Assembly: GCF_900168055.1 (NCBI RefSeq)
Contig: NZ_FUYS01000001.1
Coordinates: forward strand, 1-64,000
DNA: 64,000 bases
Source: Parapedobacter luteus
GTDB lineage: Bacteria > Bacteroidota > Bacteroidia > Sphingobacteriales > Sphingobacteriaceae
Direction of reading: 5' to 3'
Position 1 is the first letter of the stretch, and every line of letters starts with the position of its first letter. The notes below the pieces were generated by a model. The model saw only the letters and a list, made by a program, of their open reading frames with translations, was not told the origin of the DNA and did not search any database. Shown here piece after piece: positions 1-64,000 of this stretch. The translations under genes were made by a program, and so were the position numbers.

Positions 1-1
1 C

Positions 2-328
2 AAAGCCATGGCTTACGCCTATGCCAGATGGGACGGGCTGTCGGCTTACCTGTATGACGGGAACCTGCAGATAGATAATAACCTATGCGAAAATGCGCTT
101 CGTGGGGTTGCCCTTGGCCGGAAAAATTACCTGTTCGCCGGAAGCCACGAAGCGGCGCAGCGGGCAGCCATGATCTATTCCTTCTTCGCCATCTGCAGGA
201 AACATGAGGTCAACCCCTTCCAATGGCTCAAATACACGCTGGAAAACATCATGTCCATCAACCACAAAAACCTCAAAGACTTATACCCGCAGAACTATAA
301 AAAGATAGTTCAAAAATCAAACATGTAG
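2..328 (+). mobile_element. IS66-family transposase, C-terminal fragment
   Basis: The reading frame is open through the left edge of the window, so only the last ~109 residues of the transposase are present; the ATG at base 8 is not the true start. The stretch with DNNLCENALRG followed by GRKNYLFAGSHEAAQRAA is the IS66 TnpC signature; the Glu of CEN is expected to be the last acidic residue of the DDE catalytic triad. The tail has the usual NPFQWL segment. The upstream part and any tnpA/tnpB partners lie outside the window, so whether the element is intact cannot be judged. Confidence 0.9.
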
Positions 329-335
329 TTCATAG

Positions 336-359
336 GGCGGATACTAAATAACAGCTTAC
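336..359 (-). repeat. Probable right terminal inverted repeat of the IS66 element
   Basis: Read on the minus strand from 359 the sequence begins GTAAGCTGTTATTTAG. IS66 elements characteristically end in GTAAGC-like terminal repeats, and this one lies 31 bases after the transposase stop. The left end is outside the window, so the pairing cannot be confirmed. IS66 usually makes an 8-bp target duplication, which would be 360-367. Confidence 0.5.
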
Positions 360-945
360 AATTCGAATAAAGTTATTAAGCCCTTATATGAGTTGAAACG
401 TTCGGTTTGCTTCGAAAAACATGCTGCTGTTCGTTGCGGTGTTTTGATTTAGATGCAAAATGACTTTACCGAAAGTTTGTCGGGTTGTTTTTTGTTCGAT
501 ATGGCATGTGTGTTTGTATAAAATGTAGCGATAATGTGTGATTTACGTTATAAAATGTGTTTGTATGTGCAATTTTATAATAAAAAAATGATTTTTAAGT
601 AAAAAAAAAATTACATTTTTATTTTATTATTATTGTATTATGCTTTTTTTACTGATTAACTGCTGTTTTTATTGGGTCATATCTTGTGTAAATAGTAGTC
701 GTTTCGATTTATAAGGCATTTTTTTAAGAACGGCGGATGTTTCCATCCACCGCCTTCAACTAAACAACAAACAAACCTCTTTATTTTCCCGTTGCCGTCC
801 GGCAAAAAATATCTACTTATTTGGTAGTCTTTTTTAATAAAAAAATATACTTTTGCATTGCAACAAAGATAACAGGTTCATGTAAGGGAAAAAACGCATA
901 AATCCTGCGGCAAATGCGCAGATTCTATGCCCAAAAAAAGCAGTT
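360..945. other. AT-rich non-coding spacer
   Basis: Nearly 600 bases after the IS66 end without a plausible gene. It is strongly A+T rich (long A and T runs around 585-660), contains a weak bulged hairpin at 732-755, and ends in the promoter of the XRE-type gene. Its composition differs clearly from the coding regions around it. Confidence 0.6.
821..855 (+). promoter_or_regulatory. Bacteroidota-type promoter for the XRE regulator
   Basis: A TTGG (-33 type) at 821-824 and a TACTTTTG (-7 type, consensus TAnnTTTG) at 848-855 are separated by 23 bases, at the long end of the usual spacing. The transcript would start near 860 with a leader of roughly 85 bases. Confidence 0.5.
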
Positions 946-1299
946 ATGGTACAAACGGGTATTTTAGCTAATATTAGAAGACTCCGGAAGGCACGCGGGT
1001 TCTCACAAACGGATATGGCGGAAGCATTGCATATCGCATTGAAGACTTATCAGAATATAGAAGGTGGCGTTACCCGTATAGATATTGATCGGCTTGGCCA
1101 GATAGCCCAGGTGCTGGATGTTGGCCTGCCTAAACTGTTAACCGATGAAGAAACGGCCGATATGGACGTCGCCAAATTTATCAGTGAGGAAAAAGCATTA
1201 TACCACAAAATTATCCATGATAAAGAGGCGTACATCGCGCAATTGGAAGATAGCATTCGCTTTTATCAGGAAATGCTACGAGAACATCGGGTCATATGA
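946..1299 (+). CDS. XRE-family helix-turn-helix transcriptional regulator
   Basis: A 117-residue protein with an N-terminal Cro/C1-type helix-turn-helix in about residues 6-65 (RKARGFSQTDMAEALHI, then YQNIEGG). The C-terminal ~40 residues are charged and heptad-like (ISEEKALYHKII to MLREHR) and probably form a coiled coil for dimerisation. It stands alone between the IS66 remnant and the aminotransferase gene, and its targets are unknown. Small HTH proteins with this helical tail are frequent in Bacteroidota. It could be a housekeeping regulator or a remnant of the mobile region at its left; the sequence does not decide. Confidence 0.8.
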   Translation: MVQTGILANIRRLRKARGFSQTDMAEALHIALKTYQNIEGGVTRIDIDRLGQIAQVLDVGLPKLLTDEETADMDVAKFISEEKALYHKIIHDKEAYIAQLEDSIRFYQEMLREHRVI

Positions 1300-1353
1300 C
1301 GGAAGGTTCAGTGAAAATGTTTAACCTTGCACCATGTTGTTTACCATTGATTA

Positions 1354-2508
1354 ATGAACTTCCTTCGATCTAAATTGCCCGATACCAGTACTTCGATTTT
1401 TACCCGAATGTCGCAACTGGCCGCAGAGCATAAGGCGATCAATCTTTCACAGGGCTTTCCGGATTTCGACTGCTCGCCAAAGCTCATTTCATTGGTGGAA
1501 CGGGCGATGCGGAGCGGGCAAAATCAATATGCTCCCATGGCAGGGGTAATGGCGCTCCGCGAGCAAATAAGTGCCAAGGTGGAAGCGACAATCGGCGTGG
1601 CTTACCATCCTGAGACCGAAATTACTATCACGGCTGGAGCAACCCAGGCGCTTTTTACCGCAATGGCGGCCGTAATACATCCCGGTGATGAAGTGATTCT
1701 GTTCGAGCCGGCCTACGATGCTTACGCACCCAGTGTCAGGGTGTTTGGCGGCATACCCAGGCCTGTTGCCTTACTTGCCCCTGATTTTGCGATCGACTGG
1801 AAAGCAGTCGGGGAACTAATGACGCCCAGGACGCGACTGATTATTATCAATTCTCCCAATAATCCTACCGCGCGTGTGTTGACAGGCGCTGATTTCGAGC
1901 AGCTTTCCCGTATCGTCCAAAATCGGCATTGTTTTGTGCTGAGTGATGAAGTGTATGAGCATATCGTGTATGATGGGATTACGCATCGCAGTGTTATGCA
2001 TGATGCTGAACTTCGTAAGCGGGCTTTCATCGTAGCCTCTTTCGGTAAACTATACCATTCCACAGGCTGGAAAGTTGGGTACTGCATTGCGCCAGAAACT
2101 CTTACCAGGGAATTCCGTAAGGTGCACCAGTTCAATGTGTTCAGCGTAAATACACCTGTCCAGCATGCACTGGCGGGCTTTTTGCATCTCAAGGATGAGT
2201 ACCTTGGTCTTGGCGCGTTCTTTCAGCAGAAGCGCGACCTTATGCTTGACGCGCTTCAGGCAACTCGCTTTGGGGTGCTGCCTTGCCAAGGCACCTATTT
2301 CCTCCTGGCTGATTATTCGTCCATCAGTGATTTGCCTGAGCATGTCTTCTGTCAGGAGCTGACCAAGCAGTATCAGGTAGCCACGATCCCGGTTTCGTCG
2401 TTTTACAGCCAGGAGACCAATCAACGACTTGTCCGGATTTGTTTTGCTAAACAATCCGAGACAATGGCGCAAGCTGCCGACCGCCTTGCCCGTGTCTCAC
2501 AGTTGTAA
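1354..2508 (+). CDS. PLP-dependent aminotransferase, methionine aminotransferase type
   Basis: A 384-residue fold-type I, class I/II aminotransferase closest to the YbdL/methionine aminotransferase and kynurenine aminotransferase group. It would transfer the amino group of methionine or an aromatic amino acid to a 2-oxo acid in the cytoplasm. Visible motifs are LSQGFPDFDC near the N terminus, QYAPMAGVMALREQI, the cofactor-site NSPNNPTARV, SDEVYEHIVYDG, and the Schiff-base lysine K232 in SFGKLYHSTGWKVGY. The C terminus carries the substrate Arg in RLVRICFAK. Length is normal for the family. It faces the convergent GH109 gene 40 bases away. The exact substrate is inferred. Confidence 0.85.
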   Translation: MNFLRSKLPDTSTSIFTRMSQLAAEHKAINLSQGFPDFDCSPKLISLVERAMRSGQNQYAPMAGVMALREQISAKVEATIGVAYHPETEITITAGATQALFTAMAAVIHPGDEVILFEPAYDAYAPSVRVFGGIPRPVALLAPDFAIDWKAVGELMTPRTRLIIINSPNNPTARVLTGADFEQLSRIVQNRHCFVLSDEVYEHIVYDGITHRSVMHDAELRKRAFIVASFGKLYHSTGWKVGYCIAPETLTREFRKVHQFNVFSVNTPVQHALAGFLHLKDEYLGLGAFFQQKRDLMLDALQATRFGVLPCQGTYFLLADYSSISDLPEHVFCQELTKQYQVATIPVSSFYSQETNQRLVRICFAKQSETMAQAADRLARVSQL

Positions 2509-2548
2509 AGCTATGGTGGGCATTTTTCACCGTCCGATTGTACCGCCG

Positions 2549-3967
2549 TTAGTTGATTTGCCGTACACCCGTAGTGGCACCGCCATCTAACGTGAGGTTC
2601 ACCGGTTGGTTGGTCTCCCACGCCCCACGTGTGAAATCCGGTATATCGAGTGAGCCTGATCGGTTGGTTACGGACTGTTCGCTCAACGGAAAGATACTGC
2701 TCCATAGCGCGCCGTCGTAAACGTCTTGGTCCAGCGGCAGGCCGTTTCGCAGGCAATCGATCAACCGCCAGTCCATAACGAAATCCATTCCCCCGTGTCC
2801 GCCTATTTGCTTGGCTACCTCGCCAACATGTTTGATGAGGGGCGGTGTGTACCGATTATACAAGTCCTGCAATTCGTGTTCTTTAAGCCAATCATGGCCA
2901 AAAGCAATGCGCTCAGGTGACGGCCATTTGGACGCTACGCCCTTGGTCCCGCTGATGAGGTGAATACGCGAGTAGGGACGCGGTGAGCTGACGTCATGTT
3001 GTACCATAATGGACTTTCCCTTAGCGGTCTTGATTAAGGTCGTGTTCATGTTTCCACGGTAGTTCGCGCCTACAAAAGGTTGGAAAAATCTGTCTTCTTT
3101 GGCTTTTTCCTCAGCGGTTTGCGCCATTATGAAGTCATTGGTCGAAAGCGAGACCAAATAGTCCATCTTGTCGCCTCTATTGATATCGAGGCATTGGGCA
3201 ATAGGGCCAAGGCCGTGGGTGGGATATAGGTTTCCGTTGTGCGTGGCATTCATCCGTAGCCGCCACATATCGGCATAGCCGTTTTTGTCAAAGTTCAGTT
3301 CCAGTAAATCATGGATGTATGCACCTTCAGCATGAATAATTTCGCCGAATAAGCCGTTTCGAGCCATATTGAGGGTGAGCATTTCAAAGAAATCATAGCA
3401 GCAGTTTTCCAGCATCATGCAATGCCGCCTTGTTTTTTCGGAGGTTTCCACGAGCTCCCAGCACTCGTCAAGGGTGACCGCTATGGGTACTTCGCACGCC
3501 ACGTGTTTACCGTGTTGCATGGCGTAGACCGCCATCGGGGTATGCAGGTGCCAGGGGGTACAGATATACACGAGATCGAGTTCCTCGTTGGCCACCATGT
3601 CTTTCCAGCCCTCTTCCCCACTGTAGGCCTTGCCTTTCGGGAGCCCCGCTTTTTCCAGTATAGCCTGTGTTTTTTCAACCCGATTGGGATCCTTGTCACA
3701 GAGCGCTTTGATTTCCACGCCGTCGATGTGCGATATGCGTTGCACAGCACCGGGGCCACGCATTCCTAAACCGATAAAGCCGATGCGTACCTCGTCGATC
3801 TTGGGTGCGGCGTATCCGCTCATGTTAAAGCGCTGGGGTCGCATCTGTTGATAAGATGATGGCTGTAAGTTCTTTGCATTTGCTTCGCCCGTCACGGCCG
3901 GTAGCGTTGCTACGGCTCCAGAAAGCAAGGTAGCGTTTTTAAGGAAGCTTCTACGGTTGTATTTCAT
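2549..3967 (-). CDS. Gfo/Idh/MocA-family protein, GH109-type glycosidase, Tat-exported
   Basis: A 472-residue protein with a twin-arginine signal (NRRSFLK, residues 4-10, then a hydrophobic stretch to about residue 28), so it is probably exported folded with its bound NAD. The Rossmann motif GFIGLGMRG is at residues 63-71; ICTPWHLHTP and CEVPIAVT are the oxidoreductase-fold positions. HGLGP and GGHGGMDF match GH109, the NAD-dependent alpha-N-acetylgalactosaminidases, which use a transient oxidation mechanism. Divergent from the NagB fusion gene, which fits amino-sugar use. Other secreted Gfo/Idh proteins are less specific, so GH109 is likely but not certain. Confidence 0.8.
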   Translation of the reverse strand: MKYNRRSFLKNATLLSGAVATLPAVTGEANAKNLQPSSYQQMRPQRFNMSGYAAPKIDEVRIGFIGLGMRGPGAVQRISHIDGVEIKALCDKDPNRVEKTQAILEKAGLPKGKAYSGEEGWKDMVANEELDLVYICTPWHLHTPMAVYAMQHGKHVACEVPIAVTLDECWELVETSEKTRRHCMMLENCCYDFFEMLTLNMARNGLFGEIIHAEGAYIHDLLELNFDKNGYADMWRLRMNATHNGNLYPTHGLGPIAQCLDINRGDKMDYLVSLSTNDFIMAQTAEEKAKEDRFFQPFVGANYRGNMNTTLIKTAKGKSIMVQHDVSSPRPYSRIHLISGTKGVASKWPSPERIAFGHDWLKEHELQDLYNRYTPPLIKHVGEVAKQIGGHGGMDFVMDWRLIDCLRNGLPLDQDVYDGALWSSIFPLSEQSVTNRSGSLDIPDFTRGAWETNQPVNLTLDGGATTGVRQIN

Positions 3968-4653
3968 AACAGCAATTGGGTAGTAACAATTTTTATAAGC
4001 AAGTATAGGACGGTTAGTCGAGTAATCAAAGCGTTAAGTCAACGCAACCGTTTGTTTAAAATGCGTTATCCGTCAATAGTTCTTTTTTTAGCAATCCCCT
4101 CCGCTTCCGAAGGCTATTGTGGTTTACCGATCGGCTACCGTTTGCTTACCTTTCGTCTATCCCTCGCTTACTCCTGGTTTACACTTGCTATACCCTTTCT
4201 TTACCGATTCCATACCGTTTCTTTACCCCTTCTATACTCTTTCTTTACCCTTTCTTTACCGTTTCTTTACCCTTTCCATACCGATTCTATACCGTTTCTT
4301 TACCCCTTCTATACCCCTTCTATACCCTTTCTTTACCGTTTCTTTACCCTTTCCATACCGATTCCATACCGATTCTTTACCCTTTTCTTACCCGTATAGT
4401 AACCGATGGGTACGGTAAAGGTAGCGGATCTGTAACGGAATACCGTTCAATTCCTATCTTCAGCGGCTACCGGTGGTCAATCCGGTGGATGTTCTGGTAA
4501 GATTCGAAATTTTATAAGCATTACCTGGCGCGGCATTGATGACAATGTGCGTTCCGGGGGCAGATCAACCGACGCACACGATTGCATAACGTTGTCCATC
4601 TAAAAAAAGCAATTATTTGCAAAAAATCTACGCGACGTATAGTCATTTATCAT
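3968..4653. other. Divergent intergenic region holding the 11-bp array
   Basis: About 680 bases between the GH109 start and the NagB promoter. Apart from the 11-bp array (4125-4436), I see no coding region. No clear TAnnTTTG box is present on the minus strand in front of the GH109 gene. Confidence 0.6.
4125..4436. repeat. Tandem array of about 27 units of 11 bp, pyrimidine-rich on the + strand
   Basis: TACC (or a one-base variant) recurs exactly every 11 bases from 4125 (4125, 4136, 4147 and onward) to about 4433. In the regular core (4191-4389) the unit is TACC[C/G][T/A/C]TTC[T/C][T/A]. The variation is confined mainly to four positions. A higher-order repeat is visible: 42 bases at 4246-4287 recur exactly at 4323-4364, that is 7 units or 77 bp later. 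The ends decay gradually. No unit contains a stop codon on the + strand, so all three + frames stay open; those frames are not genes. The array lies between the divergent GH109 and NagB genes. Confidence 0.9.
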
Positions 4654-4661
4654 TAGTTTTG
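4654..4661 (+). promoter_or_regulatory. -7 promoter box of the NagB fusion gene
   Basis: TAGTTTTG matches the Bacteroidota -7 consensus TAnnTTTG. It lies 27 bases before the ATG at 4689. No convincing TTG-type -33 box is seen at standard spacing. Its position argues against an upstream start at 4617, which would lie before the transcription start. Confidence 0.5.
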
Positions 4662-4688
4662 CGTCTCACCTTATACGTAATTCCTAAA

Positions 4689-6617
4689 ATGGCGAGATTA
4701 AATTTACTGGAAGAAACACGCTTCGAGAAAGTACCCGTAAGTGTTTACTCCAATCCGACCACGGCTTCGTTGGCCGTGGCCAAGCGTATTGCCGACCTTA
4801 TCCGCGGCAAACAAGAAAAAGGTGAGCAGGCCATCCTTGGCCTTGCTACAGGTGCAACCCCTGTAAAAGTATATGCAGAGTTGGTACGCCTGCATCGGGA
4901 AGAAGGGCTCAGTTTCAAAAACGTCATTACCTTCAACCTTGACGAGTACTACCCCATGTTGCCCGATTCGGAACAGAGCTATGTGACGTTCATGAACAGG
5001 CACCTCTTTGATCATGTTGATATTGACCGGGCCAATGTACACATTCCCGATGGCACATTGCCTATGGAGGCTATCCATGATTATTGCTTGGCTTACGAGC
5101 AGAAGATTACGGAATTGGGTGGCCTCGATCTGCAGATACTTGGTATCGGCCGTACAGGTCATATCGGATTCAACGAACCGGGTTCTGCTCCCAATTCCGG
5201 CACGCGATTGGTTACGCTCGATGATTTAACACGTCGTGATGCCTCCCGCGATTTCGGCGGTAAGGAAAATGTACCCACCAAAGCCATCACCATGGGTATC
5301 GGCACTATTTTCAAGGCCCGGGAAATTATCCTGATGGCATGGAATGAGAAAAAGGCCGAAATCGTAAAGAAAGCTGTCGAAGGCGAAATTTCGTCCGATG
5401 TCCCTGCTACCTATCTGCAATTGTCCGATAGCGTTGAGTTTGTACTCGACAAGGATGCGGCCTCCCAACTGACTCGCTTCGATACTCCTTGGCTGGTTAA
5501 GGACTGTGAATGGGACCGGAAGACCATTAAAAAAGCAGTTGTTTGGCTTTCGCAGACACTTAAAAAACCCGTGCTGAAGCTTACCGAAGACGACTACAAT
5601 AACAACGGTATGGCTCAATTGGCAACAGAAAAGGGCCCTGTTTACAACATTAACATCGATATTTTCAACCAATTGCAGCATACCATTACGGGATGGCCCG
5701 GAGGAAAACCGAACGCTGACGACAGCCAACGGCCCGAACGGCGTGATCCGGCGAAGAAGCGTTCCATTATCTTTTCGCCACATCCGGATGATGACGTAAT
5801 CTCCATGGGGGGTACGTTCATCCGCCTGGCAGACCAAGGACATGAGGTGCATGTGGCTTACCAGACGTCCGGAAACACGGCGGTTTGGGATGATGACGCC
5901 TTGCGGTTTATCGAATTTGCAACGGATTTTGCCAAATCGCAGGGTATCGACACGCAAAAATTGGAGAGCCTGTATAAGGATGCACGGCAATTCATCCAAG
6001 GCAAAAAACCCAACCAAATCGATACGCCGGAATTGCTTACTGTCAAAGGGCTTATTCGCAAGGGAGAGGCTATTGCCGGTGCCCGGTTTGCAGGCCTCCC
6101 CGATGAAAACATCCATTTTCTGAATTTACCATTCTACGATCGCGGAAAATACAGTAAAAACTTGGTTTATGAAGACGATATTCAACAGACAATGGAACTG
6201 TTGCAACGTGTAAAACCTCATCAGATTTTTGCCGCTGGTGATTTCGCAGATCCGCATGGTACCCATAAAGTGTGCTTTGATATCATCCATGAGGCAATGA
6301 AACGGCTGCGTAAAACAGAGGCGTGGACAAGAGACTGCTGGGTATGGCTGTACCGCGGAGCTTGGCACGAATTTGAGATCCACGAGATTGAAATGGCTGT
6401 GCCGCTTTCGCCACAAGAAGTGTTGCGCAAACGGTATGCGATTTTCAAGCACCAGTCGCAAAAAGATGTACCCGTGTTTCCCGGCGACGACGCGCGTGAA
6501 TTTTGGGTGCGTGCTGAGGAACGTACACGGGAAACCGCCAAATTATACGACGGCCTGGGAATGGCTGAATATGAAGCGATAGAAGCGTTTGTACGGTGGA
6601 AATTTGAAGATGACTAA
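4689..6617 (+). CDS. nagB: Glucosamine-6-phosphate deaminase (NagB) fused to a PIG-L/LmbE deacetylase domain
   Basis: A 642-residue two-domain protein; the start at 4689 (MARLNLLEE) is chosen because the -7 box is at 4654. Residues ~20-265 are the NagB fold, which converts glucosamine-6-phosphate to fructose-6-phosphate and ammonia: NLDEYY with D85 (Asp72 of the E. coli enzyme) and GRTGHIGFNEPGS with H158 and E163. The catalytic Asp141 of E. coli NagB (NDGH) is replaced by T156 here. Residues ~355-640 are a PIG-L/LmbE zinc deacetylase domain with PHPDDD (H365, D367, D368) and DPHGTH (H523, H526), so its metal site looks complete. Such fusions are known in Bacteroidota, but the role of the second domain is not settled to my knowledge. 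Deacetylation of GlcNAc-6-phosphate or a related sugar is an inference. Confidence 0.88.
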   Translation: MARLNLLEETRFEKVPVSVYSNPTTASLAVAKRIADLIRGKQEKGEQAILGLATGATPVKVYAELVRLHREEGLSFKNVITFNLDEYYPMLPDSEQSYVTFMNRHLFDHVDIDRANVHIPDGTLPMEAIHDYCLAYEQKITELGGLDLQILGIGRTGHIGFNEPGSAPNSGTRLVTLDDLTRRDASRDFGGKENVPTKAITMGIGTIFKAREIILMAWNEKKAEIVKKAVEGEISSDVPATYLQLSDSVEFVLDKDAASQLTRFDTPWLVKDCEWDRKTIKKAVVWLSQTLKKPVLKLTEDDYNNNGMAQLATEKGPVYNINIDIFNQLQHTITGWPGGKPNADDSQRPERRDPAKKRSIIFSPHPDDDVISMGGTFIRLADQGHEVHVAYQTSGNTAVWDDDALRFIEFATDFAKSQGIDTQKLESLYKDARQFIQGKKPNQIDTPELLTVKGLIRKGEAIAGARFAGLPDENIHFLNLPFYDRGKYSKNLVYEDDIQQTMELLQRVKPHQIFAAGDFADPHGTHKVCFDIIHEAMKRLRKTEAWTRDCWVWLYRGAWHEFEIHEIEMAVPLSPQEVLRKRYAIFKHQSQKDVPVFPGDDAREFWVRAEERTRETAKLYDGLGMAEYEAIEAFVRWKFEDD

Positions 6618-6653
6618 CAGAGAAGCCACAGGCAAAGGCTTTTAACTGAAAAT

Positions 6654-6690
6654 GGCCGTCTGGAAATTGCTCCAGACGGCCTCTTTTTTT
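6654..6690 (+). terminator. Rho-independent terminator after the NagB fusion gene
   Basis: A perfect 11-bp stem (GGCCGTCTGGA at 6654-6664 with TCCAGACGGCC at 6671-6681) and a 6-base loop are followed by TCTTTTTTT. It sits between convergent genes, 37 bases after the nagB stop. Confidence 0.9.
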
Positions 6691-6698
6691 AACGCTTT

Positions 6699-8015
6699 TT
6701 AGATCGCGTCAGACAACGAAGTAAACGTGAAGTCTCTGATTTTCATGGGGGGTACCATGATATTGCCTGAGCGCTCGGTCTTGCCTAAGTCCTCGACGTT
6801 GTTAAGCATAATGATTGGGCTCTCATTGAATCGGAAGTTTTTTATCGGAAATTGAATGGCTCCATTTTCAATATAGAACGTACCGTCGCGGGTGAGTCCG
6901 GTAAGTAACAGGCTCTGTGGATCTACCGATCGGATGTACCAGAATCTGGTGACCAGGATGCCACGCTCCGTGCTTTTGATCATTTCTTCCAGCGAAGAGT
7001 TGCCTCCCGGGATGATCATCCCCCAACTCGATGGAAGTGGGTCTACCCCTTTTTGGGCAGCCCAATATCGCGAGTACGACAGATTTTTTACAATACCGTT
7101 TTCCACCCAGGTTGTCTTTTTCAGGGGAAGCCCATCGCTGTCCCATGTTGGCAAAGGTAGTTCGGGATTTAACGGATCGGAGTAAATGCTGATGCGTTCG
7201 TCGAAAAGCTGTTCGCCGAGCCGTGTCCCGCCCCCTTTCTTGCTCATGAAGCTCCTTCCTTCGTCGGCACTTCGGGCATCGAATCCGCGTAATATCCAGC
7301 TTACCAGATCACTCGCCGCCAAAGGCTCGAGTATGACGGTATACTTACCGGGTTCGATGGCCTTTGCGCCGGCGGATGTCTTGGCTTTTTGGGCAGCCAC
7401 CTTGCTCATTTTTAGGGTGTCCAGCTTGTCTACGTCGTTGAAACTATTGCTGGTATAGCCCGATCCGGTGCCTTCCTGGTTGCGTATGGTAACGGAAAAA
7501 GACACGTTGGTACTCCGGTTGTAGGCATAAAGTCCCTTTGAATTCATCATTGCCCGAAAGCCGGTGTTGTTGTTTAGAAACCCGGCGGCTTCTAACTGTT
7601 CATCCTTGGAGACTTGGATGCTTTGACCGACCATGTCTGCCCGACGGGCCGGGTCAATGGCTGCAGTATTCGCTACGTAGGTCAATGATTCATCATAGGT
7701 CTGGGGACCCAACATCGGCATATATTCTGGATTCTCAGGGGATAGCCGGGCCAATTCTTCCGAACGTTCGACGGCCTTCTTCAGCGAGGCGTCATCAAAT
7801 TCATTGATACTTGCCGAACCTACTTTTTTACCATATACCGAACTTACCGAGAGGCTCATGGTGCTCGCCGCGCCAGCGGTTGAAACTGCGTTGTTGGCAT
7901 AGCGGATATTCCCTTCGTCGTTACCGCTCAGTGAGGCTACGCATTCGTCGGCCGTGGAAAAACTCAGTACCTTGGTTAATATAGCCTGTGCTTCTTCTTT
8001 GCTTAAAATTGCCAT
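6699..8015 (-). CDS. tldE: TldE/PmbA-family subunit of a TldD/TldE-type protease
   Basis: A 438-residue member of the PmbA/TldE half of the family: no HExxxH motif, but the typical layout with an N-terminal domain (about 1-200), the central GKYTVILEPLAASDL segment and the C-terminal WYIRSVDPQSLLLTGLTRDG segment. In characterised pairs the inactive TldE forms a heterodimer with the metal-binding TldD and the pair degrades or matures unfolded peptides. It starts 4 bases after the stop of the upstream tldD copy, so the two are transcribed together and probably translationally coupled. No signal peptide is seen, unlike the two TldD copies, which start with a hydrophobic segment. Confidence 0.88.
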   Translation of the reverse strand: MAILSKEEAQAILTKVLSFSTADECVASLSGNDEGNIRYANNAVSTAGAASTMSLSVSSVYGKKVGSASINEFDDASLKKAVERSEELARLSPENPEYMPMLGPQTYDESLTYVANTAAIDPARRADMVGQSIQVSKDEQLEAAGFLNNNTGFRAMMNSKGLYAYNRSTNVSFSVTIRNQEGTGSGYTSNSFNDVDKLDTLKMSKVAAQKAKTSAGAKAIEPGKYTVILEPLAASDLVSWILRGFDARSADEGRSFMSKKGGGTRLGEQLFDERISIYSDPLNPELPLPTWDSDGLPLKKTTWVENGIVKNLSYSRYWAAQKGVDPLPSSWGMIIPGGNSSLEEMIKSTERGILVTRFWYIRSVDPQSLLLTGLTRDGTFYIENGAIQFPIKNFRFNESPIIMLNNVEDLGKTERSGNIMVPPMKIRDFTFTSLSDAI

Positions 8016-8019
8016 TGTA

Positions 8020-9657
8020 TTAAATATTTCTTGCTGTATTGATTACATTAACTCCATTGAACCGTGTGGTCGCACTGCCGTGGGATACGGCATTGCTCTG
8101 CGAAGGCTGGCCTTTGCCGTCATTAAATGCACCACCGAGTCGGTAATCCGATTCGTCGCAGATGCCTGCACACGAATTCCAAAATTCCTGTGTATTGGAT
8201 TGGTAAGCCACATCATTGAGCATGCCCACGATTTTACCATTGCTGATTTCATAAAATAGCTGTCCGCCGAACTGGAAGTTATATCGCTGTTGGTCTATAG
8301 AAAAACTACCATCGCCAATAATGTAAATCCCTTTTTCCACATCTTTGATCAGATCGTCAACAGATAACTTCGTTTTGCCGGGCTGCAATGATACATTGGG
8401 CATGCGCTGAAACTGCACATCCTCCCAGCCCTGGCTATAGCTGCAGCCGTGTGATTCGTTTTCACCGAGAATATGCACTTGATCGCGGGTGGCCTGGAAG
8501 TTGACCAGAACGCCATCCTTAATCAGATCCCATTTTTTGCATTTCACGCCTTCGTCATCGTAACCCACCGCACCAAGGGAACCAACTTCGGTTTTGTCGG
8601 CTATAACATTGACCAATTCGTTGCCAAAGTTGAAATTTTTGGAATTCAGCTTATCCATCGTCAAGAAACTCGTGCCTGCATAGTTGGCCTCATAGCCCAA
8701 TACGCGGTCAAGTTCGGTGGAGTGCCCCACCGACTCATGAATAGTAAGCCATAGATGCGAGGGGTCAAGCACAACGTCGTATTTGCCGGGTTCAACGGAT
8801 TTGGCTTTGATTTTCTCTGTCGCGTTCTGGGCGGCAGCCTTTACGTCTTCCAGAATGTCGTACCGCTTCTTATAACGTGTGACCACGCCTGCTACTTTGT
8901 CTTCCGGGCGGGCGTTTAGGTATTCATAGCCCATCCCCATTGGCGAGCTTAGCGCATTTCGCGTTTGAAACTTGCCTGAGGCACGGTCAATGACGGTCAC
9001 GTTGAAACTTGGATAGATGCGGTGGATGTCTTGGTCGATATACGATCCGTCCGTGGAAGCAAAATATTTCTGCTCATTGATGGCCGCTATGCGGGAGCTG
9101 ACAAAATTAGCGCCATTTTCCATGGCTACGCTATTGACCTGTAGCAGCAAATCTACCTTCTCTTTGATAGGCACTTCAAAGGCATTGGTTTCAATAGGGG
9201 TCTGCCAACTGACTTCGCCATAACCTTGTTGTGGAGCTAAGACAACCGGGCTGCCCTGTATCTTTGCGTTTGCTTTTGCGATAGCAACGGCTTGGCCGGC
9301 GGTTTTTGCGATGTCTTCCTTCGTCATATTGTTGGTGGCGGCAAAACCCCAGCAGCCATTTACGATGACGCGGATTCCTACGCCATACGACTCCGTATTG
9401 GCAACGCCCTGTACCTGTTTTTCGCGGGTAAAGACAAATTGGTTGAGGTAACGGCCGATGCGTACATCAGCGTAGGTAGCGCCTTGTGCGGTGGCCTCAT
9501 TCAATGCGGCATCTGCCAGTGCCTTCTTGGTCTGGGCATCTGCTCGCTCCATCAGGGCTTCCAAGGGGTCGATGGGGCGGGCAAATAAGCCCATTTTGGG
9601 CATAAACAATGCCCCCATGCCCATTGAGGTGTAATAGAGGAAATCTTTTCTTTTCAT
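8020..9657 (-). CDS. tldD: TldD-family metallopeptidase, copy 2 of a tandem pair
   Basis: A 545-residue TldD-type protein. The zinc motif HESVGH (HExxxH) is at residues 307-312, followed by TELDRVLGYEA. The N terminus (MKRKDFLYYTSMGMGALFM) looks like a degenerate Tat or export signal: K-R-K-D-F-L followed by a hydrophobic stretch. Near the C terminus, the position where TldD proteins carry the third metal ligand Cys in a CGKGQP-like motif reads NDGKGQP, with D513. The protein is highly similar to the neighbour encoded at 9727-11367, pointing to tandem duplication. Transcribed second in the tldD-tldD-tldE unit. Confidence 0.9.
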   Translation of the reverse strand: MKRKDFLYYTSMGMGALFMPKMGLFARPIDPLEALMERADAQTKKALADAALNEATAQGATYADVRIGRYLNQFVFTREKQVQGVANTESYGVGIRVIVNGCWGFAATNNMTKEDIAKTAGQAVAIAKANAKIQGSPVVLAPQQGYGEVSWQTPIETNAFEVPIKEKVDLLLQVNSVAMENGANFVSSRIAAINEQKYFASTDGSYIDQDIHRIYPSFNVTVIDRASGKFQTRNALSSPMGMGYEYLNARPEDKVAGVVTRYKKRYDILEDVKAAAQNATEKIKAKSVEPGKYDVVLDPSHLWLTIHESVGHSTELDRVLGYEANYAGTSFLTMDKLNSKNFNFGNELVNVIADKTEVGSLGAVGYDDEGVKCKKWDLIKDGVLVNFQATRDQVHILGENESHGCSYSQGWEDVQFQRMPNVSLQPGKTKLSVDDLIKDVEKGIYIIGDGSFSIDQQRYNFQFGGQLFYEISNGKIVGMLNDVAYQSNTQEFWNSCAGICDESDYRLGGAFNDGKGQPSQSNAVSHGSATTRFNGVNVINTARNI

Positions 9658-9726
9658 CCGTTAATAGTTTGATATGACAATTTGTTTTTACGGCATTTTG
9701 GATACTTCGCACTTCTTTGGGGTGAC

Positions 9727-11367
9727 TTATCCAATGGCTCGGCCGGTATTAATGACATTGATACCCTTAAAATGGGCGGTTGACGACCCATGCGACACCG
9801 CGCTGACCTGAGAGGGCTGCCCCTTGCCGTCGAAAAACGTCCCAAACAGGCGATAGTCTTCTTCATCGGCAATGTCGGCCATGGCATTCCAGAACTCCTG
9901 CGTATTGGCTTGATAGGCGACGTCTTTCAGCATGCCCACGATTCTTCCGTTGCTGATTTCATAGAACAGCTGTCCGCCAAATTGGAAGTTGTACCGTTGC
10001 TGGTCGATGGAATAGGAGCCGCGTCCTACAATATAAATGCCTTTTTCTACATTTTTAATGATGTCTGCCACTTTGCGGCTTTTTTTGTTGGGTAGTAATG
10101 AAATGTTCGGCATGCGCTGGAATTGGATGCTGTTCCAGCTATCGGCGTAGCAGCAGCCTTGCGAAGCATCAAGGCCTAAGATGTGGGCCTGATCGCGGAT
10201 GGTTTGGTAGTTGACCAATATGCCGTCTTTGATAACGTCCCATTTTCCGGCGGGGACTCCCTCGTCATCATATCCTACGGCACCCAGGGAGCCGAGCTGT
10301 GTACGGTCGGCCACCACATTTACGAGTTCATTGCCGAAGTTAAAATTTTTAGCTTCCCATTTGTCAAGTGTCAGGAAGCTTGTGCCGGCATAGTTAGCCT
10401 CGTATCCCAATACGCGGTCAAGTTCGGTAGAGTGGCCTACCGACTCATGAATAGTAAGCCCGAGATGCAATGGATCTAATACCAGGTCATACTTGCCGGG
10501 GGCTACGGACTTCGCCCCGATTTTTTCCTTGGCATGCTGGGCGGCCGTGGCGGCGTCGGCGAGGATATCGTACCGATCTTTGTAAAGTGTTACGGGTACG
10601 CCATCGATCTTGTAGGGTGTACCAGGCGTAAGGTACTCATAGCCCATCCCCATGGGGGCACTTAAACTATCGCGGGTTTCAAACTTGCCGGACGAGCGGT
10701 CAATGGCCGTGACGGTAAACGTTGGCCATATTCGGTGGATGTCTTGGTCAATATACGAGCCATCCGTACTGGCGAAATATTTCTGCTCATTGATCATGAA
10801 CAGGTTGGATGTGACAAAATTGGCTCCACCGTCCAATGCGGATTGATTGGCAGCGAGCAGGAGTTCGACTTTTTCGCCCACGGGTACCTCAAAAGGATTT
10901 TTTTCGATCGGTGTCGCCCATGTCTGCTCCCCTAATCCCTTTTGGGGAGCCAACTGGACAGGTTCAGCCATGAAGCGTGCATTGCCTTTGGCGATGGCAA
11001 TTGCCAGGGCCGTCGCTTGTGCGATGTTGTCTTTATCCACTTTGTCTGTCGCTGCAAACCCCCAGCAGCCGTCCGCGATGACTCGAATGCCTACACCATA
11101 GGACTCCGTACTTTGCAGTCCGCGTACCCGCTTTTCCTGCGTCGCAATCGTCTGGTTGAGGTAACGCCCAATGCGTACATCTGCATAAGTGGCGCCCTTG
11201 CTTTTGGCTACGTTGAGTGCCACATCGGCCAACTCCTTTTTGAGCGACGTATCGATGCGATCCAAGGCTGCTTGCGGATCGATGACCTTTGCAAAAGCAG
11301 GTAAATCCGCTAAAAGGTAAGCTCCAAAGCTCAGACCCGATAATTTCAGGAAATCTTTTCTTTTCAA
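9727..11367 (-). CDS. tldD: TldD-family metallopeptidase, copy 1 of a tandem pair
   Basis: A 546-residue paralogue of the next gene, with colinear motifs: HESVGH at the same residues 307-312, LDRVLGYEANYAGTSFLT, and FFDGKGQP with D513 where the family normally has the ligand Cys. The start MKRKDFLKLSGLSFGAYLLADL again resembles an export signal. First gene of the three-gene unit; 69 bases separate it from the second copy. Two diverged copies beside a single TldE raise the possibility of alternative heterodimers, which is an inference. Confidence 0.9.
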   Translation of the reverse strand: MKRKDFLKLSGLSFGAYLLADLPAFAKVIDPQAALDRIDTSLKKELADVALNVAKSKGATYADVRIGRYLNQTIATQEKRVRGLQSTESYGVGIRVIADGCWGFAATDKVDKDNIAQATALAIAIAKGNARFMAEPVQLAPQKGLGEQTWATPIEKNPFEVPVGEKVELLLAANQSALDGGANFVTSNLFMINEQKYFASTDGSYIDQDIHRIWPTFTVTAIDRSSGKFETRDSLSAPMGMGYEYLTPGTPYKIDGVPVTLYKDRYDILADAATAAQHAKEKIGAKSVAPGKYDLVLDPLHLGLTIHESVGHSTELDRVLGYEANYAGTSFLTLDKWEAKNFNFGNELVNVVADRTQLGSLGAVGYDDEGVPAGKWDVIKDGILVNYQTIRDQAHILGLDASQGCCYADSWNSIQFQRMPNISLLPNKKSRKVADIIKNVEKGIYIVGRGSYSIDQQRYNFQFGGQLFYEISNGRIVGMLKDVAYQANTQEFWNAMADIADEEDYRLFGTFFDGKGQPSQVSAVSHGSSTAHFKGINVINTGRAIG

Positions 11368-11471
11368 TTTAGTACTGTTTATTAGGGTGTTGACAGAAAA
11401 AAGCGTGTGTAGTCCGCACCTGTTAAATTATGAAACCAAAATAAGGTTTGTAAATGCAAAATCTGCAAGAT

Positions 11472-13265
11472 TTACATAACATTTTGGTTATATTGTCTTG
11501 AAGCGTACCACAATATGCTTGCTGCTATTAGAAATAAGAGAAAAAATAGCCATTTCGGTACCTCGTTTTTTAATCTGGATTTGTTTCTGGCTTCTTCAGG
11601 GCGTTTTTTGCTGTTTTCTGTCACGAAAGATTCCATGGCTTGCATTGCGGCAAAGTCTTTTGCCGCTTGCCAATCGGAATTATCATATACATAAAACCAT
11701 GTACTATCGCCTTGTGGGACCTCCATGGAATGCCATCCGGTGCGCCGAGGCCAAAATGATAGCTGGAAGAAGTCGGGTAAAGACTCATGCTGCAGTAGCG
11801 GGTATGCCGTTCCGTCTATACTAATTGGGGTGTCTGGATGTTGTAGCGACAGGTCCGTCCGTTTATGGGCTGTTGGAAAACGCGGCGTTTGCACATAATG
11901 CGGGTTTTGCCGGCGGCCAGCAGCGGTGTTGTCGAGGAGAAATGACCAAAATTGGGCATAGCTTGCCTGTTGATTCCTTAGCCACCAAATGTAACTGTTG
12001 CTGATAGTCATCGCCGTGACGAATCCTTTGCCATAAAGCTGTGAGGCCGCAACGACTTGCTCGTTATGGTATAGTAGGGGGCGTTGGGATGGATTGATTT
12101 GAATCGTGCTGAGGGCGCTAACCGGTAACCGGGGGTAATCCTTTTTGGCTGCAGATCGCATGGTGACACCTTGCTCATGTTTCGTTGAAATGGCGGAAGC
12201 TCGGAATTGTTTGCCCAGCAGTGAGCTGGTTTTTCCGTCATGGATAAACAGGAGGAGGCCCATCCCCGAGCGGACGGCTTCGGCTATCACTTGTTGTTCA
12301 TGCCGGGAACATGCAGCCAATTCGGCTTCATCGGCTATCAATAGGTCCGTGTGCTTGAATGTAGACTCACCAAGTGGGTATGCCAGCGATGTCGAGGATG
12401 CTTCGCTGTAGCTGAACGAAAATTTGCCAGTAGAAATGCGGGCCCTGAAGGCCGTACCATAATGCAGTTGCTGAAACCAATTGGTCAGGAATTTATACTC
12501 AAAAGAAGGCGAGGCGGCCAGCATCACCACATGCAGTGGTTGCGAGGGCCTAATGGTCACCGGTAGTTTCTCGTGTTGCAGGGTATCTTGTCCAGCTATC
12601 GCCAGCACGCTGAAAAGGTTGTTCCCCAGTTGTTTGGGGTGGCAAGTGAGCGTAAATGGGTGAGTGCTTTGCGGTGGTATAATCGCGGAATCGACAGGTT
12701 GGGCGGCACTTAATAGGATGACTTTGGCTTCTTGTTCCGAGGGGTTGTTGTATTGTCCGTGCATGACAAGCGGCGTAGAAGCCGGTAGTTGCAGTGGCCA
12801 CTCACCGAAAATGAATCCGTGGGGCCGCTCGGGCGCATGGTAACGTATCGGATGGCCGTCAAGTGCCTTTAATTGATACGGAGTAAGGCCAAACCCATGG
12901 ACGGCAAATGGCGTGTGGGGATATTGCTGAAGAAAAGCCTCCCAATCTTCAATAAGCGGAATCTGGAATTTGCGAGCGATTATGCTGTCTGTGGTGACGG
13001 CATCGCTGTTTCTCACTGAAATATCGATAGCAGTTTCCGGGGTTCCCCGAGTAAAGATTGCCAGTTCATCGGAGTTAGGGGAGAAGGACCAGCTTGATGG
13101 ATAGCTCAGTGGAAATAGCAGTCCCGTGAGCGCCCCTATTGCCAATAGTCCGGCGGTGCACCTGACGAGGTACGGCACCCGGCTTTTTGACCGCCGTTCA
13201 TTCACGACGATGTAGCAAAACAGGACAAGTGCAAAAACAATAAAAAGTGCGTGGAGCAACATCAT
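11472..13265 (-). CDS. Large membrane protein of the MoxR/BatA-type cluster
   Basis: A 597-residue protein with two N-terminal membrane segments (about residues 3-22 and 35-52), a long extracytoplasmic region, and one C-terminal membrane segment (WLFFLLFLIAASILWYA, about 572-589) ending in a short basic tail. I recognise no catalytic motif; the layout resembles the membrane-anchored BatA-like and glutamine-amidotransferase-like proteins that accompany MoxR/DUF58 genes in Bacteroidota. Last gene of a five-gene minus-strand operon, 3 bases after the 755-residue gene. Function unknown. Confidence 0.75.
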   Translation of the reverse strand: MMLLHALFIVFALVLFCYIVVNERRSKSRVPYLVRCTAGLLAIGALTGLLFPLSYPSSWSFSPNSDELAIFTRGTPETAIDISVRNSDAVTTDSIIARKFQIPLIEDWEAFLQQYPHTPFAVHGFGLTPYQLKALDGHPIRYHAPERPHGFIFGEWPLQLPASTPLVMHGQYNNPSEQEAKVILLSAAQPVDSAIIPPQSTHPFTLTCHPKQLGNNLFSVLAIAGQDTLQHEKLPVTIRPSQPLHVVMLAASPSFEYKFLTNWFQQLHYGTAFRARISTGKFSFSYSEASSTSLAYPLGESTFKHTDLLIADEAELAACSRHEQQVIAEAVRSGMGLLLFIHDGKTSSLLGKQFRASAISTKHEQGVTMRSAAKKDYPRLPVSALSTIQINPSQRPLLYHNEQVVAASQLYGKGFVTAMTISNSYIWWLRNQQASYAQFWSFLLDNTAAGRRQNPHYVQTPRFPTAHKRTDLSLQHPDTPISIDGTAYPLLQHESLPDFFQLSFWPRRTGWHSMEVPQGDSTWFYVYDNSDWQAAKDFAAMQAMESFVTENSKKRPEEARNKSRLKNEVPKWLFFLLFLIAASILWYASRQYNQNVM

Positions 13266-13268
13266 AGT

Positions 13269-15536
13269 TTAATTCATGGTTAATTGCTCGAAATAAAGCT
13301 GATAAATAGCCCCTTCACTTGCAAAGCCCTTTTTTTGTGGCTGTTGCTGAAGCGTTGGCAGCAACTCGTGGATGGCTTTTTCAACCAACTGAATTTCGGC
13401 CAGGCTATTCTTTCCGTCATGTTCTTCCAGCAGCCGTATCGCCTTAAGTGCGGTAAGGTATCGGGTAGGCTCCAGGCTGGCTGCATCCATGATGCTACGT
13501 TCTGCTTCAACGAGGAGTTGACGGCCGGCTTCATCCAATTGTTGGGTAGCTTTGAGGTTGGAGAGATAGGCGAGCGCACGTTTCAGTTGCTGTTGCATCG
13601 TCAACCGGTCCGGTGTGGCCGGTGCTTTATAATGCTGTTTTCCGCCTGTGATTTCCAGCAGCTCTCCGGTAAGACGCTTTTCGGGATTCAACGGCGTTGT
13701 TTTAGTAGGCGCTTTACCCACGTAAACCCTCGACTTCTGTTGCAGTTCTTTTAACAAGCGAAGGGCCTTATAGGCATAGGGTAAGGCTTCTCGGGGCTTG
13801 TAGGTGCGCAGGCGTAATTCGGTGTTCCACATTTCCGTAAGCGTTGCTTTAAGGTGGGCCTTTTGTTCGGCATCAAAAAAGGTGGCATCCTCAGCGCGGT
13901 CGTGCTGATGGGACATTTCGGCGATCAGTGCTTCCACGCTGACGGGCACTTCCGAAGGCTGTTCCTCTTGAAACGCTGCTGCATGTTCTTCATGGCCTTC
14001 ATGGTTCGGATCGTGGTTTTTCCAATCCCGGATTTTGGCGTGACTTACCACTTCTTCTTTTGGCAGGTGCCCATGGCTGTGGCTTTCGCCATCGCCATGA
14101 TCATGGCCTATGTGGCCTCCGATGGCATCTTCGGCCTCTTCGCCCAGGAATTGCCCATACCGCAGGCGTAGGAGCTGTTGGTCAATGCCCAGGTTATTGC
14201 TTCGGTTGTGGGCTTCTGGCGTGGAGAGCGAGTCCATTTCGGCAATGAGCTTTTCCGTGTCGATAATGATTTGCCGCTGGCTTCTGAAGTATTCGGGTAC
14301 GAGATCGACGCCGCTCACCATACCCGACATGCTGAAGAGTTCAGCCGTGTCTTGCAAGACGACTACAAATACATCGGATCGGCTCTCCTGCCCTGCGTTG
14401 TCGCTGGCTTTCATATAAAAATAAAGTTCATCGCCTGGTCCCATGCCTAACTTCTTCAGATCAATCGTCTGCGCGATTGTTGCGTCTTTTTTGCCTCTTA
14501 CTGCGGCGTTGAGTGGTATTTCATGTGATTTGAAGCTCACGCCTTCCCCTTTGCCCGTGGATACCGTAGCCATGATATGTGCTCCGTGGATTGCGTAGTC
14601 GTCTTGCAGTGAAGCTTGTAGCTTGACGGCTTCCGGAAAACCGAAGTCGATTACGGTGTGTTGCTCGGGGCTACTTACCCGGATGGCAACCGGCAGGTCG
14701 GCAATTAGCTCCAGCGGATAAAGAGTGGACAGCTCGCCATCCAGCGACAGCTGGTAAAAGCCGCTTTTGCGCGGCTTGAAATCGACCTTCCATTGGAGGC
14801 TGTCTGTGCTAAGGGGGTGCATATTGAGTATGGTTTTCCCATCAAGCAACATGGCCATTTCGCGGACGCTGCTGGAGGTGGCGATGCGTAAGCCAATGGT
14901 AGAACCAACGGGAGCAGTAATGTCCAAATCATGTTGTTGGCTTTCCGGCAAACCGGTATAGGTTGGCGGTACAATGCTTATTTGCGCTGCGGTTATCGCT
15001 GGGGGCAAGTTGAGTGGATCCCTGGGGCTTGTGACGGTCTGTAGTGGACGGTCTGCCTGGCCACTGTTCAAATGAGGTGCCACGTATTGTGAGACGATGA
15101 AGTAGGTGATGGCCGCGGCCATTAGGGTTCCGGCGGGTTTACTCAGTATGCGGTAGCTGACAAACTCACGAATCGGCAAACTGGATACGGACTTATAGAG
15201 CCGGTGAAGCTGTAACCGTTGAAGCATGCCCAGGGACTCGGGCGACCGCAATAGCAGCGACGTACTGTGCTCCAACTGAGGGAAACGGATGTCAAGCATG
15301 TCGGCAATCTGGCTGTCGCGTATTTTGGCGATTCCAGCGAAATGTACCAGGCTTGAGAATAATATGCCGCATATCAGTGGATATACCCAAAGTGGCGGCT
15401 GCATAAAACACAGTACGACTGCACCGATCACCAATGTAGCCGCAATAGCATAACATAGCTTGGCCGCAAGTTGGTAGGCCAGCCAATGCTGCTTACGTTT
15501 TAGTACCCATTTTAAGCCTTCTGTATTATTCATCAT
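13269..15536 (-). CDS. DUF4175-like membrane protein with a His-rich insert
   Basis: A 755-residue protein with two membrane segments near the N terminus (about 20-65) and a third near 135-152, then a large extracytoplasmic part. It resembles the DUF4175-type proteins found in Bacteroidota MoxR clusters; this assignment is from layout and context. About residues 465-530 hold a striking His-rich stretch (HIGHDHGDGESHSHGH, then HDPNHEGHEEH) that could bind metal ions. The C-terminal region is helical with many Leu/Glu/Lys residues (AYKALRLLKELQQKS). Its start overlaps the stop region of the upstream BatA-like gene by 11 bases, indicating coupled translation. Confidence 0.75.
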   Translation of the reverse strand: MMNNTEGLKWVLKRKQHWLAYQLAAKLCYAIAATLVIGAVVLCFMQPPLWVYPLICGILFSSLVHFAGIAKIRDSQIADMLDIRFPQLEHSTSLLLRSPESLGMLQRLQLHRLYKSVSSLPIREFVSYRILSKPAGTLMAAAITYFIVSQYVAPHLNSGQADRPLQTVTSPRDPLNLPPAITAAQISIVPPTYTGLPESQQHDLDITAPVGSTIGLRIATSSSVREMAMLLDGKTILNMHPLSTDSLQWKVDFKPRKSGFYQLSLDGELSTLYPLELIADLPVAIRVSSPEQHTVIDFGFPEAVKLQASLQDDYAIHGAHIMATVSTGKGEGVSFKSHEIPLNAAVRGKKDATIAQTIDLKKLGMGPGDELYFYMKASDNAGQESRSDVFVVVLQDTAELFSMSGMVSGVDLVPEYFRSQRQIIIDTEKLIAEMDSLSTPEAHNRSNNLGIDQQLLRLRYGQFLGEEAEDAIGGHIGHDHGDGESHSHGHLPKEEVVSHAKIRDWKNHDPNHEGHEEHAAAFQEEQPSEVPVSVEALIAEMSHQHDRAEDATFFDAEQKAHLKATLTEMWNTELRLRTYKPREALPYAYKALRLLKELQQKSRVYVGKAPTKTTPLNPEKRLTGELLEITGGKQHYKAPATPDRLTMQQQLKRALAYLSNLKATQQLDEAGRQLLVEAERSIMDAASLEPTRYLTALKAIRLLEEHDGKNSLAEIQLVEKAIHELLPTLQQQPQKKGFASEGAIYQLYFEQLTMN

Positions 15537-17010
15537 TTGGTTTCGACTTATAGGTCATGATTCGCTCCGCAGCAAAGGCCAATAACGCTATCCAGATCAA
15601 ATAAGGTACCGCGTTTGCCTGGCTTGCTACACGGCCCGCATCACGGACGGTCGTTGTGCGATAAGGTAACGAAACGCTGCCAGCCAGTAGCCGTTTGTCC
15701 TGAGGATACGTATGGAAACTATTGATAAGGAGCGGTTCATTTGCGTTGACCAAGATAGGAATCATGCCGTTTATAAAAGCTTCCGACCAGATTAGATCCG
15801 TCCATTGTGGATTAAACCGGGTGTAACAGCGGAAAAGTGTATATCCGTGTTGCCTACTTACGGTTAGCAAAGGTCTGCCATATGCATCCTGCCAGACCGG
15901 CGCCTGGTTATCCTCGGCAACAATCATCTTGTAGACTCTTGCTGTCGGACTGTTCAAGTGGCCATTTACCGGCACGATGTAATTGTTTTGCTGCTCCTCT
16001 GGCAATCCGGGCGCATAACGAAAAATGACTGAAACGGTCATAAGCGTATCTGAAAGGCCGGCCTCCGTAAAGTCAAACAGGATGTCACACGGCTCCCCCG
16101 GTTGGTATGCCGCCATTTCCATCGGCAAATCTGTCGTTTGTTGGTATGCGGCCAACAGTGCGCTGAGGTAGCGCTGATCAGGTATGGGGGTATCTACGGC
16201 AAACCGGATGCGCATTTTGCGATTGCTTACGGGTACCCATTCCAACTGGCCATCCGTTTTCACCAAAGTCTGCCCTTGCTCTGCCTTCACTCGAAGGCCT
16301 TGTTCGCTGCCATCAGCCTGAACAACGAGCCGTTCAAAGTTGGTGCCTTCGGTACTTGATGATGCGACGATTGCCGCGATGCTGTCAGATGCCGTGAACC
16401 ACGCCCGTGCAGCCCAATGAACGGGGGTTTCATCCTGGTTTTCAAAAGCATGCCAGGTCAGATCAACCGCGGTCGAGGGCATATCACCCGTTAGTCGGCT
16501 GATTTGTAGGTCGCTGAAAATTGCCACGGGAAATCCAGTCGGCAAGATCGTATTCAACCGATTGACGAGCGCAAATGGATTTGCCGATTGGGCGATGGTG
16601 TCCGCTGCTTGTATGCTGATTTCGCGAAATCCGGATTCAAAGGCTCGTGCCCCATACCCCTTTTTGAGCAGACTATCGATCATGGCCCGTTGGCGTTCAC
16701 CAAGCTTTTCAGGGTATGCCGCCCCCAGTAATATCCATCCTGTCTCCTTTGCTTTCGGCCTGCTCATGTCGATATGTGGAGCAGCCAATAAACAAGATAG
16801 GACGAGGATGATTAGGCAACGCAGCAACAATAGGGGCCAGTTCTTGATCCTCAGGCGGTTGATGCGGTTTTTTTTAATATCGCCAAAAATCTTGGTGCTG
16901 CCCACTTGCAGTATATTGCGCCGTTCTTTGCGCCATAAGTGTATGAGTACCGGAATGATAATGCCGGCAGCTGCTAAAAAGCCAAGGGGGTATAAAAAAT
17001 CGACCAACAC
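15526..17010 (-). CDS. BatA-like protein with N-terminal aerotolerance-type membrane domain
   Basis: A 494-residue protein. The N terminus (LYPLGFLAAAGIIIPVLIHLW, then a basic stretch and a second membrane helix WPLLLLRCLIILVLSCLLAAP at about 59-79) is the BatA N-terminal domain found at the head of Bacteroidota aerotolerance-type proteins. A final helix (AVPYLIWIALLAFAAERIM) is near the C terminus. I see no canonical DxSxS metal-site motif, so the middle part is not an obvious von Willebrand A domain. Third gene of the operon, downstream of moxR and the DUF58 gene. Confidence 0.8.
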   Translation of the reverse strand: MLVDFLYPLGFLAAAGIIIPVLIHLWRKERRNILQVGSTKIFGDIKKNRINRLRIKNWPLLLLRCLIILVLSCLLAAPHIDMSRPKAKETGWILLGAAYPEKLGERQRAMIDSLLKKGYGARAFESGFREISIQAADTIAQSANPFALVNRLNTILPTGFPVAIFSDLQISRLTGDMPSTAVDLTWHAFENQDETPVHWAARAWFTASDSIAAIVASSSTEGTNFERLVVQADGSEQGLRVKAEQGQTLVKTDGQLEWVPVSNRKMRIRFAVDTPIPDQRYLSALLAAYQQTTDLPMEMAAYQPGEPCDILFDFTEAGLSDTLMTVSVIFRYAPGLPEEQQNNYIVPVNGHLNSPTARVYKMIVAEDNQAPVWQDAYGRPLLTVSRQHGYTLFRCYTRFNPQWTDLIWSEAFINGMIPILVNANEPLLINSFHTYPQDKRLLAGSVSLPYRTTTVRDAGRVASQANAVPYLIWIALLAFAAERIMTYKSKPNDE

Positions 17011-17011
17011 G

Positions 17012-17893
17012 TTATCGCGATTGTTTATTTCTGCGGACTAAAAAATCTCTTAATGCTTGTGCAGGCAGCTCGTTTGCATTGACCAGCGTATAATAAACCT
17101 GGTTGTTGAGTAGCTTCTTTTTGGTCGCCGCCAAGTAGTTGTTCAGTGGTTGCGGTGCTAATGCTGCGGACGGACCGAGCATAATTACTTCTCCGGTCTC
17201 CAGGTCTTCCAATGCATCATATCCCTTGAATCGTCCCTCCAGCTCATTTTCAGCCATTAAGTGAAGCAAGATTACCTCCTGTCGTTGCGCGTGAAGCAAT
17301 GCCGTCAGTTTGGTTAATTCATCTTGGTGTTCGTAGAAGTCGGTGATGATCACGACCAGATCCCTTCCGGCAGCTTGGTACAATTGCTTATACCGATCGA
17401 GATTTTCAAATCGGCCTTGGGCCTCCATGCTACCCAGCACATGGTAGATGCGTTGTAGTTGTTGGCTATGCTGCTTTGAGGGAATGCGCTGAACACCTTC
17501 ACCATTGAAAACGGTAAGGCCTACCTTGTCACCTTGGCGGTAAGCAAGTAGTGCAAGGGCCGAGGCAAGTTGCGCGGCGTACTGAATCTTGCGGTAGCCG
17601 CCACAGTCGTGATTCATGGAAGCGCTGGCATCTACTATCAAATGCACGGCAATGGTCTTTTCCGTTTCAGCCTGCCGGATGTAATACCGGCCTGTACGTC
17701 CGAATACTTTCCAATCCAGGTTTCGCAGATCATCTCCGGGGAAATAGCTGCGGTATTGACTAAAACTCACTCCTTCTCCCTTGAGCCTGCTGCTGTTTAT
17801 GCCACTCATAAAACCGTCCACGATGGTTTTGGCCGCCAAGGATAAATCTTTGATGGCTATCATCGTTTTGGTATCAGGTAGCTGTTTCATCAT
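17012..17893 (-). CDS. DUF58 domain protein (von Willebrand A-like)
   Basis: A 293-residue cytoplasmic protein with the DUF58 signature RNLDWKVFGRTGRYYIR at about residues 57-73, followed by a von Willebrand A-type metal-site motif VDASASM (D88, S90, S92). DUF58 proteins are regular partners of MoxR AAA+ ATPases and are thought to act as adaptors or chaperone-like factors with them. It lies 14 bases after the moxR gene and 1 base before the BatA-like gene, so it is part of the same transcript. Confidence 0.9.
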   Translation of the reverse strand: MMKQLPDTKTMIAIKDLSLAAKTIVDGFMSGINSSRLKGEGVSFSQYRSYFPGDDLRNLDWKVFGRTGRYYIRQAETEKTIAVHLIVDASASMNHDCGGYRKIQYAAQLASALALLAYRQGDKVGLTVFNGEGVQRIPSKQHSQQLQRIYHVLGSMEAQGRFENLDRYKQLYQAAGRDLVVIITDFYEHQDELTKLTALLHAQRQEVILLHLMAENELEGRFKGYDALEDLETGEVIMLGPSAALAPQPLNNYLAATKKKLLNNQVYYTLVNANELPAQALRDFLVRRNKQSR

Positions 17894-17907
17894 AACGCTA
17901 TATGCGG

Positions 17908-18900
17908 TTAGGCAAGCTTGCTGCCCAATATGTTAATCAGTTCTTTTGTTAAATCATCGCTGGTTATTTTTTCACTTTCCGCAGCGAAGTTCATCAGCAC
18001 GCGATGCCTCAAGACGGGAAAAGCCATCTGGTTGATGTCATCAGGAATAGCCGCAAAACGTCCTTGCAGTAGTGCCCGGGCTTTCGCTGTCAGTATAAGT
18101 GCTTGCCCGGCCCTGGGGCCGGCACCCCATTGCACCCATTTGTTGACATACGGCGGTGCGCCATCGCCGGGGCGGGTCGCCCGGACGAATTCACTGACGT
18201 ACTTGACGAGCTGATCACTGATTTCCACTTCGCGTACCAATTGTTGTATATGCTGTATCTCACTACCGCCGATGATGCTTTTCACGTGTTCTTTTTTCGT
18301 TCCGGTGGTATTGCGCAGTATTTGTATTTCTTCGTTTGCGGAAGGATAGCCGATTTTGATGTAAAGCAGGAATCGATCAAGCTGCGCTTCCGGAAGTGGG
18401 TAGGTGCCTGCCTGCTCAATCGGATTTTGCGTCGCAAGGATAAAAAAAGGCTTGTCGAGGGGATACGTTTTGCCGGCATAAGTTACTTCAAATTCCTGCA
18501 TAGCCTCCAGCAATGCGGATTGCGTTTTCGGCGGGGTACGGTTGATCTCGTCCGCGAGAATGATGTTGGCAAATAAAGGGCCATTGATAAATTTAAAGTG
18601 ACGTTTGCCGGTTTCTTTATCCTCTTCCAGTATTTCGGTGCCGATGATGTCTGCTGGCATCAAATCTGGTGTAAACTGGATGCGCCGGAAAGGCAGGTCA
18701 AGTGCTTGGGCCATCGTCCGCACCAGTAGCGTTTTGGCCAGGCCGGGTACGCCTTCCAACAGGCAATGCCCCCCTGCCATCAAGGCCACGAGAATTTCAT
18801 CAATGACGTCATCTTGCCCTACGATGACCTTCTGGATTTCTTTTTTCAATAAGGAGAGTCTGGAGACCAACTCCGTTACCATGGTTTCTGACACGTTCAA
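17908..18900 (-). CDS. MoxR-family AAA+ ATPase
   Basis: A 330-residue ATPase with Walker A GVPGLAKT (residues 50-57), Walker B ILADE (D117-E118), the sensor-1 region FFILATQNPIEQAGTYPLPEAQLDRF, and a C-terminal lid domain. MoxR proteins act with von Willebrand A proteins as chaperones in the assembly or activation of membrane or periplasmic complexes. It is the first gene of a five-gene operon running to 11472. The divergent DUF4159 gene begins about 160 bases away and probably belongs to the same functional unit. Confidence 0.95.
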   Translation of the reverse strand: MNVSETMVTELVSRLSLLKKEIQKVIVGQDDVIDEILVALMAGGHCLLEGVPGLAKTLLVRTMAQALDLPFRRIQFTPDLMPADIIGTEILEEDKETGKRHFKFINGPLFANIILADEINRTPPKTQSALLEAMQEFEVTYAGKTYPLDKPFFILATQNPIEQAGTYPLPEAQLDRFLLYIKIGYPSANEEIQILRNTTGTKKEHVKSIIGGSEIQHIQQLVREVEISDQLVKYVSEFVRATRPGDGAPPYVNKWVQWGAGPRAGQALILTAKARALLQGRFAAIPDDINQMAFPVLRHRVLMNFAAESEKITSDDLTKELINILGSKLA

Positions 18901-19062
18901 AGCAACAGCATTAAAGTAAAAAATACCCGTTTTGGGAAAACATGCTCAATATAAAGCCAATTTTGGTCAAAATAAAACAGTATGCGCATGCTTATCAAGA
19001 AAATTACAATAAAAGGGCTGAAAACGGATTGTTTTTTGGATATAGCATGCTATTTTAGATGG

Positions 19063-19686
19063 ATGTTACGATCAACGTTTACGTTTGTGCGGCTGAAGTA
19101 CCAATCCGGCGATTGGGATACCGATCAGCGGATGCCATCCAATGTCCTGAACTCGCTGCTGGAATATACGACGATACCCCTATCTATGGAAGAGAAGGTA
19201 GTCGATCTGGCAAGTGACGAATTGTTTAATTATCCGTTCTGCTATTTAAGTGGTCATAAACTGGTGCAATTCAATCAACAGGAAGCCAATCATTTCAAGC
19301 AGTATGTTGAACTCGGCGGTTTTGTCTTTGCCGACGATTGTAATCATGATATAGACGGGTTATTCGCCCGATCATTTGAGGAGCAGATGCGTGTGCTCTT
19401 CGGTGCGGATGCGATGAAAAAAGTCCCCAATGATCACCCACTTTATTCATCATTCTTTACGTTTGAAAAAGGACCGCCTACGAGTTCTTTCGAACTCAAT
19501 GGCTGGGGAGACGATTTGGTGCATGACTACTTGAAAGCCATCGAGGTCAATGGAAAAATCGGCGTATTGTACAGCAATAAGGATTATGGTTGTGAGTGGG
19601 ACTATGACTTCCGAAATAAACGTTTTCTGGCCAAAGACAATACGCAGTTTGCCGTGAATATTGTTGTGTATGCCCTGGGCGCCTGA
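19063..19686 (+). CDS. DUF4159 domain-containing protein
   Basis: A frame runs from an ATG at 18982, but homologues as I remember them begin near TFTFVRLKYQSGDWDTDQRMP, so I choose the internal ATG at 19063 (207 residues). The protein has the DUF4159 features GGFVFADDCNHDIDGLFA and NGWGDDLVHDYLK and ends NIVVYALGA. The fold is related to class I glutamine amidotransferase-like domains, without an obvious catalytic Cys. DUF4159 genes are often beside MoxR/DUF58/BatA genes, as here, where it diverges from the moxR operon. Function unknown. Confidence 0.82.
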   Translation: MLRSTFTFVRLKYQSGDWDTDQRMPSNVLNSLLEYTTIPLSMEEKVVDLASDELFNYPFCYLSGHKLVQFNQQEANHFKQYVELGGFVFADDCNHDIDGLFARSFEEQMRVLFGADAMKKVPNDHPLYSSFFTFEKGPPTSSFELNGWGDDLVHDYLKAIEVNGKIGVLYSNKDYGCEWDYDFRNKRFLAKDNTQFAVNIVVYALGA

Positions 19687-19760
19687 TTATCGTGGTTGCG
19701 ATTCCGTAAAAAGTACCATTATTCGGTGACATATTACCAAAGCGTATCGCTACACGAGAA

Positions 19761-19768
19761 TACCTTTG
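19761..19768 (+). promoter_or_regulatory. -7 promoter box for the DUF983 gene
   Basis: TACCTTTG fits TAnnTTTG. Transcription would start near 19773-19775, so the first ATG at 19776 would be almost leaderless; ATGs at 19794 and 19803 are more natural starts. Confidence 0.4.
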
Positions 19769-19775
19769 TGTCATC

Positions 19776-20180
19776 ATGAATACAACAAAACCAATGGACA
19801 CGATGACATCGTTTAAGGCCGTGGCGCATGCCAAATGCCCTCGTTGCCGTCAAGGAAATATATTTACGGGCAAAGCTTATGGGTTGAAGGTGCAAAAGAT
19901 GAACGAAACCTGCCCGCATTGCGGTTTGCGTTTTGAACGCGAACCAGGTTACTTTTATGTCGCCATGTTTGTGAGTTATGCCATGGCTGTAGCCGAGCTG
20001 GTGACAGCTTGTGTGGGTACTTATTTCCTTACCGGATATATGGACGGCCCCTGGCTTTACCTGATCGTGGCATTTGCCACAGCACTGGTGTTCGCACCTT
20101 TTAATTACCGGTATTCGCGGGTCATTTTGTTACATTGGCTCACACCGGGGCTCCAGTACCAGCCGGAAAACAAAAAATGA
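19776..20180 (+). CDS. DUF983 family membrane protein with zinc-ribbon-like motifs
   Basis: Up to 134 residues. CPRCRQG at the N-terminal end and CPHCGLRFE about 25 residues later are two CxxC pairs of a small zinc-ribbon-like domain; two hydrophobic helices follow (about residues 66-88 and 91-110). This is the DUF983 layout, common in Bacteroidota. No function is established. Promoter position suggests the true start may be at 19794 or 19803, removing 6-9 residues. Confidence 0.82.
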   Translation: MNTTKPMDTMTSFKAVAHAKCPRCRQGNIFTGKAYGLKVQKMNETCPHCGLRFEREPGYFYVAMFVSYAMAVAELVTACVGTYFLTGYMDGPWLYLIVAFATALVFAPFNYRYSRVILLHWLTPGLQYQPENKK

Positions 20181-20201
20181 ACGTCATAAACCCGCGGAAA
20201 A

Positions 20202-21098
20202 ATGCTATACTTACAACCTATGGCACAACAGGGCTATCCGGTATACCACATTGCGGGTTTAGGGACTTTTCAACCCGATGTTTTGGTGCAGCCATTCGCT
20301 CCGTATATCGACATGCATCATAAGCTTCATGTACCCCATCGACATAGCTTTTACCATATGGTGTATTTCACAGCGGGAAGTGGCTGTCATACGATTGATT
20401 TTCATCGATTTGAAGTGCGTCCGTTTCAATTATATGCGATGATTCCGGGGCAAGTGCATCATTGGGATTTTCGGGGAAATGTAGATGGATATGTGCTCAA
20501 TTTTACAGCCTCATTCTTTCAATCATTTTTATTGCGGCCTGATTATTTGGAGGAGTTTGCTTTTTTTCGCGGTCAGGCACAACAGGCTGTACTGGACATC
20601 CCTGTATCCATGCGCACGGGGGTGACCGCCTTGTTCGATGAGATGGTGTCGTTGGCCTCTTCCCTTGATACGTTGCGAATCGACCAATTGCGTGTTCGTG
20701 CCTTGACGTTATTCTTGGAGCTGGCCACGTTGCAGGAGCCCGCCAAGCCAGCGCCGCTTTCGTATAATGCAACCCTCCTCCGGAATTTCCAGAAGCTTGT
20801 GGATAAGCACTTTGCATCCTTGCGCTTGCCCAAGGACTACGCTGCATTACTGTATATCACGCCCAATCACCTCAACGCGATTTGTTCCGATCTATTAGGG
20901 CAGTCAGCTGGCGAAGTGATTCGTGAACGTATCATTTTGGAAGCTAAGCGATTACTGGTGAATCCCGAGCTTTCTGTTGCCGCGGTAGCTGACACGCTTA
21001 ATTTTAAAGATAATTCCTATTTCACCAAGTTCTTTAAGAAATACACCCGCACTACACCAGAGGCTTTCCGCAAGGCATTGACTGCTGATTTTGGCTAA
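20202..21098 (+). CDS. AraC-family transcriptional regulator
   Basis: A 298-residue regulator. Residues ~20-150 form a cupin-type sensor domain (HVPHRHSFYHMVYFTAGSG, then HRFEVRPFQLYAMIPGQVHHW), and the last ~100 residues hold two helix-turn-helix motifs (DYAALLYITPNHLNAICSD and VAAVADTLNFKDNSYFTKFFKKY). The first ATG is at 20202, with another at 20220 that also fits. It precedes a short-chain dehydrogenase gene in the same direction, which has its own -7 box, so it may regulate that gene. The inducer is unknown. Confidence 0.88.
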   Translation: MLYLQPMAQQGYPVYHIAGLGTFQPDVLVQPFAPYIDMHHKLHVPHRHSFYHMVYFTAGSGCHTIDFHRFEVRPFQLYAMIPGQVHHWDFRGNVDGYVLNFTASFFQSFLLRPDYLEEFAFFRGQAQQAVLDIPVSMRTGVTALFDEMVSLASSLDTLRIDQLRVRALTLFLELATLQEPAKPAPLSYNATLLRNFQKLVDKHFASLRLPKDYAALLYITPNHLNAICSDLLGQSAGEVIRERIILEAKRLLVNPELSVAAVADTLNFKDNSYFTKFFKKYTRTTPEAFRKALTADFG

Positions 21099-21147
21099 CT
21101 CATTTTTGCGCCTGACCGTCGTCACTTTTCGCCAACCAAAACGTCCC

Positions 21148-21155
21148 TATCTTTG
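21148..21155 (+). promoter_or_regulatory. -7 promoter box for the short-chain dehydrogenase gene
   Basis: TATCTTTG matches the Bacteroidota -7 consensus. A candidate start codon at 21153 overlaps this box, so translation must begin downstream, at 21186. A -33 box is not clear. Confidence 0.5.
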
Positions 21156-21185
21156 TTATATCAAAACCAACAAAAGAAATTGACT

Positions 21186-21935
21186 ATGGGAACATTAACG
21201 GATAAAGTAGCCGTCGTCACGGGAGCAGCGTCTGGCATTGGCCGTGCCGTGGCGCAGGCGTATGCGCGGGAAGGTGCAAAAGTGGTTGTCTCTGATATCA
21301 GCGTAGGGGGTGGCGAGGAAACGGTAAAACTGATTAAAGATGCTGGAGGGGACGCGTTTTTTATTGTCGCGGATACCGCTAAGCCCGATGATAATGAGCG
21401 CTTGGTTGAACAAGCTGTTGAACAATACGGCGCGCTGCACATTGCATGTAACAATGCGGGTATCGGCGGGCCTTCCGGGCCTACGGGCGAATATCCCATA
21501 GAAGGATGGGATAAGGTTATTGCCATCAACCTCTCGGGCGTATTCTATGGCTGCCGCTATCAAATACCGGCTTTATTGCAAGCTGGTGGAGGTGTTATCG
21601 TCAATATGGCCTCTATCTTGGGGCAGGTAGGGTTTGCAAACTCGGCCGCGTATGTGGCCGCTAAGCATGGCGTCGTCGGCCTCACCAAAAACATCGCGCT
21701 GGAGTATGCAGCCGGGGGCATCCGGGCCAACGCTGTAGGCCCTGCGTTTATTAATACGCCGCTATTGAAAGACATGGACGACGACACCATCAATTGGCTG
21801 GTTTCCAAACATCCCGCTGGTCGGCTGGGTGAGGCCAGCGAAGTCGCAGAGCTGGTGCTTTGGTTAAGTACCGACAAGGCTTCCTTCGTGAACGGTGCGT
21901 ATTACGCTGTGGACGGTGGCTACCTGGCCCAATGA
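21186..21935 (+). CDS. Short-chain dehydrogenase/reductase (SDR)
   Basis: A 249-residue classical SDR using NAD(P)H to reduce or oxidise a carbonyl or alcohol. Cofactor motif TGAASGIG, CNNAGIGGP (NNAG), catalytic Ser in MASILG, and YVAAK (YxxxK) are all present, and the C terminus ends in the usual NGAYYAVDGG. Start chosen at 21186 (MGTLTDKVAV) because the promoter box is at 21148-21155. The substrate cannot be read from the sequence. It follows the AraC gene, which may control it. Confidence 0.92.
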   Translation: MGTLTDKVAVVTGAASGIGRAVAQAYAREGAKVVVSDISVGGGEETVKLIKDAGGDAFFIVADTAKPDDNERLVEQAVEQYGALHIACNNAGIGGPSGPTGEYPIEGWDKVIAINLSGVFYGCRYQIPALLQAGGGVIVNMASILGQVGFANSAAYVAAKHGVVGLTKNIALEYAAGGIRANAVGPAFINTPLLKDMDDDTINWLVSKHPAGRLGEASEVAELVLWLSTDKASFVNGAYYAVDGGYLAQ

Positions 21936-21970
21936 CTTAGCTACGTTAACCTTTATTATTATACATAACC

Positions 21971-22013
21971 TGGTGCCCATCCGTGATCAAGTAACGATCG
22001 CTTTTGGGCACCA
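21971..22013. terminator. Probable bidirectional terminator between the SDR and holin-like genes
   Basis: TGGTGCCC (21971-21978) pairs with GGGCACCA (22006-22013), and an inner 6-bp stem GTGATC/GATCGC with one wobble pair stacks inside. It lies between two convergent genes and is followed by ATAATTTT on the + strand, giving a modest T tail. Confidence 0.5.
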
Positions 22014-22021
22014 TAATTTTG

Positions 22022-22384
22022 TCAGTCGCTATCTTTCGAGCCAAAGATACTGTTGAAGAGCAGCTCAATCAAGGCCACGATAATCGCGAATACCGCCGCC
22101 CACCAAAAATTGGCCACGTCAAATTTGCTGCCCATAAAATAACTGGTAAGTTGGACCATCAATACCGTTATGATAAAAGAAATGAGTCCCAGTGTGAGCA
22201 AGTTGAGCGGGAGTGTGAAAATCCGGAGCATTGTGCCGATGGTCGCATTCACAAAACCGATAATGAGCCCCGCCAAGATCGCCCAGCCGAATCCAGCAAT
22301 ACGGACCGCGGACTCCGGGAGGATCAAGGCCGCTAAGAAAATAGCTAAACCCGTCAATAATATATTAATGATAAATCGCATCAT
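22022..22384 (-). CDS. Phage-holin-4-like small membrane protein
   Basis: A 120-residue protein with four predicted hydrophobic helices (about residues 4-22, 29-50, 58-82 and 92-114), matching the phage holin family 4 / YvlD-like group of small inner-membrane proteins. Chromosomal members are widespread in Bacteroidota and are not thought to be lytic; their function is unclear. It is a single gene on the minus strand facing the SDR gene. Confidence 0.8.
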   Translation of the reverse strand: MMRFIINILLTGLAIFLAALILPESAVRIAGFGWAILAGLIIGFVNATIGTMLRIFTLPLNLLTLGLISFIITVLMVQLTSYFMGSKFDVANFWWAAVFAIIVALIELLFNSIFGSKDSD

Positions 22385-22494
22385 AACTGTTTGTTTTTAT
22401 TGTTTTCGATCTGTCATTAAGCGTGGCAATGCTTCATGAGCTTTCTTTTGCACGTGGCTGTTCATATATATTTCGCATGTCCATATAGTTTACC

Positions 22495-22502
22495 TAAGTT
22501 TG
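22495..22502 (+). promoter_or_regulatory. -7 promoter box for the DisA_N-like gene
   Basis: TAAGTTTG fits TAnnTTTG and lies 54 bases before the ATG at 22557. An imperfect TTTC at 22471-22474 stands at suitable spacing for a -33 box. Confidence 0.4.
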
Positions 22503-22556
22503 CTAATATAACTCATAAAGTAAAGTACCAACGAAATTGTTTGGCGAATAATAAAA

Positions 22557-23672
22557 ATGATTTCAGAACCTACGTATTTGGCGGCAAAGATCGTATCACA
22601 TCGGATAGCCGCACATTTTTCAAAGCAGGCGAATAGTGCTGGCGCGGGGATAAAACATACACCGGATGCACAGGTTGTTGAAAGCTTGATTGATACCGCA
22701 TTTTGGGCGAGCCTCCGGAGGGAAGAAGGGTATGAACCGAAGATATCGCTGGCCTTTGTGCCACCGGATATGGCGGGCAGCAGTTTGGTTTTTCACCATC
22801 AACAACGCTTTACCCCGCACAACCTCGTCAAGCTGTCCCCCGCTGTCGTGCAGCCGGGGATTCACCTGGGCATATGGCTGGACGGCGACAATTTTTATAT
22901 CTGGGGCACAACCCATGATGTGCCTGCGCATTGCATGGTGGTGGAAGTGGTCGAGGCTGGATTATTGGTCGTGAAACAGAAACATCATGACGGTACGGGT
23001 AAGTTTATCAATGTAGCGGTATTAAAAGGCAATCAGATTAAAGTTGTCGACGATAACCATTGGGGGTTGACGGATTGCCCGGGCATGCTTTCTTCTTTAT
23101 TGGGGCTATCCGACTCTTCGTCAGCGCGGTCGGAAAACATATTAATTCAGCTGGCATTGGCGATGCGCAGCCACGGGCGAGGTGCACTGCTTTTGGTGGT
23201 GCCCCCGAACAGTTCAGCGTGGCTGCATTCGATTGTCAAGCCGATAAACTATTTGGTGGAGCCTCACATGATGTTGCCTCCCGATGATCGTGATCCATCA
23301 CCTGGTCATCGCTTTACAGACACCTTACGCAAAATGATTCGGGCCGTAGGGGGGTATTCAGCCATTGATGGCGCTACGGTGATTACCCAAGATCACTGTT
23401 TGCTGGCTTTCGGTGCAAAGGTGGCGCGTTCTCCGCACTCGCTACCGGTAACGCAATTGATGATTACGGAGCCGGTAGAGGAAAGTACCGTTCAACTGCT
23501 GGACGCCACCAATATCGGCGGGACCCGGCATCTGGCCGCTGCCCAATTCGTGCATGATCAGCATGATGCACTGGCCATGGTGGCCTCACAGGACGGGACT
23601 TTTACCGTATTTGTATGGTCCGAAAAGCAGCAAATGGTGCACGGCCACCGCATAGATACCTTGTTGATGTAA
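22557..23672 (+). CDS. DisA_N/DAC-like (DACNV-type sensor) protein
   Basis: A 371-residue soluble protein. The C-terminal half resembles the diadenylate cyclase fold: SHGRGALLLVVP, then AIDGATVI (D271-G272-A273, the DGA motif position), and GGTRHLAAAQFVHDQHDAL (T323-R324-H325-L326) where active cyclases have GTRHR, followed by SQDGTFTVFVW. The second Arg of the RHR motif is Leu here, so synthesis of cyclic di-AMP is doubtful. I believe this corresponds to the predicted DACNV sensor family of nucleotide-signalling systems, named from memory. It is a single gene with its own promoter, and no effector lies next to it. Confidence 0.65.
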   Translation: MISEPTYLAAKIVSHRIAAHFSKQANSAGAGIKHTPDAQVVESLIDTAFWASLRREEGYEPKISLAFVPPDMAGSSLVFHHQQRFTPHNLVKLSPAVVQPGIHLGIWLDGDNFYIWGTTHDVPAHCMVVEVVEAGLLVVKQKHHDGTGKFINVAVLKGNQIKVVDDNHWGLTDCPGMLSSLLGLSDSSSARSENILIQLALAMRSHGRGALLLVVPPNSSAWLHSIVKPINYLVEPHMMLPPDDRDPSPGHRFTDTLRKMIRAVGGYSAIDGATVITQDHCLLAFGAKVARSPHSLPVTQLMITEPVEESTVQLLDATNIGGTRHLAAAQFVHDQHDALAMVASQDGTFTVFVWSEKQQMVHGHRIDTLLM

Positions 23673-23720
23673 AGCATCGTAATAATTCTGTTGAACGGCC
23701 GTTAATTAAGACAAAAGCAC

Positions 23721-23751
23721 TTGCCATTGCAAGTCAATTGCGATACCTTCG
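23721..23751 (+). promoter_or_regulatory. Candidate promoter for the beta-lactamase-fold gene
   Basis: TTG at 23721-23723 and TACCTTCG (a one-base variant of TAnnTTTG) at 23744-23751 are 20 bases apart. The leader to the ATG at 23961 would be about 200 bases; it contains a possible 30-codon frame at 23818-23910 that I cannot support as a gene. Confidence 0.35.
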
Positions 23752-23960
23752 CGCCATGAAACTTGAATGAGTGAACCATTCACGGAAAGACATGAATTGA
23801 GCTAAGCGATTTATCGGATGCCACTGAAGACAAGCAGCAGGCGAAATATCCCGCTGCTCTTGCCAGCTTCATTGCCTCCTGATAACCAACCTGGCGAAGT
23901 GTTTGATTGATGTGATGTACACGTCAGTATGATTTGAATGAAACCTGCATAAGCTGCCGA

Positions 23961-25169
23961 ATGAAGATTACAGGAAAGCCGTTGATTCATTATATTACCA
24001 TTTTTGCGCTCCTAATAACTGTTTTAGGTGCTTGCACATCAACAGAAAAGAAGCGAATTAAAGCAGAGCGAAAGCAACATGAAAAAGATAGCCTGGCACT
24101 GGTCTATGATAGCACACAAGCCGATCCGCGCCTCGATGCTTTTATGCAGCGACTGCATAGGCGGTCCGGGTTTAACGGCAATGTGCTGATAGCTAAAAAA
24201 GGGAAAATTCTTTACCAAAATACGTTTGGATGGGCGGACTATTTAATGAAGGACAGCCTGAAAATCACCTCCCAATTCGAACTGGCGTCTGTATCTAAGC
24301 CCTTGACGGCAACGGGTGTGCTCAAACTTTGGGAAAAAGGTAAAATTAAGCTCGAGCAGACGGTCGACGAATTTTTCCCCGACTTTCCCTACCCAGATGT
24401 CACGATTAAGCAACTGCTTACCCATCGTTCGGGGCTTAGTAATTACCTTTACTTTACTGATCAGACGGAGATTTGGCCGGATAAACACAAGGGCATGTCC
24501 AACATCGATGTCATGAATTTATTGGCCAAGCACAAACCGGATCGATACGGCAAGCCGGATGGACGTTTTTTCTACAACAACACCAACTACATGATTTTAG
24601 CGGCTATCGTCGAAAAGGTGACGGGCGAGGATTTCGCGGTGTACATGCAGAAAAATGTGTTTTCCCCGGCGGGTATGAAAAACACTGCCGTGTATTCGAA
24701 AGCGGTATACGAAAAGATCCCCACTGACGTTGTTGGGCATGACCGCGTGTGGAGGCGCTCTGTGGTACAGAATTTCCAGGATGGCCCCGTGGGAGACAAA
24801 GGTATCTATAGTACGGTTCAAGACTTATTCCTGTTTGATAGAGCATTGCGGGAGGGGCGCCTGCTTGAGCAAGAGACGTTAGATTCGGCCTATGCTGGTT
24901 ATAGCAAGCCCACAAAAGAGCTTTTTAACTACGGCTATGGATGGCGTACCTTTGATCCGGGAGATCACAAAGTCGTGTATCACACCGGCTGGTGGCATGG
25001 GTTCCGCAACCTGTATATCCGCGACTTAAAGGAAGATATCACGATAGTATTGCTCACAAATCTTGCCAATGGCAGCTTACTTCATCTGGACGAGTTGTAT
25101 CAAATTCTTGACATGCCGGTGATTCGCCAAGCGGCGTATTCTGCCACCGGCGAATTTATGGCCCAATGA
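23961..25169 (+). CDS. Serine beta-lactamase-fold hydrolase, lipoprotein
   Basis: A 402-residue protein from the ATG at 23961, chosen because it begins a standard lipoprotein signal peptide (hydrophobic core, lipobox LGAC); a frame from 23934 adds nine residues. The beta-lactamase/penicillin-binding-protein fold (class C, AmpC-like) is shown by SVSK with S110 and K113 as the SxxK pair, YNNTNY as the YxN motif, and HTGWWHG near the C terminus as the KTG-equivalent. Likely a peptidase or esterase anchored in the outer membrane or facing the periplasm. Real substrate unknown. The next gene follows after a short gap. Confidence 0.88.
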   Translation: MKITGKPLIHYITIFALLITVLGACTSTEKKRIKAERKQHEKDSLALVYDSTQADPRLDAFMQRLHRRSGFNGNVLIAKKGKILYQNTFGWADYLMKDSLKITSQFELASVSKPLTATGVLKLWEKGKIKLEQTVDEFFPDFPYPDVTIKQLLTHRSGLSNYLYFTDQTEIWPDKHKGMSNIDVMNLLAKHKPDRYGKPDGRFFYNNTNYMILAAIVEKVTGEDFAVYMQKNVFSPAGMKNTAVYSKAVYEKIPTDVVGHDRVWRRSVVQNFQDGPVGDKGIYSTVQDLFLFDRALREGRLLEQETLDSAYAGYSKPTKELFNYGYGWRTFDPGDHKVVYHTGWWHGFRNLYIRDLKEDITIVLLTNLANGSLLHLDELYQILDMPVIRQAAYSATGEFMAQ

Positions 25170-25196
25170 TTGATGACGTTTACCAAACGACTTGTA

Positions 25197-25562
25197 ATGG
25201 CATCAAAGAAAACACTTATCCTCGGCGCGACCGATAACCCTGCACGGTACGCCTATTTGGCGGCCCACAGGTTGGTAGCCGGGGGCCATGCTATCGTCAA
25301 TATCGGCATTAAGCAAGGAGAAGTAGCAGGCGCACCCATACAGCTTGCGGGTGATGTACTGCCTGATGTCCACACCATCACGCTATACGTCGGTCCGCAG
25401 CGTCAACCTCAATATTACGATTACATCCTTAAAACGAACCCAAAACGGATTATTTTTAATCCGGGTACCGAGAATTCGGAGTTGGAGGTATTGGCCAAAG
25501 AACAGGGAATCGATACGATTCGAGCCTGTACGCTGGTACTGCTAAGTACAGGCCAATATTGA
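25197..25562 (+). CDS. CoA-binding domain protein (YccU-like)
   Basis: A 121-residue protein of the CoA_binding_2 family, a small Rossmann fold: TLILGATDNPARYAYLAAHRL (nucleotide-binding loop), PIQLAGDV, and FNPGTENSELEVLAKEQGI. The start at 25197 (MASKKTLIL) is preferred over 25170, which adds nine residues not expected for the family. It follows the serine hydrolase gene after about 30 bases and may be cotranscribed, though no functional link is evident. Confidence 0.85.
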   Translation: MASKKTLILGATDNPARYAYLAAHRLVAGGHAIVNIGIKQGEVAGAPIQLAGDVLPDVHTITLYVGPQRQPQYYDYILKTNPKRIIFNPGTENSELEVLAKEQGIDTIRACTLVLLSTGQY

Positions 25563-25771
25563 AGGATACGGCGCATCTGAGCCTTATTCATAACCTATCC
25601 GAAACAACGACCAAACGATAGACAGCGGAAATGTGAAAGCGCGGTATCCTGAGTTTATGCAACGGGCGTTTGTCTTAAATACGTAAGCTTTTCGTCGCTT
25701 TGACAGCAAACCGTGCGCCGCCGTTTGCATTTTCCATGAAATTAATGTTGTTTTGAATTTGTTGTAAAACC

Positions 25772-26809
25772 ATGACACCCAAAAAGCCGAAGTCGGAAAA
25801 TAGCATCGTTGATATCGCTAAAGCGCTTGGAATATCTCCGGCGACCGTATCCAGGGCGCTCAATAACAATTTACGCATCAGCGAAGCGACACGCGCGCGC
25901 GTGAAAGAAATGGCGAAGGAAATGGGGTACCGCCATAATAGCATGGCTTCCTCCCTGCGTAATCGCCGTTCGAATATCATCGGGCTTATTGTGCCGCGTA
26001 TATCGATGTACTTTCACGTTTTTTTTATTACCTCGCTGCAACGGCAGTTGCAGGCTGCTGGATACAATTTGATGATTTGCCAGTCCAATGATTCGGTGAG
26101 TGTAGAAAAAGAATTGGCAAACACCTTGTATTCTGCGAGAGTCGATGCGTTAGTGGTATCGCTTACGCTTTATACCGAAAATATTGCTCACTTTGACGGT
26201 TTTTTACGGCAAGGCATACCTTTGGTCTTTTATGATCGCGTGCCGACACGCCGTACCGAAGCTTATGTAATTAAAGGGGATGACTATCGTGGTGGATTGC
26301 TGGCTGGTAATCATTTGATACAAGCGGGGTGCCAACGCATCGCTTACATCAGTGGGCCGCTATCGTGCAGCATTTATCAAGAGCGTACACGTGGTTTTGT
26401 TGATTCCCTTGCAAAACACCACATACCATTGCGCCAGGAGTGGATATATTATCACGAACTAACCGCTGAAAATGCATGGGACAGCTTACGTAAACTGTTT
26501 GAGGGCGATATCATTCCAGACGGCTTATTCGCTGCAAACGATACGACGGCCATTGCGGCGGTAGCGTTTGCCAGAGAACGAGGTATTGCCATCCCGGACG
26601 AACTGAAAATCGTCGGTTATTCCAATGACCCGCGGGCAGCGATTATTACACCGGCAATCACTTCTATCGAGCAATACCCCAATGACATGGCAGACAAAGT
26701 AGCCGAAACACTTATCAATGCCCTCCAGCACCGCCATACGCCCTCACCCAACACCATCGGCGAACCCTTGATATGTCCGGTAGACTTAGTGCGGAGGATG
26801 ACCACCTGA
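25772..26809 (+). CDS. LacI-family transcriptional regulator
   Basis: A 345-residue regulator. The N-terminal helix-turn-helix (VDIAKALGISPATVSRALNN, about residues 13-32) and hinge helix (MGYRHNSMASSLR) are followed by a periplasmic-binding-protein-like sensor domain with IGLIVPRIS, DDYRGGLLAGNHLI, and PDGLFAANDTTAIAAV. It probably senses a sugar or sugar derivative. Its stop is 2 bases before the start of the symporter gene, so both are one operon and the regulator likely controls the transporter. Confidence 0.92.
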   Translation: MTPKKPKSENSIVDIAKALGISPATVSRALNNNLRISEATRARVKEMAKEMGYRHNSMASSLRNRRSNIIGLIVPRISMYFHVFFITSLQRQLQAAGYNLMICQSNDSVSVEKELANTLYSARVDALVVSLTLYTENIAHFDGFLRQGIPLVFYDRVPTRRTEAYVIKGDDYRGGLLAGNHLIQAGCQRIAYISGPLSCSIYQERTRGFVDSLAKHHIPLRQEWIYYHELTAENAWDSLRKLFEGDIIPDGLFAANDTTAIAAVAFARERGIAIPDELKIVGYSNDPRAAIITPAITSIEQYPNDMADKVAETLINALQHRHTPSPNTIGEPLICPVDLVRRMTT

Positions 26810-26811
26810 CT

Positions 26812-28407
26812 ATGCCTTTATCTTCAACTATTATTGCTGCATCAAGCTTTGTTGGATTCACCCTTTTTGTGGGGATTTACGCTTGGATCCGCATGCGCAA
26901 TGACAATCTGAGCACAAAAGACGGTTACTTTTTAGGTGGACGAAGCCTGACGGGCGGTGTGATCGCCGCATCGATGATCATGACGAACATCTCGACGGAG
27001 CACTTGATAGGCATGAACGGTTCGGCGTATAAAAATGGATTTGTCATCATTGCCTGGGAGGTCACCTCGGCCCTTGCGCTGATTGTCGCGGCGGTTTACT
27101 TTGTGCCGCGATATTTGAGCATGGGGCTGACCACAATACCGGAATATCTTGAGCGGCGATTCGACAAGGGCACCCGCTCACTGATTGCATTGTTTCTGTT
27201 AGTCTCGTTTGCCGTGACCTTGCTGCCCATCGTTTTGTATACGGGCGCGATTAACCTGGAGAGTATTTTTAATATTTCGGGTATCCTTGGCGTAGACCGG
27301 GGGACCGGGCTTTGGGTTACGGTAGTGATCGTGGGGTGTCTAGGGGCTGCATATGCCATTATTGGCGGATTAAAGGCCGTCTCGGTCTCAGACGTCATTT
27401 ACGGGTATGGCTTGTTGTTCGGGGGCTTGCTGATACCGGTGCTTGCACTGGTGTATATCGGCGAGGGGAATCCGTTACAAGGGGTGACAAAGGTTTTTGA
27501 GTACAGTCCGGCTAAATTTAATGTCATTGGTAAAGAAGATTCTGTTTTGCCGTTTAGCACACTTTTTACGGGATTGATAATCAATCAACTTTATTTTTGG
27601 TGCATGAACCAGACGATCGTACAGCGGGCATTGGGCGCAAAGAACCTGAAAGAAGCACAGCGGGGGTTGCTTTATACCGGATTGTTGAAGATACTGGTGC
27701 CGTTCATCATTGTGTTGCCGGGTGTCATCGGGTATTACTATTTTCATGACGCTTATTATGACAACCAAGACATGGTGTATCCCGAATTGGTCAAGCACGT
27801 CCTGCCAATGCCCTTATGGGGGCTTTTTGCTGCCGTGATTGTAGGGGCTGTGTTGAGCACGTTTAATGCTGTACTCAACAGCGCTTCTACAATTTTCAGT
27901 ATCGATATCTACCAACAACTCATTAAAAAAGATGCGGAAGAAAAGAGGTTGGTAAAAATGGGGCGTTTGGTAGCAACCTTGCTTGCCGCTACATCCATAA
28001 CGGCCGCTCCGTTCGTGGCGGATGCACCTGAAGGGCTCTATCAGCTTTTACAGGAGCTTAATGGAATCTTTTTTATCCCCATAGCGTCCATTATGATTGG
28101 CGGATTCTTCTTCAAAAGTATATCAGCACAGGGAGCCAAAACCGCCTTGTTTACCGGCTTGGTGTTTTATGTGAGTTGCACCTTCATTTTCGAGGTGAAT
28201 CTGCATTTTGTGCACATTTGGGGTATCGAATTTCTGTTGAATATGGCAGTGATGCTGGGTATATCAAGGTTTTATCCTGCAAAGCCAATAGCGGGGGAAA
28301 CTGGTAGCACAGCAGTGCCCATGGAGGAGTGGCGGTATACGCGGCCCTTCGCTGTTGTGCTTGTCATCGTCACATTGGCCATATATCTTTTATTGGGAAA
28401 TGTATAG
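26812..28407 (+). CDS. Sodium/solute symporter (SSS) family transporter
   Basis: A 531-residue membrane protein with about 13 hydrophobic helices and SSS features: GGRSLTGGVIAASMIMTNISTEHLIGMNG near the N terminus and TIPEYLERRFDKGTRS in the first third. Members import sugars, sialic acid, myo-inositol or related solutes with sodium. The start at 26812 is preferred over 26773, which overlaps the LacI gene. GGAGG at 26793-26797 lies a little too far upstream for a strong ribosome site. The LacI partner suggests a sugar substrate, but no catabolic gene is adjacent. Confidence 0.9.
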   Translation: MPLSSTIIAASSFVGFTLFVGIYAWIRMRNDNLSTKDGYFLGGRSLTGGVIAASMIMTNISTEHLIGMNGSAYKNGFVIIAWEVTSALALIVAAVYFVPRYLSMGLTTIPEYLERRFDKGTRSLIALFLLVSFAVTLLPIVLYTGAINLESIFNISGILGVDRGTGLWVTVVIVGCLGAAYAIIGGLKAVSVSDVIYGYGLLFGGLLIPVLALVYIGEGNPLQGVTKVFEYSPAKFNVIGKEDSVLPFSTLFTGLIINQLYFWCMNQTIVQRALGAKNLKEAQRGLLYTGLLKILVPFIIVLPGVIGYYYFHDAYYDNQDMVYPELVKHVLPMPLWGLFAAVIVGAVLSTFNAVLNSASTIFSIDIYQQLIKKDAEEKRLVKMGRLVATLLAATSITAAPFVADAPEGLYQLLQELNGIFFIPIASIMIGGFFFKSISAQGAKTALFTGLVFYVSCTFIFEVNLHFVHIWGIEFLLNMAVMLGISRFYPAKPIAGETGSTAVPMEEWRYTRPFAVVLVIVTLAIYLLLGNV

Positions 28408-28473
28408 GCAACTTTCCGAGGTTGATGCGCCGAGGTATGACATGGCCAATTTGCTACTTATAAAGTAAGTCCC

Positions 28474-28504
28474 TTTGCCTATGTGAGTTAATTTGATATT
28501 TTTG
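28474..28504 (+). promoter_or_regulatory. Promoter of the two-component operon
   Basis: TTTG at 28474-28477 and TATTTTTG at 28497-28504 are separated by 19 bases, a near-ideal Bacteroidota promoter. It lies 28 bases before the response-regulator start. Confidence 0.7.
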
Positions 28505-28532
28505 AGGCAGAAAGCTAATTAATGGCTAGGCG

Positions 28533-29231
28533 ATGAAAAGAATCATGGTGATTGAAGATGAGGCACACGTTGTTTCATTTATAAATAAAGGGCTTTCAGA
28601 AGAAGGGTTCGAGGTCAGCGTGGCCTTTGATGGCAAGACAGGCCTCCAGATGGTCCGGTCGACCGCGTTTGATTTAATCATTTTGGATGTGATGTTGCCG
28701 GATACCAATGGCATAGCGGTTTGCAAATCCATTCGAGAAGAGGATGCACACATTCCTATACTCTTTTTGACGGCGCTGGGCACATCCGAAAACGTGGTAA
28801 TGGGGTTGGAGGCCGGAGCCGACGATTACCTTGTCAAACCGTTTAAATTCATTGAGTTAGTGGCCCGCGTACGTTCACTCCTGCGACGTGCTGCTCATGC
28901 GGGAGGTACAGCGGCGGATCCGCAGGACGATTATATTTATCGCGTGGCAGACCTCGTTCTCAATGACTATACGAAGACATTGACCCGCAATGAAGAGCCG
29001 ATTTCGCTAACCACAACGGAATACCGTATGATGCTTTTCTTCCTGAAACACAAAAACAAAGTGTTGTCGCGTGCCGACATATTGGAAAACGTGTGGGGCG
29101 TTAATTTTGATATGGGCACGAATGTCGTGGATGTTTATGTAAATTACCTTAGAAAAAAAATCGATAAGGTGCCTGGCCGGAAACTCATACACACGGTTAT
29201 CGGCATGGGATACGTGTTGCGAGAACCCTAA
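28533..29231 (+). CDS. OmpR-family response regulator
   Basis: A 232-residue response regulator. The receiver domain has IEDE, the phosphoacceptor D52 in LIILDVMLP, the Thr in LFLTALG and the Lys in YLVKPFKF. A C-terminal winged helix follows (VLSRADILENVWGV, VDVYVNYLRKKID, IHTVIGMGYVLREP). The histidine-kinase gene starts 12 bases after its stop. A good promoter lies directly upstream. The stimulus and targets are unknown. Confidence 0.95.
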   Translation: MKRIMVIEDEAHVVSFINKGLSEEGFEVSVAFDGKTGLQMVRSTAFDLIILDVMLPDTNGIAVCKSIREEDAHIPILFLTALGTSENVVMGLEAGADDYLVKPFKFIELVARVRSLLRRAAHAGGTAADPQDDYIYRVADLVLNDYTKTLTRNEEPISLTTTEYRMMLFFLKHKNKVLSRADILENVWGVNFDMGTNVVDVYVNYLRKKIDKVPGRKLIHTVIGMGYVLREP

Positions 29232-29243
29232 CCCGTCACGATT

Positions 29244-30629
29244 ATGAGAAAGAGCCTGATGAATACCCAGACCAAGATAGCGGTAATGCTCATTGTAGCA
29301 TTCCTGGCGATCATCATGTTGTTCAGTGGGTGGGTCTACTTCGCTATACCGGGTTTTTTGCATGATTATTACTATGACGTATTGGAGATCCGTGCCGTGG
29401 CGGCTGGCAAAATGGAATTGGATAAAGATCAGCGAGGGCTTGACGATCTGAGAAGCGTGTTTTCAGAGAAGCTGATGCATGAGCAGGATTACTTTTTCAA
29501 AATCGAAAAGAATAAAGACTTTAAAAATGAAGCCGATAGTTTAGGTATACCTCTGTCGTTTTTTGAAACGGCGCTCAATGAGGGTGGTGCCCGTTATCAG
29601 GATAAACAGCTGTTTTATGTGGCCGTGGTTTATCCCAGTAAGCAAGGGAACTACGTCATTGTTTCCCAAGCACAGGATTACTTTGAAGAAAGTTTTGTAG
29701 CTTACTTAAAAAAGACATTGGTAGCGGCCATTATTATCGCGTTCTGTGTGTCGCTTTTCATCGCTGTATATTATTCGAAATATATCTTCAAGCCATTGCG
29801 GGAGATTACTGAAAAGGTCCAGCAAATCAGCTCGGAAAACCTGCATCTTAGGCTGGATAGCCGCAACAGTAACGATGAGATGGACGAATTGATTCACACG
29901 TTCAATGATATGCTCAACCGGATTGAAACGGCTTTTGAAACACAGAATAATTTTATCAGCAACGCATCGCACGAATTGCGCACGCCCCTTACGGCGATCA
30001 TCGGCGAAGCAGACGTAGCGCTGTCTAAGGACAGGACGCCGGAGGAGTACAAAACATCGATAAAGGTAATGCTTGAAGAGGCAGAAAAACTGGACGCAAA
30101 GACCAATGCGCTGCTGTCTCTCGCACAAACCGGATTCAATGGCAAAATACAGCGGTTCGAACGTTTGCGTATTGATCAGTTGATTTGGGATGTTAAGAAT
30201 ACAGTGGAGAAGCTAAACCCCAAGTGCAACCTGCATATCGATACGAGCTTATTGCCAGAGGATCCAATGAAGCTAATGATCAAAGGCAATGAGCAACTGT
30301 TGCACCTTGCGCTGGCCAATATTATCGCAAATGCATGTAAATATTCGGATAATCAGAAGGTAAATGTTTCTTTGGGGGCTTCTGATGACCACGTAGTCAT
30401 TGTCGTGAAGGATAAGGGTATCGGTATACCCGCAGACGAGTTAAAATACATTTATGATCCATTTTTCCGTGCATCCAACACCAAAAACTATGCGGGTTAC
30501 GGCATTGGATTGCCATTGACAAGAAATATCATAAAAATGCATCAAGGAAAAATAAGCGTATCTTCCCTTCAAGGCGGTGGCACAACCGTTCAACTGACCA
30601 TTCCGGCATGGCGCCGGATCGATGAATAG
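29244..30629 (+). CDS. Membrane sensor histidine kinase
   Basis: A 461-residue kinase with two membrane segments (about residues 10-35 and 155-178) enclosing a periplasmic sensor of about 120 residues, an HAMP linker, the HisKA box with H243 in NASHELRTPLTAII, and an ATPase domain (N box NIIANACKYSD, DKGIGIP, GYGIGLPL). It would phosphorylate the response regulator encoded just upstream. The sensor part has no recognisable ligand motif. Confidence 0.95.
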   Translation: MRKSLMNTQTKIAVMLIVAFLAIIMLFSGWVYFAIPGFLHDYYYDVLEIRAVAAGKMELDKDQRGLDDLRSVFSEKLMHEQDYFFKIEKNKDFKNEADSLGIPLSFFETALNEGGARYQDKQLFYVAVVYPSKQGNYVIVSQAQDYFEESFVAYLKKTLVAAIIIAFCVSLFIAVYYSKYIFKPLREITEKVQQISSENLHLRLDSRNSNDEMDELIHTFNDMLNRIETAFETQNNFISNASHELRTPLTAIIGEADVALSKDRTPEEYKTSIKVMLEEAEKLDAKTNALLSLAQTGFNGKIQRFERLRIDQLIWDVKNTVEKLNPKCNLHIDTSLLPEDPMKLMIKGNEQLLHLALANIIANACKYSDNQKVNVSLGASDDHVVIVVKDKGIGIPADELKYIYDPFFRASNTKNYAGYGIGLPLTRNIIKMHQGKISVSSLQGGGTTVQLTIPAWRRIDE

Positions 30630-30727
30630 CCTTTCTATTTTTCCTTTTCTCATCTCTTTTTAATTTCTGTAGGTAATTTCTAATGGTGTTTTAATGGCTG
30701 TTTTAAGCCTGTCTAATACCTGTGAGG

Positions 30728-30735
30728 TACTTTTG
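30728..30735 (+). promoter_or_regulatory. -7 promoter box before the 165-residue protein gene
   Basis: TACTTTTG fits the -7 consensus and lies 41 bases before the ATG at 30777; no convincing -33 box accompanies it. Confidence 0.4.
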
Positions 30736-30776
30736 TTGGCGAGTTGGATGAAATTGTCTATTAAAATCAAAAAGCA

Positions 30777-31274
30777 ATGGAAAAAAATGTCTTAATCCCG
30801 ACGGATTTCACTATTGAATCACTGAATGTTGTTAAATCGGTGTTGAATGACAGGCCTTATGAATGCCGATACAACATTATTCTGTTGCATGGGGTCCAAA
30901 TGTCGGACTCAATTACCGATTTGCTTTTTTATTCGAAAGCAAAAATGCTCGAATCGCTGAGTAATCGGCATTTCGATGAGGCTTGCGGGGTTATAAGGAA
31001 CAAATATGCCTCGGGTATTAATTCCATGCGCGTTGATTTATTCAACGGTTCGTCCCAGGCTGCGTTTGATGGTTATTTACTGGGTAACCGGATAGATGAG
31101 ATATACGTCCCCGGAAGGTATCGGCTACGTACGTCAAATAAAAAAAGCGTGAATGTACTTCCCTATATCCGGAAATGTGGAAAACCGGTGATTTCGGTTG
31201 ATTGGAACATGGAAGTTGTGTTGCCAGAGAAGGGAAGCCTGGCAGAGATATTTTATAATGAAGCCACAGCTTAG
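30777..31274 (+). CDS. Protein of unknown function, universal-stress-protein-like N terminus
   Basis: A 165-residue soluble protein. The opening KNVLIPTDFTIESLNVVKSV resembles the first strand and helix of universal stress proteins, and VISVDW near residue 140 would fit a late strand, but the ATP-binding GxxGxxxxS motif is absent. I do not recognise a family with certainty. It lies downstream of the two-component genes with its own -7 box, 18 bases before a small secreted or membrane-anchored protein gene, which suggests a small operon with the following genes. Confidence 0.55.
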   Translation: MEKNVLIPTDFTIESLNVVKSVLNDRPYECRYNIILLHGVQMSDSITDLLFYSKAKMLESLSNRHFDEACGVIRNKYASGINSMRVDLFNGSSQAAFDGYLLGNRIDEIYVPGRYRLRTSNKKSVNVLPYIRKCGKPVISVDWNMEVVLPEKGSLAEIFYNEATA

Positions 31275-31292
31275 TTAAAAAGGTAATGAAAG

Positions 31293-31739
31293 ATGAAACG
31301 GTTATTGGTAGTTTATATAAGCGTGTTTGCGTTCATCCTCATGGGATTTACCTGGCTGATACGTTCGGCCCCTAACCCGGAGAGGCTCATCCTTGGCCAA
31401 TGGAAGGAAACCGGCTGGGTGTATGAGCGGCTCAATAAAGTAGGAGACGAGGAAAAAGTAAACATGCAGGAAACCCTTCGGGACGGGTTGGTTCTCCATA
31501 AAGCGGAGATATGGTCCTTTTTGCCGAACGGGCGACTGAGGCTCCAGAAGAGTGACGGAGAGGAAGAGACGATCAGGTGGGCTATAAAAGGGCGTGGAAA
31601 TATATTGGAAATCAAATATAACGACGGACACAAGGAGCAGTACGATCTTTCACAGTTAGCTGACGACCAGTTAGTGCTAAACTTTGAGTTGGATACACAG
31701 GTGAAGGGGCTGGCCAAACTGACATTCGATCGGTTATAG
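31293..31739 (+). CDS. Lipocalin-like small exported protein, unknown function
   Basis: A 148-residue protein with an N-terminal hydrophobic helix (about residues 4-24) that is a signal peptide or membrane anchor. The rest (LILGQWKETGWVYERL, WSFLPNGRLRL, TIRWAIKGRGNILEIKYNDG) has the alternating pattern of lipocalin-like beta-barrel domains common in Bacteroidota. It is 18 bases downstream of the 165-residue protein gene. No ligand can be predicted. Confidence 0.55.
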   Translation: MKRLLVVYISVFAFILMGFTWLIRSAPNPERLILGQWKETGWVYERLNKVGDEEKVNMQETLRDGLVLHKAEIWSFLPNGRLRLQKSDGEEETIRWAIKGRGNILEIKYNDGHKEQYDLSQLADDQLVLNFELDTQVKGLAKLTFDRL

Positions 31740-31784
31740 ACCAATATTTAAATTATTATGTGTTAATAGAAAATCGGTATTACT

Positions 31785-32585
31785 ATGCTTCGGAAATTCA
31801 GCAATAGCAGGACACAGGGAGATAATATTAAATTAGGTACACTTACCGCATTCTCGGCAGGGATGGTCAATGTCGTCTCGTTGTTGCTATTCCTTTCCTT
31901 TAGCTCTAACGTGACCGGATACTATGCGATACTGGCGGCCGAGTTCGTGAAAGGCAATTGGTACCAGACAGCGATAGTTTTTGCCTGGATATTCCTTTTT
32001 TTCATGGGCGGCTTCGTAGCCAACTTCATGGTTATACATTTCAACAAACGGAATAAGTATTTCGCCCACTCGCTGCCTATTTCGCTTGAAATACTTTGTT
32101 TGCTTGTGGTAGGTTTTTACGGGCAATTTTATTACCGGGAAACCCTGGCGGAGACAGAACTATTGCTTGCCTTTCTGCTCTTTGCGATGGGGCTCCAAAA
32201 TGGGCTTACCGCAAGTATCTCCAATTTCGCTGTGAAAACAACACACTTGACCGGTACGACGACTGATTTGGGTATTTTGTTTTCTATGTTTACGAAACGG
32301 GAGTTTCGGTCTAACCCTGTCCTTAAGAAGCGGGCTTGGTTGTTGTCGGCTATTACAGCCGCTTACATTACCGGTGCGATCGTCGCCGGGATCGCCTATT
32401 TTCACATCGGATTTAAACTGTTTTATGTCATCAGCGCATTTTTGGTTGTTGTCATCGGCCATGATGCCTACAAAATTAGGGTGGTACGTTACTATTGGAA
32501 TTCGAGCAGGAAGAAATGTAAGCAGGTACAAGCCCAGGATGCCCGTGAGCGGTTGGTCGGGGCACCTGTAGAAGATTTGGAATAG
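31785..32585 (+). CDS. DUF1275 (YoaK-type) membrane protein
   Basis: A 266-residue inner-membrane protein with about six hydrophobic helices and the family landmarks TLTAFSAGMVNVVS near residue 20, SNVTGYYA, MGLQNGLTASIS and THLTGTTTDLG. DUF1275 proteins are widespread and uncharacterised; a transport role has been proposed. Last gene of the group before a clear terminator, 45 bases after the lipocalin-like gene. Confidence 0.85.
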   Translation: MLRKFSNSRTQGDNIKLGTLTAFSAGMVNVVSLLLFLSFSSNVTGYYAILAAEFVKGNWYQTAIVFAWIFLFFMGGFVANFMVIHFNKRNKYFAHSLPISLEILCLLVVGFYGQFYYRETLAETELLLAFLLFAMGLQNGLTASISNFAVKTTHLTGTTTDLGILFSMFTKREFRSNPVLKKRAWLLSAITAAYITGAIVAGIAYFHIGFKLFYVISAFLVVVIGHDAYKIRVVRYYWNSSRKKCKQVQAQDARERLVGAPVEDLE

Positions 32586-32608
32586 GATCCAATATGACAA
32601 AAAAAATT

Positions 32609-32645
32609 GAGGCGTTGGAACGATTATCCACGCCTCTTTTTTTTT
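32609..32645 (+). terminator. Rho-independent terminator after the DUF1275 gene
   Basis: GAGGCGT near 32609 pairs with ACGCCTC just before 32635, with extra pairs around a single-base bulge, and is followed by a run of eleven T. Confidence 0.85.
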
Positions 32646-32666
32646 GAAAGCAGGCGATCGTAAACG

Positions 32667-32698
32667 TTTGCGCGTTTTAATGCAAAAACTTATTTTTG
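32667..32698 (+). promoter_or_regulatory. Promoter for the GH88 gene
   Basis: TTTG at 32667-32670 and TATTTTTG at 32691-32698, separated by 20 bases, fit the Bacteroidota consensus. The leader to the ATG at 32742 would be about 38 bases. Confidence 0.6.
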
Positions 32699-32741
32699 GA
32701 CACCGCGTTAGGTCGGCTACTATTATAAACGTAATGATGTC

Positions 32742-33983
32742 ATGAAATACTTATCAACCTTTTTTCTACTGGCCATGGGTTCGGTACTCATGGTATGGGG
32801 GTGTAAATCCGCAGCACGTCAGGATGAACTGCAACTCAGTGCGGCCTTTATAGACGAACAACTTGATGAAGCCATCGCGCAGATGGCGGTGTTGGCGGAT
32901 GGGGTACCGGCAGAACGCATGCCGCGTACCTTTCAGGGTGATACAAGCGTGACATCGGATACAAAATGGTGGACCTCGGGGTTTTATCCCGGCTCATTGC
33001 TATACCTTTATGAGCATTCCGGTGATGAGCGTTTGCTTCTCTTGGCGAAAGATAAGTTGCGTATACTCGAAAAGGAAAAGTACAATAAAGGTACCCATGA
33101 TCTGGGTTTTATGTTGTATTGCAGTTTTGGCAATGCATTGAGGCTTACTCGTGATACCGCTGCTTACAACGAGGTGTTGCTCACGGGAGCCAAATCGTTG
33201 ATAAGCCGTTACAACCCTACCGTGAAAGCGATTCGCTCATGGGAGGGGTGGACCTATCCCGTCATCATTGACAACATGATGAACTTGGAGCTGCTTACAC
33301 AGGCGTCCGAGTTGAGCGGCGACCGCCAATACCGTGACATTGCAATAACCCATGCCAATACAACGATGAAAAACCACTATCGTCCGGACTACAGTTCTTA
33401 TCATGTGATTGACTATAATCCGAAAGACGGCAGCATTGTGGGTAAGAAGACAGCCCAGGGTGCTTATGACGAATCTGCATGGGCACGCGGACAGGCTTGG
33501 GGGCTCTACGGCTACACGATGATGTACCGTGAGACGGGCGAACCAACATACTTGGATTTTGCCAATAACATAGCCGCCTTTATCCTGGACCATCCCAATA
33601 TGCCGGAAGATTTGATCCCCTATTGGGATTTCAATGCGCCTGACCTACCTGATGACAGTCCTTATGCAAGCCGTTATAAAACTAACCGTGATGCGTCTAC
33701 GGCTTCCATCCTGGCTTCGGCCTTGCTGGAACTGCACACCTATACGCAGGGGGAAATCAGCGCCCGGTACCTTGACGCGGCTGAAAAGATGCTGAAAAGC
33801 CTGTCGGCCGCGCCCTATAAGGCAGAACAGGGTACCAATGGCGGATTTATCCTGAAGCACAGCGTAGGGTCTATTCCGCATGACAGCGAAATCGATGTGC
33901 CGCTCACCTATGCCGATTATTACTATATTGAGGCATTGATTAGGTATAAGCGGCTGCTGGAAGGTAAACCGCTTTTTGATTGA
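32742..33983 (+). CDS. GH88 family unsaturated glucuronyl hydrolase, lipoprotein
   Basis: A 413-residue glycosidase with a lipoprotein signal peptide (lipobox near VWGC, about residue 21). GH88 enzymes remove the unsaturated uronic acid left by polysaccharide lyases. Visible motifs: WTSGFYPGSL, HDLGFM with D120 and VIIDNMMNLELL with D177 (positions of the two catalytic Asp residues of known GH88 enzymes), and DESAWARGQAWGLYGY. Length is normal. It stands alone, with its own promoter, directly before the ribosomal superoperon, and no lyase gene is nearby. Confidence 0.9.
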   Translation: MKYLSTFFLLAMGSVLMVWGCKSAARQDELQLSAAFIDEQLDEAIAQMAVLADGVPAERMPRTFQGDTSVTSDTKWWTSGFYPGSLLYLYEHSGDERLLLLAKDKLRILEKEKYNKGTHDLGFMLYCSFGNALRLTRDTAAYNEVLLTGAKSLISRYNPTVKAIRSWEGWTYPVIIDNMMNLELLTQASELSGDRQYRDIAITHANTTMKNHYRPDYSSYHVIDYNPKDGSIVGKKTAQGAYDESAWARGQAWGLYGYTMMYRETGEPTYLDFANNIAAFILDHPNMPEDLIPYWDFNAPDLPDDSPYASRYKTNRDASTASILASALLELHTYTQGEISARYLDAAEKMLKSLSAAPYKAEQGTNGGFILKHSVGSIPHDSEIDVPLTYADYYYIEALIRYKRLLEGKPLFD

Positions 33984-34269
33984 AGGCAGCGACCGGAAAG
34001 CGCTTATTCCGCTAAACGGTGATGGCGCTTGTGCGTTCGCTGTCTCGTTCGCTGTCTGCTTTATCCGCTCACTGACTGCTGCGCTGTGTGTACAGGCACC
34101 GTGCCCGGCAGTACCTTGCTGGTGTATTTTCTGCTGAAGCGGAGACAGGGGCATAGCCGGAGCGGTAGCAGGTAAGCACGGATGGCGGCCAGAGAAGCGG
34201 GCTATGGGGAGGCCGAACACGGGGCCAGCGGCACCTTGCTGGAAAAATAAAAAAATAATTCACTAACTA
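33984..34269. other. GC-rich non-coding spacer before the ribosomal superoperon
   Basis: About 290 bases without a supported gene. It contains an exact 12-bp tandem duplication (CGTTCGCTGTCT at 34034-34045 and 34046-34057) and ACCTTGCTGG twice, at 34113-34122 and 34233-34242. A long minus-strand frame crosses it but is antisense to the GH88 gene for half its length. Confidence 0.6.
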
Positions 34270-34300
34270 TTTGATACTTAAAGTAAGTTTCCTATCTTTG
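34270..34300 (+). promoter_or_regulatory. Main promoter of the rplC-led ribosomal superoperon
   Basis: TTTG at 34270-34273 and TATCTTTG at 34293-34300, 19 bases apart, match the Bacteroidota promoter consensus almost perfectly. It implies a leader of about 70 bases before rplC. Confidence 0.85.
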
Positions 34301-34324
34301 CCGTCCCTTTTGAGGGGATGGTAT

Positions 34325-34356
34325 GTCTTGAGCGAAGCCCTACTGCTTCGATGGAC
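34325..34356 (+). promoter_or_regulatory. Leader hairpin before rplC
   Basis: CGAAGC (34333-34338) and GCTTCG (34345-34350) form a perfect 6-bp stem with a 6-base loop, and flanking GTC/GAC can extend it. It lies 20 bases before the rplC start and could be a control element for the operon; this is inference. Confidence 0.4.
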
Positions 34357-34376
34357 GTTAATAGATTAATAGAAAC

Positions 34377-34994
34377 ATGTCAGGAATTATTGGAAAAAAA
34401 GTAGGAATGACCAGCATTTATGACGCTGACGGGAAGAATATTCCCTGTACGGTGATCGAAGCTGGCCCGTGCGTGGTAACGCAGATACGCACGGAAGAAA
34501 AAGATGGCTATTCCGCTATTCAACTTGCTTTCGATGAAGCAAAGGAGAAGAACACAACAGCCGCTTTGAAAGGGCACTTCGCTAAAGCGAAGACTACGCC
34601 TAAGCGTAAATTGGTAGAATTTAAAACCTTCCCCGATGAAAAGACGTTGGGTGACGTGGTTACCGTTTCCATTTTTGAAGAAGGCGAATACGTAGATGTA
34701 GTCGGTACCTCCAAAGGAAAAGGTTTTCAGGGCGTCATGAAACGTCACGGTTTTGGTGGCGTCGGTGGGGCTACCCACGGTCAGCACAACCGCTTGCGTG
34801 CTCCCGGTTCATTAGGTGCTTCATCATGGCCGTCGCGGGTATTCAAGGGCATGCGTATGGCTGGCCGTACAGGAGGTGACCGCGTGAAGGTTCAAAACCT
34901 GCAGGTATTGAAGGTTTATGAAGAACAAAACCTTATCGTAGTCAGTGGTTCGATCCCTGGGGCAAAAGGTTCTTACGTAATCGTAGATAAATAA
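34377..34994 (+). CDS. rplC: 50S ribosomal protein L3
   Basis: 205 residues; the start [16 protein letters not shown] and the universally conserved [13 protein letters not shown] and [12 protein letters not shown] segments identify L3, an early-assembling protein near the peptidyl-transferase centre. First gene of the superoperon here; rpsJ (S10), which usually precedes rplC, is absent and a GH88 gene lies upstream instead. rplD follows after 4 bases. Confidence 0.98.
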
Positions 34995-34998
34995 GGAG

Positions 34999-35628
34999 AT
35001 GGAAGTTAACGTTTTAAATATATCAGGTAAAGAAACAGGTGCCAAGGTGCAACTTCCTGAATCGGTGTTTGGGGTGGAACCCAACGACCATGCGATTTAC
35101 TTGGATGTAAAGCAATACCTCGCTAACCAGCGTCAAGGTACGCACAAGTCCAAGCAACGGAATGAAATCGCAGGTTCTACGCGCAAGCTACACAAACAAA
35201 AAGGTACGGGAGGAGCCCGTGCAGGTAGCATCAAATCCCCGTTGTTTAACGGCGGTGGTCGTATCTTCGGCCCACAGCCCCGCGACTATAGCTTTAAACT
35301 TAATAAAAAGCTGAAGGCATTGGCGCGTAAATCCGCGTTGAGCTACAAAGCCAAGGAGAATAACGTCGTAGTATTGGATGAGGTGAATTTCGATTCCATC
35401 AAGACCAAAAACTATATAAACTTGGTAAACAGCTTGAATATCGCTAACGAAAAAACTTTGTTGGTTTTACCCGCGCAAGATAACAACGTTTATTTATCAA
35501 GCAGAAATCTGAAAAAAGCAAAAGTAATCACTGCTCATGAGCTGAACACTTACGATGTGCTGAATGCTGGCAAGCTTTTGTTGACCACGGCTTCTGTTAA
35601 AACCTTGGAGGAGGCATTTGCCAAGTAA
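34999..35628 (+). CDS. rplD: 50S ribosomal protein L4
   Basis: 209 residues with the L4 loop sequence [16 protein letters not shown] and [18 protein letters not shown]4 lines the nascent-peptide exit tunnel and in E. coli also represses its own operon; no E. coli-like L4 leader is apparent upstream here. An AGGAG near 34993 precedes the start. Its stop nearly touches the start of rplW. Confidence 0.98.
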
Positions 35629-35629
35629 T

Positions 35630-35920
35630 ATGGAAATTATCAAGAAACCCGTATTGACCGAGAAAGCATCATTGCTCACAGAAAAGCTGAATCGCTATGC
35701 TTTCAAAGTGGACCATAGGGCAAATAAGATACAAATCAAACAAGCAGTAGAGCAGATGTTCGGCGTGACGGTAGTCGCGGTGAATACGATAGTTGTGGCT
35801 GGTAAAGCAAAAAACCGCTACACAAAGGCTGGGTTTGTATCCGGAAGGACCCCGAAATACAAGAAAGCCATCATCACCATTAAAGATGGCGAAACGATTG
35901 ACTTTTACAGTACGATATAA
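35630..35920 (+). CDS. rplW: 50S ribosomal protein L23
   Basis: 96 residues from the ATG at 35630 (MEIIKKPVLTEKAS); a frame from 35618 would overlap rplD and lacks family support. L23 sits at the tunnel exit and is the docking site for trigger factor and SRP. The basic loop around KNRYTKAGFVSGRTPKYKKA is typical. Confidence 0.97.
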   Translation: MEIIKKPVLTEKASLLTEKLNRYAFKVDHRANKIQIKQAVEQMFGVTVVAVNTIVVAGKAKNRYTKAGFVSGRTPKYKKAIITIKDGETIDFYSTI

Positions 35921-35926
35921 TTAAAA

Positions 35927-36751
35927 ATGGCAGTTAAAAGATTCAAACCGGTTACCCCTGGTACTCGCTTCCGTGTAGGAGGAGACTATTCAGATATCAC
36001 CACCAATGTACCTGAGAAGTCATTGGTCGTAAAAATCAAGAAGTCGGGGGGTAGGAATAATTCCGGTAAAATGACTATGCGTTACATCGGTGGGGGACAT
36101 AAAAAAGCATACCGATTGATAGATTTTAAACGCGATAAGAAAGATATCCCCGCAAAAGTTGCCACGATAGAATATGATCCAAACCGTTCCGCACGTATTG
36201 CGTTGTTGCACTACGTCGATGGTGAGAAGCGCTATATTATTGCGCCGGAAGGATTGAAAGTGGGGCAGATGCTTGTGTCAGGCGATGCAGTTGCTCCCGA
36301 AATCGGCAACACCTTGCCATTGCAAAACATTCCCTTGGGTTCTATCATTCATAATATTGAATTGAACCCAGGACAGGGCGGCACCATAGCCCGCAGTGCT
36401 GGCACCTATGCCCAGCTTTCTGCCCGCGATGGCAAGTACGCCATTATTAAACTGCCCTCAGGCGAAAGCCGCATGATATTAGCTACTTGCTTGGCTACTA
36501 TCGGTTCGGTATCTAACGCCGAAAAGGCCAACGAGGTATTGGGTAAAGCAGGCCGGAAACGCTGGCTGGGCCGTCGCCCAAGGGTTCGTGGCGTGGCGAT
36601 GAACCCAGTCGATCACCCGATGGGCGGTGGCGAGGGCCGTGCGTCCGGTGGGCATCCGCGCTCACGCAAAGGCTTATTGGCTAAGGGATATAAAACGCGT
36701 AGCAAGAAGAAAACATCGAATCGTTACATCATTGAGAGAAGGAAGAAATAA
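35927..36751 (+). CDS. rplB: 50S ribosomal protein L2
   Basis: 274 residues: [15 protein letters not shown], the [13 protein letters not shown] segment, and the conserved [17 protein letters not shown] loop that reaches the peptidyl-transferase centre. Its stop codon overlaps the rpsS start by one base (TAATG), implying coupled translation. Confidence 0.98.
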
Positions 36752-37017
36752 TGGCTCGCTCAATTAAAAAAGGTCCTTATATCGACCACAACTTAGAAAG
36801 AAAAGTTCTTTCTATGAACGAAACAAATAAGAAATCAGTAATCAAGACTTGGTCTCGTAGATCGATGATATCACCTGATTTTGTTGGCCATACCTTCGCA
36901 GTGCACAACGGCAATAAATTCATTCCCGTGTACGTAACGGAAAATATGGTAGGTCATAAGCTTGGTGAATTTGCGCCTACGCGTACGTTCAGGGGCCACG
37001 CAGAAAAGAAAAAATAA
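36751..37017 (+). CDS. rpsS: 30S ribosomal protein S19
   Basis: 88 residues, starting [15 protein letters not shown] and containing [23 protein letters not shown]19 forms a complex with S13 in the head of the small subunit. Starts on the last base of the rplB stop. Confidence 0.98.
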
Positions 37018-37024
37018 TTAGGCA

Positions 37025-37459
37025 ATGGAAGCAACACGAAAACTAAAAAAGTCTGTTATCATTAAACAGCGCAAAGAGCAGGAAAAGGCTCAGGTAGGAG
37101 GAGCTTCTACTGCCAAATTAGTAAACTGCCCTACCTCGCCGCGCAAAATGCGCTTGGTCGTTGATCTTATCCGTGGCGAAAAGGTGGAACATGCTTTATA
37201 CATTTTGAAGCATACCAACAAAGAAGCGGCTATCCGTGTGGAAAAGCTGCTGCTCTCAGCCATTAAAAACTGGGAAGCAAAGAATGAAGATAAGTCTGTG
37301 GAAGAAAGCGGCTTATATGTAAAAGAAGCTTTCGTAGATGGTGGGCGGCAATTGAAAAGGCTGCGTCCAGCACCGCAAGGCCGGGGATACCGCATTCGTA
37401 AACGTTCGAACCACGTTACCTTGGTGATAGACAGCAAGAATAACGTAGCACAAAACTAA
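37025..37459 (+). CDS. rplV: 50S ribosomal protein L22
   Basis: 144 residues. The L22 core begins near residue 30 ([21 protein letters not shown]) and includes the beta-hairpin tip region [24 protein letters not shown] that lines the exit tunnel. A Lys/Gln-rich N-terminal extension of about 25 residues precedes the core. Confidence 0.97.
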
Positions 37460-37470
37460 TTTATCAAGTA

Positions 37471-38319
37471 ATGGGACAAAAAGCAAATCCAATAGGTAAC
37501 AGATTAGGAATCATCAAAGGCTGGGATTCCAATTGGTTCGGGGGCAAGAACTATTCCGATAAATTAGTTGAAGACGAGAAGATCAGGAAATACCTGTCGG
37601 TTCGTATCGCCAAGGGCGGGGTAGCCAAGATAGTTATCGAGCGTACATTGAAACGCATTACAGTGACTATCCATACGGCTCGTCCAGGGATCGTGATTGG
37701 CAAAGGTGGGCAGGAGGTTGATAAGATCAAGGAAGAGCTGAAGAAGCTGACGAAGAAGGATGTTCAAATCAATATTTTTGAGATTAAACGTCCGGAATTG
37801 GAAGCTCAGTTGGTGGCCGAAGGGGTCGCTAAACAACTTGAAGCGCGTATTTCTTTCCGCCGCGCGATGAAAACTGCCATTGCATCTACAATGCGCATGG
37901 GCGCTGAGGGCATAAAAATCATGTGTTCCGGACGTTTAGGAGGGGCTGAAATGGCCCGGACCGAACAATATAAGGAAGGACGTATTCCCTTGCATACATT
38001 CCGCGCAGATATCGATTATGCATTGGTGGAAGCATTGACCACTTACGGGAAAATCGGCGTGAAGGTGTGGATATGTAAAGGTGAGGTTTATGGCAAGCGG
38101 GATTTATCGCCTAACGTAGGGCAGACATCAGGCGTAAAACAACGCGCAGATGGCGGAGCGGGTGAATTCCGCGGTGATAACCGCCGTGGTGGCGGTGAGC
38201 GTCGCGGAGGTGATCAGCGCCGTGGTGGTGGTGAACAACGTCGCGGTGATCAACGTCGTGGCGGGGCACCTGGCCAACAACGTAGCGGAGGAAACCGGGG
38301 CGGTCAAAGGAGAGGTTAA
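37471..38319 (+). CDS. rpsC: 30S ribosomal protein S3 with RGG-rich C-terminal tail
   Basis: 282 residues. Residues ~1-225 are S3, with the KH domain ([20 protein letters not shown]) and the C-terminal domain with [24 protein letters not shown]3 forms part of the mRNA entry channel. The last ~55 residues are an unusual low-complexity Arg/Gly-rich tail with repeated RRGG and GDQRRGG units, resembling RGG RNA-binding tails. The extension is encoded by repetitive GGTGATCAGCG-like DNA. Confidence 0.96.
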
Positions 38320-38379
38320 GTTAGTTTTTTAGATTTTTAGATAGCAACTGCCAAGCGCAGTGTTAATTAAGATACGAAC

Positions 38380-38796
38380 ATGTTACAGCCAAAAAGAACA
38401 AAGTTCAGGAAGATGCAGAAAGGCCGCATGAAAGGCAACGCAACCCGCGGGTCGGAGTTGGCTTTCGGCTCTTTCGGTATCAAATCAATGGAGCCCGCGT
38501 GGATTACCAGTCGCCAGATTGAAGCGGCGCGTATTGCGGTAACCCGTTACATGAAACGTGAAGGCCAAGTGTGGATCCGCGTGTTCCCGGACAAGCCTGT
38601 AACCAAGAAGCCGGCCGAGGTGCGGATGGGTAAAGGTAAAGGTGCTCCGGAATATTGGGTAGCGGTAGTGCGTCCCGGACGTATGCTGTTTGAAGCAGAG
38701 GGTGTGCCTTTGGAAGTAGCCAAAGAGGCATTGCGCCTTGCTGCACAGAAACTGCCCGTACAAACGAAGTTTGTGATACGTAGGGACTACGTATAA
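38380..38796 (+). CDS. rplP: 50S ribosomal protein L16
   Basis: 138 residues: [38 protein letters not shown], and [18 protein letters not shown] are all L16 hallmarks. L16 contacts the A-site tRNA elbow. The 60-base gap upstream is AT-rich and contains a short TTTTTAGATTTTTAGAT motif. Confidence 0.98.
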
Positions 38797-38914
38797 ACAT
38801 AAACGCACACTGGCGCTGTCTGCCATTGGTTTTGCCGCCGTTACCGGCAAGCCGCCATGGGGTCCAACCGTGGAAGTACGCTGATGGAGGCATCCAGTAA
38901 AATAATAGATAGAA
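38797..38914. other. Hairpin-containing spacer between rplP and rpmC
   Basis: 118 bases without a gene, longer than most gaps in this operon. TTGCCG and CGGCAA flank a 7-base loop CCGTTAC and form a small stem. No promoter box is evident. Confidence 0.4.
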
Positions 38915-39148
38915 ATGAAAAATTCAGAGATCGTAGAATTGTCAACAGAGGACTTAGTGGCCAAAATCGCTGAAGAGAAGGCTGCCCTCACCAAATTGAA
39001 GTTTGCACATGCTGTTTCGGCGATAGAAAATCCCAACCGGATCAAGTATACGCGTAAGACTATCGCGCGCTTGATGACCGAGTTGACGAAACGCAAGAAG
39101 GCCGAGAAAGCGGCCAGCGAAGCTAATGAAACAGCCGCTGAGGCATAA
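38915..39148 (+). CDS. rpmC: 50S ribosomal protein L29
   Basis: 77 residues: the helical hairpin with [23 protein letters not shown] and [19 protein letters not shown]. An Ala/Glu/Lys tail of about 12 residues extends the usual length. L29 is near the exit tunnel beside L23. Confidence 0.95.
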
Positions 39149-39162
39149 AAATCAAAGTCGAA

Positions 39163-39417
39163 ATGGAAAGAAATTTAAGAAAAACAAGGATCGGCTTGGT
39201 AGTGAGTAACAAAATGGACAAATCCATCGTGGTGGCTGTGGAGCGTAAAGTGAAGCACCCTATCTATGGCAAGTTCGTAAAAAAGACTACCAAATTTAAA
39301 GCTCACGACGAAAACAATACCTGCGGTATCGGCGACACGGTGTTGATTATGGAAACGCGTCCGCTGAGCAAGACCAAAAATTGGCGTTTAGTAGAAATTT
39401 TAGAAAGGGCTAAGTAA
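39163..39417 (+). CDS. rpsQ: 30S ribosomal protein S17
   Basis: 84 residues with the S17 pattern [23 protein letters not shown] and [34 protein letters not shown]. It binds 16S rRNA early in assembly. Ends one base before the rplN start. Confidence 0.97.
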
Positions 39418-39418
39418 C

Positions 39419-39787
39419 ATGGTACAACAGGAATCAAGACTTAATGTGGCCGACAACAGCGGGGCTAAGGAAGTATTAGTCATCCGTGTGTTGGGCGGTA
39501 CCGGCAAGCGTTATGCATCAATTGGCGACAAGATCGTTGTTACCGTAAAAAGTGCTTTGCCCTCTGGAAACGTGAAGAAAGGAACGGTTTCCAAAGCAGT
39601 AGTCGTAAGGACGAAAAAAGAAGTCCGCCGTAAGGATGGGTCTTATATCCGTTTTGACGACAATGCTGCCGTATTGTTGAATAATCAGGATGAACCCCGC
39701 GGAACACGTATCTTCGGCCCGGTAGCTCGGGAATTGCGTGAAAAGCAGTTCATGAAAATTGTATCATTAGCACCGGAGGTATTATAA
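39419..39787 (+). CDS. rplN: 50S ribosomal protein L14
   Basis: 122 residues, [20 protein letters not shown], and the [28 protein letters not shown] region; both are diagnostic of L14, which faces the intersubunit bridge and is the RsfS-binding protein. Only one base separates it from rpsQ. Confidence 0.98.
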
Positions 39788-39789
39788 TC

Positions 39790-40140
39790 ATGGGACAGAC
39801 AAAGACATCGACACATAAGATTAAAATCCGTACTGGGGATTTGGTGAAAGTCATCTCTGGCAATTCCAAAGGATCCCAAGGGAAGGTGTTGGAAGTACTG
39901 ATAGCCGAGAACAGAGCTATCGTTGAAGGAGTGAATATGGTAAAGAAACACGCCAAACCCAGCGCTGCTAACCCTAACGGAGGCATTATCGAGAAGGAAG
40001 CGCCTATCCACATTTCCAATCTCGCTTATATCGACCCCAAAAGTGGTAAACCAACTCGTATTGGGCGTAAAGTGACTGAAGTAAATGGTAAGAAGAAAAT
40101 CGTTCGCATAGCGAAAAAATCAGGGGAGGTGATTGACTAA
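39790..40140 (+). CDS. rplX: 50S ribosomal protein L24
   Basis: 116 residues with the KOW motif ([23 protein letters not shown]) and [30 protein letters not shown]24 initiates large-subunit assembly. The rplE start overlaps its stop by one base. Confidence 0.97.
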
Positions 40141-40709
40141 TGGCATATGTACCAAGATTAAAAGCGAAGTACAAGGATGAAATCCGTACCACGCTGAAAG
40201 AAAAATTTCAATATAAAAGCGTCATGCAGGTGCCGAAACTCGAGAAAATCGCTGTGAGCCAAGGCATCGGTGCAGCAACTGCCGATAAAAAGTTGATTGA
40301 TAACGCAATCAATGAAATGACCATCATTACGGGTCAGAAGGCTGTTGCAACGCGCTCGAAAAAAGACGTTTCAAATTTTAAGCTCCGCAAAGGAATGCCG
40401 ATAGGCGTACGGGTGACGCTTCGCGACAGCAAGATGTATGAGTTCCTGGATCGGTTGATCGCTGTAGCGCTTCCGCGTATTCGTGATTTCAGGGGCATCA
40501 ACGATAAGGGCTTTGACGGCCGGGGTAACTATACGTTGGGTATTACCGAGCAGATTATTTTCCCAGAGATTGATATCGATAAGATCAATAAAATTCAGGG
40601 AATGGATATTACCTTTGTAACCAGTGCAAAGACCGATGTGGAAGCACTGGAGTTGTTGAAGCAGTTTGGATTACCATTCAAAAATCAAAATACAGTAACT
40701 AATGGCTAA
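40140..40709 (+). CDS. rplE: 50S ribosomal protein L5
   Basis: 189 residues: [61 protein letters not shown]5 carries 5S rRNA into the central protuberance. Overlaps the rplX stop by one base and the rpsN start by eight bases. Confidence 0.98.
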
Positions 40710-40971
40710 AGAGGGAATTAAAGCACGCGAGATAAAACGCGCTAAATTGGTAGCAAAGTATGCGGAAAAGCGTGCAGCATTAAAGGCTGCAGGTGATTAT
40801 GCTGCGCTTGATAAGTTGCCAAAGAACGCGTCACCTGTCCGTTTGCACAACCGCTGCAAATTGACGGGGCGTCCAAGAGGCTATATGCGCCAGTTCGGCA
40901 TTTCACGGGTGACTTTCCGTGAAATGGCGGTGGCAGGGAAGATTCCAGGAGTGAAGAAGGCTTCCTGGTAA
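40702..40971 (+). CDS. rpsN: 30S ribosomal protein S14, zinc-independent long form
   Basis: 89 residues, the longer S14 form without the CxxC pairs of the short zinc-binding form; only one Cys is present ([17 protein letters not shown]). It belongs to the 3' head of the small subunit. Begins inside the last codons of rplE, so translation is coupled. Confidence 0.97.
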
Positions 40972-41100
40972 TTGATGGTCAATGGTCGGTAACGGATAGT
41001 CGATACGGCGAACCGAGAAGTGCAAATTAGAATTTTTAACCGATAATAGGTCCGGAAGCCATGGTGGCCGAAGGAAACCGTTGTCACAATAATACAATAA

Positions 41101-41499
41101 ATGAATACAGATCCAATAGCGGATTACCTTACCCGAGTAAGGAATGCCATTAAGGCCAACCACAGGGTTGTTGAAATTCCTGCATCGAACCTTAAGAAGG
41201 AGATTACGAAAGTGCTCTTCGATAAAGGTTACATCGCGAATTACAAATTCGATGAAGACACCGTACAGGGTACTATCAAAATCGCATTGAAGTATCACCC
41301 GGTGAGTAAAGTTCCGGCTATCCGCACCTTGAAACGTGTGAGCAAACCCGGCCTGAGAAAATATGCAGGAGTGGATACCATGCCACGTGTGTTGAATGGA
41401 TTGGGAATCGCCATTCTTTCTACGTCCAAAGGCGTAATGACCGACAAGGAAGCCCGTCTTCAGAATGTCGGCGGCGAGGTTTTATGTTACGTATATTAA
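41101..41499 (+). CDS. rpsH: 30S ribosomal protein S8
   Basis: 132 residues: [22 protein letters not shown] and the C-terminal [31 protein letters not shown] are S8 landmarks. S8 organises the 16S central domain and represses the spc operon in E. coli. A 129-base gap separates it from rpsN; no promoter box is clear in it. Confidence 0.98.
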
Positions 41500-41517
41500 T
41501 CAGGAGGAACACACAAG

Positions 41518-42075
41518 ATGTCAAGAATTGGAAAAGCACCTATCGCCATTCCCGCTGGGGTGACGATTACTGTATCAGATAAAAACTTGGTAACGGTAAA
41601 AGGGCCGAAGGGTGAATTGAGCCAGCAGGTGGATAAGGATATTACCGTAACGCAGGAGGACGGTCAATTGTTGGTAAAGCGCCCTACGGATCAGAAAAGG
41701 CATAAAGCCCTTCACGGCCTGTATCGTTCCCTGTTGAATAACATGGTTGTTGGCGTTACCGATGGATATAAGACTACACAGGAACTGGTAGGGGTTGGTT
41801 ATCGGGCCAATGCGCAAGGATCGACCCTTGATCTTACGCTCGGATTTTCTCACCAAGTTGTACTGATTCTCCCCAAGGAGGTAAAGGTGACGACAACAGC
41901 TGAGAAGGGGAAAAACCCGACCATTACATTGGAGTCTATAGACAAACAATTGTTGGGACAGGTAGCCGCGAAAATCCGCTCATTGCGTGCACCGGAACCA
42001 TATAAAGGAAAAGGTATTAAGTTTGTTGGCGAGCAGTTGCGGAGAAAAGCAGGAAAATCTGCAGCTAAAAAATAG
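41518..42075 (+). CDS. rplF: 50S ribosomal protein L6
   Basis: 185 residues: [39 protein letters not shown], and the C-terminal [31 protein letters not shown] around 41501 is a strong ribosome-binding site, uncommon in this genome segment. Confidence 0.98.
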
Positions 42076-42083
42076 TAACAATC

Positions 42084-42437
42084 ATGGCAGAAAAAAAAGT
42101 ATCGCGTAGGGATCGTATCAAAAAGGGGATTAGAAAGCACTTATCCGGATCACCTGAGCGCCCACGCTTGTCTGTATATAGGAGTAATAAAGGCATTTAT
42201 GCACAAGTGATTGACGACCAAGCTGGAGTAACATTGGTTTCCGCGTCATCCTTGGCTAAGGATTTTTCGGCATCAGGCAACAAAGTGGAGCAATCCAAGG
42301 CTGTTGGAAAGCTGATCGCTGAGAAGGCATTGGCCGCCGGAATTAATAAAGTAGTTTTTGACCGTAACGGATATCTGTACCATGGCCGGGTGAAGTCGCT
42401 TGCCGAGGGTGCCCGTGAAGCAGGTTTGGATTTTTAA
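42084..42437 (+). CDS. rplR: 50S ribosomal protein L18
   Basis: 117 residues with [20 protein letters not shown] and the C-terminal [29 protein letters not shown]18 binds 5S rRNA together with L5. Eight bases after rplF. Confidence 0.98.
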
Positions 42438-42449
42438 TCAATCGAGAAC

Positions 42450-42968
42450 ATGTCATTAAGCAATATAAAACGAGTTAAATCGAGCGAAATCGAATTGAAG
42501 GATCGCTTGGTCAGTATCCAACGGGTGGCGAAAGTAACGAAAGGCGGCCGTACGTTTAGCTTTTCAGCGATTGTCGTTGTAGGTGATGAAAACGGTGTAG
42601 TCGGCTATGGCCTTGGGAAAGCCAAGGAGGTTACAGAAGCCATTACCAAAGGGATCGATGATGCCAAGAAGAACTTAATCAAGGTGCCTATTATCAAAGG
42701 TACCGTGCCTCACGAACAATACGGAAAGTTTTCCGGTGGCAATGTCTTGATTAAGCCTGCCGTACATGGTACGGGCGTATTGGCCGGTGGCGCTATGCGT
42801 GCTGTTTTGGAAAGTGCCGGCGTAACCGACGTATTGGCCAAATCGCTGGGTTCGTCCAACCCGCATAACGTGGTAAAAGCAACTATCGATGCACTGTTGA
42901 AGATGCGTGACGCTTATACGGTGGCTCAACAACGCGGCGTTGATTTGAATAAAGTATTTAACGGATAA
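42450..42968 (+). CDS. rpsE: 30S ribosomal protein S5
   Basis: 172 residues: [40 protein letters not shown] and [22 protein letters not shown]5 takes part in decoding fidelity and mRNA helicase activity. rpmD follows after 5 bases. Confidence 0.98.
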
Positions 42969-42973
42969 CTGTC

Positions 42974-43153
42974 ATGGCAAAGATCAGAATTACCCAGATT
43001 AAGAGTATCATTGATAGAAGCGAGCGCCAAAAGCAGACCATGAAGGCGTTGGGGCTACGCAAAATCAACCATTCTGTCGAAGTAGAGGCTACGCCCGCTA
43101 TCATCGGTATGGTGCGGAAGGTGAATCACCTTATCGCAATAGAGGAAGTATAA
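42974..43153 (+). CDS. rpmD: 50S ribosomal protein L30
   Basis: A 59-residue frame between rpsE and rplO: MAKIRITQIKSIIDR, TMKALGLRKINHSVEVE, ending AIEEV. The conserved order rpsE-rpmD-rplO and the LGLRKI motif make L30 secure. Confidence 0.97.
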   Translation: MAKIRITQIKSIIDRSERQKQTMKALGLRKINHSVEVEATPAIIGMVRKVNHLIAIEEV

Positions 43154-43165
43154 TTACGTTTAATC

Positions 43166-43198
43166 GTTATACCTGTATAGTGAAAGCGAAGGTATAAC
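43166..43198 (+). promoter_or_regulatory. Inverted repeat between rpmD and rplO
   Basis: GTTATACC (43166-43173) and GGTATAAC (43191-43198) are perfect 8-base complements with a 17-base loop. It has no T tail, so it is not a simple terminator; a processing or control role is possible. Confidence 0.4.
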
Positions 43199-43212
43199 AT
43201 AATATCAGAAAG

Positions 43213-43659
43213 ATGAATTTAAGTAATCTAAAACCCGCAGAAGGATCAATCAAAAGCAGGAAGCGTATAGGCCGTGGTACAGGTTCTGGTCGTGGCGGTA
43301 CGTCTACACGTGGCCATAAAGGAGCGCAATCCCGTGCTGGACATAGCACGAAAATCGGTTTCGAAGGCGGTCAAATGCCATTACAGCGCCGGGTACCTAA
43401 ATTTGGTTTTAAAAACCCTAATCGGGTAGCGTATGTTGGGATTAACTTAGACGTGTTGCAGGGATTGGTCGAGAAATTTAACTTGGCTACCATAGACTTT
43501 GAAACACTTAAATCGCATGGATTGGTTTCCAAGAATGATTTGGTGAAAATTCTGGGTAGGGGAGAATTGACGTCTAAGATAGAAGTAAAGGCGCATGCAT
43601 TTTCAGCCACAGCACAACAAGCGATTGAAGCTGCAGGGGGCTCGATTGTAAAACTTTAA
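43213..43659 (+). CDS. rplO: 50S ribosomal protein L15
   Basis: 148 residues: MNLSNLKPAEGSIKSRKRIGRGTGSGRGGTSTRGHKG-type N terminus (RGTGSGRGGTSTRGHKGAQS) and FEGGQMPLQRRVPKFGF are diagnostic. L15 is a late-assembly 23S-binding protein. secY follows after 3 bases. Confidence 0.98.
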   Translation: MNLSNLKPAEGSIKSRKRIGRGTGSGRGGTSTRGHKGAQSRAGHSTKIGFEGGQMPLQRRVPKFGFKNPNRVAYVGINLDVLQGLVEKFNLATIDFETLKSHGLVSKNDLVKILGRGELTSKIEVKAHAFSATAQQAIEAAGGSIVKL

Positions 43660-43662
43660 TAC

Positions 43663-44997
43663 ATGAAGAAGTTAATCACAACCTTGACCAATATTTGGAA
43701 GATCGATGATCTGAGGACGCGTATCTTGAATACGATTTTGTTTCTCTTGATCTATCGTGTTGGATGCCACATCGTGTTGCCTGGCGTCAACCCCGCTGCA
43801 CTTCAGCACGAAGCAAAAGAAGGGTTGCTCGGTTTGCTCGACATGTTTGCTGGTGGTTCATTTTCCCGATCAGCAATATTTGCATTGGGGGTAATGCCCT
43901 ACATTTCGGCGTCCATCGTGGTTCAATTACTCGGGATAGCTGTACCCTATTTTCAAAAAATGCAAAAGGAGGGTGAGAGTGGGCGGAAGAAGATGAATCA
44001 GATCACCCGCTACCTTACGTTGGCTATTACGTTGGTACAGTCTATTGCTTATGTACGTACCCAGATTGACGGTGGTGCTAAGATGATAGCTGATCCGATG
44101 TTTACTATCCTATCGGCTTTTGTACTGACGGCAGGTACGTTGTTCGTTATGTGGTTGGGCGAGCGGATTACCGACAAAGGTATCGGCAATGGTATTTCAT
44201 TGATCATCATGACGGGCATCATTGCCCAATTGCCAAGCGGTATTACCGCCGAGTGGTTTTCCCGGATGAGTACTGGTGGCGGAGGCCCGATTCCATTGTT
44301 ACTGGAGTTTGTAGCCTTGTTTTTCGTTGTGATTTTTACTATCCTCATTGTGCAGGGCGTACGCAAGATACCCGTACAGTATGCCAAGAAAATTGTTGGT
44401 AATAAGCAGTACGGTGGTGTCAGGCAGTATATACCGTTGAAAGTGAATGCAGCCGGCGTAATGCCGATTATTTTTGCGCAGGCCATCATGTTTGTACCCA
44501 TGAGCCTTAGCCAGTTTTTTCCGGACCTGCAATCTTCTTTCCTGACGTCGCTCAGCAATTATACTTCGGTAGCGTATAATGTAACGTTTGCTGTCTTGAT
44601 TATTGCATTTACGTTTTTCTACACGGCAATCATGGTCAATCCGCAGCAGATGTCGGAAGACATGAAGAAGAATGGCGGTTTTATCCCGGGTGTAAAGCCA
44701 GGGCAAGCGACCAACTTCTACATTGATAGCGTGATATCTAAAATCACGTTACCTGGTGCGATTTTTTTGGCTATCATCGCCATCTTACCAGCAATAGCAA
44801 GTCTTTTTGGCGTGAATAATCAATTCGCCCATTTTTACGGTGGTACATCCCTGCTCATTTTGGTGGGGGTTGTCCTTGATACGCTGCAACAAATCGAAAG
44901 TCATCTGTTGATGCGTCATTATGACGGATTGATGAAGACCGGCCGCATAAAAGGACGCACTCCTGTGGCATCGGGACCCACCCAATCGGTAATATAG
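43663..44997 (+). CDS. secY: Preprotein translocase channel subunit SecY
   Basis: 444 residues with ten membrane helices. The plug-adjacent region GLLGLLDMFAGGSFSRSAIFALGVMPYISASIVVQLL, and GIGNGISLIIMTGII are hallmark stretches. SecY is the channel for Sec-dependent export and for membrane-protein insertion. Cotranscribed with ribosomal genes as in most bacteria. Confidence 0.98.
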   Translation: MKKLITTLTNIWKIDDLRTRILNTILFLLIYRVGCHIVLPGVNPAALQHEAKEGLLGLLDMFAGGSFSRSAIFALGVMPYISASIVVQLLGIAVPYFQKMQKEGESGRKKMNQITRYLTLAITLVQSIAYVRTQIDGGAKMIADPMFTILSAFVLTAGTLFVMWLGERITDKGIGNGISLIIMTGIIAQLPSGITAEWFSRMSTGGGGPIPLLLEFVALFFVVIFTILIVQGVRKIPVQYAKKIVGNKQYGGVRQYIPLKVNAAGVMPIIFAQAIMFVPMSLSQFFPDLQSSFLTSLSNYTSVAYNVTFAVLIIAFTFFYTAIMVNPQQMSEDMKKNGGFIPGVKPGQATNFYIDSVISKITLPGAIFLAIIAILPAIASLFGVNNQFAHFYGGTSLLILVGVVLDTLQQIESHLLMRHYDGLMKTGRIKGRTPVASGPTQSVI

Positions 44998-45005
44998 TCT
45001 TTAGC

Positions 45006-45791
45006 ATGTCTAAAGTATATTATAAGTCGGCCGAAGATGTTGAGCAACTGCGAAAGTCAGCTACTGTGCTTTCGCAGTTGCTTGGTGAAATCGCCAGGGA
45101 AATTAGGCCAGGGATTACGACATTGGCTTTGGATAAATTGGCTTATGATTATATCCATGATCATGGCGGGCGCCCGGCTTTTCTAAACTATAATGGATTT
45201 CCCAACTCATTATGTATCTCGGTCAATGACCAGGTTGTCCATGGCATCCCGAGCGATTACGAACTTCGGGAAGGCGATATCGTTTCGGTAGATGGTGGTG
45301 TCGAATTAAACAACTTTATCAGTGATTCAGCATACACGTTCGCGGTAGGCGAAGTGGCGCCGGAGGTAGATCGGCTTCTTCGTGTGACATTGGAGTCGCT
45401 AAATCTAGCCATCAAACAAGCTGTAGCCGGCAAGCGGGTCGGAGACGTGGCTTATACCGTGCAGGAGCATGTTAGTCAATACGGCTATGGTATTGTTCGC
45501 GAGCTTGTTGGCCATGGGGTCGGATACAAGCTTCATGAAAAGCCAGAGATTCCCAACTATGGCAAACGCGGCACAGGGACAAAACTTGAAGAGGGGCTTG
45601 TGATCTGTATTGAGCCCATGATCAATATGGGTAAGGCTGGGGTAAAGTTTTGGGATGATGGATGGACGGTGAGTACAGCCGATGGCAAGCCGTCGGCACA
45701 TTATGAGCATATGGTGGCTATACGTAAGGGGGTACCCGATGTCCTAACCACTTTTGCTTATATTGAAGAAGTTTTGAATAAAAAGGGTTGA
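45006..45791 (+). CDS. map: Methionine aminopeptidase, type I
   Basis: 261 residues. The pita-bread metallopeptidase fold is shown by SVDGGVELNNFISDSAYTF (two Asp ligands), GHGVGYKLHEKPEIPNYG (His), CIEPMINMG (Glu) and HYEHMV (last Glu). It removes the starter Met from nascent proteins. It is 8 bases downstream of secY. The strong internal promoter for infA overlaps its last codons. Confidence 0.98.
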   Translation: MSKVYYKSAEDVEQLRKSATVLSQLLGEIAREIRPGITTLALDKLAYDYIHDHGGRPAFLNYNGFPNSLCISVNDQVVHGIPSDYELREGDIVSVDGGVELNNFISDSAYTFAVGEVAPEVDRLLRVTLESLNLAIKQAVAGKRVGDVAYTVQEHVSQYGYGIVRELVGHGVGYKLHEKPEIPNYGKRGTGTKLEEGLVICIEPMINMGKAGVKFWDDGWTVSTADGKPSAHYEHMVAIRKGVPDVLTTFAYIEEVLNKKG

Positions 45792-45817
45792 CATTCAGTT
45801 TTTTTTGCTTATCTTTG
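45788..45817 (+). promoter_or_regulatory. Internal promoter for the infA-rpmJ-rpsM part of the superoperon
   Basis: TTG (45788-45790, in TTGACA) and TATCTTTG (45810-45817), 19 bases apart, form one of the best promoters in the window. Transcription would start near 45822, giving a short leader of about 40 bases that contains the hairpin CCCTG/CAGGG. Confidence 0.8.
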
Positions 45818-45818
45818 C

Positions 45819-45837
45819 ATCCCTGTTTGTGCAGGGG
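45819..45837 (+). promoter_or_regulatory. Leader hairpin before infA
   Basis: CCCTG and CAGGG around 45821-45836 flank a six-base loop (TTTGTG) near the predicted transcript start. It could stabilise the 5' end; the function is not known. Confidence 0.4.
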
Positions 45838-45863
45838 TATAATTGGATAATAATCAAGACTAT

Positions 45864-46082
45864 ATGGCTAAACAAGCCTCAATCGAGCAAGACGGAGTCA
45901 TTAAAGAAGCGCTATCAAACGCCATGTTTCGCGTGGAGTTGGAAAATGGGCACGAAATTATTGCCCATATCTCGGGAAAAATGCGGATGCATTACATTAA
46001 GATATTGCCGGGGGATCGCGTGAAGTTGGAAATGTCTCCCTACGATTTGACCAAAGGAAGAATTACGTATCGATATAAATAA
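45864..46082 (+). CDS. infA: Translation initiation factor IF-1
   Basis: 72 residues from the ATG at 45864 ([17 protein letters not shown]); an upstream frame start at 45843 adds seven residues not usual for the family. The S1-like OB fold ends with [26 protein letters not shown]-type residues ([14 protein letters not shown]). Led by its own strong promoter. Confidence 0.97.
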
Positions 46083-46121
46083 AAAGCGGAAGGGACGCCG
46101 CTTAATCAGTAACATAAGATC

Positions 46122-46238
46122 ATGAAAGTCAGAGCATCCATTAAAAAGCGTAGTGCGGATTGCAAGATTATCCGTCGCAAAGGAAAGGTATTTGTAATTA
46201 ATAAAAAGAACCCCAAGTTTAAACAACGTCAGGGATAG
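46122..46238 (+). CDS. rpmJ: 50S ribosomal protein L36, zinc-independent form
   Basis: A 38-residue gene: [15 protein letters not shown], then [23 protein letters not shown]. Of the four zinc ligands of E. coli L36 (C11, C14, C27, H33) only C14 is kept, so this is the C-minus form, common in Bacteroidota as far as I recall. Confidence 0.95.
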
Positions 46239-46240
46239 GA

Positions 46241-46331
46241 AATCTTAGGTTTTAGATTTTGGATTTACGATTGCCAACAAAGATAGGTAGTAGGTCACCA
46301 ATCTAAAATCTAAAATCTAAAATCGTAAATC
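46241..46331. repeat. AT-rich imperfect palindrome with repeated TTTTAGAT units between rpmJ and rpsM
   Basis: The left arm (46248-46265) and the right arm (46300-46317), made of repeats of TAAAATC, can pair over 18 positions with two wobbles. A second alternative pairing matches ATTTACGATT (46263-46272) with AATCGTAAAT (46321-46330). The left and right arms could thus form alternative structures. A single TTTTTAGAT-like unit also occurs near 38330. Confidence 0.65.
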
Positions 46332-46343
46332 ACTAAATAAAAT

Positions 46344-46721
46344 ATGGCACGGATCGCAGGTATAGATTTACCTAAAAACAAAAGAGGAGAAATAGGCCTC
46401 ACATACATTTACGGGATTGGCCGTTCGACGGCGCAGCGTATTTTGACAAAGGCAGGCATCGATTTCGATGTCAAGGTGCAGGATTGGGATGACGATCAGT
46501 TGACGGCTATCCGCACCGTTATCAACGATGAGATCAAGGTGGAAGGTGCTCTTCGCTCGGAAGTGCAGCTGAACATTAAACGCCTGATGGATATCGGTTG
46601 TTACCGTGGCCTTCGTCACCGTAAGCACCTGCCGGTTCGTGGCCAACGTACAAAGAACAACTCACGTACCCGCAAAGGGAAGCGTAAGACTGTCGCAAAT
46701 AAGAAAAAAGCTACTAAATAA
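46344..46721 (+). CDS. rpsM: 30S ribosomal protein S13
   Basis: 125 residues: [62 protein letters not shown]-type C terminus ([16 protein letters not shown]). S13 contacts S19 and the P-site tRNA. rpsK follows after 16 bases. Confidence 0.98.
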
Positions 46722-46737
46722 TAATTGAGAAGAGACA

Positions 46738-47127
46738 ATGGCTAAGACTAAAAAGGTAAGCAAGAAGCGTATTGTTGTCATTGAGCCGGTTGGTCAGGCG
46801 CATATCAACGCTACTTTTAATAATATTATCGTTACGCTTACTAACAACCAAGGGCAGACCATATCGTGGTCGAGCGCAGGCAAAATGGGCTTTAAGGGTT
46901 CTAAGAAAAACACCCCTTATGCAGCTTCTCAGGCAGCTTCTGATTGCGGCAAGGTAGCGCACGATTTAGGGTTGCGTAAGGTAGAAGTTTTTGTGAAAGG
47001 GCCGGGTGCAGGACGCGAGTCGGCCATTCGGACGTTGCAAAACTCGGGTATTGAGGTGACGTCTATCAAAGACATCACGCCGCTGCCCCACAACGGATGC
47101 CGCCCCCCGAAACGTAGACGAGTATAA
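46738..47127 (+). CDS. rpsK: 30S ribosomal protein S11
   Basis: 129 residues with [37 protein letters not shown] and the terminal [13 protein letters not shown], all S11 landmarks. S11 lies on the platform near the mRNA exit. A 61-base gap with a nested hairpin separates it from rpsD. Confidence 0.98.
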
Positions 47128-47131
47128 TTTT

Positions 47132-47176
47132 TTTAAAGCTAAGATTCTTCAGCTACAGGCTGAATGATACTTTAAA
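47132..47176 (+). promoter_or_regulatory. Nested hairpin before rpsD, candidate S4-responsive leader
   Basis: An outer 7-bp stem TTTAAAG (47132-47138) / CTTTAAA (47170-47176) encloses an inner 6-bp stem TTCAGC (47148-47153) / GCTGAA (47159-47164) with loop TACAG. It ends 12 bases before the rpsD start. S4 is the regulator of this operon segment in E. coli and Bacillus; a link here is inference. Confidence 0.5.
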
Positions 47177-47188
47177 ACCAACAACTAT

Positions 47189-47797
47189 ATGGCGAGATAT
47201 ACAGGACCAAAGTCCAAAATTGCCCGGAAATTTAGAGAACCTATTTTCGGGCCTGACAAAGCATTAGAACGTAAAAACTACCCTCCCGGCCAGCACGGGG
47301 TTTCAAAGCGGAGAGGAAAGCAATCCGAATATGCGGTGCAATTGCTTGAGAAGCAAAAAGCGAAATATACCTACGGTATATTGGAGCGTCAGTTTGCCAA
47401 CTTATTCGCCAAGGCATCTTCTAAACATGGCATCACCGGTGAAGTATTCTTAAAGCTTCTTGAAGCTCGTTTGGATAATACGGTGTACCGGTTGGGTATA
47501 GCCGCAACGCGTTCGGCTGCTCGCCAACTGGTGAGCCACAAGCATATTACGGTAAACGGCGAGGTGGTCAATATTCCGTCATACAGCCTTCGCCCAGGAG
47601 ATGTCATTGCGGTACGTGAGCGCTCGAAATCCCTTGAAGCGATAGCAAACGCTGTCGCCGGCCGTAAGCTAAATAAATTTAGCTGGTTGGAGTGGGACGC
47701 TAATGAGTTGACCGGCAAATTCCTAAATTATCCGGAACGCGCTGAGATTCCTGAGAATATCAAGGAAAACTTAATTGTCGAGTTGTACTCCAAATAA
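47189..47797 (+). CDS. rpsD: 30S ribosomal protein S4
   Basis: 202 residues: [30 protein letters not shown], the S4 RNA-binding domain [33 protein letters not shown]4 begins small-subunit assembly. A nested hairpin precedes it and a 14-bp hairpin follows it. Confidence 0.98.
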
Positions 47798-47807
47798 GTA
47801 ACACGTG

Positions 47808-47841
47808 AGGATAGCATAGCCTTTTTGGGTTATGCTATCCT
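47808..47841 (+). promoter_or_regulatory. Strong hairpin between rpsD and rpoA
   Basis: GGATAGCATAGCC (47809-47821) pairs with GGTTATGCTATCC (47828-47840), with one wobble pair; A47808 and T47841 extend it to 14 pairs. The 6-base loop is TTTTTG. Because no T tail follows, it is more likely a processing site, attenuator or stabiliser than a terminator. Confidence 0.65.
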
Positions 47842-47883
47842 GCGGTTTAGCAATTTTTGTAAACAAACATTAAGAATAAGTAA

Positions 47884-48876
47884 ATGGCAATCTTAGCATT
47901 TCAAAGACCTGATAAAGTTATCATGCAGAAATCAACGGATTTCGATGGCACGTTTGAATTTCGTCCATTAGAGCCGGGTTTCGGTGTGACCATCGGTAAT
48001 GCTTTACGCCGTATTCTATTGTCCTCACTTGAAGGATATGCAATTACGTCGGTTCGTTTCTCAGGTGTATCGCACGAGTTTTCTACCATAAAGGGTGTCG
48101 TGGAAGACGTTACCGAGATCATTTTGAACCTTAAGCAGGTCCGTTTCAAGAAAACTGGGGAGATGGGTGACTCTGAAAAAATCTTTATGGTTGTTAATGG
48201 GCAAGATCAATTAACAGCCGGAGATATCACGAATTTTTCCAACAACTTTACCGTATTGAATCCGGATTTGGTAATCTGCAATATGGAAAGCTCTGTAACC
48301 CTCGAATTAGAACTCAATGTAGCAAAAGGGCGGGGATATGTCAATGCTGAAGAAAATAAAGTAGTTGACGGTCCAGTTGGCCTTATTGCTGTGGATTCTA
48401 TTTTCACGCCGATAAAGAATGTAAAATATACCATCGAAAACTACCGGGTCGAGCAAAAGACAGACTACGAGAAATTGTTGTTGGATATATCGACAGACGG
48501 TTCCATTCATCCGGAAGATGCATTAAAGGAGGCTGCCAAAATTCTCATTCAGCACTTTATGTTGTTCTCAGATGAAAATATGCTGCTTGAGTCGCAGGCT
48601 AAGGAGGAAACGAAGGTGGTAGACGAAGAGATCCTGCACATGCGCAAGATTCTGAAAACAGAGCTGGTGGATCTCGACTTGTCTGTGCGTGCACTCAACT
48701 GCTTAAAAGCGGCCGACATCCGCACACTTGCCGAGTTGGTAACATACGATGTTGCGGATATGCTTAAGTTTAGGAACTTCGGTAAAAAATCGTTGAGCGA
48801 GATTCAGGAATTAGTAAAATCTAAAGGCTTGTCATTTGGAATGAATTTGTCGAAATACAAGCTTGACGAAGAATAA
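47884..48876 (+). CDS. rpoA: RNA polymerase alpha subunit
   Basis: 330 residues. The N-terminal dimerisation domain has [34 protein letters not shown], and the C-terminal domain after a linker has [19 protein letters not shown] and [14 protein letters not shown], which contact DNA and activators. Starts after the 14-bp hairpin downstream of rpsD, within the alpha operon. Confidence 0.98.
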
Positions 48877-49024
48877 ATAAATAGTTAGCGACCTGTTGCA
48901 TAATTCCCCTTGAAGGGAGCAAAGACCCAAGGAACAAAGTTCAAAGAAAAACAGCATAGTCTTTAGCCCTTGTTCCATAATCTCTGTTCCGAAAAAAGGA
49001 CGGTATGCACAAATTTAAAGAAAA

Positions 49025-49642
49025 ATGAGACACGGAAAAAAAATCAACCACTTAGGCCGCACAGCAAGCCATCGTAAAGCGATGTTAGCCAACATGGCCA
49101 CTTCGCTGATTAGGCACAAGCGTATCACTACGACATTGGCTAAGGCTAAAGCCTTGCGCCAATATGTAGAACCTTTAATCACCAAATCCAAGAACGACAC
49201 GACGCATTCACGGCGTACAGTGTTCAGCTACTTGCAAGACAAGGAAGCTGTGACTATACTTTTCCGTGAGATATCTGAAAAGGTAGCTAATCGCCCAGGG
49301 GGCTATACACGGATCATCAAGATGGAAAACCGTTTGGGAGACAACTCCGAAATGGCATTCATTGAACTGGTCGACTACAATGAGGTATATAAGAAGGATG
49401 GTGCTGTTACTGAGCGGAAGTCTACCCGACGACGCGGCGGTAAGAAAAAGGCCGGAGCAGGAGCCAGCGAAGCAGCCGCTGCCGGGTCGGTGGCGGAAAG
49501 CACTGCTGAAGAGGTGGTAGCTGAGCCAGTTGACGCTGAATCCCCTGCAACGCCGGAAGAGCCGGTTGCTGAAGCAACCGATGCGCAAGAAAACACCGCT
49601 GAAACGGAAGAAACTCCAAAGGACGAGAAGAAAGAGGACTAA
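49025..49642 (+). CDS. rplQ: 50S ribosomal protein L17 with long acidic tail
   Basis: 205 residues. Residues 1-~125 are L17 ([43 protein letters not shown]). The following ~80 residues form a low-complexity tail rich in Ala, Glu, Pro and Thr with a short basic patch ([14 protein letters not shown]) before it. E. coli L17 has 127 residues. Last gene of the superoperon; a 148-base gap precedes it. Confidence 0.96.
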
Positions 49643-49667
49643 GCGATTAATCAGGTGTAAAGAGTTG

Positions 49668-49701
49668 AACCCGTTTTTTGTTTACGAAAAACGGGTTTTT
49701 T
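49668..49701 (+). terminator. Rho-independent terminator of the ribosomal superoperon
   Basis: AACCCGTTTTT pairs with AAAAACGGGTT, followed by a T run. It lies 25 bases after the rplQ stop and separates the superoperon from the arginine genes. Confidence 0.9.
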
Positions 49702-49731
49702 ATTGCAACCAACTACATTGAATACTATTTT

Positions 49732-49739
49732 TACTTTTG
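49732..49739 (+). promoter_or_regulatory. -7 promoter box immediately before argD
   Basis: TACTTTTG fits TAnnTTTG and ends 7 bases before the argD ATG (49747), so the transcript would have almost no leader. No good -33 box is at standard spacing. Confidence 0.4.
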
Positions 49740-49746
49740 ATAAGGC

Positions 49747-50883
49747 ATGAACCTATTTGACGTATATCCAATTAACCCCATTGCGGTCACCAAAGCGAAA
49801 GGTAGCATCGTCTGGGATGCCGACGGAAATGAATACCTTGATTTGTATGGCGGCCATGCCGTAATCTCCATCGGCCACACCCATCCCCACTACATCCGGC
49901 GAATCACCGAGCAGTTGAATCAAATTGGATTTTATTCGAATTCTATAGAGATACCGCTGCAGCGGCAGCTGGCCGATTTGCTGGGTAGCGTTTCGGGCAA
50001 ATCTGATTTTCAGTTGTTCCTATGCAATTCGGGCGCCGAGGCCAATGAAAATGCGCTGAAGTTGGCTTCGTTTCACAATGGCCGAAAAAAGGTCATCGCT
50101 TTCAAAGGCGCATTTCATGGACGTACCTCGCTGGCTGTGGCAGCGACAGACAATCCGAAGATTATTGCGCCCGTAAATGAGACGAGCAATGTTGTTTTTC
50201 TGCCGTTTAATGATGAAGAAGCATTAGAAAGCGCGTTCGCGGCCTTTGGCGAGGAAATAGCTTCGGTTATCATTGAGGGGATCCAAGGGGTTGGTGGAAT
50301 CCAGGTGGCTTCTCCGCAGTTTTTAAAGAAGATCCGTGCGCTGACCGAGGAATATGGCGCAGTATTCATAGCGGATTCCGTCCAATGCGGATATGGGCGC
50401 ACGGGTAATTTCTACGCTCATGATCATGCCGAGGTTGAAGCAGACATTTATAGCATGGCCAAAGGGATGGGCAATGGTTTTCCCATTGGGGCTATTGCCA
50501 TATCACCGAAGATTAAACCGTGGTTTGGCATGTTGGGTACCACCTTCGGCGGCAATCACCTTGCTTGCGCTGCAGCACTGGCCGTCTTGGAGGTGATGCA
50601 ACAGGAGGACTTGATGCGGAACGCTGCTGACGTGGGCGCATATTTAATCAACGAGCTGCGTGCCTTTGATCGCATACAGGAAGTGCGGGGCATGGGACTG
50701 ATGATTGGTATTGACCTGCCAGCCGAGCTGAATATGGTCAAGCGGGATTTATTGGTTAAAAACCGTATCTTCACCGGCGAAGCCAAGCCAAATGTGATTC
50801 GACTGCTTCCGGCTTTGAGTATGAGTAAACTACATGCAGACCGCTTTTTGGAAGCGTTTGACGAGCGGCTTAAAAATTTTTAG
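49747..50883 (+). CDS. argD: Acylornithine aminotransferase (ArgD type)
   Basis: 378 residues of the class III PLP aminotransferases: LDLYGGHAVISIGHTHPHY, CNSGAEANENALKLA, the PLP-lysine K239 in SMAKGMGNGFPIG, and TTFGGNHLACAAALAV. It makes N-acylornithine from N-acylglutamate semialdehyde. The start matches Bacteroidota ArgD proteins as I remember them. First gene of a five-gene arginine/proline operon; argG, argC and argH are not in this cluster. The partner carbamoyltransferase suggests the acyl group is succinyl. Confidence 0.93.
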   Translation: MNLFDVYPINPIAVTKAKGSIVWDADGNEYLDLYGGHAVISIGHTHPHYIRRITEQLNQIGFYSNSIEIPLQRQLADLLGSVSGKSDFQLFLCNSGAEANENALKLASFHNGRKKVIAFKGAFHGRTSLAVAATDNPKIIAPVNETSNVVFLPFNDEEALESAFAAFGEEIASVIIEGIQGVGGIQVASPQFLKKIRALTEEYGAVFIADSVQCGYGRTGNFYAHDHAEVEADIYSMAKGMGNGFPIGAIAISPKIKPWFGMLGTTFGGNHLACAAALAVLEVMQQEDLMRNAADVGAYLINELRAFDRIQEVRGMGLMIGIDLPAELNMVKRDLLVKNRIFTGEAKPNVIRLLPALSMSKLHADRFLEAFDERLKNF

Positions 50884-50946
50884 CGTTAGATTAGCGATTT
50901 TTGATATACTCGCCTGCCATAAGGCCGGCAATTTCAATATAGTGTG

Positions 50947-51921
50947 ATGAAGCAGTTTTTTTCGGTGGCTGATGTAGCCAACCTCCCGGACATTGTAGAT
51001 GAAGCGTTGCGCTTAAAAAACAATCCTTTTGTATATGGTCAATTGGGGACGCATAAGACATTGGGATTGGTTTTCCTAAACCCGAGCCTGCGTACACGCC
51101 TAAGTACACAGAAAGCAGCCGCCAATTTGGGGATGAATGTCATGGTTATGAATATGGATAAAGACGGGTGGGCGCTTGAAACGAGAGATGGCATAGCTAT
51201 GAATGGTACGACCGTAGAGCATATCCGCGAGGCGGCTGCTGTAATGGGACAGTATTGTGACGTTCTCGGCATACGTTCATTCCCGAAGCTACAGGATCGG
51301 GAAGCCGATTATAGTGAAGATTTATTCCAGAAGTTTATCGCTTATAGCGGTGTGCCGGTGGTCAGCTTGGAGAGCGCCACCCGTCACCCTTTGCAAAGCC
51401 TCACCGACCTTATCACCATCCGAGAAAATTGGCACCAATCCCGGAAGCCAAAGGTTGTGATGGCGTGGGCGCCGCATGTCAAAGCTTTGCCGCAGGCGGT
51501 ACCTAATTCGTTCGCCGAGTGGATGTGCAGGGCGCAGGGCGAAGGCATGGCGGAATTCACGATTGCCCATCCGCCGGGCTATACATTGTCCGAGCAATTT
51601 ACCCATGGTGCCACAATCACCCATGTACTGGATGACGCACTAGCTGATGCAGACTTCGTCTATGTGAAGAACTGGTCCTCCTATGAAGATTATGGGAAAA
51701 TCCATCCGGTCAGCGGTCAATGGATGCTGAACCATTCCCGGTTGGCGCTTACCAACCAGGCCAAGATTATGCATTGTTTACCCGTGCGCCGGGACGTAGA
51801 GCTGGCCAGCGAAGTATTAGATAGCCCGCATTCCATAGTCATTCAGCAAGCCGGTAACCGCGTATGGGCCGCCCAGGCGGTATTGAAACGTATGCTCGAA
51901 CAATTATCGGTGGATAAATAA
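50947..51921 (+). CDS. argF': N-succinylornithine carbamoyltransferase (ArgF')
   Basis: 324 residues from the ATG at 50947 (a GTG precedes it). The carbamoyl-phosphate loop NPSLRTRLSTQKAA, HPLQSLTDL, and HCLPVRRDVE are shared with ornithine carbamoyltransferases, but MAWAPHVKALPQAVPNSFAEW is typical of the acylornithine branch. Position 90 is Val in GTTVEHI; Glu there marks acetylornithine enzymes while Pro in Bacteroides fragilis, or Val in published swap mutants, gives succinylornithine activity. The product would be N-succinylcitrulline. Confidence 0.9.
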   Translation: MKQFFSVADVANLPDIVDEALRLKNNPFVYGQLGTHKTLGLVFLNPSLRTRLSTQKAAANLGMNVMVMNMDKDGWALETRDGIAMNGTTVEHIREAAAVMGQYCDVLGIRSFPKLQDREADYSEDLFQKFIAYSGVPVVSLESATRHPLQSLTDLITIRENWHQSRKPKVVMAWAPHVKALPQAVPNSFAEWMCRAQGEGMAEFTIAHPPGYTLSEQFTHGATITHVLDDALADADFVYVKNWSSYEDYGKIHPVSGQWMLNHSRLALTNQAKIMHCLPVRRDVELASEVLDSPHSIVIQQAGNRVWAAQAVLKRMLEQLSVDK

Positions 51922-51929
51922 GTAATACG

Positions 51930-52721
51930 ATGCTCGCGAAATTATGGGTAATTAAAATCGGGGGGAATATAATCGACCATCCCGAAGGGTTAAGTCGCTT
52001 TCTTGAACGCTTTTCTTACTTGAAGGGAAACAAGATTTTGGTGCATGGAGGAGGAAAGATTGCAACTCGGATTGCGGCCGATCTTGGTGTTGAGGCCAAG
52101 CTGGTAGACGGCCGCCGCATTACGGATGAAGCCATGTTGCGCATCGTGACGATGGTATATGCTGGGTTGACAAATAAACAGCTGGTGGCTAAGCTGCAAT
52201 CGCATAAGTGCAATGCCATAGGGCTTAGCGGGGCCGATGGCAACGCTATCAGAGCAGTGAAGCGGCCGGTGAAGGAGATAGATTATGGGTTGGTTGGGGA
52301 TATTCTACCCAATTCGGTCGATGCAGAAGCGATAGCCACACTGTTGGATCATGGTTTTGTTCCGGTTTTTTCGGCGATTACACATGATGGGCACGGGCAA
52401 CTGCTCAACACGAATGCTGATACCATCGCTGCGGCCTTGGCTGTGGCCCTGTCTGACCGATATACAACCTCATTGGTGTATTGCTTTGAAAAACCGGGAG
52501 TGCTTCGTGATATCAACGATGAGGCGTCTGTCATACCTCAAATACGGGCTGGGGAGTTTGAACAATTAAGATCATCAGGAATCATTGCCGATGGCATGGT
52601 GCCGAAATTACATAACGCATTTGAGGCGATCGCTAAAGGGGTAGCCGAGGTGTGCATCGGCCATGCCGATGACGTGCTCTTACTGCGTGAGCAACAGTTT
52701 GGTACGCGAATGATCAGGTAA
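51930..52721 (+). CDS. argB: N-acylglutamate kinase (ArgB)
   Basis: 263 residues of the amino-acid kinase family: KIGGNIID, VHGGGKIATRIAADLG, KLVDGRRITDEAML, NTNADTIAAALAVAL and the Lys in GMVPKLHNAFEA. It phosphorylates N-acetyl- or N-succinylglutamate in the second step of arginine synthesis. Its stop codon overlaps an ATG in the proC frame by one base. Confidence 0.95.
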   Translation: MLAKLWVIKIGGNIIDHPEGLSRFLERFSYLKGNKILVHGGGKIATRIAADLGVEAKLVDGRRITDEAMLRIVTMVYAGLTNKQLVAKLQSHKCNAIGLSGADGNAIRAVKRPVKEIDYGLVGDILPNSVDAEAIATLLDHGFVPVFSAITHDGHGQLLNTNADTIAAALAVALSDRYTTSLVYCFEKPGVLRDINDEASVIPQIRAGEFEQLRSSGIIADGMVPKLHNAFEAIAKGVAEVCIGHADDVLLLREQQFGTRMIR

Positions 52722-52762
52722 TGGTATCCCCGCAATGGACAATTGATAACTTTTTAACGAAA

Positions 52763-53566
52763 ATGAGCAAAATAACCATTATTGGAAGCGGTAACATCGG
52801 CCTATCATTGGCCCGTGGATTAGTAAATAAGGCATACTGTAAAGCAGACGACATAACCTTGACGCGACGGAGCCTCAAATCACTAAGCGAGGAGGCCGCA
52901 AATGGGTTTAAAGTCAGTGATAACAATAAAGTGGCCATTTATGACGCCGAGGTCATCGTCTTGGCAGTGCTGCCACAACAGCTCAAAAAAGTATTGGAAG
53001 AGATTGCCCCAGCAGTATCGCCGGAAAAGCAAATTGTGGTGTCGGTGGTATCCGGTGTTACCTGTGCCGACGTGCGCGATAAGCTGGGCAACAACATGCA
53101 AGTGATCCGTGCTATGCCCAATACCGCCATCGCTATTGGGCAATCGATGACCTGTATTGCTTCCGATAATGCCTCGGATGAACAACTCAACCGGGTGAAA
53201 CAGCTGTTTGAAACGGTGGGGGCTGTTGTGACCATTAACGAAGATCTCATGACGTCCGCGACTGCGTTATGCGCCTGTGGTATCGCTTTTTTCCTTCGCA
53301 GTATTCGTGCAGCCTCACAGGGGGGGGTTGAAATCGGATTCCACGCACACGATGCGCTGAAAATGGCTGTCCAGACTGCCAAAGGCGCTGCCGATTTATT
53401 GTTGCAGACGCAAAGCCATCCCGAAAGTGAAATCGACAAGGTAACCTCACCTAAGGGCTGTACCATTGCCGGGTTAAATGAGATGGAACACAATGGGTTC
53501 AGTTCTGCATTCATTAAAGGCATAAAACTGTCCGCACTCAAGGCCGGAGGACTGTATAATGATTGA
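52763..53566 (+). CDS. proC: Pyrroline-5-carboxylate reductase (ProC)
   Basis: 267 residues from the ATG at 52763 (MSKITIIGSGNIGLSLARGL); the ATG at 52721 adds an uncharacteristic 14 residues but couples to argB. The NAD(P) loop GSGNIG and the C-terminal proline-binding SPKGCTIAGLNEMEHNG and SAFIKGIKLSALK segments are typical. It reduces pyrroline-5-carboxylate to proline. Grouping with arginine genes is common in Bacteroidota. Its end overlaps the next gene by 8 bases. Confidence 0.93.
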   Translation: MSKITIIGSGNIGLSLARGLVNKAYCKADDITLTRRSLKSLSEEAANGFKVSDNNKVAIYDAEVIVLAVLPQQLKKVLEEIAPAVSPEKQIVVSVVSGVTCADVRDKLGNNMQVIRAMPNTAIAIGQSMTCIASDNASDEQLNRVKQLFETVGAVVTINEDLMTSATALCACGIAFFLRSIRAASQGGVEIGFHAHDALKMAVQTAKGAADLLLQTQSHPESEIDKVTSPKGCTIAGLNEMEHNGFSSAFIKGIKLSALKAGGLYND

Positions 53567-54623
53567 AAAGCTCATACACGATAGCACCAATCTTCTTCGT
53601 GACCTCATCCGTATCCCTTCGTTTAGTAAGGAAGAAAACCAAACGGGGGATACCATAGCGCGGTTTTTGCAGCAGCGGGGGGTACGCACTTATCGGAAGA
53701 TGAACAATATATGGGCGTATAATAAGTTTTTTGATCCGGCAAAACCGACTATCTTGCTCAATTCCCACCACGACACAGTAAAGCCGAATACAGGTTACAC
53801 ACGTAACCCGTTTTCGCCTGATATCGAGGATGGCAAGTTATACGGATTGGGAAGTAACGATGCAGGTGGCTGCCTCGTTTCGTTGATAGCTACCTTTCTC
53901 CATTTTTATCCGCAGGAGGGACTCCACTATAACTTTTGCCTTGCTGCTACAGCAGAGGAAGAAATATCGGGTACGAACGGGCTGGAACTGGTCATTCCCG
54001 ATTTGGGCCCATTGGATTTTGCGATTGTAGGAGAGCCTACGCTTATGCAACTGGCTGTAGCCGAACGGGGACTGATGGTGCTGGATTGCACCGCGTACGG
54101 CACTGCCGGGCATGCAGCCCGCGAAGAAGGGGATAACGCAATCTATAAAGCACTTAAGGACATCGAATGGTTTATCAGTTACCGCTTCCCTAAGGAGTCT
54201 GAGGAATTCGGTCCGATTAAAATGAGTGTTACCGTGATTCATGCAGGGTCGCAGCATAACGTGGTACCAGCTACGTGCGAATTTGTGGTGGACATCCGTG
54301 TAACGGATGCATATCGCAATGAAGAAGTGCTCGATATCATCCGTCAGCATGTAAAATGTGAAGTAAAACCACGTTCTGTACGGCTCAAACCGTCATCGAT
54401 ACCCAAGGAACATCCGGTCGTGCAGGCTGGCCTGGCGTTTGGACGCAAAACGTACGGATCGCCGACCACCAGTGATCAGGCACTGCTGGATATTCCATCG
54501 CTTAAGCTCGGACCTGGCGACTCCGCGCGCTCACATATGGCCGATGAGTTTATCTACCTGGATGAAATAGGAGAAGGCGTTCGGTTATACACCGCCATAC
54601 TTGATAAAGTGGTAAACGGATAG
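53559..54623 (+). CDS. argE: M20-family acylcitrulline or acylornithine deacylase (ArgE-like)
   Basis: 354 residues of the M20/ArgE-DapE zinc peptidases: SHHDTVKP with H70-x-D72 as the metal motif, GSNDAGGC with the bridging Asp, TAEEEISG with the catalytic Glu pair, and EPT. The carbamoyltransferase in the operon works on an acylated ornithine, so the substrate here is expected to be N-succinylcitrulline (or acetylcitrulline) rather than acylornithine. Its first codons overlap proC by 8 bases. Confidence 0.88.
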   Translation: MIEKLIHDSTNLLRDLIRIPSFSKEENQTGDTIARFLQQRGVRTYRKMNNIWAYNKFFDPAKPTILLNSHHDTVKPNTGYTRNPFSPDIEDGKLYGLGSNDAGGCLVSLIATFLHFYPQEGLHYNFCLAATAEEEISGTNGLELVIPDLGPLDFAIVGEPTLMQLAVAERGLMVLDCTAYGTAGHAAREEGDNAIYKALKDIEWFISYRFPKESEEFGPIKMSVTVIHAGSQHNVVPATCEFVVDIRVTDAYRNEEVLDIIRQHVKCEVKPRSVRLKPSSIPKEHPVVQAGLAFGRKTYGSPTTSDQALLDIPSLKLGPGDSARSHMADEFIYLDEIGEGVRLYTAILDKVVNG

Positions 54624-54700
54624 TCCGGCGAGATTTTTTCACGTTTGTATAAGGGTAGGCCGCCCTTAAGTTGTCTGGTCTGAAATCAAACAAAACAAAC

Positions 54701-55135
54701 ATGGAAAAAGTAATTAAGCTGACGATGCTCATAGGCATCACACTGGTGTCATTTACCGCTTGCGACAAGGAACGTGTTATCGAGACAGACGAACTTCCAT
54801 CCAACGCCCGGACTTACATAGCCCTGCATTTTCCAGATTATGAAATTATCCAGGTAGTAAAGGAGCGCGACGATTTAAAAACGACATATCAAGTCTTTCT
54901 CGATGAAGGGTTTGAGCTTGACTTCGACAAAAAAGGCGCTATAACAAGTGTGGAAGGAACAAATAAACTGCACGACAGTGTTATTCCCGACAGAATACTT
55001 GCCTACGTGAACGTCACATATCCGGATGATTTTGTTGTGGGCTGGGAGCTGGATGGGGCCGGGCAGGAAATAAAGCTTTCTAATCGCATGGAGTTGAAAT
55101 TCGACAAAGATGATAACTTTCTACGGATTGACTGA
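54701..55135 (+). CDS. PepSY-like small lipoprotein
   Basis: 144 residues from the ATG at 54701. The signal peptide ends in a lipobox (VSFTAC, about residue 17), so it is a lipoprotein. The rest has two similar halves ([19 protein letters not shown] and [19 protein letters not shown], each followed by a charged beta stretch), the layout of PepSY-like / DUF2874 putative beta-lactamase-inhibitor-like proteins of Bacteroidota. Function unknown. ybjQ follows after 53 bases. Confidence 0.75.
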
Positions 55136-55144
55136 CGAGGCATG

Positions 55145-55189
55145 TAACTTTTCCCTTTGCATGGCATCCAATTGAAAACGGAAAAGTTA
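55145..55189 (+). promoter_or_regulatory. Hairpin masking the ybjQ ribosome site and start codon
   Basis: TAACTTTTCC (55145-55154) and GGAAAAGTTA (55180-55189) are exact 10-base complements with a 25-base loop. The right arm contains the GGA of a ribosome site and its final A is the first base of the ybjQ start codon. Formation would hide the initiation region. Confidence 0.6.
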
Positions 55190-55509
55190 TGCTGGTTACG
55201 ACAACACCTCAGGTAGAAGGAAAACGGATAGTAAAGTATATCGGTTTGGTGAGTGGTGAAACCATTATTGGCGCCAATTTCTTCAGGGATATTTTTGCCG
55301 GGATACGTGATATCGTCGGCGGACGGTCGGGTTCATATGAAAAGGTACTACGCGAGGCAAAGGAAACGGCAATTTATGAAATGCAACAGTATGCCGCTTC
55401 ACTGGGAGCCAACGCAGTGGTCGGCGTTGATTTGGATTACGAAACCGTGGGTAGCGGTGGAAGTATGTTGATGGTTACAGCGAGTGGTACGGCTGTGATT
55501 ATTGAGTGA
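55189..55509 (+). CDS. ybjQ: YbjQ/UPF0145 family protein
   Basis: 106 residues: ITTTPQVEG-like start ([23 protein letters not shown]), then [32 protein letters not shown], which match the YbjQ family; the fold is a small pentameric heavy-metal-binding-like domain, function unclear. Its last 11 bases overlap the convergent esterase gene. Translation may be limited by the hairpin over its start. Confidence 0.9.
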
Positions 55510-56356
55510 CGGCCGGACTGTAAAAACGTTGCAATCCCTTCATAAAACTAAGCTGACCGGTATCCATGTGGTCTAGGAAATTATAAATAAATGCGTTCAG
55601 ATATAAGTTCGGGACGCTTTGGTGATTAAACAGCACTGTTAATTTCTGTAAGGGGCTTAACGTCCACTCTTCGTTTTCTAGTCCGCCGGCCGTTATGATG
55701 ACATTCAGTTTTTCCCTCGGATGAGCTGAGGCCAGTTCTTCAGGTAATTGATAAAGGTAAAAATCATTGTACCACAGCGAGGGGCTTGCTGAAACGATGT
55801 TTGAGAAGATCTGGTGCCCCATTTGCGTTTGCTGCAGCAATGCAAAAAGTGCAAAATAGCCGCCAAATGAATGTCCCAAAAGTGTCCGTTGGGTAGTGTC
55901 CACTCGTAAATCTGCCTCCAGGTAAGGCAAAAGCTCATCCGTGATAAAACGGTAAAAATCCAATCCACCTCCTGGAGCATCAAGTTCGTCGGTTTCCAGT
56001 GATTGGGGGTAAAGCAAGTCCCGCATTCGTAGTGCGTCCATCTTCTGGAAGTCGCCATAGCCGATACCGACTAAGATTATAGGAGGTAGCAGGCCTGTCA
56101 TCTCATACTGGCGCATTAATGGCGCCAATGTCGGGAAGTAAAAGTCACCGTCGATCAATAATGCAATGGGATAATGTTTGTCCGGCTCGGTTGTGTATTC
56201 CTTTGGCGTCTGAATGCTTATTGTGAAGGTATCGCCGACGACCTTCGAATGAAGTTCAACGGACTGGGCGATACAATAATGCTGAGGTTGGCTCAATTGA
56301 GCGACGCTGAATAGCGGCAGGCATGAGAAAAGGGCAAGTGCAACGATATTTTCCAT
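55499..56356 (-). CDS. Exported alpha/beta hydrolase, esterase D/enterochelin-esterase-like
   Basis: 285 residues with a signal peptide (about residues 1-19). The nucleophile S163 is in GHSFGG, and the region [10 protein letters not shown] and [10 protein letters not shown] matches the esterase family with broad substrates (Fes/EstD-like). Secreted siderophore or carbohydrate-ester hydrolase is possible; the substrate is unknown. Convergent with ybjQ, and its stop overlaps the end of that gene. Confidence 0.8.
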
Positions 56357-56567
56357 GGCTTACTGATTAAGTGAGCGTAAAAATAGATGCCTAATTTTCA
56401 GTAGCCTAATGATTTAACTTTTTTAACAACTTTTACATATTTTAACAAAGGCATGCGTACGCCGGACTATTAAAGCATGACTGCCGGTTTTTCCGGTGAG
56501 CCCGATGAGTTCGGCGTGTAGGCGGCAAACAGCCGCGAGGCCCGGTGATGGCGTGAGTCCGATGAGG
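56357..56567. other. Spacer with a repeated GTGAG(C/T)CCGATGAG motif
   Basis: About 210 bases. GTGAGCCCGATGAG (56496-56509) and GTGAGTCCGATGAG (56553-56566) are a direct repeat with one change, the second just before the stop of the Old Yellow Enzyme gene on the minus strand. No gene or promoter is evident. Confidence 0.4.
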
Positions 56568-57659
56568 TCAACGACCCAAAGGCGGCTTAGCCCGTAAATA
56601 CTGAAGCGGCCACGTTACATCTTCACCTACTTGGGTAGCTGCCTGAATCGCAAAGTAGGGATTCCGCAGCAGCTCCCGTCCGATCAGTACCACGTCTGCC
56701 TCGCCTTCCGTAAGAATGGCTTCCGCTTGCGGTGCGGTGGTAATCAATCCGACAGCCGCGGTGAGCATGTCGCTTTCCTTACGGATACGTTCTGAAAAAG
56801 GCACTTGATAACCGGGAGTTGCGGGGATTACCGCCCGCGGTACCATTCCCCCGGATGATACGTCTATTACCTCCACCCCGTGGCCTTTCAATACGGTAGC
56901 CAGTTGAATACTTTGGGGCAAGTCCCATCCATCCGCCACCCAATCCGTAGCTGATAAGCGTACCCACAACGATACGTCTTTTGGGATAGCCGAAGCGACA
57001 GCGTCGACCACTTCAATCAGTAAGCGGATGCGGTTTTCAAAAGGTCCTCCGTAGCCATCGGTACGTTGATTGGATAATGGCGAAAGAAATTGATGAAGTA
57101 AGTAGCCGTGGGCTGCATGTATTTCAATAAGTTGGTAGCCGGCGCGAACCGCGCGTCGCGCCGCTTCAACAAAGTCCCTGATCACCTTTGTGATGGCGCG
57201 GTTGTCCATGGCCTGCGGTGCATCATCGTCTTTAGCAAAAGGTATAGCAGAAGGCGCAAGTGGGCGCCAAGCGTGTTTACCTGCTTTGATTTGCTTGCCT
57301 CCCAGCCAAGGCTTTTCCGCGCTTGCCTTTCGCCCGGCGTGCGCTAATTGGATGCCTGGGATAGCGCCTTGCTGCTTGAGGAAAGCGGTGATACGGTGAA
57401 GCGCGGTGATATGCCCGTCTTCCCAAATACCGAGGTCGCCATAGGTAATGCGTCCTTCGGGGCTTACGGCCGTCGCCTCCTGAATGACGGCCGACACGCC
57501 GCCGACAGCCCTACTGCCCAAGTGGACGAGGTGCCAGTCATTGGCAAATCCGTCTTCTGCGCTGTACTGGCACATGGGTGATACCACGAGGCGGTTTTTT
57601 AAGGTCAGCCCACTGTTGGGCAACGAAAGCGGTGAAAATAATATCGTGTTTGATGACAT
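56568..57659 (-). CDS. Old Yellow Enzyme family NADH:flavin oxidoreductase (YqjM-like)
   Basis: 363 residues: SPMCQYSAEDGFANDWHLVHLGSRA, with Cys in SPMCQYS as in YqjM; the substrate-binding His pair in EIHAAHGYLLHQF; FSPLSNQRTDGYGG, and GRELLRNPYF. It reduces activated alkenes using FMN and NAD(P)H, probably in detoxification. A -7 box (TAATTTTG on the minus strand, 57682-57689) suggests its own promoter, so cotranscription with the upstream glycosidase gene is optional. Confidence 0.93.
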   Translation of the reverse strand: MSSNTILFSPLSLPNSGLTLKNRLVVSPMCQYSAEDGFANDWHLVHLGSRAVGGVSAVIQEATAVSPEGRITYGDLGIWEDGHITALHRITAFLKQQGAIPGIQLAHAGRKASAEKPWLGGKQIKAGKHAWRPLAPSAIPFAKDDDAPQAMDNRAITKVIRDFVEAARRAVRAGYQLIEIHAAHGYLLHQFLSPLSNQRTDGYGGPFENRIRLLIEVVDAVASAIPKDVSLWVRLSATDWVADGWDLPQSIQLATVLKGHGVEVIDVSSGGMVPRAVIPATPGYQVPFSERIRKESDMLTAAVGLITTAPQAEAILTEGEADVVLIGRELLRNPYFAIQAATQVGEDVTWPLQYLRAKPPLGR

Positions 57660-57681
57660 GTCCGAGTTGCTATTTCGCTTC

Positions 57682-57689
57682 CAAAATTA
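57682..57689 (-). promoter_or_regulatory. -7 promoter box before the Old Yellow Enzyme gene
   Basis: The plus strand CAAAATTA is TAATTTTG on the minus strand, fitting TAnnTTTG, and lies 22 bases before the ATG. No clear -33 box. Confidence 0.4.
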
Positions 57690-57733
57690 GCGATGTCAGC
57701 ATTGCGATATGTCATTGGCTTGTCGTCTTATGG

Positions 57734-59506
57734 TTAGTCAAATGTCATGGATTTAAAGTTAAAGCCTCCTGTTTCGGCAACAATGCGTATGCGGTGTTGT
57801 CCCGGGGAGAATTCCGGCAGTTGTATCGGGATGGTAGCCCATGTCTGCCCACCACCCGTGGCAGGCACTTCAATAGGTTCGGACAGAATATTACCATTGA
57901 TCATCACGATGATGCGGCCACCGTCAGTTTCGCTGGCTACGTTAAGCAATAGCTGCGCTATTCCTTCTTCCGCTATATTCAATGTGTATTGCAGCCATTC
58001 GCCGTTTTCGATATGGAAGACATAGTAGCCGGACGTATCGGCCTGAATGTCCACCCCGTCATTCCGGTAACTTCGGCCGCGGTTGCCCTGTGTGTTCATG
58101 CCGGGGGTATAGTGGTAGCTGGCGGTGTCGGTATCGTAGTAGGCTACGCGTTGCCGGCCCAAATCGAAGTCGGCAGCATTCAGTACGGTGCCCTTGCGAA
58201 TTGCATGGTTTTTGAAGGCCAGCGCATCATGTGAATAGACCTGCCGGAACATGGCGTCTACCACATCACGATGGAAAATGTTGTTTTCCAGCTTGAGATT
58301 TTCCAACCACTGGTTCAATATGCGCAGGGCCTCTTCGTGTGAAGGTTTTTTGCCCTTGCCAGACCAGTAATCCAGCAACGCTGTATAACCTTCGGGGGGA
58401 GTGATTTCCAAGGGCTGATTGATGCCCATTTTTTTATTTTGCCACCAAGCCCAGCCGATGCCATTTTGTTCGCATAGCGCAATCGCTTCGGTAAACCAGG
58501 TGTTTGAATTTTCACCCGATTCGCCCAGCCATAGCGGGATATCATGCTCATCGCGCAGGTCGAGGAAGCGCTGGATGGATGCTTCGGTATTCGGGTTGCC
58601 ATATTTATGGAAACTAAGCACCAGATTGTCGTCCCACTTGGGAAAGATGCCGTTGTAGTTGTTGGCGAAGCCATTGCCCTCCAAGAAGATGATGTGGTTG
58701 GTGTCTACTTCGCGTATGGCCCGGGTGACGTCTACCAGAAATTGCCGCAGCGGCACATTGGTCTGCTCGGCAGTACCCCTGAAATCAGCAGCATCCTCAA
58801 AACCCCAATTGGTTTCATTAAGCACATCATACCCGCCTATCCATTCTTCGTCGGCATAACGCTCAGCCAGCTTACGCCAGAGGGCGATGGTTTTCCGGCG
58901 GTTGGCCTCGTTCTCCCAAAAGGAGGGCTTATCGGGGTTGCGGTCCGAGATATTCAAGTCATTGCCTTGCCCTCCGGGGGCGGCATGGAGGTCGAGAATG
59001 AGGTACATCCCGTTGGCCTTGCACCAAGTGAGCAGGCTATCCGTGAGGGCAAACCCCTTTTCCAACCAGGTGTTTTCGCCAGTGACAGGCTCATCTTCCA
59101 CGGGCAATGTATACAAGTTGTAATGCATAGGGAGCCGGATGGAGTTGAATCCCCACGCAGCCATTGAATCGATATCGATGCGTCGCGTATGGTTGACCAA
59201 CCATTCGTTGTAAAACCGATCAGTCTCTTCCTTGCCTACGACATCTTCAATGCTTTCACGTATGCGATACTGCTGTCCGAGAAAGCCAAGCCTAAACATG
59301 TAACCCTCCTGAAGCATCCATCCGCCGAGGCCCATACCACGTAGTATAATGGTATCACCTTGTCCATTTACAATGTGGTGGCCCTGGGCGCGCAGAAAAT
59401 TTTTCTTTGGCCCTTGGCAACATACGAACAGGACACAGCAGAATAAGATGGCCAGCGTAGCGGATATATTAGGCTTAGCGTCAGGTTTGACAACGTGTGT
59501 GTTCAT
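57734..59506 (-). CDS. GH5-family glycosidase with C-terminal CBM6-like domain
   Basis: 590 residues. The N-terminal hydrophobic segment (TLAILFCCVLFVCC) is a lipoprotein-type signal. The GH5 barrel spans about residues 35-430, with the acid/base Glu E231 in LNETNWG and the nucleophile E329 in GESGENS. About residues 460-590 look like a CBM6-type carbohydrate-binding module (VDIQADTSGYYVFHIENGEWLQYTLNIAEEG, then FSPGQHRIRIVAETGGFNFKSMTF-type ending). It is 17 bases downstream of the GH16 gene. A beta-glucan substrate fits the neighbourhood; the GH5 subfamily is not determined. Confidence 0.88.
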   Translation of the reverse strand: MNTHVVKPDAKPNISATLAILFCCVLFVCCQGPKKNFLRAQGHHIVNGQGDTIILRGMGLGGWMLQEGYMFRLGFLGQQYRIRESIEDVVGKEETDRFYNEWLVNHTRRIDIDSMAAWGFNSIRLPMHYNLYTLPVEDEPVTGENTWLEKGFALTDSLLTWCKANGMYLILDLHAAPGGQGNDLNISDRNPDKPSFWENEANRRKTIALWRKLAERYADEEWIGGYDVLNETNWGFEDAADFRGTAEQTNVPLRQFLVDVTRAIREVDTNHIIFLEGNGFANNYNGIFPKWDDNLVLSFHKYGNPNTEASIQRFLDLRDEHDIPLWLGESGENSNTWFTEAIALCEQNGIGWAWWQNKKMGINQPLEITPPEGYTALLDYWSGKGKKPSHEEALRILNQWLENLKLENNIFHRDVVDAMFRQVYSHDALAFKNHAIRKGTVLNAADFDLGRQRVAYYDTDTASYHYTPGMNTQGNRGRSYRNDGVDIQADTSGYYVFHIENGEWLQYTLNIAEEGIAQLLLNVASETDGGRIIVMINGNILSEPIEVPATGGGQTWATIPIQLPEFSPGQHRIRIVAETGGFNFKSMTFD

Positions 59507-59523
59507 TTTGCAATACGGTTAAG

Positions 59524-60366
59524 CTAGTTTTCGACCAAATTATATACACGCACATAATCGACTTCCATGCGTGCTGGAAACGCACCATCGTCGACTCCCT
59601 GTTGGCCGCCCCAATTTCCGCCCACAGCGATGTTGATGAGCCAGTGGAATTTCTTGTCAAACGGCCATACTTGGAAACCGCCACCTTCATTGGGAAAGTT
59701 AAAGATGGGCATATCGTCTACGTATCCACGGATATAAGCCGGTGTCCAATCCACCCGATAGCGATGGAAATCCGTGGTTGCATGTTCTATCTTTCGAGTG
59801 GCGGTCTTCTGTGTGCCGATCGCATGGTTGTATGCTTCGGTATGCACACTTATGTGAACCACATCTTGATCATGCCCCACATGTTCGAGGATGTCGATTT
59901 CTCCCGATGCCGGCCACCCGCCATAAGCCCAGTCGGTGGGTAGCATCCATACGGCCGGCCATGTGCCGATACCAGCAGGAACCTTGGCCCTCACTTCAAA
60001 CCGACCATATAAAAAGTCAGCCTTGCCGCGGCTTACCAGCCGTGCTGAGGTAAAATTCAACCCTTCATAGTCTTCTTTAATGGCCGTGATCGTGAGTACG
60101 CCATTTCCAACTTGGGCGTTTTCCAAACGCTTTTCGGTGTAATATTGCAGTTCGTTATTTCCCCAGCCATTGTTTTCAGATCCCACATCATAGCTCCATT
60201 TACTTTCGTCAGGAAGGCCTTCGTAATCAAATTCGTCGGACCAGGAAGGGGTGCTTTCGAAGGTGTATTCCGTATGTTGCGGCGGTTCCGGCATCGGGAT
60301 ATTCGGTTTTGGAGACTCACTGGCGCAGGCCAAAAACAGGATAGGGATTAAAAAAAGACGTATCAT
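59524..60366 (-). CDS. GH16-family endo-beta-glucanase (laminarinase-like), lipoprotein
   Basis: 280 residues. A lipoprotein signal (IPILFLACASE) precedes a GH16 beta-jelly-roll: WSDEFDYEGLPDESKW, NNELQYYTE, the catalytic GEIDILEHVG with E156, D158 and E161, and INIAVGGNWGG. GH16 enzymes of this layout cleave beta-1,3 or mixed-linkage glucans such as laminarin. It lies in a utilisation locus between the PKD lipoprotein gene and the GH5 gene. Confidence 0.92.
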   Translation of the reverse strand: MIRLFLIPILFLACASESPKPNIPMPEPPQHTEYTFESTPSWSDEFDYEGLPDESKWSYDVGSENNGWGNNELQYYTEKRLENAQVGNGVLTITAIKEDYEGLNFTSARLVSRGKADFLYGRFEVRAKVPAGIGTWPAVWMLPTDWAYGGWPASGEIDILEHVGHDQDVVHISVHTEAYNHAIGTQKTATRKIEHATTDFHRYRVDWTPAYIRGYVDDMPIFNFPNEGGGFQVWPFDKKFHWLINIAVGGNWGGQQGVDDGAFPARMEVDYVRVYNLVEN

Positions 60367-60428
60367 GCGAAAATTATTTATGAAGTGTTACAGCGTTCTA
60401 TTGCCCCGCTCATTAAGGGCCTAACAAT

Positions 60429-60460
60429 GCAATCCGGCGGAATGAACCATGCCGGATTGC
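60429..60460 (-). promoter_or_regulatory. 10-bp hairpin between the PKD lipoprotein and GH16 genes
   Basis: GCAATCCGGC and GCCGGATTGC are perfect complements with a 12-base loop (symmetrical on both strands). No T tail follows on the minus strand, so it may be a 3' stabiliser or partial attenuator within the locus mRNA. Confidence 0.5.
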
Positions 60461-60489
60461 CAAACTAACGATAAAATTATAAAAAAACA

Positions 60490-61428
60490 TCAGTAGGAAC
60501 GTAAAGTGAAGGTCCACCAACCAGGACCGCCGATATTTACGCCGATTTTGAGGATGTCGTAGCCCTCGCCGTTTACATTCTGTTCCATCGCAAGGATATC
60601 GTAGGTCACCGAGTTTCCAACGGGGCCACCTGGTGTCTCTCCGCCATTATGCGCTTTCTTGACGCCGATGTGTGCGCCTCGCCCGTTCAACCGCAGTTGG
60701 CCAAGTCCGTTGATGCCCGCGCCCTCTATGACAGAAAAGGAAAATGTCCCCGAACCCCAAGCTGCTTGATCACCCGTCAGGTTACTGGCCGGCTCGCAAG
60801 CAGTTGATCCAGTACCGAGATAGCCATCAGCAAATAAATCGCCCTTGTTGTCATAGACAAATGTGCCTTGCGCATCAAATCTAAACGTAAATTCGTCGTT
60901 AAACTCACAAGCACGTGCTTGGACATCTCCGGCACCACTTGACCACCAATTGCCATTATCAGGCCCTTCACCTACTTTGAATGCGCCCGCCTCAGGGTTG
61001 AGCCGCCAAACCTTTTCTGTACATCCGGCAATGAAACCCAACGGTCTATCCGGGCTGCAGGCGGTGGGGTCGTTTTGGGCGATAGTTACCTGTTTAGTGA
61101 TGGTAGATGTGCCGCCTTTGCCAGCAACTAACAACGTGACGTCATATGTGCCCTCAAAAGTAAGGCGTATAGTAGCCGTATCCCCCCGGAAAGTCTGTCC
61201 CGTGTTTTCGACAGTCCAATACGCAATCGTGGGTGTCGAAGTGGTGTTGATAAGTTGCACAGTATTGCTGCCTTCGGCAACCACGGCCTGGAAATCGGCG
61301 CTGGGCAGCTGGCCGAGCGAGAGGTCCTCAGTTTCGTCTGAACATCCGGCAAACAGCAATAGTACCGTAACCACATGTAGCGTTTTTGAGATAACGCGCT
61401 TGATGTATTTTTGATGCTTATATATCAT
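60490..61428 (-). CDS. PKD-domain lipoprotein, probable surface glycan-binding protein
   Basis: 312 residues. A lipoprotein signal ends at LLFAGC. Residues ~40-125 resemble a PKD domain (ADFQAVVAEGSNTVQLINTT, then TFEGTYDVTLLVAGKGG). The C-terminal half has VWRLNPEAGAFKVGEG and GGPGWWTFTLRS, aromatic-rich patches expected in glycan binders. Genes of this kind directly after susD encode SusE/SusF-like surface glycan-binding proteins. The substrate role is inferred from the locus. Confidence 0.72.
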   Translation of the reverse strand: MIYKHQKYIKRVISKTLHVVTVLLLFAGCSDETEDLSLGQLPSADFQAVVAEGSNTVQLINTTSTPTIAYWTVENTGQTFRGDTATIRLTFEGTYDVTLLVAGKGGTSTITKQVTIAQNDPTACSPDRPLGFIAGCTEKVWRLNPEAGAFKVGEGPDNGNWWSSGAGDVQARACEFNDEFTFRFDAQGTFVYDNKGDLFADGYLGTGSTACEPASNLTGDQAAWGSGTFSFSVIEGAGINGLGQLRLNGRGAHIGVKKAHNGGETPGGPVGNSVTYDILAMEQNVNGEGYDILKIGVNIGGPGWWTFTLRSY

Positions 61429-61455
61429 GGCTTTTCGATTGGGTTATTTGATTGA

Positions 61456-62976
61456 TTATTTCGTCCCACCCCACTCTACGCTCTGTTCGATTTGCGTATT
61501 TTCGAGTTCAAGCAGGGGTATAGGCAGGATTTCATGTCGTCCTGCGACAAAACCGCGTGACGCCAATGCGGTAGCTGCATCGCCCCATCGCACAAGGTCA
61601 AACCAACGGTGCCCTTCGCCTACCAGCTCCAGGCGACGTTCGCGTTTAATGTTGTCAAACGTTGCTGCTATGGGCCCTAAGCCTACACGGTGGCGTACAG
61701 CGTTGAGCAAGGCAGCCGCCCGGGTCGCATTGCCGCCGCCACGGACCAATGCTTCCGCTTCAAGCAGATAGGTATCGGCGAGCCGTATCTCATACATATT
61801 CTGCGGGAAGTTGAGTTCGGGACTGCCCGCACCTGTCCAGCGGTCTTTTTCCCGCCCGGCGAATTTTTCAAGAAAATAGCCGGTGTTCATGTACCCTTTT
61901 TCATAAGTCGCTAAGCCGTTTGCTTCCAAGCTGTCCAAGTTGGCTACGGTGTGCGGGTTGCGCGGATCGTAGTGTATTTCATCAAACAATTGCGGTGTGA
62001 TGGGGAGGAAACTCCAGCCAGACACGTAGTCAGGTGCCCCAGGGCGGGGATTATAATTGCGTGGGCCGACCATGATGTTCATCACATTACCCTCGGTACA
62101 AGACACACAGCCCCAGTCACCTACAGAGGTGTTGGTAAACGATATTTCAAAAATAGATTCGCTGTTGAATTTATTGGATACTTCAAACAGATCGCCGAAG
62201 TTGTCAAGCAGTCTATAGCCGTATTGGCTGGTGCTGCCCGGCTCGCCATTCACTTGTGCCAACTGCTCGGCGGCGGGGCCGAATTTTTCCTGTTGCAGGT
62301 AGACCTTGCCGAGCAATGCTCTGGCCGTGCCTTGCGTAGCGCGGCCCCCTTCGGTCGCTACAGGTATGGTCGGTGGAAGCGCCGGTATCGCATCAAGTAA
62401 ATCTTGTTCGATAAGTGCATACACATCGACGGGGGGCGCCTGCGTGACGTTATACATTTGGTCGGTTGCTACCGGTTCCGTAAATAACGGGATATTCTTG
62501 AATAAGCGTACCAAATCAAAATAAAAGTATGCCCTCAGGAATTTGGTTTCCGCCGTAAAGCGTGCTTTTTCGTTTTCGTCCATAGGAATATCAGGCAATT
62601 TTTGAAGCAAGATATTGGCTCGGAAAATGCCTGAGAATCCTTTGCGCCACAACTCTTCCTGTGGCCCTTGTGCCGGGGTAAGTGAATAATCAGACCAAAC
62701 CTGTAGGTTCGTCACGTCATTTGGCCCGCCACCGCCGGCATAATGATCATCTGAGGCAGCACTCACGGCGTTGATCTTGGTGACATAGCCACCGCCTTGC
62801 CAGCCGACCACGTCATAAACAGCCACCAAGCCATTAAAAGCTTCCTGCCTGTTTCGGTAGTAGTTGGCTTCAAGGTCGGTCCCCCGAGGTTTCACATCAA
62901 GGAAGGAATCGCTGCATGCAGTGCCCAGTAAGGCGACGGTGCAGCTGTAAAAGAAATATTTTATCGTCTTATTCAT
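61456..62976 (-). CDS. susD: SusD/RagB-family outer-membrane lipoprotein
   Basis: 506 residues with a lipoprotein signal (ALLGTAC, about residue 21). Typical SusD features are KPRGTDLEANYYRNRQEAFNGLVAVYD at the N terminus, KFLRAYFYFDLVRLFKNIPL, and NPRPGAPDYVSGWSFLPITPQLFDE and RRLELVGEGHRWFDLVRW toward the C terminus. It forms the lid over SusC and binds the glycan. Starts 12 bases after the susC stop. Confidence 0.95.
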   Translation of the reverse strand: MNKTIKYFFYSCTVALLGTACSDSFLDVKPRGTDLEANYYRNRQEAFNGLVAVYDVVGWQGGGYVTKINAVSAASDDHYAGGGGPNDVTNLQVWSDYSLTPAQGPQEELWRKGFSGIFRANILLQKLPDIPMDENEKARFTAETKFLRAYFYFDLVRLFKNIPLFTEPVATDQMYNVTQAPPVDVYALIEQDLLDAIPALPPTIPVATEGGRATQGTARALLGKVYLQQEKFGPAAEQLAQVNGEPGSTSQYGYRLLDNFGDLFEVSNKFNSESIFEISFTNTSVGDWGCVSCTEGNVMNIMVGPRNYNPRPGAPDYVSGWSFLPITPQLFDEIHYDPRNPHTVANLDSLEANGLATYEKGYMNTGYFLEKFAGREKDRWTGAGSPELNFPQNMYEIRLADTYLLEAEALVRGGGNATRAAALLNAVRHRVGLGPIAATFDNIKRERRLELVGEGHRWFDLVRWGDAATALASRGFVAGRHEILPIPLLELENTQIEQSVEWGGTK

Positions 62977-62988
62977 CGTATTCGTAGT

Positions 62989-63999
62989 TTAAAAGCCCAC
63001 ATTTAATCCAATCATGAATGACCGTGCTTGAGGATAAATCCCCCGGTCGATACTCATCACGCCGCCGCCTATTTCGGGGTCATAGCCCGTATACCTGGTC
63101 AGCGTAAAAAGGTTTTCGCTCATGATGTAAACCCGCGTTTTCTGCAGTCCAATTTTTCGGGATACCTGAGGTGGCAATGAATAGCCCAGCTGGAGCGTCT
63201 TCAACCTAAAATAAGCGCCATCTTCCAGGTAAAAGTCGGACGGGTTGGTGAAGTTGTCATTCGGGTCAGCATCGTTCAAACGCGGGAAGGTATTGCTGGA
63301 ACCCGGTCCAGTCCATCTGCCCAACGCTTTGCGCTGGTAGTTTGCGGTAGACATATCCAAACGGCGCAGCCCCTGGAAAATTTTATTGCCTGCCACACCT
63401 TGTCCAAAGATAACAGCATCAAAACCACGCCATGCCATGCTGATCGTAAGACCATAAGTCCAATTCGGTGTTGGGTCGCCGATGAATGTGCGATCGTCTT
63501 CGGTAATTGAGCCATCGCCGTTGACGTCGGCCCATTTGAAATCGCCGGGGCTTGCGTTGGGTTGAATTAAACCGCCTTCGCTGTTGACATAGTTGTTGAT
63601 TTCTTCTTGTGTCTGGAAGATACCGAGGGTTTGAAAGCCAAAGAAGGAATTAAACGCTTGGCCTAAAGCGGTACGCGTGATGGGATAACTGGATGACTGG
63701 AAGCTTTGACCGCCTGAAAGATAGCTTATGCCGGTTCCCAAGTTCGTTACTTCATTCTTGAGGTAAGACACATTGCCATCTACCGAAAAGCTCAATTGGC
63801 CAACTTGGTTACGGTATCCCAATTCCAGTTCTACGCCAGCATTGCGCATGTCTGCGATGTTTGCAGCCGGATTGGAAATTGCACCGACGTAGCCGGGAAT
63901 GCGCGGGTTCTGTAAAATGCCTGAGGTGACTTTACGGTACCAATCGAAGGTTATGTTGAAGTTTTGCAGCACTATGGCATCGAAGCCAATGTTTGTTTG
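62989..63999 (-). CDS. susC: SusC/RagA-family TonB-dependent transporter, C-terminal part
   Basis: Only the last ~336 residues are in the window; the frame is open to the right edge. It shows the outer-membrane barrel of SusC proteins: NITFDWYRKVTSGIL, FFGFQTLGIFQTQEEI, GDFKWADVNGDGSITEDDRTFIGDP, and the C-terminal strand ending SFMIGLNVGF with a terminal Phe. Imports oligosaccharides with TonB energy. First gene of the locus on the minus strand; its promoter and regulator are outside the window. Confidence 0.95.
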   Translation of the reverse strand, partial: QTNIGFDAIVLQNFNITFDWYRKVTSGILQNPRIPGYVGAISNPAANIADMRNAGVELELGYRNQVGQLSFSVDGNVSYLKNEVTNLGTGISYLSGGQSFQSSSYPITRTALGQAFNSFFGFQTLGIFQTQEEINNYVNSEGGLIQPNASPGDFKWADVNGDGSITEDDRTFIGDPTPNWTYGLTISMAWRGFDAVIFGQGVAGNKIFQGLRRLDMSTANYQRKALGRWTGPGSSNTFPRLNDADPNDNFTNPSDFYLEDGAYFRLKTLQLGYSLPPQVSRKIGLQKTRVYIMSENLFTLTRYTGYDPEIGGGVMSIDRGIYPQARSFMIGLNVGF

Positions 64000-64000
64000 G

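Follow-up and report, generated by a model that had tools for sequence, protein, structure and literature searches.

What is the 11-bp array that separates two divergent amino-sugar genes in Parapedobacter luteus, and does it belong to those genes? The array lies in a 64,000-nucleotide stretch of contig NZ_FUYS01000001.1, which was analysed as a whole and is referred to here as the window; all coordinates are positions in it. The gene on one side encodes a Gfo/Idh oxidoreductase with a GH109 C-terminal domain (2549..3967, minus strand), and that on the other a fusion of glucosamine-6-phosphate isomerase and a PIG-L deacetylase (4689..6617, plus strand), both of them outside the element. An earlier, sequence-only reading had described the array as tandem units with a 77-bp higher order and had offered a phased binding array or a regulatory RNA among its possible roles. 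It missed the inversion within the array, its dispersed copies and its partner gene family, DUF6266.

Anatomy of the window array

The array extends from about 4125 to 4443, slightly further than the ~27 units ending at 4436 counted earlier, and comprises 29 consecutive 11-base units, all of which (29/29) start with TA. TACC was exact in 21 of the first 25 units, the other four starting with TATC, TACT, TACA and TACT; these 21 occurrences in the best single phase compare with a maximum of 3 in 1000 shuffles of the region. Identity at lag 11 was 0.71 across 4121-4440, and TRF returned periods of 11, 22 and 77 at the array. The longest period reflects an internal duplication of seven units, in which a 42-bp block at 4246..4287 (plus strand) recurs exactly at 4323..4364 (plus strand), confirming the 77-bp higher order on top of the unbroken TA steps.

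The TACC units end at ~4399 and are followed by GGTA, with the TA phase unbroken. The earlier reading of TACC as the recurring unit applies only up to ~4399, beyond which the units invert. Two unequal arms make up this dyad, a long one of 25 units and a short one of ~4. The long arm (TACCNNNNNNN; 4125..4399, plus strand) has the own-genome consensus ~TACC[CG]WTTCYW, with TACC pointing to the centre. At the dyad centre (TACCCGTATAGTAACCGATGGGTA; 4389..4412) the orientation flips and TA is kept in the 11-bp register. The short arm (4400..4443, minus strand) contains GGTA exactly at 4409-4412 and 4420-4423 and is degenerate beyond. A dyad pattern matched the array at 4378-4412 and 4389-4423, with one mismatch each.

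Two plus-strand frames were free of stops over 4125-4400, as had been claimed for all three, and the remaining frame contained a single stop, the end of an ORF at 4052-4399; such openness is expected because the units are pyrimidine-rich. No Rfam match was found in 3900-4700 up to an E value of 1. Elsewhere in the window, 18/36-bp tandem repeats were observed at 38169-38264.

Copies, symmetry and genomic position

We compared the own genome (G000) with those of relatives, including Parapedobacter composti (G002), P. koreensis (G003), P. pyrenivorans (G004), P. indicus (G005) and P. defluvii (G006), Olivibacter sp. XZL3 (G022), Pedobacter antarcticus (G260), P. cryoconitis (G350), Pedobacter sp. 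MC2016-15 (G280) and Pedobacter sp. MC2016-24 (G236). A similarity search with 4100-4460 found six places in the own genome, the window included, and matches in 7 of 60 genomes, the own genome included. These copies and those found by the dyad pattern dispose of the possibility that the array is confined to this site. All 19 arrays found by similarity, the window's included, show the flip from TACC to GGTA by eye across seven genomes, and they had been picked by similarity, not by symmetry. The dyad pattern itself matched 10 of the 60 genomes, some by one single-mismatch hit only. When up to two mismatches were allowed, 68 of 300 genomes from the order matched, an upper figure because some matches were other tandem repeats or chance-like. 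A further scan returned at least 80 stretches, mostly from Parapedobacter, Pedobacter, Olivibacter and Bacteroidales/Bacteroidota MAGs, with a few unrelated matches. Distinct TACC places numbered from none to about ten per genome where listed, with more in P. cryoconitis, and array length across the class was ~60-320 bp.

The word is not always TACC. TTCG arrays (facing CGAA) were plentiful in G001, the genome of a congener, and were also found in P. composti, P. indicus, P. defluvii and Olivibacter sp. XZL3, each of which carries both TTCG and TACC arrays. A universal exact register across the centre was ruled out, since the TTCG arrays of G001 shift phase at the core; many P. cryoconitis arrays contain one extra base by eye, and our array chain finder, which requires register across the centre, is blind to such phase-shifted cores. 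In P. antarcticus the array is a bounded element, with outer ends common to the copies by eye. The class consists of arrays built from 11-bp units in intergenic DNA, most of them with two arms facing each other across a dyad, and its families have a copy directly 5' of a DUF6266 gene; the window array is a solo member of the TACC family. A search of viral contigs with the exact dyad pattern gave two matches. One (L222) was taken for a fortuitous GTAC repeat within an ORF and the other (L223) had no chain of six units; since neither is an array of this kind, a phage origin of the arrays was rejected.

We examined how the arrays differ among themselves. The arms of Parapedobacter TACC arrays are complementary only at the conserved bases. 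Shifted by one unit, the two arms of P. antarcticus arrays agree more often than those of other arrays (60% versus 21% exact; 20 comparisons), and one orthologous array pair differs by about one unit. An early impression of concerted evolution, with whole words swapped between P. antarcticus and P. cryoconitis, came down to no rate difference: array identity was 0.81, against 0.83 and 0.88 for the flanks, in the one pair measured, only two of six pairs being alignable through both flanks. In the TCGTA family, identity was 0.83 within genomes (n=15) and 0.81 between genomes (n=63), with no clear within-genome excess. Two own-genome arrays, G000:C10 and G000:C15, were 0.98 identical, and the same site in P. 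koreensis gave 0.76.

Between the same two amino-sugar genes, the array is absent in G001, P. indicus and P. defluvii, where the intergenic region measures 232, 227 and 348 bp versus 722 bp in the window, and P. koreensis retains a remnant of four or five units; in P. composti, P. pyrenivorans, G007 and G008 the oxidoreductase was unmatched in the stretch read. The segment 4060..4571, by eye without counterpart in the intergenic region of P. indicus and P. defluvii, marks the maximal extent of a possible insertion, and no target duplication was recognised there. With copies beside other genes, these absences and the truncation leave a link to amino-sugar genes unsupported. Another site is the intergenic region, toward the SHMT side, of a gene for a 1138-aa protein, read as IleRS. 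A TACC array occupies it in five Parapedobacter genomes and is absent in P. composti, G007 and G008; in G001 the site holds an 11-bp array of another word, TTCG facing CGAA. At three loci 5' of the 1138-aa gene (L214, L215, L218), the intergenic region that holds the TACC array also contains, by eye, a palindromic repeat of the type TGATTCGGGCGG...CCGCCCGAATCA, which occurs about twice in P. indicus.

Gene context was recorded for 64 TACC-type arrays, among them DUF6266-linked arrays and repeated orthologous sites. Nineteen were divergent, 31 tandem and 9 convergent among the 59 classed (5 more were unclassed), close to the 33/54/12% divergent/tandem/convergent share of intergenic DNA estimated from the 64-kb window and a set of loci (convergent, 15% versus 12%), both figures coming from simple ORF calls. 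Array placement in intergenic DNA is independent of transcription direction, and because of these shares a terminator or operator was rejected as a general role. Six of 10 P. antarcticus arrays had a flank match in the closely related P. cryoconitis, with the comparison confined to loci that carry arrays, suggesting that at least those positions are old. DUF6266 was prominent among recurrent neighbours; response regulators, kinases and ABC ATPases recurred too, but these are large families. No neighbour cluster occurring in at least three loci looked like a transposase (named by eye, a few by Pfam), and apart from DUF6266 and the large families of regulators and transporters we recognised no function common to the neighbours. 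A gene of ~100 aa adjoins a TACC array in four Parapedobacter genomes (L043, L048, L060, L063). In the one searched it matched HTH_17 (excisionase/MerR-like), and its product is a possible alternative candidate for a binder of the arrays.

Arrays upstream of DUF6266 genes

A family search for DUF6266 (Pfam PF19781), to which the comparison of array neighbours had pointed, gave 143 matches in 14 genomes, with 1 to 23 per genome. Ninety of the 143 loci were read, 30 as returned by the search and 60 chosen, mostly first genes of tandem sets. The signal was lag-11 identity in a 66-bp window within 900 bp, with cut-offs of 0.50 and 0.55. Upstream of DUF6266 genes it reached 0.50 in 74/90 regions and 0.55 in 60; downstream, the counts were 1/90 and 0/90. 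Random 900-bp pieces of the 64-kb window reached either cut-off in 3/300, and regions upstream of other ORFs in 7/152 and 4/152, respectively. The latter control comprised ORFs of at least 200 aa from the window and 27 Parapedobacter/Olivibacter loci, excluding upstream regions over known arrays (8/157 before removal of a duplicate locus and one DUF6266-like ORF). Of the 63 regions reaching 0.55, 60 had lag 11 as the strongest of lags 6-17; the signal was missing upstream of DUF6266 in 16/90. The 11-bp arrays are partnered with DUF6266 genes, on their 5' side.

The words of these arrays are gene specific and include TCGTA, TAGGG, ATCGT, CGGA, CGGTG, TACC, TTCG and others. Automated searching recovered a word recurring at 11 bp in 75/89 DUF6266 loci; its inverse lay nearby in 53 of the 75, with two or more inverses in 31 and none found in 22, and a single inverse word may be chance. 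Array similarity tracks DUF6266 identity (Mantel rho 0.18, 0/1000 permutations as high, 58 arrays), as a gene and its linked array would do by linkage alone. In 28/60 cases (shuffles, 5.7±2.1) the stretch from array to ATG contains a TAnnTTTG box, which we take to be the Bacteroidota -7 element; the other 32 have none. The distance from array to box varies, unlike that of a simple activator site. The linked arrays fold better than their shuffles, with a mean z of -2.5 and 31/60 below -2, compared with -0.46 and 8/89 in the control. At three loci (L257, L261, L263) a separate 10-bp phased hairpin (TTGGCA...TGCCAA) was seen by eye 3' of the TTCG arrays and upstream of DUF6266 genes; its stems measure 16-18 bp, with matching changes on both sides between species.

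The window array has no DUF6266 gene beside it, hence its designation as solo; among the linked arrays of the library it is closest to one from P. koreensis. The own-genome array G000:C10, which was outside the comparison library, is separated from a DUF6266 gene by 1.7 kb that include an AAA_14/DUF4143 gene. For a first set of 40 solo TACC-type arrays, the best match was sought among 97 pieces from upstream of DUF6266 genes. Six genomes had a linked array in this library, and all of their solos (28/28) were closest to one from the same genome; in Pedobacter sp. MC2016-15, which has two linked arrays, three of the seven solos went to one and four to the other. The remaining 12 solos (P. luteus, P. 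composti, P. defluvii) matched best in other species of the genus. This perfect matching was undone by a second set of 24 further solos, 14 of them without an own linked array in the library, which gave own-genome best matches in 3 of 10 testable cases: a P. pyrenivorans array (L060) matched its own genome, a P. indicus array (L062) that of P. pyrenivorans, and of eight P. cryoconitis solos two matched their own linked array and six that of the close relative P. antarcticus. Taken together, the two sets give 31/38 testable solos that are closest to a linked array of their own genome; the other seven matched related species.

Other words also occur in both linked and solo form. TCGTA arrays numbered one linked and three solo in P. 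luteus, one linked and four solo in P. composti (one with one mismatch), one linked and two solo in P. koreensis (one with one mismatch), one linked in G008 and one solo in P. indicus. TTCG arrays were linked in P. composti (C44), P. indicus (C21 and C29) and P. defluvii (C28) and solo in P. indicus (C8 and C17) and P. defluvii (C1, C3 and C11). P. composti and P. defluvii carry TACC arrays, yet no TACC-linked DUF6266 gene was found in either, and G001 has 91 and 84 (overlapping) TTCG-pattern matches and one DUF6266 gene, which lacks an array. At the site of a LysR-type gene, P. composti and P. koreensis have an array and a DUF6266 pair. In P. luteus the array there is followed directly by the HD-like gene (HD match below the Pfam cut-off) that is found beyond the pair in P. 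koreensis, which suggests that solo arrays can be remnants after DUF6266 loss. A second short phased intergenic stretch in the window, at 30669-30734 (TAATGG, TAATGG, TAAGCC, TAATACC; lag-11 identity 0.56), is perhaps another solo array with its own word.

The first 60 residues of DUF6266 proteins carry a mean net charge of +8.3 (0 to 14), and the part after residue 100 one of -5.4 (89 proteins). No histidine was conserved at 60% or more among 63 sequences and no catalytic set was evident, so a REP-transposase role is unsupported. A profile search against solved structures gave weak fibronectin-type matches only (E 0.23 and 1.1). Searches of NCBIfam and PADLOC returned nothing and PHROGs one match at E 0.25; the one protein searched against phages and plasmids (L313) had no match in either. 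We found no mention of DUF6266 in the literature searched. In tandem DUF6266 pairs (L399 and others), the second gene often lacks the basic N-terminal segment, its match beginning at about profile position 20-37.

Possible nature of the arrays

We favour, at somewhat less than even confidence, the reading in which the window array serves a DUF6266-linked DNA-binding protein as an orphan binding platform and has spread in a REP-like manner. Each unit would provide one binding site per helical turn. The binder would most likely be DUF6266 itself, acting through its basic N-terminal segment, a candidacy suggested by the charge of the first 60 residues and by the way words go with paralogues. The protein may assemble as two converging rows that meet at the dyad centre, and at a DUF6266 locus occupancy of the array would control DUF6266. 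Solo copies would be non-autonomous descendants spread in intergenic DNA, or left after DUF6266 loss, their spread being REP-like in logic without a known transposase. The window array probably has little effect on the neighbouring amino-sugar genes. Of the roles offered by the sequence-only reading, the phased binding array is the best supported, given the strict 11-bp spacing, facing arms, family word and upstream position at DUF6266 genes, whereas a regulatory RNA is not favoured.

No description of such arrays was found in the literature searched. In ParR/parC and other iteron arrays, short sites are helically spaced, also at 11 bp, and protein binds cooperatively; the present arrays differ in being chromosomal and multi-locus, with many words per genome and arms head to head. 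DnaA forms oligomer arrays at oriC, on sites ~11 bp apart in two opposed rows, but the array words are unlike DnaA boxes and the arrays occur at many loci. REPs are described as palindromes of 20-40 bp with GTAG or CGTC tags, usually in over 100 copies, and are associated with a RAYT gene (PMC2817692, PMC3733652). The arrays resemble REP/BIME and RAYT in being dispersed intergenic repeats with inverted symmetry, with a cognate repeat flanking a gene and solo copies in the same genome. On whether the repeat word follows the gene, as it does for REPs, the evidence is divided: the Mantel comparison and 31/38 solos speak for it, and the 7/38 solos nearer another species and the arrays of G001, P. 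composti and P. defluvii that have no linked gene of that word speak against it. They differ from REPs in that the window array is ~320 bp of TACC/GGTA units and in that TACC places number about ten or fewer in the genomes listed (more in P. cryoconitis). Moreover, the array lies 5' of the gene only, whereas RAYT repeats lie on both sides, and the gene is DUF6266, not a Y1 tyrosine transposase. The E. coli gyrase motif covers ~130 bp, and its G/C content is phased to either side of the cleavage site, with a modelled helical repeat of 10.7 bp/turn (PMC6379681). Strong gyrase sites and BIME-2 are likewise phased at close to one helical turn per repeat to either side of a centre; the array words, in contrast, are strongly conserved and DUF6266-linked. 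Since each known kind that was tested failed a defining feature, DUF6266-linked 11-bp dyad arrays would appear to be a new class. The window array has the exact 11-bp units and the inverted second arm of this class and lacks the adjacent DUF6266 gene. Should solo copies have been moved by an ordinary transposase, the class would be a variant form of repeat element.

The strongest competitor, though unlikely, is a REP/MITE-like mobile repeat, moved in trans by a transposase, for which DUF6266 is cargo or a favoured 5' landing place and not the binder. It would account for the intergenic placement regardless of transcription, the patchy spread (at most 68/300 genomes, none to about ten TACC places where listed), the absence of the array between the same genes in three species and its truncation in one, and the common outer ends in P. 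antarcticus. It fits poorly with neighbour clusters free of transposase-like genes and with the lack of a recognised target duplication; the word-by-paralogue specificity is unexpected of a mere landing place, and at least the six P. antarcticus positions with P. cryoconitis flank matches are old. Quite unlikely is a self-propagating minisatellite-palindrome that grows by slippage and template switching, its solos being functionless scars of lost DUF6266 cassettes. The 77-bp duplication, the orthologous pair differing by about one unit, the one-unit shift between P. antarcticus arms and the missing DUF6266 pair beside a retained array in P. luteus agree with such growth and loss. Slippage does not readily explain an exact 11-bp register, inverted arms and a TACC word kept across species and genera, nor why 11 is almost the sole period upstream of DUF6266.

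Slightly less probable again is an operator regulon, in which a DUF6266-linked factor controls the genes beside every array, the window's amino-sugar pair included. The promoter box between array and DUF6266 start in 28/60 cases is what an operator would lead one to expect, as are solo positions common to several species, such as the 1138-aa gene/SHMT site in five Parapedobacter species. The 9/59 arrays between convergent genes, contexts that match the intergenic DNA share, neighbours without a recognised shared function outside DUF6266 and large regulator/transporter families, and the same gene pairs existing without an array all count against it. It is very improbable that the arrays are topological sites whose phased DNA wraps DNA gyrase, as analogues of strong gyrase sites or BIME-2. 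The phased ~130-bp E. coli motif and the enrichment of BIME-2 repeats in gyrase cuts (PMC6379681) lend this some appeal, but gyrase needs neither family-specific words nor a DUF6266 link, 29 units exceed a 130-bp footprint, and the distribution is patchy. Scarcely probable, finally, is an array transcribed into a hairpin, terminator or regulatory RNA. A-form RNA has ~11 bp per turn, and the DUF6266-linked arrays often fold well; nevertheless, outside their conserved bases the arms of Parapedobacter TACC arrays show no complementarity, which led us to reject a hairpin or RNA as the general principle. The promoter box, sought on the downstream side only, also lies downstream of the array in 28/60 linked cases, the convergent excess is small and Rfam gave no match.

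Beyond the orphan binding platform that we favour lies a wider and somewhat unlikely possibility, that DUF6266 is a new sequence-specific DNA-assembly family. Each paralogue would have a private phased head-to-head word array upstream, copied elsewhere, and the result would be many non-cross-reacting nucleoprotein filaments serving autoregulation, chromosome marking or enzyme-free selfish spread. The association ties DUF6266, an uncharacterised family, to a precise DNA partner, making binding directly testable. It also suggests that the organising principle of dispersed repeats may be helical phase and symmetry instead of a fixed word, such that word-based repeat searches could split or miss them, and it would offer a natural series of protein-word pairs for studying the divergence of DNA specificity.
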